Source: an uncultured Clostridia bacterium (GTDB lineage: Bacteria; Bacillota; Clostridia; Lachnospirales; CALKRZ01). Taken from it: 32,686 nucleotides of DNA. Below the pieces are notes generated by a model. That model was not told the origin of the DNA. It worked only from the letters and a program-made list of their open reading frames with translations, and made no database searches. Of the stretch, positions 1 to 32,686 are shown piece after piece. Location of the stretch: assembly GCA_937989765.1 (NCBI GenBank), contig CALKRZ010000188.1:1-32686 (forward strand), in the 5' to 3' direction. Every line of letters begins with the position of its first letter. The stretch's first letter is position 1. The position numbers and the translations under genes are program-made.

Positions 1-335
1 AAACGGATATTGATGGATTTTTGGAAGAAATGGAGATTAGTGCAGAAGAAGGTAGTGTGCTGTATACTTTTTTTATAGAAGAACTACTCCAAGAGAAAAG
101 TGTATTGCAAGAGCAATCAAATACAGAAAACTATGAAAAGATGGCAGAAACAGTTCATAATATCAAAGGGGTATCGAGCAGTTATAAGAGTTGGAACGTA
201 TTCCATATTGTGTCGATTATGGATGAACAATGCAAAAAAAGAGATTTCAATCATATACAACAAAATGTGGAGATGCTTGGTAGAATGATAGAAGAAGAAA
301 TTGTAAAAATTAAAGCATATTTTAATATGGAGTAG
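1..335 (+). CDS. C-terminal part of an Hpt (histidine phosphotransfer) domain protein, probably truncated by the window edge
   Basis: Frame of ORF 21..335 is open upstream to the window start; 'VHNIKGVSSSYKSWNVFHIVSIMDEQCKKRD' resembles an Hpt H-x-x-K-G motif; followed directly by a receiver-domain gene. Confidence 0.65.
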   Translation, partial: TDIDGFLEEMEISAEEGSVLYTFFIEELLQEKSVLQEQSNTENYEKMAETVHNIKGVSSSYKSWNVFHIVSIMDEQCKKRDFNHIQQNVEMLGRMIEEEIVKIKAYFNME

Positions 336-345
336 GGGGAATACA

Positions 346-714
346 ATGAGTGTGAAGATCGTTTTGGTTGTAGATGATTCTATTGCGATCAGAAAGCAAG
401 TAAAGATGATACTGGAAAACAAAGGATACCAAGTAAGAGAAGCAGGGAATGAATTGGGTGTGATGAATAATGTGGAATTATATGGCATACTTGCAGATCT
501 TATATTGATGGACTTGTCATTAAAAAATGAAAATGGATTTGATGTGATTTATAATTTGAAAAATCAGGAAAGATATAAAGATATACCTGTTGTGATGCTA
601 ACAGAGAATGCCTCAGCTAGTCAGGTAAAGTTTGCAAAGGATTTGGGTGTACAAGGATATTTGCTTAAACCAATCATTCCAGAGCGGCTTATTCAATGTG
701 TTGAAAAGATATGA
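346..714 (+). CDS. CheY-like single-domain response regulator
   Basis: Receiver motifs: 'VLVVDDS', phospho-acceptor context 'LILMDLSL', 'VVMLTEN', 'GYLLKPI'. Confidence 0.9.
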   Translation: MSVKIVLVVDDSIAIRKQVKMILENKGYQVREAGNELGVMNNVELYGILADLILMDLSLKNENGFDVIYNLKNQERYKDIPVVMLTENASASQVKFAKDLGVQGYLLKPIIPERLIQCVEKI

Positions 715-736
715 AATTAAAATCATTGATGCATAG

Positions 737-778
737 TAAAAAGGATTTCATTTAGTAGATGAGATCCTTTTTACTATA
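737..778 (+). terminator. Rho-independent terminator after CheY-like gene
   Basis: Inverted repeat agtaaaaaggat...atcctttttact with a T-rich 3' arm. Confidence 0.65.
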
Positions 779-877
779 CAAAATGTAGGAGAACACGAAT
801 TAGTATGAAAACAAAGTAAATAAATAGAAATCATTTGAAAAGCTTTACATTGTTATGTATAACAAGTATAATTAAAT

Positions 878-937
878 GATAATATATATTATTAATATCA
901 GATAGATAATGATAATATATATTATCATTATCAGATA
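878..937. promoter_or_regulatory. Fur-box-like operator: 27-bp direct repeat (2 mismatches); second unit is part of the perfect palindrome GATAATGATAATATATATTATCATTATC (905-932)
   Basis: Palindrome read directly; hexamers GATAAT/ATTATC resemble the Fur consensus GATAATGATAATCATTATC. Located about 40 bp upstream of the MCP start. Confidence 0.5.
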
Positions 938-974
938 AGCGTAGTAGTAGAAAACAATATAGGAGGGATTTAAC

Positions 975-2693
975 ATGAAATGGTTCTACGATCTAAAATT
1001 AGCAGTAAAAATCTCCATTCTATCTACGAATTTTATTATTTTCCTTTTGGTTGTGGGGGGATTGGGCACAGCTGCACTGCAGAAAAATCACAGCTTTATC
1101 AAGACTTTATACCATGACCGTTTGATTCCTATATATGATCTAGGAGAAGCTAAGTCTGATTTGCAGGACATACGGCTACAGGTACTAACGCATGTCAATG
1201 CAAAACAAGCGAATGTAAAGCAAACAGCAGAGCAAAATATCGAAGAAAAAGAAGAAGCAATGCTTACGCGCATTGAAATATTTGAGGATACCTATCTAGT
1301 ACCAGCAGAAGAAAAAGGATTGGAAAAATTAAGAATCCAGTATAGTGCATATAAAGAAGTACGACAACGTGTGCTGATCTTAAGCAGCGCAGGAAAAGAT
1401 CAAGAAGCGCAAATGTTGGCCAATACCGAAGGTGCAGCACAGTTTCAAGAGGCGGTAAAGGCATTTGATGATCTGCAGAGAATACAAATGGATGTGGCAA
1501 TAAAGCTTTACGAGGACAGTGAGCAAATCTACTATATGACAATCATTATATTTTCCGTTATTATTCTTATTATCATTGGGATCGGAATCTTTTTGTCTAT
1601 CCTAGTAACTAGAGCGGTAGTATCTCCTGTTCTAAGAGTAACTCATAAGCTTCAAGATATTTCTCAAAGTGGTGGAGACTTAACCCAACGAATCGGATAT
1701 GATAGTAAAGATGAAGTGGGTGAACTCAGCAAGGCATTTGATGGGTTTATGGATAAGCTCCATACGATCATTAGGGACGTGGCTCACTCTGCACAAAATA
1801 TATCTGCATCCAGTCAGCAGTTATCCACCGCCACAGAGGAAACCAATAGAACCCTAGAACAGGTAGCAGAAACTATATCAACCATCGCCAATGGTACTTC
1901 TGATAATGTAGCAGTCGTGCAGGAAACGACTGCTAGTCTGAATGAAGTAGCTCAGTTTGCAGAAGCTACAGCCAAAGCAGGGAAGTCTACGAATAAGGAC
2001 AGTCTCAAAGTACAGCAATTGGCAGAAGAGGGTTCTGTTATCGTAGGGGAAGTAGTGGGTTCTATGAAAGATATCGCCACCTCATCCAATGAAGTGACAG
2101 TACTGATCTACCAGTTAGGTCAATCTTCACAAAAGATTGGAGATATCGTGCAGCTAATCACAGGTATATCAGAGCAGACGAACTTACTCGCCCTCAATGC
2201 GGCTATAGAAGCAGCAAGGGCAGGAGAAGCAGGACGGGGTTTTAGTGTGGTAGCAGAGGCAATCCGTAAGTTAGCAGATGAAACCAATAAAGCCACACAA
2301 GAGATTAGCTTATTGGTAAAAGATAACCAACATAAAACAGAAACAGCCGTTTCTTCCGTGCATACGGTAGAGGAAAAGGTTATGACAGGGGTAGTAAAGG
2401 CAGAGAATGTAGGGCAAAGTATTCAGGAGATCATAACCAGTATCCAAAGCATGGTTCATAAGATTCAGGAGATTGGTACAGCAGTAGGAGAACAATCCTT
2501 GTTGGTGAATGAGATCTCAAAGGCTATGAACTCTATCGCCTCGACTTCGTCAGATACAGCTGCGGGTACAGAAGAAATGAGTGCCAGTATACAGGAGCAG
2601 GTGAGTACCATGGAAGAAATAGAAGCAACGGCAAGTCAACTTTCAGAAATGGCAGAAAAACTCAATATAATTACATCAGGATTTACGATATAA
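975..2693 (+). CDS. Methyl-accepting chemotaxis protein (4HB-like sensor, HAMP, MA signalling domain)
   Basis: N-terminal TM, second TM at '[24 protein letters not shown]', HAMP, hairpin tip '[40 protein letters not shown]'. Confidence 0.95.
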
Positions 2694-2694
2694 T

Positions 2695-2723
2695 TAAAAG
2701 AGAGCTCAAAGAGCTCTCTTTTA
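2695..2723. terminator. Bidirectional terminator between convergent genes
   Basis: taaaagagagctc aaa gagctctctttta, perfect arms flanked by A/T tracts. Confidence 0.85.
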
Positions 2724-3104
2724 TCATTCATCCAACATAGTTATTTCTTCTTGATACTTTGGATTTTCCTCAGAGTCAGGAAGAGAATCTATAGAATCAC
2801 AAAGGGATAAGGTTTCTTGAGCTAAAATAGACACAGTGGGCATAAAGTAGGGATCTACTGTGTGAGAAGCTAAAACCATGTAGAGTGAAACATCTGAAGT
2901 CAAGAAGCGTGGTACATTCGAGATATTAAAATGCTGCACTTGAACTAGAGGTTCGTTTTCATTATAAGTAGCCAAAGTATAGGAGGTTTGTGTTTCACGG
3001 CTGATTAAATATGTGTAAGAATCTCGTTCGCAAAGTAGATAGTGGTCTTTATCAATTTGTTCTAATAATGAAAGTAATTCATCCATAGCCATGCCTCCTA
3101 CCAA
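2724..3104 (-). CDS. Uncharacterised small protein (start may be the internal Met, MDELLSLLEQ...)
   Basis: 126-aa ORF (about 120 aa from the internal Met) ending at the bidirectional terminator; 'aggaggcat' context upstream on the minus strand. Confidence 0.65.
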   Translation of the reverse strand: MVGGMAMDELLSLLEQIDKDHYLLCERDSYTYLISRETQTSYTLATYNENEPLVQVQHFNISNVPRFLTSDVSLYMVLASHTVDPYFMPTVSILAQETLSLCDSIDSLPDSEENPKYQEEITMLDE

Positions 3105-3228
3105 TTATATCTCAATTATAGTATAATATAAGAGCCAACTCAATGTTTATATGAAATCTATAAAATATATTTGAGTGAGAAGTGGAAATATATCAGTATA
3201 CTAGAATCATAAAGGAAGAGATGATGAA

Positions 3229-4674
3229 ATGATAAAGTCAGATTTTAATGAGTATCCATTAAGTAGTGAGGTATTAAAGGCAATTAATATGTTGAATTTT
3301 GAAAACCCTACAAGAGTGCAGGCATTAGTTATACCGACTGTGTTAGAGCAGAAGGATATAATAGTAAAGTCTCAAACTGGAAGTGGAAAGACGGCAGCAT
3401 TTGCTATTCCAATTTGTGAATTAGTCGATTGGGATGAAAATAAACCGCAAGCATTAGTGATCGTACCCACAAGAGAACTTGCAATTCAGGTCAAAGAGGA
3501 TGTTTTTAATATAGGTAGGTTTAAAAGAATTAAAGTATCTGCTGTCTTCGGTAAAGCGCCTTTCTATATGCAAGAAAAAGAACTTAAACAAAAAACACAT
3601 GTGGTGGTGGGGACACCTGGCCGTATTATAGACCATATTGAACAAGGGACGCTCAATTTATCCAAAATAAAATACCTTGTCATAGATGAAGCAGATGAAA
3701 TGCTTAATATGGGATTTATAGAGTCAATGAAAACAATCATAAGCAGCGTGTCAAAAGATCGTGTGACGATGTTATTTTCAGCGACAATGCCTAGAGACAT
3801 AGAGGTCTTATGTAAGAGATATATGAAAGAGCCTACATATGTGAAAGTAGAAGAGCAAAATCCAGCCTCAGAAAGAATATATCAAGAAAGATATACCGTA
3901 GAACAAAAAGATAAGATGAAGCTTTTAAGAGATATAACCATGGTAGAAAACCCAGATAGTTGTATTATATTTTGTAATACACAGCAAAAAGTGGATGATG
4001 TGTATAATGAGATGGCAAGTCTAAAGTATACTTGTGAAAAAATTCATGGTGGAATGGAACAAAGGGATAGAGTAAGAGTAATGAAGGATTTCAAACAAGG
4101 ATATTTTAGATATCTGATCGCAACCGATGTGGCAGCGAGAGGGATAGATATAGATAATATTTCACTCGTCATCAATTATGATATACCACAAGACAGTGAA
4201 AGCTATGTCCATAGGATCGGGAGAACTGGACGTATAAGCAAGGAAGGTAGAGCCATTACTTTTGTAACACCTTATGAAGGTAGATTTTTAAATGATATCC
4301 ATCAATATATCGGCAAAGAGATTGCTTTGAAAGAAAGACCTGACAAAGAAGCAGTAAGTGATTCCAAACAGGAATTTGTTGAGAAGACAAATACTACACC
4401 TGAAATCAAACAAACAAAAGGTGCGCCACTAAGCAAAGAAATCATGAAATTACATATCAATGCAGGCAAAAAAACAAAGATGAGAGCAGTAGACATTGTA
4501 GGAACACTTTGCAATATAGAAGGCATCACAGCAGAAGACATAGGGATTATCAATATAATTGATGTATCTACCTTTGTAGAAATATTAAATAATAAAGGTG
4601 AATTAGTTTTTCGAGAATTACAAAACATGACGATCAAAGGCAGACTGCGCAAGGTAAGTAAAGCAGATATGTAA
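3229..4674 (+). CDS. DEAD-box ATP-dependent RNA helicase with DbpA-type C-terminal RNA-binding domain
   Basis: Motifs 'SQTGSGKTAAF', 'VPTRELA', 'TPGR', 'DEAD', 'SAT', 'HRIGRTGR'; C-terminal 'MKLHINAGKKTKMRAVDIVGTLCNIEGITAEDIGIINI...' resembles the DbpA RRM. Confidence 0.95.
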   Translation: MIKSDFNEYPLSSEVLKAINMLNFENPTRVQALVIPTVLEQKDIIVKSQTGSGKTAAFAIPICELVDWDENKPQALVIVPTRELAIQVKEDVFNIGRFKRIKVSAVFGKAPFYMQEKELKQKTHVVVGTPGRIIDHIEQGTLNLSKIKYLVIDEADEMLNMGFIESMKTIISSVSKDRVTMLFSATMPRDIEVLCKRYMKEPTYVKVEEQNPASERIYQERYTVEQKDKMKLLRDITMVENPDSCIIFCNTQQKVDDVYNEMASLKYTCEKIHGGMEQRDRVRVMKDFKQGYFRYLIATDVAARGIDIDNISLVINYDIPQDSESYVHRIGRTGRISKEGRAITFVTPYEGRFLNDIHQYIGKEIALKERPDKEAVSDSKQEFVEKTNTTPEIKQTKGAPLSKEIMKLHINAGKKTKMRAVDIVGTLCNIEGITAEDIGIINIIDVSTFVEILNNKGELVFRELQNMTIKGRLRKVSKADM

Positions 4675-4727
4675 ATACAAGAAAAAAGGATCTGCCAAAG
4701 AAAGTAATTACGGGAGGCGATTTTAGT

Positions 4728-5885
4728 ATGTTGGGGGAAATGTGCAGGGCTTTATTTTTTATTTTTATAGCAGAAATGGGAGACAAAACTCAAATCTTAG
4801 CTATGGCCTTTGCCACTCGTTATAAAACAGAAAAAGTACTGATGGGTGTTTTGATTGGTTCTTTTCTTAATCATGGGTTGGCAGTGCTTCTAGGGGTTTA
4901 TTTAACGAGTGTGCTGCCAATCCACTTCATTCAATTAGTGGCATCTTTTTCATTTATCGGTTTTGGATTGTGGACTTTACACAGCCAAAAAGAAGAAGAA
5001 GGAGAAGACACGAAAAGCAAGCTAGGACCTATGGTCACAGTGGCTGCTGCTTTTTTTATTGGAGAACTAGGGGATAAAACACAGCTTATGGCGATTTCTC
5101 TTTCCACAGAAGCCAAATATCCATATATGATCCTTATGGGAACGACCTTGGGGATGGTACTGGTGAGCAGTGTAGGCATTTTAGTAGGTAGTCGAGTAGG
5201 TAAAAAGGTGCCAGAGTTTGCAGTAAAAATGATTTCTGCTGGGATTTTCTTATTTTTTGGAGTCATAGGCGTACTACAAAAAATGCCACGACAGTATGTA
5301 ACGCTTGTAAATGTAGGTATATTTGTAGCGATACTAACAGGTATTGTATGGATACTCCTAAAGCCATTGTTAGAGGAGAGAAACAATCACAGGATAACGC
5401 CTTTTCAACATATGGCAGCGACTCTTCATATCCATACAGAACAGATTGGAAGGGCTGTAGCTCAAATATGTTTGGGTGAGGAATATTGTGGCAAGTGTAA
5501 GGGGAAGGGGTGTATGATCGGTTTTGCCAAGGCTGTGATTTCTAGCAGTTTGGACAGCAATCAAACATTTCTTCCACAAATATATAACAAACTGCCTGAG
5601 ATCAATCAAGAAAAACAGTATGATCTACTGCTAGTAGCGGATGCATTGGCGGTGACACTCTCCCAATGTTTCAGCTGCGGAACCAGTCATAATAAGCAGT
5701 GTGTTGCCAGTAAAACGAGAGAAGCACTAGAAATGATCTGTTTTGGAGAGACGATTCCTTTTCATGGTATGGTCAGTCAGTATTTGTTTGTGTTGAGAAA
5801 AAAGGATGAAACCTTAGGAAAACGCGTGACCATGAAACTAGAAGAACTGCTCTTTGAAAATAGTCAAGCACAAGAAACTGTATAA
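4728..5885 (+). CDS. GDT1/UPF0016 (TMEM165-type) cation transporter fused to a C-terminal Cys-rich domain
   Basis: Two E-x-G-D-K-T motifs ('AEMGDKTQILAMAFATRY', 'GELGDKTQLMAISLSTEA') in a hydrophobic region, then about 170 aa soluble tail with 'CLGEEYCGKCKGKGC' and 'CFSCGTSHNKQC'. Confidence 0.9.
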   Translation: MLGEMCRALFFIFIAEMGDKTQILAMAFATRYKTEKVLMGVLIGSFLNHGLAVLLGVYLTSVLPIHFIQLVASFSFIGFGLWTLHSQKEEEGEDTKSKLGPMVTVAAAFFIGELGDKTQLMAISLSTEAKYPYMILMGTTLGMVLVSSVGILVGSRVGKKVPEFAVKMISAGIFLFFGVIGVLQKMPRQYVTLVNVGIFVAILTGIVWILLKPLLEERNNHRITPFQHMAATLHIHTEQIGRAVAQICLGEEYCGKCKGKGCMIGFAKAVISSSLDSNQTFLPQIYNKLPEINQEKQYDLLLVADALAVTLSQCFSCGTSHNKQCVASKTREALEMICFGETIPFHGMVSQYLFVLRKKDETLGKRVTMKLEELLFENSQAQETV

Positions 5886-5888
5886 AAG

Positions 5889-6019
5889 CCTCTTGCCCAT
5901 ATAGAAACTTAATTGTAAATATAACAAAGAAGGAACTCTAAAAAGCATATATTTGTCGTACCACATACTTTTTAGATATCCTTCTTTATTACAGTTTGAA
6001 AACTATAAAGGGCAAGAGG
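5889..6019. repeat. Imperfect palindromic (MITE/hairpin-like) intergenic element
   Basis: Terminal 10-bp perfect IR cctcttgccc/gggcaagagg (5889-5898, 6010-6019) plus inner arms aaagaaggaactctaaaaagcat/atactttttagatatccttcttt (5926-5948, 5965-5987). Confidence 0.6.
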
Positions 6020-6185
6020 TTATAATTTTTATAAAAAATAAAAATAGTATTGACATAAATACAGTAGAGTATTATAATATTAAGTGTAGAGTAAAACACT
6101 ACATGATTTATTTTTACCTGGGTAAAATAATCGTACAGCACGCTTGCGATTTACAGTAACAAATCATAGGCGTTAATTTAAGTAT

Positions 6186-6236
6186 AAAATGAAATATCTC
6201 CTTGAGCGAAAACTTTCAAGTAATGGCTTAAGTTTA
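6186..6236 (+). repeat. Partial copy of a dispersed repeat; matches reverse complement of 27755-27805
   Basis: aaaatgaaatatctccttgagcgaaaactttcaagtaatggcttaagttta versus aaaatgaaatatttcctttagcgaaaacttgcaagtactgtcttgcgttta: 44/51 identical by eye. Confidence 0.65.
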
Positions 6237-6324
6237 CTTTTATGAATAACAAATAAAAGAAGGAATTACGAATATTTTACCGAATACAAATATATAGGTA
6301 GTCAATGTAAAGTGAGGTGTCGAT

Positions 6325-6852
6325 ATGCTGAGGATCTTTTATATCTGTTTTGGAACAGGGATTGTATTTACTTTGCTCTCGGTTTTATTAGGGCAGGTAT
6401 TTGATGTAATGGGTATGGAGTTGGATTTAGATTTTGGTGATCTGTTTGGGGGGGGCATCTCACCACTGAAACCGATTGTGCTTGCCTCTTTTGTAACTGT
6501 TTTCGGTGGAGTGGGCATTATAGGCGTGCATAGTGGGATGGGCATTTTGAGCACTACCATCATAGCCTTCGTGATCGCCTTTATGACAGCATGGCTCTTA
6601 TTTCGTTATATCGTAGTCCCTTTGTATAAGGCGCAGAATACGAGTGCTGTAGAACAGCAGTCTTTGATCGGGCATATCGCACAGGTAACTTTGGGCATGA
6701 AAGAAGCACAGTTTGGACGGATGAAATATGTAATCAATGGGAATACTTATACCGCCCCAGCCAAATCTGACACAAAAGAAGAAATCATAAAGGGGTCAGA
6801 GGTTGCCATTGTTGATATACAAAACAACACATTTTATGTGAAAAAAATATAA
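6325..6852 (+). CDS. NfeD-like membrane protein (YuaF type), partner of flotillin
   Basis: N-terminal TM helices, C-terminal OB-like 'LIGHIAQVTLGMKEAQFGRMKYVINGNTYTAPAKS...IKGSEVAIVDIQNNTFYVKKI'; next to a flotillin gene. Confidence 0.85.
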   Translation: MLRIFYICFGTGIVFTLLSVLLGQVFDVMGMELDLDFGDLFGGGISPLKPIVLASFVTVFGGVGIIGVHSGMGILSTTIIAFVIAFMTAWLLFRYIVVPLYKAQNTSAVEQQSLIGHIAQVTLGMKEAQFGRMKYVINGNTYTAPAKSDTKEEIIKGSEVAIVDIQNNTFYVKKI

Positions 6853-6864
6853 GGAGGATGTATC

Positions 6865-8376
6865 ATGCCGGAAACTGCAATTGTTGGAAGTGTAATCGTT
6901 GGAATTATTGGGGTACTATTTTTATTGATCATCAGTGTATTGACCATGTGGAGAAGGGTGCCTCAAGATAAGGCGCTCGTGGTAACAGGATATAGGAAAA
7001 AGGTGATCTCTGGGGGCGGAGGTTTTGTCATTCCGTTACTAGAAAGAACAGACAGCATTTCTCTTGAAAATATGAAGATCGAAGTCAGAACGGGCGGGGC
7101 CCTTACAGAACAAGGGGTCGACATCATAGCAGATGGGGTAGCCGTACTGAAGGTTAAATCCGATAAAGAATCTATATTGTCTGCTATAGAGCAGTTTAAT
7201 ACAGGATCGCTAAAAGGGACGATCGAAGTCATTAAAGATACAGCCAAAGACGTACTAGAAGGAAAGCTTCGTGAGATTATCTCCAAGATGACCGTAGAAG
7301 AAATCTACAAAGATCGAGAAAAATTTGCTTCTCAGGTACAGGAAGTAGCAGCGCTGGATCTAGCCGAGATGGGTCTTGAGATCAAAGCCTTTACTATCAG
7401 GGATATCAAGGATGATAATGGGTATCTAGAAGCACTGGGTAAAAAGCGGATCGCAGAAGTAAAGAGAGATGCCAATATCGCTGAAGCAGAATCCACCAAA
7501 GAAACCAAGATCAGAACGGCAGAAGCGACGAGAGAAGGAGAAGCGGCAAGACTTGTAGCAGAAACGCGTATCGCAGAAGCAGGCAAAGAAAAAGAGCTCA
7601 AGGTACAAGACTATAGAAAAGAGCAAGAAAGAGCAAAGGCAGTCTCTGACTTGGCATATGAGATCGAAGCCAATAAGGTCAAAAAAGAAGTCACAGAAAC
7701 CCAAATGCAAATAGAGATTACAAAGAAAGAAAAAGAAATCGAACTTGCAGAGGCTGAAATGAAGGTGGAGATCACCAGAAAGCAAAGACAAATCGAACTA
7801 GCAGAACAAGAAGCTTTGCGTAGAGAAAAAGAATTGGAATCAACCATCAAGAAACAAACCGATGCAGAAAATTATAGACAAGAAAAAACATCAGAAGCGC
7901 AAAAGTATAAAGATATCCAAGAAGCTCAAGCAAGATCAGAATCTATCAAACTAGAAGGACAGGCAAGAGCAGAAGCCAAAAGACTAGAAGGTATGGCAGA
8001 AGTAGATATTATCAGAGAAAAAGGAAAAGCAGAAGCAGAAGCCATGATGAAAAAAGCGGAAGCGTACAAACAGTACAATGATGCTGCCGTGACGCAAATG
8101 ATTATCGAAAAACTACCAGAGATAGCGAGAGCAGTAGCAGAACCATTGTCAAAAACAGAAAAAATCGTCATCGTGGATTCAGGAAATGGATCAGGCAAAG
8201 GTGCTGCTAAAGTATCAGGGTATGTGACAGATATTATTTCCTCTCTCCCAGAAACCATAGAAGCACTAACAGGCGTAGATCTTACAAGTGCCTTCAAAAA
8301 GAAAGATGTAAAAGAAGTGGTGTCTAGTGTACCATCGGCTTCAATAAACAATGATCAACCAAAAACATCCAAATAA
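6865..8376 (+). CDS. floT: Flotillin family SPFH protein (YuaG/FloT-like)
   Basis: N-terminal TM, SPFH domain 'VPQDKALVVTGYRKKVISGGGGFVIPLLERTDSISLENM', long E/A/K coiled coil, C-terminal conserved region. Confidence 0.93.
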   Translation: MPETAIVGSVIVGIIGVLFLLIISVLTMWRRVPQDKALVVTGYRKKVISGGGGFVIPLLERTDSISLENMKIEVRTGGALTEQGVDIIADGVAVLKVKSDKESILSAIEQFNTGSLKGTIEVIKDTAKDVLEGKLREIISKMTVEEIYKDREKFASQVQEVAALDLAEMGLEIKAFTIRDIKDDNGYLEALGKKRIAEVKRDANIAEAESTKETKIRTAEATREGEAARLVAETRIAEAGKEKELKVQDYRKEQERAKAVSDLAYEIEANKVKKEVTETQMQIEITKKEKEIELAEAEMKVEITRKQRQIELAEQEALRREKELESTIKKQTDAENYRQEKTSEAQKYKDIQEAQARSESIKLEGQARAEAKRLEGMAEVDIIREKGKAEAEAMMKKAEAYKQYNDAAVTQMIIEKLPEIARAVAEPLSKTEKIVIVDSGNGSGKGAAKVSGYVTDIISSLPETIEALTGVDLTSAFKKKDVKEVVSSVPSASINNDQPKTSK

Positions 8377-8410
8377 AAACACGCCTCCTTTAAAAAGGAG
8401 GCGTGTTTTT
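8375..8410 (+). terminator. Rho-independent terminator
   Basis: aaaaacacgcctcctt taaa aaggaggcgtgttttt. Confidence 0.9.
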
Positions 8411-8429
8411 GGGGAAATCTGTTTCTATC

Positions 8430-8612
8430 CTAAATGAGCGCATCCAAATCTTTTAGAGGTACTTCCCTATGTTCAAAAGTCCCATCTAAGGATTTTATTT
8501 CAGCGGTATCTCCATTAGGGTTTAGACCTTTGATCCAAATAGGCTGTCCTTGGTACAGCACTTCTATCACACCTTTTGACACCAAAATGTCGTGAGCTTC
8601 TTCGTACTTCAA
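8430..8612 (-). CDS. H-type small acid-soluble spore protein
   Basis: 60 aa; 'MKYEEAHDILVSKGVIEVLYQGQPIWIKGLNPNGDTAEIKSLDG' matches the SspH pattern; TTG start with GGAGG RBS. Confidence 0.85.
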   Translation of the reverse strand: MKYEEAHDILVSKGVIEVLYQGQPIWIKGLNPNGDTAEIKSLDGTFEHREVPLKDLDALI

Positions 8613-8662
8613 AATAATTCCTCCGCATCTATTTTCAAAATACTTGCGTAGTTATTATTTTC

Positions 8663-8710
8663 GGATCTCAGAAAAAGTATGTGGTAAGGCAAATACTTTT
8701 TCTGAGATCC
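8663..8710 (-). terminator. Terminator hairpin downstream of the ACT/PaaK unit
   Basis: 18-bp perfect IR ggatctcagaaaaagtat/atactttttctgagatcc. Confidence 0.7.
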
Positions 8711-8753
8711 TTATTTTCCATTTATCTTAGGTCTATACGATGAATTTTGTTGA

Positions 8754-9176
8754 TTAGAATACGATATCATCAGCCTTCATCAGTTCCATCTTATGTTGTT
8801 GAAGCGCCTCCACTGCTTTTTCGGCCTCATCGGTGCGGATGACTACCGAGGCTCGCTCGTTCACTGCAAAGGCATACATATATTCAATACTGATCTCATG
8901 ATCGGATAAGATGCGCAGTGCTTTAGATAAAGCACCAGGGGTATGGGGAACGACTAGGCAAATGACATCCGTTAGGCTTACAGAAAAGCCTTTCTCTTTT
9001 AGGCACTCTACGGCAGATAGTGGATCTGAGACGATTACCCGTAAGATGCCATATTCTGATGTATCAGCGAGGCTAAAAGCAGACATATTGATATTGTGCG
9101 CTCCCAGGGTTTCTGATACTTCGGTCAATCTCCCTGCGGTGTTTTCTAGAAAAACAGAAAGTTGTTTTATAATCAT
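8754..9176 (-). CDS. Tandem ACT-domain protein
   Basis: 'KQLSVFLENTAGRLTEVSETLGAHNINMSAFSLAD' and 'VPHTPGALSKALRILSDHEISIEYMYAF'; adjacent to PaaK as commonly seen. Confidence 0.9.
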   Translation of the reverse strand: MIIKQLSVFLENTAGRLTEVSETLGAHNINMSAFSLADTSEYGILRVIVSDPLSAVECLKEKGFSVSLTDVICLVVPHTPGALSKALRILSDHEISIEYMYAFAVNERASVVIRTDEAEKAVEALQQHKMELMKADDIVF

Positions 9177-9188
9177 AGGACTTCCTCC

Positions 9189-10505
9189 TTATACCATATT
9201 TCTTTTATCAATCACTCGTTTTGCTTTTCCTTCACTTCGGGCAATGGTTTTGTGTTCTACCAATTTAACCTTTACAGTGATCCCCAAGGTGCTTTCCATA
9301 CGATGACGGATCTTGGCAGTGAGTGCTTCTAGCTTACGGATCTCATCAGAGAAATACTCTCCTTCTACCTCTACCCACACCTCTAGGGTATCCAGATTAT
9401 TGATGCGATCAACGATCAACAAATAATGCGGTTTGGTTTCGCCCATATCGAGTAGAATACTTTCTATCTGAGAAGGGAAAATATTGACACCTCGAATGAT
9501 CAGCATATCATCAGAACGCCCCGTGCATTTGTCCATGCGAATCAGTGTACGACCACAGGGACAAGCATCATCATGGAGCGTCGTTAGATCACGCGTGCGG
9601 TAGCGAAGAATGGGTAGACCTTCTTTAGTAACAGTCGTAAATACCAGTTCTCCTTTACTTCCTATAGGGAGAGGCATAAGAGTAGTAACATCAATGATTT
9701 CAGGGATAAAATGATCTTCATTAATATGTAAGCCTCTTTGCTCCATACACTCGGAAGAAACCCCAGGGCCGATGATCTCGCTTAAGCCGTATATATCGAT
9801 CGCTTTGATCTGTAACCTATTTTCTATTTCTCTACGCATATTTTCCGTCCAAGGTTCGGCGCCAAAGATCCCTACTCGCAAGGATAGATCTTTAGGCGTG
9901 ATACCCGACTCTTCCATCGCTTCTGCTAAGTATAGCGCATAAGAGGGGGTACAAGCTAAGATGGTACTGCCAAAATCTCGCATAAGTTGGAGTTGTTTTT
10001 GCGTATTGCCCCCAGATATAGGAATGACAGCAGCCCCCAACTTCTCACTGCCGTAGTGCATACCCAGACCCCCAGTAAATAGTCCATAGCCATAGGCGAT
10101 CTGGATAAAGTCATGACGATCCACACCAGCACAGCGTAAAGTTCGTGCCACGACCTCAGACCAGATCCCGATATCTTTTCGAGTATAGCCTACTACCGTA
10201 GGCTGCCCTGTAGTACCGGAAGAGGCATGAATCCTTACGATTTCGCTGATAGGTACAGCAAAGAGACCATAAGGATAGTTATCTCTTAGATCTTGTTTGG
10301 TGGTAAAGGGCAATTTTTTTAGATCTTCTATACCTTTGATATCTGCAGGTTCTAGTCCAAGATCCTGCATTTTCCTACGATAAAAAGCCACATTATGGTA
10401 AATTCGTTCTACCATTTCTACAAGGCGCTCAGATTGTACCTGGGTCATCTCATCTCGGCCCATACATTCATACCGTTCATTCCAAATCATTGTACTCCCC
10501 CTCAT
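9189..10505 (-). CDS. paaK: Phenylacetate-CoA ligase family adenylate-forming enzyme
   Basis: '[21 protein letters not shown]', '[18 protein letters not shown]', '[10 protein letters not shown]', C-terminal '[15 protein letters not shown]'. Confidence 0.93.
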
Positions 10506-10630
10506 ATTATAGAAAAATAAAAAATTATTTGAGTATATTTAATAGTATTGTAGTATATTATATCAAAAAATAAAAGAAAAAACTGAAGCAATCATGCAAG
10601 AGATGCTATATATATTTCTTTTAGTAGGAA

Positions 10631-10671
10631 TATATGGTATAGTACAACTACTCTATACCATATACTTTTTT
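10631..10671 (+). terminator. Terminator-like hairpin in the divergent paaK/mscS intergenic region
   Basis: tatatggtatag (N10) ctataccatata followed by ctttttt. Confidence 0.55.
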
Positions 10672-10710
10672 AGATATTTGATATAGAAAGAGTTAAAAGA
10701 AAGGGGAATT

Positions 10711-11583
10711 TTGGTGACAGAAGCAATGAATACGGTACAACATATACTTACGGAATGGACAGCAAAATTTTCTACAGATAGTATAATAAAAAAGTTTCTC
10801 TTTTCGATTATTGCGTATATATTGATCCGAATAGCCTTTAAAGCAGTTCACTTTTTGATAGATAGACTTACGATTCCAACTGATCAAGCACTGAAAGTTA
10901 AAAAAAGTTTGCACTATATTAGAAGATTGGTATTTATTCTCTGCTTACTCCCCATATGGCTAGCGAACATGCGAAATATACTTACATTTATGGGTTTGTT
11001 CTCAGCAGGGCTTGCTTTTGCGTTCAAAGATGTGATTTCTAGTATACTAGGCTGGGTAATCATCGTGATGAACAAGCCTTTTCAGACAGGAGATCGGATA
11101 CAGATCGGTAATGTAGCAGGCGATATTATGGAGATCAACACTTTTTATACGACAATTTTGGAAGTCAATCAAAGCACAACCCAGAGTACGGGGAATTTTA
11201 TCAGCATTCCCAACATAAAGCTTTTGATGGAACCTGTATTTAATGAAACCAAGATTTTCCCATATGCGTGGGGAGAATTGTACATTTATCTTACCTTAGA
11301 CAGCAACTGGGAATTAGCCAAGGATATCTTACAAAAGATCGCGGGCAAATATTTAGGGGCTATTGTAGAGGAGGCCAAAGAATCTATTACAGATGCATGG
11401 AAGAAATATCCTATATTTTATACAAAGCTCAATCCTATGATCTATACCTCTATAGAACAGGGACGGATCGTATTGACACTTCGTTTTATGGCTGGAGCCC
11501 GAAATGCTCGAAATATGCAGCATCAGGTATATGAAGAGGTGCTGAAACAGTTTAGCGTATATGAAGATATAAAACTAAAATGA
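10711..11583 (+). CDS. MscS-family mechanosensitive channel
   Basis: TM helices, 'FMGLFSAGLAFAFKDVISSILGWVIIVMNKPFQTGDRIQIGNVAGDIMEINTFYTTI' (TM3 and beta domain). Confidence 0.9.
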   Translation: MVTEAMNTVQHILTEWTAKFSTDSIIKKFLFSIIAYILIRIAFKAVHFLIDRLTIPTDQALKVKKSLHYIRRLVFILCLLPIWLANMRNILTFMGLFSAGLAFAFKDVISSILGWVIIVMNKPFQTGDRIQIGNVAGDIMEINTFYTTILEVNQSTTQSTGNFISIPNIKLLMEPVFNETKIFPYAWGELYIYLTLDSNWELAKDILQKIAGKYLGAIVEEAKESITDAWKKYPIFYTKLNPMIYTSIEQGRIVLTLRFMAGARNARNMQHQVYEEVLKQFSVYEDIKLK

Positions 11584-11684
11584 AGTATACATAAGAATAG
11601 GAGCGATGGCAATACAAATGTATTGCAGATAGAATAGTAATATGATAAAATATTATCAAGGCATATTATCATATGCCAATAGAG

Positions 11685-11718
11685 CAAAGGTGTTCTAATA
11701 GGATACCTTTGTTTTTTT
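11685..11718 (+). terminator. Rho-independent terminator between mscS and MCP
   Basis: caaaggt...acctttg followed by a T run. Confidence 0.65.
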
Positions 11719-11777
11719 GTGGCTTGGATAGAGTATTGGTTTATATTTTCTATATACAGAAGGGAGAATTGAAGGAC

Positions 11778-13487
11778 ATGAAAGAAAAAAAAGGCGGAGT
11801 AATAAAAAATCATACAATACGACAAAAGATGATTGGATTTTTTGTTTCTATTCTCACAGCTATGCTGCTTTTAAATGGAATATTTATATTTGCTGGATGG
11901 AAGGCTGTCAGACAATATGAAACGATGACAGATAATATGCTCCTAGAAACAGAAATTCAAAAAAGCATGAAAGAAGTGGTAAAAAGTTTTCAGCAAATCA
12001 TTCAAAATCCTTCTGAAGAACAACAAAAAAAATATGAGGATTATTGGGAACAAATCCAAGGTTTACAGCAAAGCTTAGATCTAACAATCATTGATGATCT
12101 CAGTCGTGAGCAGTATGAGGCATTGAAAAATATCGTGCAAAGTATTAAAGATGAATGTGATGAGGGAATTGCTCTTTTGAGTGGAAGTCCAGAAGATCAG
12201 AAAGAAGCGACCAATCGGTATCAGAAAGCCCTAAAGCAGATTAGTTTTTTGGACAGTGCTACAGGGGAACTCATTCTTAGAGAACTGGAGTATACAAGAG
12301 AGTTAAAAAGAAACATACAGAATTTGTATAAAATAACGATGATTGGCGGCATGCTTATTCTTATTGGGATTTGTATAGGGACCATAGGGTATATGCTTCT
12401 ATTTACAGGAAAAATCCGTAGCAATTTAAAGCATCTTACAGAAGTTGCTGATTTTATTGCCCGAGGAGATTTAACAGTTCGTATTACACAGATAGATATG
12501 GGGGATGAGATCGGAAGATTAGCCGCCACCTTTTATCATATGGAGCAATTTTTAATTGATATAGCCAAGAAGATTCAAGGAGCCAACAAAGAGGTAGCCC
12601 AAGCATCCACCCAATTATCTGCCAATGCAGAACAAAGCCGCTGCGCCAATGATAGCATTGTGCAAGGAATTATTCATGTTCATGAAATCGCAGCAGAACA
12701 AGCCATCATGGTAGAGGATGCAGCAACTCGTATAAATACAGCAGATAGACAGATGAAAGAAATGCTGCAGGAAGTACAGCGGATGGAGAAAAAAGTACGG
12801 AACGCTCAAAGTACTACTGCAGAAGGAGCTTCTATAGTAGAGGATATGATCAACCAATCAGAAAAAACAACCCACATTATGCAGCGCTTCCAACAGGAAA
12901 TGGCTAGGTTAAATGAGAGGTCAACAGAAATTGGTAAAATCGTAAATTTGATTACGAATATAGCAGAACAAACCAATTTATTAGCCTTAAATGCAGCCAT
13001 TGAAGCCGCAAGAGCAGGAGATGCAGGAAGGGGTTTTGCTGTAGTTGCGGATGAAGTGCGAAAGTTGGCAGAACAATCATCAGGAGCAGCGAAAGAAATA
13101 ACCAGTATGATTCATAATATTCAACAGGATACTTCAAGTATGAATCAAGATATGGGAAAAAGCATGAGTACACTGCAAGAAAGCCGACAGATGACTATAA
13201 AAGTAGGCAACTCCTTTACCAATATTGATGGAACCAATAAAGAAGTGGTGAGTAGAGTCCAAGAGATATGTCAATATGTAGAAGAAACTTTTACACAAGT
13301 GCAACAAGTGAATATATATATGGAAAAACTAAAGACAATGGCTGGGGCTTTGGCACAGCAAAGCGAACAGAGTTCTGCTTCAGCAGAGGAACAAACAGCA
13401 GGGATACAAGAAGTAAGCAGTGCAGCAGAAATATTAAAACAAATGGCAACCCAAATGCAGAATATCGTATCAAACTTTACGGTATAG
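11778..13487 (+). CDS. Methyl-accepting chemotaxis protein (start moved to ATG 11778, MKEKKGG...)
   Basis: TM-periplasmic-TM-HAMP, '[41 protein letters not shown]'; ORF-track start 11673 overlaps the terminator; 'gaagg' RBS before 11778. Confidence 0.94.
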
Positions 13488-13506
13488 AAGTAAAAAAGTG
13501 GATATA

Positions 13507-13546
13507 AAAAAGTGTGCTGAAAGCTAAATCTCAGCACACTTTTTTT
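13507..13546. terminator. Terminator between convergent MCP and DHFR genes
   Basis: aaaagtgtgctga...tcagcacacttttttt. Confidence 0.8.
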
Positions 13547-14030
13547 GGAGTGTAATAAAGGTATGTGCATATACATTGTTTTCATCCACCATGCCATCCT
13601 TCTGAGCAAGTACTGTCCACTGATCAGGCGCATAGACAGGAAAAAATGTATCCCCTACAAAATCCTCATGGATCAAGGTAAGATACATCTTTTGGGCATA
13701 AGGCAGGAGCCACGAGAAGATCTCCCCACCACCGATGACAAAAAACTCTTCAAGAGATGCTATATAAGGCACGAGATCCTCAAAAGCCTGTACAATTTGT
13801 ACTCGATCATGGTACACCATATACTCAGCATTCCGAGTCAGCACCACATGTTTACGTCCTGTAAGTACACCAGGTAGTGCTTCAAAAGTTCTCCGTCCCA
13901 TGAGCATCGTCCTGCTCCCACCCGAAGTAATCTCCTTAAACCACTTCAGATCATTAGGAAGATGCCACGGCATACCCTGATTCCTTCCTATCACACGATT
14001 CTGCCCCATAGCCACTACAAAACTCAGCAT
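13524..14030 (-). CDS. folA: Dihydrofolate reductase
   Basis: 'MLSFVVAMGQNRVIGRNQGMPWHLPNDLKWFKEIT', 'MLMGRRTFEALPG', 'FVIGGGEIF'. Confidence 0.95.
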   Translation of the reverse strand: MLSFVVAMGQNRVIGRNQGMPWHLPNDLKWFKEITSGGSRTMLMGRRTFEALPGVLTGRKHVVLTRNAEYMVYHDRVQIVQAFEDLVPYIASLEEFFVIGGGEIFSWLLPYAQKMYLTLIHEDFVGDTFFPVYAPDQWTVLAQKDGMVDENNVYAHTFITLQKKCAEI

Positions 14031-14090
14031 ATATACCTCCGCGGTTTAATTCGTGATCATACAAACTAGGGTCAGTATTAGGAGCAACAT

Positions 14091-14285
14091 GACCTTAGCC
14101 AAAGAATATTGTACTGAAGGAGATTGCAGATGATCTTTAAAATTTCTCAATATGAAATACTATACCCTAGCCAAGCAATATTGTACTGAAGGAGATTGTA
14201 GAGGATCTTTATAATTTCTCAATATGAAATATTATACCCTAGGCGAAACAATATTGTACTAAGGGAGATTGTAAGAGCGCGTTTG
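14091..14285. repeat. Tandem repeat, about 72-73 bp period, about 2.5 copies
   Basis: Copies of 'ccctagccaagcaatattgtactgaaggagattgtagaggatctttataatttctcaatatgaaatattata'; 'ttgtact' recurs at 14109, 14181 and 14254. Confidence 0.75.
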
Positions 14286-14456
14286 CACATAGTCAAATAC
14301 GCCACAAGCCCCACCGCACATACCATACGCTCCGTGGTAGCAAGAATAGTAATATACCGATGCACTAAAAAGGATACACTACTTGTGCGTACACACAAAT
14401 CCAATGCTTCAACAGCCCAAGCGCCTTTACAATCCCCGTGTACAATTTGTTTCGCC
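14242..14456. repeat. Imperfect inverted-repeat element whose left arm is the last tandem unit
   Basis: ggcgaaacaatattgtactaagggagattgtaagagcgcgtttg (14242-14285) versus reverse complement of 14418-14456 ggcgaaacaaattgtacacggggattgtaaaggcgcttg. Confidence 0.55.
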
Positions 14457-14469
14457 GGATATTTTGATC

Positions 14470-15597
14470 CTACAGATTATATTTTCGCAAAATCCCTTCT
14501 ATAAATTGTCCATTTTCATAGAACAGCTCTCCATCGGCATATATCCTGCCGCCCTTTCTCATATCACAGATCATATCCCAGTGGATGGATGATTCATTTA
14601 CCCCACCCGCCTCTGGCATGGCTGATCCGATCGCCATATGGATGGTTCCACCAATCTTTTCATCAAACAAGATATTCTTGGTAAACTGAGTGATCCCATA
14701 ATTCGTACCGATCGCTACTTCTCCAAAATACCTACTTCCAGCATCCGTATCTAGATACGCATGAAGCAAATCTTCCCCCTTGGCAGCGGTAGCTTTTACT
14801 ACTTTTCCCGCTTCTACCTCTAGATATACCCCTTCTACTTCTCTACCCCCATAGATCGCAGGGAAAGAAAAGGTGATATGTCCATGAATATCTGTCTCCA
14901 CAGGAGAGGTAAAAACTTCTCCATCAGGAAAATTCACCTTGCCACAGCAATTAATCCATTTGCGTCCATCGATCTTGACTTTGATATCTGTACCTTCTGA
15001 TACAATGTGCAGCTCTTTTTTTGTATCTAGATAAATAATCCATCGTTCCTGAGCTGCCTCGATTTTTTTCCATTCTCCTACAGGGTCTTCGTGGTCTAAA
15101 AGCCCCGCACCATATACAAAGTCCTCATACTCTGAAAGACTCATGCCTGCTTCTTGGGCATCGGCATGGGTCGGGTACTGCGTACCACACCAGCGGAGAT
15201 CCCCAGAAGCAGTTCTGTCTACGTAGATCTTATGATTTTCCTTGTTGGCAATACTTCTACGCTGGAGCTTTTGGGGATCAATACTAGTCAGTGCTTTAAG
15301 ATTTCTAGAACCCCAAGCTGTCAGCCATACATCCCCCTTGCGCACACATTCACCCCAAAAATCATCGGGACGAGCAACCTGATCCTCACTACCGTATCGA
15401 TATAGAGCTTCTCCGATCTCAGGGACAGCGACTACATACTGTACAAATGCGCCTTTTTGGATCGCTTCTTTGGCGACCTCGATCATATAAGGAACCGCTA
15501 CTTCTTCTGCACGGATATATACTTTATCCCCTGCTTTTACCTCCGTAGAATATTCTACTAATAATTTTGCCAACTTCTGCAGTCGTATATCTGCCAT
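14470..15597 (-). CDS. M29-family aminopeptidase (AmpS/AmpT-like)
   Basis: 'LAKLLVEYSTEVKAGDKVYIRAEEVAVPYMIEVAKEA', 'GEVFTSPVETDIHGHITFSFPAIYGGREVEGVYLEVEAGKVVKATA', 'GSRYFGEVAIGTNYGITQFTKNILFDEKIGGTIHMAIGSAMPEAGGVNESSIHWDMICDMR'. Confidence 0.93.
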   Translation of the reverse strand: MADIRLQKLAKLLVEYSTEVKAGDKVYIRAEEVAVPYMIEVAKEAIQKGAFVQYVVAVPEIGEALYRYGSEDQVARPDDFWGECVRKGDVWLTAWGSRNLKALTSIDPQKLQRRSIANKENHKIYVDRTASGDLRWCGTQYPTHADAQEAGMSLSEYEDFVYGAGLLDHEDPVGEWKKIEAAQERWIIYLDTKKELHIVSEGTDIKVKIDGRKWINCCGKVNFPDGEVFTSPVETDIHGHITFSFPAIYGGREVEGVYLEVEAGKVVKATAAKGEDLLHAYLDTDAGSRYFGEVAIGTNYGITQFTKNILFDEKIGGTIHMAIGSAMPEAGGVNESSIHWDMICDMRKGGRIYADGELFYENGQFIEGILRKYNL

Positions 15598-15826
15598 TTT
15601 ATCTCATCCTTTCTCAGTATGCAGTTTATTTAAGACATATATCTAAGGTACTTAACCTATTTTATCATAGCACTACTACATAGATCAGACAATGTTTTAT
15701 CAAGTAAGGTATCTGAAAAAATAATCGGGTGCAGATCTAGAGAAGGTGCGGTATGGAGAATACTTCCGTACATAATGGAAACACTACCAATAGATATACA
15801 TAGATAAAAAGTGGATCGGTGGTCTC

Positions 15827-17407
15827 ATGAAGCCAAAAAAATTAAAACAGATGAAAGTACATACAAAGAATCATAAAGTAGAGTCTTCGCAGCAAGGGAC
15901 ACCCCAAGATGCTGTCATAGAAACTCAGAGCAAGCAAGAAGACAGTGACTCTAGTAGTACAAAGGTATCCGTAAATATCAAGCAAAATGAAGCATATCTA
16001 AAAAAAGTACTGCAGCCGGGAGCAGATGTGATTTATAAGCACCTGGATCTCCAAGATATAAATGGACAGCCTGTAAATTTTTTGATGGTGTATATCAAAG
16101 GACTCACGATGGAGTCACATATAAATGAATATGTTGTAAAACCTCTGCGTATAGATATACTCCACATGGAGGGAAATATAGAACAAGTAAGACAGCGGAT
16201 TTTATCCTATGTACTCACCATTCAAGAACAATATGATACACAAAAAATACTAGAAGCCATATTAGAAGGACATTTGGCGATCTTTATAGAGGGCTATGAT
16301 CAAGTATTTCTGGCGGATATCAAATATTTTCAAAAGAGAGCGATTACAGTCCCTCAGTCTGAAACCATCTTAGGAGGACCGCAGGAAGCATTTATCGAAG
16401 ATGTAGAGATCAACGTGGGACTCGTCCGAAAGAGAATACGAGATATCCGATTAAAGATTTTGTGGAAAACCATAGGAGAAAAGGACAGGCTTAACCTTGC
16501 AGTTTTATATTTAGAAGGAGTTGCCGAAGAACATGTAATCAAAGAAATAGAAAAACGTCTTGATCAGATGAAAGCCGATGAAGTAGCTGGAATGCAGGCA
16601 CTCAAAAAAGGATTATCGGACAATGCATGGTCCATATTTCCACAGGTCATGACCTCAGAGCGACCCGATCGAATTGAAGAATCGCTACTCCAAGGAAAAG
16701 TAAGTATTATAGTAGATGGCACCCCTTTTGTCATGATTCTTCCAGCATACTTCACAGATTTTTTAGCATCCATGGAAGATGCGAATGAATCTGTATATTA
16801 TTGTTCTATCATGCGATTGGTAAGAATGCTAGCAGCCATTACCACACTTATATTGTCTCCCTTGTATGTGGCACTATTGTCTTTTCATTATGAACTGCTG
16901 CATCCTGATCTTCTCGTAGAGTTAGCCAGATATCGTTCTAGGGTTCCTTTCCCACCTCTTGTAGAAGCGATCATCATGGAGGGGATCGCGGACTTGATAC
17001 GAGAAGCCAGTGCCAGACTACCAAAGCAGGTAGCCCCTACCATCGGTATTGTAGGCGCTTTGATCTTGGGGCAGGCATCTGTTACAGCAGGGATCGTGAG
17101 CCCTATTATGATCTTGGTGGTAGCAGTTTCCACCATTGTATCCAGTGTCATACCAGATTATTCCTTTTCCTACTCTGTGCGGATTTTGCGGTATGTGATG
17201 CTCCTACTCAGTGGTATATTAGGCGCATACGGCATTTCTATTGGACTGATCTTTATTATGGCGCATCTAGTGAGCCTGACCTCCATGGGATACGGATATT
17301 ATTCTCCTATTGCCCCAGCAAGGTTTCATGATTGGAAAAATACAGTCGTAAAATTTCCTAGCCGAAAACAAAAACCTCAGAAGAAGCAGAAAGGAGAAGG
17401 GACATGA
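15827..17407 (+). CDS. Spore germination protein, GerA family
   Basis: Soluble N-terminal domain then 'TSERPDRIEESLLQGKVSIIVDGTPFVMILPAYFTDFLASMEDANE...PLYVALLSFHYELLHPDLLVELARYRSRVPFPPLVEAIIMEGIADLIREASARLPKQVAPTIGIVGALILGQASVTAGIVSPIMIL'. Confidence 0.95.
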   Translation: MKPKKLKQMKVHTKNHKVESSQQGTPQDAVIETQSKQEDSDSSSTKVSVNIKQNEAYLKKVLQPGADVIYKHLDLQDINGQPVNFLMVYIKGLTMESHINEYVVKPLRIDILHMEGNIEQVRQRILSYVLTIQEQYDTQKILEAILEGHLAIFIEGYDQVFLADIKYFQKRAITVPQSETILGGPQEAFIEDVEINVGLVRKRIRDIRLKILWKTIGEKDRLNLAVLYLEGVAEEHVIKEIEKRLDQMKADEVAGMQALKKGLSDNAWSIFPQVMTSERPDRIEESLLQGKVSIIVDGTPFVMILPAYFTDFLASMEDANESVYYCSIMRLVRMLAAITTLILSPLYVALLSFHYELLHPDLLVELARYRSRVPFPPLVEAIIMEGIADLIREASARLPKQVAPTIGIVGALILGQASVTAGIVSPIMILVVAVSTIVSSVIPDYSFSYSVRILRYVMLLLSGILGAYGISIGLIFIMAHLVSLTSMGYGYYSPIAPARFHDWKNTVVKFPSRKQKPQKKQKGEGT

Positions 17408-18513
17408 GTTCATCCAAACAGGCAGTCACCTCCTTTCAACTCTTTGCGCTTATGAGTCGGTCTGTGATTGCGGTAGGCTTGTTAGGCGTGGCTAGAGATG
17501 TGACAGAGATCGGCAAGCAGGATGGGTGGATTGCTACCTTGTTATGTGGGGCACTCATATCCATACTCATTGGTTTTCTAGTCATGCTATGCCACAGATT
17601 TCCCCAAAGGAGCTTAGTGGAAATGATTGAATATACCCTAGGACATCGAGTCTCCACAATACTCGCTTTTGTATATGGAGCCTACTATTTTGGGATGACA
17701 GCGATGATAACGCGAGAATTGATAGAAATTATCAGCACATGGTTTCTGGATAAAACGCCTTTTTGGGTTATTATGGCAGCAGGGATTATTCCTGTAATAT
17801 ATATTGCGGTCAAAGGAATTCATTGTGTAGTACGGTTTGTAGAAGTAGTATTCATGCTATCACTACCTTTTCTTATACTTATTTTGATGGGGATTCCTTA
17901 TTTCGAATCCATAAATATGATGCCGATAGGTGGAGTGGGTGCCAAAAATATTATCCTATCTATGGAAAAGGTTTTATTTGCCTTTAGTGGGTATGAGATT
18001 TTCCTGTTTTTTAATCCCTATATAGGGGAAAGAAAAAATATACGTAAAATGGTGGTAGGAGCAGGGCTGTTTACAACGATAATCTATACGATGGTGGTAT
18101 TAGTACAGATCTTATTTTTTGGATATGAGGAGTTACAGTTTCTTTTATACACAGTGATGAAATACTTCAGGAGCTTTGAGGTTCCCATTATAGGAAGGTT
18201 AGAATTAGTTTTTATCTTTTTTTGGTCGGCGGCTTTATGCAGCACCCTTTGTATTAATCTGTTTTTAAGTGGCATGGCTTTTGGAAAAGGATTATCATGG
18301 GGTAAAAAACAAGGAAAAGCCACATACCTAATTCTCGGGATTGCTGCGGGGGTGGTTTCTCTTGTGCCAGCCAATATAAAGAGTGTACTGAATATACTTA
18401 CGTGGTTCGGATATACCAATGTAGTAGTGGGCATGATCATTCCTTTTTTGGTACTGCTTCTTTCTTATAGAAAGAAAGTAAAAGGAGGAGAAATCATTGA
18501 TGAATCGGTATAA
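17404..18513 (+). CDS. Spore germination permease, GerB family (copy 1)
   Basis: 'SSSKQAVTSFQLFALMSRSVIAVGLLGVARDVTEIGKQDGWIATLLCG'; overlaps the gerA stop. Confidence 0.94.
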   Translation: MSSSKQAVTSFQLFALMSRSVIAVGLLGVARDVTEIGKQDGWIATLLCGALISILIGFLVMLCHRFPQRSLVEMIEYTLGHRVSTILAFVYGAYYFGMTAMITRELIEIISTWFLDKTPFWVIMAAGIIPVIYIAVKGIHCVVRFVEVVFMLSLPFLILILMGIPYFESINMMPIGGVGAKNIILSMEKVLFAFSGYEIFLFFNPYIGERKNIRKMVVGAGLFTTIIYTMVVLVQILFFGYEELQFLLYTVMKYFRSFEVPIIGRLELVFIFFWSAALCSTLCINLFLSGMAFGKGLSWGKKQGKATYLILGIAAGVVSLVPANIKSVLNILTWFGYTNVVVGMIIPFLVLLLSYRKKVKGGEIIDESV

Positions 18514-19621
18514 AAAAATAGCTTCAATCATATTGGTAAGCTGCCTTTTGACTGGGTGTTGGGACTCAGAGGAAGTGGATAATATCTATCTCCCTTTTGG
18601 AGCTGCGGTAGATGAGACACAAAATCCGAAGGAGATCAAAGTAAGCTTTTTGGCACCGAATTTTTCACAGAAAGTGCTGGACGATACCATCGTATTAAAA
18701 GGATTAGGTCAGTCCATAGGAGAAGCGCAACAAAATATGCAGACCAAGTTTCATCATGAGTTTAATCCTGGTCATATGCAGATTATTTTGATATCAGAAA
18801 AAGTGGCTACAGATAACAATATCGTACAATTCCTTGAATTTTTCGGGAGAAGTCCTAAGATCAAGGAATACATCAATATCCTTGTGACCAAAGAAGATGC
18901 CGATATGGCATTTGATATGGAGCTTCAGTCTACGCCTTACCCTACTCAGTTGATCCATGAAGGCGTGCAGCAAAATTATGAAGATAAACGATATCCTTCT
19001 AGAACGATTCGGACTTTTTTTAATAGGTGGTCTCAAGAAGGCATCGAACCTAGCCTACCCTATCTGGAAATGGAGCTCTCTGAAGGAAAACCTATCGGCA
19101 TTATCATGGATAAGATTGCAGTGTTTAGAGACGATCGCATGGTAGGTGTGCTAGATGAAAGGGAGTCATTAGCCTATATGCTCTTAACAGGCAGTGGCAT
19201 TGGGAAAAGATATTTTATGCCACAAAATGAGAAACACAAGGGATATGCCAGTATGGATATTTTTAAAGTCAAAAGCAAGATAAGTGTGCATATCAAAGAG
19301 GGAGAGCCTTATTTTACTGCGAAAGTACAGATCACAGGAGATGTGTCCGAATATGAAACAGGAAGTACAGAAACATTATTTGAAGATAGAAATATTCCCA
19401 AGTTAGAAAGAAATTTTGCTGCAGAATTCGAACAACTGATCACACAAGCTGTAACCGTACTACAAAAGAAACATCAAAGTGATATTGTGGGTTTTGGACG
19501 AATACTGAAAGGCAGGTATCCAGAAGATTTTCAAGAGGATCGTTGGAGAGAGCAATTTGAGGACATAAAAATACAAGTGGAGGTTCAAGTGAAAATTCGT
19601 ACCATTGGTGTATCCATGTAG
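18497..19621 (+). CDS. Spore germination lipoprotein, Ger(x)C family (copy 1)
   Basis: Lipobox 'LLTGCWDSEEVDN', Ger(x)C C-terminal region. Confidence 0.94.
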   Translation: MMNRYKKIASIILVSCLLTGCWDSEEVDNIYLPFGAAVDETQNPKEIKVSFLAPNFSQKVLDDTIVLKGLGQSIGEAQQNMQTKFHHEFNPGHMQIILISEKVATDNNIVQFLEFFGRSPKIKEYINILVTKEDADMAFDMELQSTPYPTQLIHEGVQQNYEDKRYPSRTIRTFFNRWSQEGIEPSLPYLEMELSEGKPIGIIMDKIAVFRDDRMVGVLDERESLAYMLLTGSGIGKRYFMPQNEKHKGYASMDIFKVKSKISVHIKEGEPYFTAKVQITGDVSEYETGSTETLFEDRNIPKLERNFAAEFEQLITQAVTVLQKKHQSDIVGFGRILKGRYPEDFQEDRWREQFEDIKIQVEVQVKIRTIGVSM

Positions 19622-19643
19622 GAGATGCCAGAAAGGAATCTAT

Positions 19644-20768
19644 ATGAGTAAGAATAGAGCAAGACCCTCTAGAGTGACTGCATTTCAACTATTTGCGATC
19701 ATCGTTCGAGGGGTGATTGGTGTAGGGATCTTAGGGCTTGCTAGGGTAGTCACAGAGGAAGCCAAGCAGGACGGATGGATTTCTATTTTGGGAGCAGGTG
19801 CTGTGTTGGCAGTAGGGATGGTGGCATTTACTGCACTATGCAACCGATATCCCCATAAGACGATCCTAGAAATAGTCGAGCATATACTGGGAAAGTGGAT
19901 AGGGAAATGCATGGGAATCTTATTTACAGGAAGCTTTGTATTTGGATCTGCTTTGCTAGTAAGATATTTTGCAGAAGTAATGGCTACATGGTTTCTTCAT
20001 GAGACTCCTTTTTGGGTTATTATGCTAACAGCCATGATGATGGTAGTCTATATCAGCCATAAGGGAATGTCTTGCCTTATTCGATTTAATGAGTTGATTT
20101 TCATGATTTTACTTCCAACAATCCTTGTGTTCTTCATCGGCATGCCTTATGTTCGGATGTTCAATATCATGCCCATAGGAGGAGCGGGGGCAGGTGCCAT
20201 GATCAAATCCATTAGGCCTGCTTTATTTGCTTTAGGGGGATATGAAGTACTGTTTTTTTTGAATCCTTATATCGATAGCAGAAAAAATGTAGGAAAAGCA
20301 TGTGTAGGAGCCGTAGCATTCATTACCTTTTTTTATAGTGCGATTGTATTCCTTCAGATAGGTTTTTTTGGTCATGAAGAGCTGCAGTTTCTAATATTTA
20401 CGGTCATGAAGTATTTGAGGAGTTTTGAAATTGGCGTATTTGGCAGATTGGATTTACTATTTATCTTTGTTTGGTCCTTTGTCATCATCAGCACGCTTAG
20501 TATCCATTATTTTTTGGTAGGGTTCACCATAGGAGAAACCTTTACTATACCAGATCAAAAAAGAAAAATGCTGTATATCATCCTAGCGCCTGTAATGGTA
20601 GGACTCGCCTATATACCGCCAGATGTTCAGATGGTAGTAGAATTTGCAGGCATTTTAGGAGTAGTTAAATTCATACTGTGGTTTATTGCTCCTTTGATAC
20701 TTTTTGTACTATCTTTACTTTTGGAAAGAAAAGGTGATACGAGTGAAGCACCTAAGGATTTTATGTAG
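19644..20768 (+). CDS. Spore germination permease, GerB family (copy 2)
   Basis: Clear paralog of 17404..18513 ('VTAFQLFAIIVRGVIGVGILGLARVVTEEAKQDGWISILGAG'); start at ATG 19644 rather than 19605. Confidence 0.94.
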   Translation: MSKNRARPSRVTAFQLFAIIVRGVIGVGILGLARVVTEEAKQDGWISILGAGAVLAVGMVAFTALCNRYPHKTILEIVEHILGKWIGKCMGILFTGSFVFGSALLVRYFAEVMATWFLHETPFWVIMLTAMMMVVYISHKGMSCLIRFNELIFMILLPTILVFFIGMPYVRMFNIMPIGGAGAGAMIKSIRPALFALGGYEVLFFLNPYIDSRKNVGKACVGAVAFITFFYSAIVFLQIGFFGHEELQFLIFTVMKYLRSFEIGVFGRLDLLFIFVWSFVIISTLSIHYFLVGFTIGETFTIPDQKRKMLYIILAPVMVGLAYIPPDVQMVVEFAGILGVVKFILWFIAPLILFVLSLLLERKGDTSEAPKDFM

Positions 20769-21912
20769 AAATATATCTAGGTTTTTGAGTATCATGGGGA
20801 TTGTAGTACTGCTGACGGGTTGTTGGGATGCAGAAGAAGTGGACGATATTTTTTTGCCTTTTGCTATAGCGGTGGATTCTTACGAATCTGTAGGAGATAT
20901 CAAAGTCAGTATACTAGCCCCTTCTTTTTCTCGTAAGATACAGGATGAAGTAGTAGTACTAAAAGGAACAGGTCGATCGATCATAGAAGCCAAACAAAAT
21001 ATGCAGATCAAGGTGCATAAAGAAATTAATATAGGTCATGTACAAGTACTGCTGCTGTCGAAACAGCTAGCACAAGAGCAGCGTATTAGCCCTTTTTTGA
21101 AGAGTTTGAGTCGAAATCCTCGGATTAAGGAATACTTAAATATATTCATCATGGATGGTAATGCAGAAGAGGCTTTTGATCTGCGGCTTCAGTCTACGCC
21201 TTTTCCTTCCGAGATCATGAATACGGGAGCCAAACTTAATTATCCCGATATGCGATCTCCGTCTAGAACATTACGAACTTTTTTGAATGATTTGAAACAG
21301 GAAGGCATTGAACCTAGTATACCTTATCTAGAACTAGAACGAGCAGAAGGAAAACCTATCGGTGTGATCATGGAAAAGATCGCTGTATTTCAAGATGACC
21401 GTATAGTAGGGATTTTGGGCAAAAGAGAATCGATGGGGTATATGGTCATGATGGGAGCCGCCAAGCAAAAGCAGATTACGATGGATCATGTGGGGTTTAA
21501 CGAAAAGGATAAAGAAGCGACTCCTCAAGGAGGCTTTGCAAGTTTTAATATTTTTCGTGCGGATAGTCGGATCAAGCCCTATATACTAGAAGATGAACCA
21601 TATTTTACGGTATACGTTAACGTAGTGGGAGAAATCACAGAGCATAAACCGATAGTCCAAGCAAAGTTGTTAGAAGAAGGACATATTGAAATGATGGAAA
21701 AAGAATTTGCCCAAGAGTTTAAAAAATTAATAGAAGAAAGCCTGCAGCAGATTCAAAAAGAGTATGAAAGTGATATCGTAGGATTTGGAAGAACGCTACG
21801 AGCCTACTATCCTAAGTATTTTTCAGAAGAAGAGTGGAAAAAGCAGTTTAAGGATGTTAAAATTAAGGTTAAGGTGAATGTAAAGATCAGAAGCATAGGG
21901 GTAGCCCTGTAA
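20743..21912 (+). CDS. Spore germination lipoprotein, Ger(x)C family (copy 2)
   Basis: Lipobox 'VLLTGCWDAEEVDD'; paralog of 18497..19621; likely GTG start at 20743 preceded by 'aaaggtg'. Confidence 0.93.
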   Translation: MKHLRILCRNISRFLSIMGIVVLLTGCWDAEEVDDIFLPFAIAVDSYESVGDIKVSILAPSFSRKIQDEVVVLKGTGRSIIEAKQNMQIKVHKEINIGHVQVLLLSKQLAQEQRISPFLKSLSRNPRIKEYLNIFIMDGNAEEAFDLRLQSTPFPSEIMNTGAKLNYPDMRSPSRTLRTFLNDLKQEGIEPSIPYLELERAEGKPIGVIMEKIAVFQDDRIVGILGKRESMGYMVMMGAAKQKQITMDHVGFNEKDKEATPQGGFASFNIFRADSRIKPYILEDEPYFTVYVNVVGEITEHKPIVQAKLLEEGHIEMMEKEFAQEFKKLIEESLQQIQKEYESDIVGFGRTLRAYYPKYFSEEEWKKQFKDVKIKVKVNVKIRSIGVAL

Positions 21913-21955
21913 ACATAGGAAAAACAGATCCAACGATAGATAGTAACGGGGAGGT

Positions 21956-22849
21956 ATGGCAGTGAATGATCAAGAGCGGATGGCGGTAGGAGAAAAAGTG
22001 ACCAAGGTGATCATCGGAGCCAATCTAGGGCTAGCGGCGTTAAAGCTTCTGGCAGGTTTTTTCGGCAGAAGTAATGCCATGATCGCAGATGGCGTGAATT
22101 CTACGGCGGATGTACTTACTACGGCAGCTGTGATGATGGGACTTCGTTTGTCCAACAAGCCAGAGGATGAAAGTCATCCCTATGGTCATGAAAAGATAGA
22201 GCCAGTGGTAGCTAAGCTATTGGCGATTGTATTATTTGGGACAGCACTACTGATCGGATATAATGCAGTACAGCTTATTAGGCGAGGAGGCTATGAAACG
22301 CCACGGGGCATCGCCATCTATGCGGCGGTTGTGTCGCTTGGGATCAAAGAGTGGATGTATCGGTATACCGTAAAAGGAGCAAGAAAGATCAATAGTGCGG
22401 CCCTCATGGCGGATGCATGGAACCATCGGACGGACAGTTTTTCTTCAGTGGGTACGCTTGTGGGGATTGTAGGTGCTAGAATGGGATTTCCCATACTAGA
22501 TCCTCTGGCAGCCATCCTAGTAGCCATCCTTATCATGAAAGTAGCCCTCGATATCTATATGGAATCCATCCATCAGCTCATGGATCGAGCGGCGGATAAA
22601 ATAACAGTGGAGAAGATCGAGAAGCTGATCTTAGAAGTACAAGGTGTATGCTGTATCGATCTCCTAAAGACCCGCATCCATGTTAGCAAACTATATGTAG
22701 ATGTAGAAATCGGAGTCGATGAAAACCTCACGGTAAAAGCTGCCCATGAGATTGCAGAAGCAGTTCATGATCATATAGAAGCCAAGGAAGAACGGGTAAA
22801 GCACTGTATGGTTCATGTGAATCCACATAAACTAGTTTCCAGTAAATGA
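21956..22849 (+). CDS. Cation diffusion facilitator transporter (paralog 1)
   Basis: 'NAMIADGVNSTADVLTTAAVMMGLRLSNKPEDESHPYGHEKIEPVVA', 'ALMADAWNHRTDSFSSVGTLVGI', C-terminal cytoplasmic domain. Confidence 0.94.
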   Translation: MAVNDQERMAVGEKVTKVIIGANLGLAALKLLAGFFGRSNAMIADGVNSTADVLTTAAVMMGLRLSNKPEDESHPYGHEKIEPVVAKLLAIVLFGTALLIGYNAVQLIRRGGYETPRGIAIYAAVVSLGIKEWMYRYTVKGARKINSAALMADAWNHRTDSFSSVGTLVGIVGARMGFPILDPLAAILVAILIMKVALDIYMESIHQLMDRAADKITVEKIEKLILEVQGVCCIDLLKTRIHVSKLYVDVEIGVDENLTVKAAHEIAEAVHDHIEAKEERVKHCMVHVNPHKLVSSK

Positions 22850-22883
22850 GTGAACCCCACCTGATCTTGAGGTGGGGTTCACT
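22849..22883. terminator. Bidirectional terminator
   Basis: agtgaaccccacct gatcttg aggtggggttcact, perfect 14-bp arms. Confidence 0.8.
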
Positions 22884-22902
22884 ACATGATGCATGTAAAT
22901 GA

Positions 22903-23380
22903 CTAGGCAGACAAAGACGCTACAAATTTTTGAATTTTTTCTGGAGGTAGATCGGAATAGTTTTTGCCTCCCATGACGACTTTGGTGATGAGACGATCTA
23001 CAAATCCCATGCGTGCCGAAATCACCTCTGAACCGAGGACATCCTTCACAGTAGCATGAGCATACAGTTCAGCAGGAAAGGCACTTTCCAGTTGCTTAAA
23101 CTTAGTATCATTCTCAGGAGAAGCGGCGCATATAAATAACCCAATACGCTTCTTCAATAGAGTAGGAAGATGGGTAGCGCCGTATTCGAGCATCTTTTTT
23201 TGGATGCTACCCATATAGATAGAGCCACCCAAAATTACCGTATCGTATGCATCCAAATTGGGTGCATTTTGTTTCATCAAATTAACTAAGGTAACATCTC
23301 CATCGAGGGTAGATTTCATCATAGTAGCTACCTTTTCTACGCTACCGTATTTCGTTGTATAAATGAGTATAGTTTTCATA
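22903..23380 (-). CDS. Flavodoxin-domain protein (HemG/flavodoxin_5-like)
   Basis: 'MKTILIYTTKYGSVEKVATMM...YDTVILGGSIYMGSIQKKMLEYGATHLPTLLKKRIGLFICA'; start trimmed from 23424. Confidence 0.85.
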
Positions 23381-23600
23381 AATTCATCTCCTATTGATAC
23401 GATTCTGTACTTAGTATATACCATTTTAGGTAGACAGACAATGGATTTTTCCTAGAAAGGATTATACATATAGGGAATTAATATCAAAAAAAAATACAGC
23501 TCATTATCAAATGATAATAAATATTACACTGAAAAACATTGTAAAATAAGCATTTATCCTATATAATCTGCATATAGTAAATTATCAATTACAAAGTGGA

Positions 23601-24515
23601 GTGAAAAGGATGAATGATGAACAGCGATATCAACTGGGCAATCATATATCAAAAGTAACGATAGGAGTGAATGTAGGACTTTCGGTAGTCAAGCTATTGG
23701 CAGGAGTGATCGGGAGAAGTGGTGCCATGATAGCCGATGGTGTCCATTCTTTATCAGATGTACTCAGTACAATGGCAGTGATGATCGGATTACGGATGGC
23801 GAAAAAGCCAGCCGATGCAGACCATCCTTACGGCCATGAAAAAATGGAATCGGTAGCAACAATACTTCTAGCAACACTCCTTCTCTTTACAGCAGGTGGG
23901 ATCGCTTATAGCGGATTTATGAATATAATAAAAGGAAGTACATCTGTGCCTGGGCGTATTGCTGTCTATGCTGCGTTGAGTTCTATTGGAGTGAAAGAAT
24001 GGATGTATCACTATACCATCAAAGGAGCCAAAAAAATAAATAGTACAGCGCTTCAGGCAGATGCTTGGCATCACAGGTCAGATGCATTTTCTTCCATTGG
24101 TTCATTGGTAGGAATTATAGGTGCTAGACTGGGATTTAGTATATTAGATCCCTTGGCAGCATTGGTTATCTCTGTTTTGATAGGAAAAGTAGCCGTAGAG
24201 ATTTATATACAAGCTGTACGGCAAATGTTAGATGAATCTGCGGATGAAGAAACCCTCCAAAAGCTTCAAGAACATATTTTATCCATCCGAGGAGTGCTTC
24301 AGATCGATGAGTTAAAGACCCGTATCCATGCCAATAAGGTATATGTGGATGTGGAAATAGCAGTCGATCAAGAGCTCACTATTTGCCAAGCGCATAAGAT
24401 TGCAGAAAAAGTCCATGACACGATAGAACAAAAGGAAGAAAAAGTGAAGCACTGTATGGTTCATGTGAACCCTTGCGAAACAAAACAAACACAAAAAACT
24501 CTATCCGGAGTATAG
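23601..24515 (+). CDS. Cation diffusion facilitator transporter (paralog 2)
   Basis: Strongly similar to 21956..22849; 'GAMIADGVHSLSDVLSTMAVMIGLRMAKKPADADHPYGHEKME', 'QADAWHHRSDAFSSIG'. Confidence 0.94.
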   Translation: MKRMNDEQRYQLGNHISKVTIGVNVGLSVVKLLAGVIGRSGAMIADGVHSLSDVLSTMAVMIGLRMAKKPADADHPYGHEKMESVATILLATLLLFTAGGIAYSGFMNIIKGSTSVPGRIAVYAALSSIGVKEWMYHYTIKGAKKINSTALQADAWHHRSDAFSSIGSLVGIIGARLGFSILDPLAALVISVLIGKVAVEIYIQAVRQMLDESADEETLQKLQEHILSIRGVLQIDELKTRIHANKVYVDVEIAVDQELTICQAHKIAEKVHDTIEQKEEKVKHCMVHVNPCETKQTQKTLSGV

Positions 24516-24530
24516 GATAGAGTTTTTTTT
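24493..24530. terminator. Terminator after CDF paralog 2
   Basis: actctatcc...ggatagagttttttt. Confidence 0.85.
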
Positions 24531-25196
24531 CTAGTATAGCATCCGAGCCAAAGGCCCTTTTTCATTTAGATAAGGCTGTAGTTCATATACGGAAATAGGG
24601 AAATAGGGAAAGCCAAATGCGTAGGGGGTAATTTCATAGAGTTGGAAATATAGAACAAGTGATTTATCAGCAATATAAAAATCTTGATCTGGACGAATAC
24701 GATTAAATTCGCCTAGGAGATAAATATTGCGTTCCTTGATCTTGCGCTGTACAATGTCTGATAAGATCTGTACATAATCAACCCCAGGTTTAAAAAGTTG
24801 CTCCAGTGTAAGGATGTTACCCGTCTGTATATCCATCGTCAAAGAACGGATAAGCCGCAGTCCGTGGGCGCCCCCTGCATAGGCATCTAGGATCAAAGAC
24901 AGACTGAGAATCCCCTTTTCATTCGTCTTGATTTCAAAAGAACCATCTAGATCAGTTTTAGGATTTTCATAATACCCTTGTTCTCTGATCATAGTATTGA
25001 GCACATTCATGATCGCTGTATTTATACGCTCCTGTGCAGAAGGATTTTCAAGCCCTGTTATGACAGGATAGGTAATATCCAAGCGAGGACGATTCATCCT
25101 CCTAGTATTAATCTGTACGGGCAGTTGTACGCCATATACACTCACAGGTATCCATCTCCTTACATACATAAAAGTAGACATGCAAAAAACATGCAA
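24531..25196 (-). CDS. DUF3298/RsiV-like protein
   Basis: 'YPVITGLENPSAQERINTAIMNVL...LDAYAGGAHGLRLIRSLTMDIQTGNILTLEQLFKPGVDYVQILSDIVQRKIKER...DQDFYIADKSLVLYFQLYEITPYAFGFPYFPI' fits the DUF3298 pattern. Confidence 0.85.
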   Translation of the reverse strand: MHVFCMSTFMYVRRWIPVSVYGVQLPVQINTRRMNRPRLDITYPVITGLENPSAQERINTAIMNVLNTMIREQGYYENPKTDLDGSFEIKTNEKGILSLSLILDAYAGGAHGLRLIRSLTMDIQTGNILTLEQLFKPGVDYVQILSDIVQRKIKERNIYLLGEFNRIRPDQDFYIADKSLVLYFQLYEITPYAFGFPYFPISVYELQPYLNEKGPLARMLY

Positions 25197-25298
25197 AAGG
25201 ATTATTCTGCCACATGCGCTGTTATTTTGTTTGCATGCCCTATATCCATATATAGTATTCGGGTATAGGATATTATGTTCGTTGTCATTTGCGTATTT

Positions 25299-25427
25299 CT
25301 AAAGAATAGAGTGTGAGCCAAGTTTTTTTAAAAGAAATGCCTCTTTATGCAGAATAAAAAAGTTTGTAAAACTTTCAAATGTAAATTCATCTAAAGAATC
25401 TATGTCATCTGATATTAATTTAACCAT
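25299..25427 (-). CDS. Possible small ORF or gene remnant (MVKLISDDIDSLDEFTFESFTNFFILHKEAFLLKKLGSHSIL)
   Basis: Manual reverse translation, 42 aa; protein-like composition but no clear RBS; its frame is open back to the stop of the Cys-rich ORF at 25530. Confidence 0.3.
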   Translation of the reverse strand: MVKLISDDIDSLDEFTFESFTNFFILHKEAFLLKKLGSHSIL

Positions 25428-25439
25428 ACGACATAAGTC

Positions 25440-25535
25440 TCCCACTTCTATAAGTGAGGGATAAACTTCCAAGATCCGTGGGAGTTCAAGCTCCGACGGA
25501 TGGTTAATAAACTGTAGCGTAGAGGAGGTTTATTC
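25440..25535. other. Run of hairpins resembling an orphan IS200/IS605-type end or structured RNA
   Basis: tcccacttctataagtgaggga; atccgtgggagttcaagctccgacggat; aataaac...gtttatt. Confidence 0.3.
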
Positions 25536-25673
25536 CCTTTGACAAAAGCATGAAGGTATTTCACCATACTTTAAATTCTTTTTTATACAAGGATCGCAAC
25601 CATCTGAATGGGTGCTAGGATGATTTTTACATTGGTGTTCAGGACAATTACAAAAATGATGATTTTCAGACAT
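25530..25673 (-). CDS. Small Cys/His-rich protein (47 aa), possible metal-binding
   Basis: Manual translation MSENHHFCNCPEHQCKNHPSTHSDGCDPCIKKNLKYGEIPSCFCQRE*; RBS AAAGGAG about 9 nt upstream of ATG; absent from the supplied ORF track. Confidence 0.7.
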   Translation of the reverse strand: MSENHHFCNCPEHQCKNHPSTHSDGCDPCIKKNLKYGEIPSCFCQRE

Positions 25674-25737
25674 AAGAACAACTCCTTTGAGGTATATGTG
25701 ATTTTGTAAGTTATAAAAAAGTAGATCAAAGCGTTAT

Positions 25738-25905
25738 TTAGGAAATGAGATCAACGATAGATGCTATAAACCATAAAAATATGATAAATAGGAGCATATT
25801 GCCTGCAAGTTTAAAAATACGATATTGCTTAGGGTGATTTATTATGAAACCAAAGCAGAATAAAATAATAAGTAAAATAACTAATGGAATCAAATCAGAA
25901 AGCAT
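25738..25905 (-). CDS. Small hydrophobic membrane protein (55 aa)
   Basis: Manual translation MLSDLIPLVILLIILFCFGFIINHPKQYRIFKLAGNMLLFIIFLWFIASIVDLIS*; GGAGG RBS 7 nt upstream; two hydrophobic segments. Confidence 0.6.
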   Translation of the reverse strand: MLSDLIPLVILLIILFCFGFIINHPKQYRIFKLAGNMLLFIIFLWFIASIVDLIS

Positions 25906-26074
25906 ATAAATTACCTCCGTACCAAATATAAGATAAATAAGTAAATGACTAAGAGATAAAGTAAGCTACTTCTTTTTTTAGCTAAACAAAAATAAGGAAA
26001 AAACCATTCTAGCAACTGTATGAGAATTATATCATAGTGTGACATACAAAAATATAAAAATGATGTACTAAAAG

Positions 26075-26113
26075 TTGTGTGGATCAAGAGCATAGTGATA
26101 TTGATCCACACAA
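26075..26113. repeat. Perfect 13-bp inverted repeat, 13-bp spacer
   Basis: ttgtgtggatcaa (26075-26087), ttgatccacacaa (26101-26113). Confidence 0.75.
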
Positions 26114-26216
26114 GGGTAAAAGAAGTGCTTGTATAATAGATAGTAAGATAGCTAAGGAGTGTACCATACCTTGACGGTAGGTATAAAAAAAGATACAATA
26201 ATATAAATACTAATAA

Positions 26217-26360
26217 TTTTTCGGTGTTAGGGAAAGTGGTGAAATTCCACTACAGTCCCCGCTACTGTCAGTACGGACAAAGGCCTACGAATGATCCACT
26301 GAGCATATGCTTGGGAAGGAAGGCACTAGGAGGAAGTACAAGTCAGGATACCTGCCCGAA
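26217..26360 (+). ncRNA. Cobalamin riboswitch aptamer
   Basis: 'ggtgttagggaaagtggtgaaattccactacagtccccgctactgt...gcttgggaaggaaggcactaggaggaagtacaagtcaggatacctgccc', the conserved B12-box layout. Confidence 0.92.
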
Positions 26361-26363
26361 TTT

Positions 26364-26493
26364 AAGGCAACTTCAAAAAAAACTTTGCAATCTGCTGGTC
26401 TATTTTGCGTCATACTTCGTCAGCGGAACCTGCTTTCTTGTCTGACACAAAATATCCTCAGCATCTTTGCAAAGTTTTTTCTTTCATTTGCCT
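26364..26493. repeat. Palindromic repeat element B, copy 1 (between aptamer and terminator)
   Basis: aaggcaacttcaaaaaaaactttgcaatctgctggtctattttg...caaaatatcctcagcatctttgcaaagttttttctttcatttgcct; shares both ends with 28048-28190. Confidence 0.75.
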
Positions 26494-26542
26494 AGATTTC
26501 TGCCCCTCGGAGGAAAGGTGCAGAGGTTTTTTCATGGTGTAT

Positions 26543-26580
26543 AAAACCCACATGGAGCTACCTCTGTGTGGGTTTTTTTG
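26543..26580 (+). terminator. Rho-independent terminator, probable riboswitch expression platform
   Basis: aaaacccaca tggagctacctc tgtgtgggttttttt; preceded by a smaller hairpin tctgcccct...aggtgcaga plus T run (26499-26532). Confidence 0.75.
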
Positions 26581-26627
26581 TATGTATTCTATGCAAAATG
26601 TTTAGAAACTAAACACTACTCACAGGC

Positions 26628-26823
26628 TGTGGATAAAACTGTGGATAATAATTCGTGAGAATTGTGAATGAAAAATAAAATGAGCAGCAAAAAAAATAGG
26701 GAAAGAGGGACAAGGCTAGGATAGTGGATATGTGGGTTGTTTTGTGGATAACTATGGGGAAAGTGATAAGAATTGTGGATGGAGTGGAAAAAAACATGAA
26801 AACAGTGAAAATGCTGTGGATAA
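26628..26823 (-). promoter_or_regulatory. Cluster of four consensus DnaA boxes (TGTGGATAA, reverse complement of TTATCCACA)
   Basis: Exact matches at 26628-26636, 26640-26648, 26743-26751, 26815-26823, all in the same orientation. Confidence 0.6.
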
Positions 26824-27740
26824 TGATATGTTTTATACTTGTAGGCTGTCAAAATCCTGACCACGGAGTGATCCAAAAAGGGAAACTCTTGATTACACAG
26901 GATTTTGGAGGACAGCCACTAGAAAACATAGAAGTAGAATTTGCCAAAGGAGATAGTGTCCTAGAAATAGTACAGCAGTATGCGCAAGTAGAAACCGCGT
27001 ATGATGGAGGATTTGTCAACAGTATCAATGGCATAGGTTCGCTCTATACGCACCAACAGCAAAAGGATAAAAAAGATTGGTTTTATTATATCAATGGCAT
27101 TCAAGGTCATATTGGTTCTGATGACTATCTACCACAGTCAGGAGATGTACTGTGGTGGGATTACCGTAGTTGGGAAGGGGAAGTCATGGCGCAAGCCGTG
27201 ATCGGTGCATATCCACAACCTTTTGTAGGGGGGTATCATAACAAAAACAATCCCACAGTGATACTGTATTCCACAGGGAGAAAAGATACCGCGCAAGAAC
27301 TCATCCACAGCCTGAAGAAGCAGGGCGTACAGCAAATAGATGCGAAACCCCTAGACGGACAATATATCGCCAAAAAGAAGAACAAATTGATCATCCTAGG
27401 CACGTGGGAAGAACTAATGCAGATAAAAGAACTACAAGACATCTATGCACATAGTAGACAGACAGGATTGTTTTTTCAGGTAGAAAAAGATCATATAGTT
27501 GCCTTAGACGCCACAAGACAGTCAATGGGTAAATATCCAAAGGCTGGGATCATCGCTGCCACAGCCACAGGTTTTGGAGATCCCCACCCGATCTGGTTCA
27601 TTACTGGAATAGATGAAGAAAGTGTACGCGCTGCCTTAGATATTCTTCTGGATCAGCCAGAAGTCCTCCAAGGTAAAACAGGTGTATTGATACAAGGAGA
27701 GGAGATCATCCCAATTCCTATTCCCATCAAAGAGCCGTAG
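26796..27740 (+). CDS. DUF4430-domain lipoprotein (transcobalamin/intrinsic-factor C-terminal-like fold)
   Basis: Lipobox 'MICFILVGCQNP'; 'GKLLITQDFGGQPLENIEVEFAKGDSVLEIVQQYAQVETAYDGGFVNSINGIGSLYTHQQQKDKKDWFYYINGIQGHIGSDDYLPQSGDVLWWDYRSWEG' is DUF4430-like; start chosen at MKTVKML rather than 26724. Confidence 0.85.
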   Translation: MKTVKMLWIMICFILVGCQNPDHGVIQKGKLLITQDFGGQPLENIEVEFAKGDSVLEIVQQYAQVETAYDGGFVNSINGIGSLYTHQQQKDKKDWFYYINGIQGHIGSDDYLPQSGDVLWWDYRSWEGEVMAQAVIGAYPQPFVGGYHNKNNPTVILYSTGRKDTAQELIHSLKKQGVQQIDAKPLDGQYIAKKKNKLIILGTWEELMQIKELQDIYAHSRQTGLFFQVEKDHIVALDATRQSMGKYPKAGIIAATATGFGDPHPIWFITGIDEESVRAALDILLDQPEVLQGKTGVLIQGEEIIPIPIPIKEP

Positions 27741-27751
27741 TGTCGTATATA

Positions 27752-28035
27752 CGATAAACGCAAGACAGTACTTGCAAGTTTTCGCTAAAGGAAATATTTC
27801 ATTTTCATAGTGTTCTGGTCGCTGGGGTTATAGATGCCCTGAGTGAATACGCATTATTTTTATTGCGTGTAAGCGGATGGATATCACCATACCGTCCACA
27901 ACGGCTGCCGAAGTTCGCTTCGTTCTAGTATATAGCAAGAAGCTCCACGAACTCTATTCAAATTGAAATATCTCCTTTCGCTTAGGCTATCTGCTATAGT
28001 GTGGCTTGCGTTTACGCTTATGATATACGAGTATA
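27752..28035. repeat. Imperfect palindromic element A
   Basis: Left end 'gtatatacgataaacgcaag...ttcgctaaaggaaatatttcat' reappears inverted as 'ttgaaatatctcctttcgcttag...cttgcgtttacgcttatgatatacg'. Confidence 0.6.
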
Positions 28036-28047
28036 CGTTTTGTGGAT

Positions 28048-28190
28048 AAGGCATCTTCAAAAAAACTTTGCAATATGATGGTCTATTTTGTGCCATACTT
28101 CGTTGTCAGAAGCGCTTGGTAAGACCATGGAACCTTACGCTTTGTCTGATACAAAATATCCTCATCCTCTTGCAAAATTATTTTCTTTCA
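28048..28190. repeat. Palindromic repeat element B, copy 2
   Basis: aaggcatcttcaaaaaaactttgcaatatgatggtctattttgtgccatacttcg...gtctgatacaaaatatcctcatcctcttgcaaaattattttctttca; same ends as copy 1. Confidence 0.7.
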
Positions 28191-28217
28191 GATACTTCAC
28201 TGAAAAGTATGTATGTA

Positions 28218-28346
28218 GTGGGAAGGCAAGTAGATAATCTGGAAACAACTGCAACAAAGGAGCGCGTCCAAAATTTTCAGCTACACTTCTCACTTGCACA
28301 AGTGCGATTTTGCAGTTGTTGGAAGAATATCTACTTGCCTTCCCAC
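28218..28346. repeat. Imperfect palindromic element C, 37-nt arms with 4 mismatches
   Basis: gtgggaaggcaagtagataatctggaaacaactgcaa (28218-28254) and ttgcagttgttggaagaatatctacttgccttcccac (28310-28346). Confidence 0.8.
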
Positions 28347-28412
28347 GGAAGTCTTCTATTCATTTTGTGTAGACGTACGTAAGACCAAGTATTCTTAAGA
28401 TAGGAGTATCCC

Positions 28413-29297
28413 ATGAAATCATATAAAAATCACTCGTTCGCTATTATTCTGTATACGATCGTCCTATCCACACTGGCTCTTTTGTATAACAATCCTCTAT
28501 ATCTTGGGTGCATCTTTTGTATCACGGGTATTATGATCATCCGACAAAGACAGTTAGCTCCATGGGGGAAATTTCTCCTTTTTTCGCTCACTATGGTCTT
28601 GTTTTATACCTTATGCAATCCTTTGTTTTCTTCTAGTGGCAGTACCATACTATGGCGTAGTGGCAGAGTACCGATCATCGGCAGGATTCGCATCACCCTA
28701 GAAGCACTCCTATATGGCATGACGATGGGGGGCAAGCTCATTACGATAGGGAGTATATTTTATCTATATAATGCTTGGATGGACACAGACCAAGCCCTCT
28801 CCTTTTTTTCTAGATTTGCAGATCGTTCGGCACTTTTATTTACGATGACCGTGTCTTTATTTCCAAGATTGAAAAGAGAGGCACTAGAAGTAGGAGATAT
28901 CATGCGAGCAAGAGGGGCTTCTATACAACAGGGGAGTCTATTCACTAGGATCAAGGCGGTGTATCCGATGTGGAAAGTGCTTCTGATCACAGCCCTAGAA
29001 GGCTCACTAGATATGGCAGAAGCCATGGAAGCACGAGGTTACGGCATAGGAAGACGAACTAGGTACCAGACAGAAATCATAGCACCCTCTGATAGAGCAC
29101 TCATAGGATGCACGCTGATTCTCCTTGTTTTGGGAATCATGAGCCTAGGGTATGGCTCAGGCAATATGACATTTTATCCTGTGATCACGGGCAGCTATAT
29201 ACCGTGGGATCTTTGGTGGCTCATGGGTATGATGGGAGTAGGTATCATAGGGGCGGCTGCATACTCCGTCCCTACAGGAAAAGAGGAATGGTCATGA
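28413..29297 (+). CDS. ecfT: ECF transporter transmembrane component EcfT (CbiQ-like)
   Basis: Multiple TM; coupling motifs 'MRARGAS' and 'AMEARGYG'. Confidence 0.9.
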   Translation: MKSYKNHSFAIILYTIVLSTLALLYNNPLYLGCIFCITGIMIIRQRQLAPWGKFLLFSLTMVLFYTLCNPLFSSSGSTILWRSGRVPIIGRIRITLEALLYGMTMGGKLITIGSIFYLYNAWMDTDQALSFFSRFADRSALLFTMTVSLFPRLKREALEVGDIMRARGASIQQGSLFTRIKAVYPMWKVLLITALEGSLDMAEAMEARGYGIGRRTRYQTEIIAPSDRALIGCTLILLVLGIMSLGYGSGNMTFYPVITGSYIPWDLWWLMGMMGVGIIGAAAYSVPTGKEEWS

Positions 29298-30940
29298 AAG
29301 CACTACAGCTCAAAGAGGTAACATATCTATACCCTGGGGAGACTAAAAAGGCGCTAGATGAAGTAAATCTGACGGTCTTACAAGGTGAGTTTATCTTGAT
29401 ACTAGGGCCTTCGGGCTGCGGCAAATCCACTTTGATTCGAGCTATGAATGGTCTTGTTCCACAGTTTTATGGTGGCACGATAGGAGGGCAGATCCTATAT
29501 CTAGATCAAGAAGTATATACCTATCCCAAGCATCAACTACTAGGTGAGATCGGCATGGTGTTCCAAGATCCAGAAAAGCAGATGGTGATGAATACTGTAG
29601 AACGGGAAGTGGCATTTGGTCTAGAAAATCTAGGGATTGCACCGAAAGAGATGAAAAAAAGAGTCATGGAAGTGTTAAGCTATCTGGGGCTTTTGCCACT
29701 GCGGCATAGGGAACTTCATACCCTTTCAGGGGGAGAAAAACAAAAAACAGCCTTGGCGGCGGCTTTGGTTATGAAGCCCACAGTACTACTTCTAGATGAA
29801 CCTACTTCACAGCTTGATCCTACTGCGGCAGAGGAGCTGCTGCATATTTTACATCAGGTCAATCAGGAAGTAGGGATCACCATAGTCTTACTAGAACAGC
29901 GGATGGATAGATGTTTTGTGAGTGCAGATCGCATCATATATATGGAAGAGGGGCGCATTTCTAGGGATACCATTCCTAGAGAGTTTGTCCAGTGGGCAGC
30001 CCAAAAGCGTACCGCTTGGATGCCTCCTGTAGCAAAACTTTTTAAAGATCAAGAAATAGATTCTCTCCCCTTGACAGTGAAAGAAGGTCGGGAGAAACTC
30101 ATAGGCAAAACAATACCCACGATCACGAGATCACCATGCACAGCGCCGTCTACTACCCCAGTCTTGCGACTGACAGAGGTAAGCTTTGGCTATCCCAAAT
30201 ACCCGCTAGCACTAGATAAGACATCCATACAGTGTACACAAGGGGAGTTTATCTGTGTACTCGGTGCCAATGGAGCAGGCAAAAGCACCCTGCTAAAGCT
30301 CATGGCAGGACTTATAAAGCCTGTGGGAGGTAAGATCGAGCTATTGGGGCAGGTACTTTCTCGCTATCATCCTCAAGAAGTGCCTAAGATCGTAGGATAT
30401 CTGGGACAAAATCCGGGACATTATCTATTTCATGATACCCTAGAGGAAGAATGGGCGTATACCCTAGCACTTTTGGGTATTACGAGTAGGACTTCTATAC
30501 AAGACATAGGCGCATTACTCCATCTACAACATCGTATGCAGCATAATCCACGAGACCTCAGTGGGGGAGAACGGCAGCGGGCGGCATTAGGGAGCATTCT
30601 AGTAGTAGACCCTCAAATACTCCTGCTCGATGAGCCGACGCGGGGGATCGATCCGATACTCAAAATAGAACTAGGGGATTTTCTGCAAAAACAGCAGCAA
30701 CAGGGCAAAACCATTCTGATGGTCACCCATGATATAGAATTTGCAGCCACCTACAGTCAGCGGATTATTCTGCTCATAGACGGTATGGTGGTAGCAGATG
30801 GTCTCAAAGAAGAGGTACTAGATGGAGGACTTTTTTACTCCCCTCAAGTCAATAAAGTATTTTATGGAATTACCTCGGGCGTGGTGACAGTAGAGCAGGG
30901 CGTAGCACTTTTGGATACCATGAAGGAGGTGGGAGGATGA
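29294..30940 (+). CDS. Fused tandem ECF ATPase (EcfA-EcfA')
   Basis: Two ABC domains: 'GPSGCGKST'/'LSGGEKQKTALAAALVMKPTVLLLDEPTSQLDP' and 'GANGAGKST'/'LSGGERQRAALGSILVVDPQILLLDEPTRGIDP'; start trimmed to MKALQLKEV overlapping the ecfT stop. Confidence 0.94.
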   Translation: MKALQLKEVTYLYPGETKKALDEVNLTVLQGEFILILGPSGCGKSTLIRAMNGLVPQFYGGTIGGQILYLDQEVYTYPKHQLLGEIGMVFQDPEKQMVMNTVEREVAFGLENLGIAPKEMKKRVMEVLSYLGLLPLRHRELHTLSGGEKQKTALAAALVMKPTVLLLDEPTSQLDPTAAEELLHILHQVNQEVGITIVLLEQRMDRCFVSADRIIYMEEGRISRDTIPREFVQWAAQKRTAWMPPVAKLFKDQEIDSLPLTVKEGREKLIGKTIPTITRSPCTAPSTTPVLRLTEVSFGYPKYPLALDKTSIQCTQGEFICVLGANGAGKSTLLKLMAGLIKPVGGKIELLGQVLSRYHPQEVPKIVGYLGQNPGHYLFHDTLEEEWAYTLALLGITSRTSIQDIGALLHLQHRMQHNPRDLSGGERQRAALGSILVVDPQILLLDEPTRGIDPILKIELGDFLQKQQQQGKTILMVTHDIEFAATYSQRIILLIDGMVVADGLKEEVLDGGLFYSPQVNKVFYGITSGVVTVEQGVALLDTMKEVGG

Positions 30941-31554
30941 ACTGGGGAATCCTATCTCTTATAGGGGCGATGGGACTTTTGATACTTTTTTTTATCTACT
31001 ATGAAAAAAGGAAACCCTCCTCAAAAGAGCTCTCAGCAGTAGCCGCCTTGGCAGCCTTAGCCTCGGCAGGAAGAGTACTATTTGCAGCCCTACCGAATAT
31101 ACAGCCGACTACCTTTCTCATCATGGTGACAGGATTTGTATTTGGTCCTGTGGAAGGCTTTGTCGTGGGTGCTACCTCGGCACTAGCCTCTAATCTACTC
31201 CTAGGGCAAGGGCCTTGGACTCCTTGGCAGATGCTGGCATGGGGATCGTGCGGATTGATAAGCGGGCTTCTTCAAAGAGTAGGAATGAAGCCAAAACGAG
31301 GGCAGTTGGTACTTCTAGGAGTAGCATTTGGATACTTATTTGGGATCATCATGAACCTATGGCACTGGCTGACCTTTATATATCCCTTAAACCTACAGAC
31401 CTTTTTTGCGGTATGGGCTACGTCTTTGTTTTTTGATACACTCCATGCTGTAGGCAATGGATGTTTTGCTTGGCTGATGGGTAAGGATTTGGTGCAAGTA
31501 CTACAGCGGTACAAAAGCCGATTTACATATACACGATGGGAGGCAAAATCATGA
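30937..31554 (+). CDS. ECF transporter substrate-specific (S) component, probable cobalamin or precursor specificity from context
   Basis: 'AALAALASAGRVLFAALPNIQPTTFLIMVTGFVFGPVEGFVVGATSALASNLLLGQGPWTPWQMLAWGSCGLISGLL' is typical of ECF S components; overlaps the ATPase gene end. Confidence 0.85.
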   Translation: MNWGILSLIGAMGLLILFFIYYEKRKPSSKELSAVAALAALASAGRVLFAALPNIQPTTFLIMVTGFVFGPVEGFVVGATSALASNLLLGQGPWTPWQMLAWGSCGLISGLLQRVGMKPKRGQLVLLGVAFGYLFGIIMNLWHWLTFIYPLNLQTFFAVWATSLFFDTLHAVGNGCFAWLMGKDLVQVLQRYKSRFTYTRWEAKS

Positions 31555-32450
31555 GAAGATGGATCAAATGTATAGCCTTACTCTTATGCATGAGCATACT
31601 AGGAAGCACAATAGCCTACGGCAGAGACCTAAAAGTAGAGCAGGCACTCCAAAAAGGGATCAAAACCTACGAAGGCAAAAAAATAGGTGATTGGTCTGCA
31701 TTAGCCCTTTTTGCTACGGGAGAATCCTTAGAGAGCCGAGAATTTTTTAAGACTACCTATGATGAAATGGGCACAACGGACTGTGCAAGAAGAATACTAC
31801 GGCTCTTAGCAGAGGGCAAAGATGTAAAATCCTATGTAGAAGCACTCCAAAAGGTACAACAACCCAATGGGAAATTTGCAGACAGGATGAATGGCAAAGG
31901 GATGGAACAAATCAACGCCCATGTATGGAGCATACTCGCTCTCTATAGTGTCGATGCCGAGTACGATGTTCCTCGCGCGCGGCAGTGGCTGATCTCTGCA
32001 CAGAACAAAGATGGAGGGTTTCACCATTCGACAGTGCTGACTACTTCCGATACGGATATGACCGCTATGGCGCTCTGTGCCATGGCAGCACTAGGGATCA
32101 AACAAGAAGAGCAAGCAGTGCAAAAAACACTTACCTATGTACGAAATATGCAGGCAAAAACAGGCGGATTTGTATCCTCTTATTCAGCCCAAGAAACAGC
32201 CGAAACCACGAGTTGGGTGATACTAGGACTTGTATCTATGGGCATAGATCCCACAAGTAAGCAATGGACCAAATGGAGAAGTAATCCGATCACAGCCCTA
32301 CTGCGGCTGCAACATGCTGACGGACGCTTTAAGCATCTGCCCAAAGATAGAGGAGGAAACAACATCGCCACCCATCAAGCCGTACTGGCACTAGCCAGTT
32401 ATGAACGAGGTTCTGTATTTGAACAGTTAAGAGATAGGGATAAAGAATAA
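31551..32450 (+). CDS. Secreted prenyltransferase/squalene-cyclase-like alpha/alpha-toroid protein
   Basis: Signal peptide 'MRRWIKCIALLLCMSILGSTIAYG'; repeats 'ARQWLISAQNKDGGFHHS', 'TLTYVRNMQAKTGGFVSSYSAQETAETTSWVILGL', 'LLRLQHADGRFKHLPKDRGGNNIATHQAVLAL'. Confidence 0.85.
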   Translation: MRRWIKCIALLLCMSILGSTIAYGRDLKVEQALQKGIKTYEGKKIGDWSALALFATGESLESREFFKTTYDEMGTTDCARRILRLLAEGKDVKSYVEALQKVQQPNGKFADRMNGKGMEQINAHVWSILALYSVDAEYDVPRARQWLISAQNKDGGFHHSTVLTTSDTDMTAMALCAMAALGIKQEEQAVQKTLTYVRNMQAKTGGFVSSYSAQETAETTSWVILGLVSMGIDPTSKQWTKWRSNPITALLRLQHADGRFKHLPKDRGGNNIATHQAVLALASYERGSVFEQLRDRDKE

Positions 32451-32477
32451 TGTCCATAAAAGGCCTCTAAAGTGTAG

Positions 32478-32574
32478 TTTTCCACGGAGGGTTGTGTATA
32501 AAGAGAGAAGTTTTCCACATTTTCCACAGGTTATGTTAGAAATGCCACGTTTCTATCAATAGACTTGTGGATAA
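32478..32574. promoter_or_regulatory. Second DnaA-box cluster, mixed orientation
   Basis: TTTTCCACG (32478, near match), TGTGTATAA (32493-32501), TTTTCCACA (32511-32519 and 32520-32528), TGTGGATAA (32566-32574), then AT-rich sequence to the window end. Confidence 0.6.
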
Positions 32575-32686
32575 ATAGTAAGATGATATATAAAAATTAA
32601 GAGTAAACCATCATCTGTCTCCTATAGTAATGTAGGAGATATTTTATTGTTTTACTGGGTTTTAAATACCAAAAAAGGTAAAAAAA

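Follow-up and report, generated by a model that had tools for sequence, protein, structure and literature searches.

The window, that is the whole stretch of 32,686 nucleotides analysed here, comprises the entire contig C188 of a MAG of 2.30 Mb in 244 contigs (80% complete), and its right edge is the contig end. Near this edge a B12-uptake operon of 5.7 kb is enclosed by two clusters of DnaA boxes (Table 1). The operon is headed by a cobalamin riboswitch and encodes a DUF4430 lipoprotein, three ECF components and an alpha-alpha toroid protein, whose stop codon precedes the right cluster's first box by about 28 nt. An earlier sequence-only reading had described the two clusters as bracketing the B12/ECF genes, and this holds up. 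The four perfect boxes of the left cluster were confirmed, and they are flanked on one side by the riboswitch and the hairpin that follows it, and on the other by the start of the DUF4430 coding sequence.

Table 1. Features of the B12-uptake operon and of the two DnaA-box clusters enclosing it (positions within the window).
Feature	Position	Strand	Remarks
Cobalamin riboswitch aptamer (RF00174)	26205..26373	+	operon head
Hairpin, terminator-like	26543-26576		downstream of the riboswitch
Left (sister) DnaA-box cluster	26628..26823	-	four perfect TTATCCACA boxes at 26628, 26640, 26743 and 26815
DUF4430 lipoprotein	26796..27740	+	N-terminal codons overlap the last box of the left cluster
Isolated perfect DnaA box TTATCCACA	28041..28049	-	inside the operon, adjoining a repeat element
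ECF transmembrane (T) component	28413..29297	+	CbiQ-type
Fused double ECF ATPase	29294..30940	+	two ABC_tran domains
ECF substrate-binding (S) component	30937..31554	+	
Alpha-alpha toroid protein	31551..32450	+	prenyltransferase-like; last gene before the right cluster
DnaA box TTTTCCACG	32478..32486	+	2 mismatches to TTATCCACA, 1 to TTWTNCACA
DnaA box TTATACACA	32493..32501	-	
DnaA box TTTTCCACA	32511..32519	+	first of the abutting pair
DnaA box TTTTCCACA	32520..32528	+	second of the abutting pair, zero spacing
DnaA box TTATCCACA	32566..32574	-	perfect
AT-rich stretch	32575..32620	.	76% A+T
Hairpin, terminator-like	32616..32641	+	11-bp stem, followed by TTTTATTGTT

All sites that had been named for the right cluster (TTTTCCACG, TGTGTATAA, two abutting copies of TTTTCCACA, and TGTGGATAA) are present within these 97 bp. 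If a core box is defined as the consensus TTATCCACA with at most one mismatch, the stretch 32478-32574 contains four of them, or five sites when TTTTCCACG is counted as well; a single one of the five is perfect. Dinucleotide shuffles gave a mean of 0.036 sites, and four or more were reached in none of 2,000 shuffles. The AT-rich DNA that was said to follow the boxes is likewise found there, and the hairpin behind it is real. Its local fold has an energy of -25.1 kcal/mol (z = -3.55), and by its sequence it is probably the intrinsic terminator of the B12 operon. As the hairpin has the look of that terminator, the boxes of the right cluster would be located within the 3' untranslated region of the operon.

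Box counts across the genome were obtained from a sample of 1,360,648 bases (1.36 Mb, 59% of the genome), in which the density of core boxes is 0.12 per kb. Only four clusters with at least three core boxes per 250 bp were detected, namely oriC with six boxes and, with four boxes each, the window clusters at 26.6 kb and 32.5 kb and a cluster on another contig (C55:10168-10302). For clusters of at least four boxes per 250 bp fewer than 0.001 are expected in 1.36 Mb, compared to the four seen. As the sample covers 59% of the genome, the cluster count is a minimum. Two of the three clusters other than oriC fall within 6 kb of each other, for which random placement gives p = 0.018 in a test made post hoc. 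The cluster on C55, the third outside oriC, is intergenic and consists of three perfect boxes plus TTATACACA and TTTTGCACA; its neighbours, as named from their sequences, are a pyruvate-ferredoxin-oxidoreductase-like operon and a chemoreceptor-like gene.

A search of named genomes with the toroid protein gave no match. DUF4430 together with an alpha-alpha toroid is reminiscent of the domain make-up of animal transcobalamin and intrinsic factor, here distributed over two separate bacterial proteins; DUF4430 occurs in TCN proteins (PMC4350170). Among 6.7-kb stretches of the sampled genome the region 26000-32686 (43.4% GC) ranks near the top in GC content, and its tetranucleotide usage is extreme. 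The claim that it is the single most GC-rich stretch was dropped, because it ranks about second on a finer grid. The operon may have been acquired horizontally. Two families of palindromic repeats are represented as well. The first, of about 140 bp with arms around CTGGAAACAACTGCAACAAAGGAGCGCGTCC, has its window copy at 28210-28350 and occurs at about 55 places on 47 contigs of the 1.36-Mb sample, the copies being mostly 81-88% identical; as 12 of them are no more than 200 bp away from a contig end, this repeat probably causes part of the assembly breaks. The second is an imperfect palindrome of about 130-160 bp, present at 18 places in the same sample. Its window copies (26361-26486 and 28047-28190) are situated directly 3' of the riboswitch aptamer, before the terminator-like hairpin, and just past the isolated box at 28041. 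The right cluster itself is not a copy of a repeat family, as its sequences occur only once in the sampled 1.36 Mb.

The layout of the two clusters had been called reminiscent of a bipartite Firmicute oriC. In C. difficile and Bacillus the box regions of such an origin are located between rpmH and dnaA and between dnaA and dnaN, and in the second of them (oriC2), as known from B. subtilis and C. difficile, a box is followed by a GC-rich stretch, the DnaA-trio and the DUE (PMC7561715). The right cluster shares with these origins the consensus TTWTNCACA, the grouping of at least three boxes and the AT-rich DNA nearby (PMC7561715). Unlike them, the window clusters have no adjoining dnaA, dnaN or DnaA-trio and enclose the B12 operon instead. 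Neither boxes flanking dnaA, nor trios together with a GC-rich stretch and a DUE, nor a switch of the GC skew could be identified in the window.

The oriC of this genome is found on contig C174, which carries dnaA, dnaN, an S4-domain gene, recF, gyrB and gyrA in this order (S4, recF and gyr named from sequence). Six core boxes lie in the gap between dnaA and dnaN, which reads TTATCCACA-AATTCACAGCCC-TTACTACTA-TCATTACT and then becomes AT-rich. The order is thus box, GC-rich spacer, TTACTACTA DnaA-trios and AT-rich DNA, and judged by this sequence layout the gap is a canonical oriC2. It shares box types with the window clusters, among them TTTTCCACA and TTATCCACA. The encoded DnaA has the C-terminal HTH domain (PF08299) with the stretch FGGRDHTTI, and the closest named DnaA records are from clostridia (62-64% identity). 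An oriC with dnaA clearly elsewhere was one of the findings that the sequence-only reading had itself listed as speaking against an origin in the window.

The right cluster might nevertheless be the missing upstream half of the bipartite oriC, with dnaA just past the right edge. The window stops at a contig end, AT-rich DNA comes after the boxes, and the upstream half of oriC is indeed unassembled: only 62 bp precede dnaA on C174, and a search of the MAG for rpmH and yidC did not find them. In relatives, however, a divergent rpmH-rnpA-yidC-jag-trmE block lies before dnaA, and a trmE homologue is present at the end of contig C75, oriented as expected for the order trmE-jag-yidC-rnpA-rpmH-dnaA. 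This assigns the gap left of dnaA to C75, and the assembly gap between C75 and C174 most likely hides oriC's upstream half, given the short assembled sequence before dnaA, the missing rpmH and yidC and the position of trmE.

The GC skew also argues against an origin at the right edge. On the + strand of the window it is positive except for two segments rich in reversed genes, whereas negative values would be expected to the left of an origin. It shows no switch at the locus, as had been proposed as a check, remaining positive as far as the right edge; in the reverse complement of contig C2 it is positive too. The positive skew implies that the + strand is the leading strand and that the fork enters from the left, which is opposite to the prediction for an origin just past the right edge. 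C2 is the likely neighbour, because the final 18 bases of the window are identical to its first 18 bases read backwards, in an exact end-to-end match; among the sampled contig ends this is one of five overlaps of at least 12 bases that are not runs of N. As the overlap is short and A-rich, we infer this junction rather than regard it as proven. In the joining orientation the skew of C2 has the same sign as that of the window (0.103), and the contig begins with the gene of a large protein, spread over two frames, that has C-terminal S-layer-homology (SLH) domains; a dnaA gene, for which an inspection of the DNA downstream of the right edge had been proposed, is not encoded on C2. The giant SLH protein (C2 8153-17033) consists of two overlapping frames of 919 and 2057 aa, a split that could be due to a frameshift or an assembly error.

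DnaA-trios in the unwinding element had been proposed as a further mark of an origin. None stands beside a box in either window cluster, and in the AT-rich stretch after the right cluster none was found in the required orientation; relative to the last box, this stretch is moreover on the side opposite to that expected from the layout in B. subtilis and C. difficile. The search required at least three trios (at four or more even the oriC on C174 was missed) and gave one weak trio-like match on C55. Since it detected trios in only three of seven relatives, the negative result is moderate evidence. On the location of dnaA, the skew, the end overlap and the absence of trios we reject an oriC at or just past the right edge, and the reading of the right cluster as half of the origin is extremely improbable.

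The relatives available for comparison all belong to the same order, and none to the same genus or family. The motif of the abutting pair at 32511-32528, TTWTCCACATTWTCCACA, is present in 104 of 245 genomes of the order (about 42%), while the reversed control pattern gave five single matches in total; a looser triple-box pattern was found in 65 of 147. In nearly all genomes where both the pair and dnaA could be placed, the pairs are on another contig than dnaA or at a distance of tens to hundreds of kb, with the reservation that in draft genomes a different contig is no proof of distance. In genomes consisting of one contig the distance is 251 kb (G037), 358 kb (G112), about 430-473 kb (G044) and 1.47 Mb (G122). 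Pairs near dnaA occur in G168, in the dnaA region, and in G144, at 18 kb.

Among the genomes compared, the nearest relative with this operon is G023, whose S component is 46% and whose toroid protein is 34% identical to the proteins of the window. No boxes were found within 1.5 kb of these two genes, which were the ones examined, and 28 other S-component loci show at most one box-like site each. At the loci compared the cluster is for these reasons not a conserved part of the B12 operon. That the boxes are not conserved in related genomes, the second finding named beforehand as adverse to the origin, applies to G023 only.

The boxes could also have accumulated by chance or be a functionless relic, for instance a decayed cluster or an ancestral one split by the arrival of the B12 operon. 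The closeness of two of the three known non-oriC clusters, the high GC content of the operon and the low share of perfect boxes among the right-hand sites would fit such a history. Pure chance is excluded by the shuffles and by the genome-wide expectation, however, and many genomes of the order show the abutting arrangement too, so that we consider a relic very improbable.

DnaA-box clusters (DBCs) of the extra-oriC type consist of three or more DnaA boxes gathered in a few hundred bp, a density beyond chance, at a distance from dnaA and oriC. They are further characterised by DnaA binding in vitro or in vivo and by a change in initiation timing upon their removal, in many cases only jointly with other clusters. 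The right cluster shows this density, and dnaA is absent from C188 as well as from the likely neighbour C2. It is filed as an extra-oriC DBC because oriC lies elsewhere, such clusters are rare in the genome and abutting pairs are common in the order, mostly away from dnaA. The cluster is real, ordinary in kind and not an origin, which avoids a false record of an oriC at this place. Most likely it is a DBC of the B. subtilis kind, one of at least three in this genome besides oriC, which probably holds part of the DnaA pool. All five sites would be predicted targets of the DnaA encoded on C174, with cooperative binding at the abutting pair, and this binding would not entail DNA opening or helicase loading. 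Its most likely role would be to keep part of the free DnaA away from oriC; titration would be the simplest role for a cluster at the 3' end of a gene. A secondary role could be a local effect on transcription, given that the cluster would belong to the operon's 3' untranslated region and that the probable next gene, coding for the SLH protein, starts about 200 bp further downstream.

Clusters of DnaA boxes outside the origin have been studied mainly in B. subtilis. According to the accounts given in reviews, B. subtilis has six of them, and their joint deletion leads to early initiation (PMC5295017; PMC13220808). As far as these reviews describe the original work (Okumura et al. 2012, via PMC5295017 and PMC13220808; binding in PMC4447404), the B. 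subtilis DBCs resemble the present one in that several boxes occur within 100-300 bp, mostly in intergenic DNA away from dnaA and at few places per genome, and one of them (gcp/ydiF) is situated at gene 3' ends like the right cluster. Differences from the DBCs described there are the neighbouring genes and the lower number of boxes. With four to five boxes, one of them perfect, it is modest compared to the 4-11 putative sites in 300 bp given in these sources for B. subtilis clusters.

The main rival to titration is a local effect on the B12 transcript by the left cluster or on the SLH gene by the right one. DnaA would then act mainly as a local transcription factor, and its level or the stage of the cell cycle would tune transcription of the B12 operon and/or of the next gene. 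The position of all four left boxes between the riboswitch hairpin and the DUF4430 start agrees with this, as does the location of the right cluster before the terminator-like hairpin and, if the C2 junction is right, a short distance upstream of the SLH start. Some B. subtilis DnaA-box clusters are also DnaA-controlled promoters, and in this species DnaA is an activator of sda and an apparent repressor of several further genes (PMC4447404). On the other hand, the homologues of the S component and the toroid protein in G023 are free of nearby boxes, and the right cluster overlaps no recognised promoter. We regard a mainly transcriptional role as unlikely.

The E. coli loci datA and DARS control the availability or the nucleotide state of DnaA, and datA works together with IHF. 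Like the right cluster, they are non-coding groups of DnaA boxes outside oriC. Loci of this kind combine DnaA boxes with IHF/Fis sites and act on the DnaA-ATP/ADP state. As a further point of difference, a review describes B. subtilis as lacking IHF as well as datA and DARS loci (PMC13220808).

DnaA bound at both ends of the operon could also bridge the two clusters and thereby couple the import of cobalamin to the replication cycle. On contig C144 the genome encodes NrdJ, a ribonucleotide reductase of the B12-dependent class II, so that the supply of B12 could contribute to dNTP synthesis and itself be adjusted by DnaA. That the homologous locus in G023 has no boxes speaks against a conserved link between B12 and replication, and we consider bridging very improbable.

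The right cluster adds a clostridial lineage with no relative of the same family among the compared genomes to those with extra-oriC DnaA-box clusters. The frequency of abutting pairs in the order and their position mostly away from dnaA suggest that clusters outside the origin are frequent in Clostridia and would lend themselves to systematic comparison. A recurring element of 30 bp consists of three tandem boxes with spacings of 3 and 0 (TTATNCACA-NNN-TTATNCACA-TTATCCACA) or of 0 and 3. It occurs in several families, mostly away from dnaA, with examples at G025:C1:3799032, G044:C1:3372551 and G183:C1:5469239.
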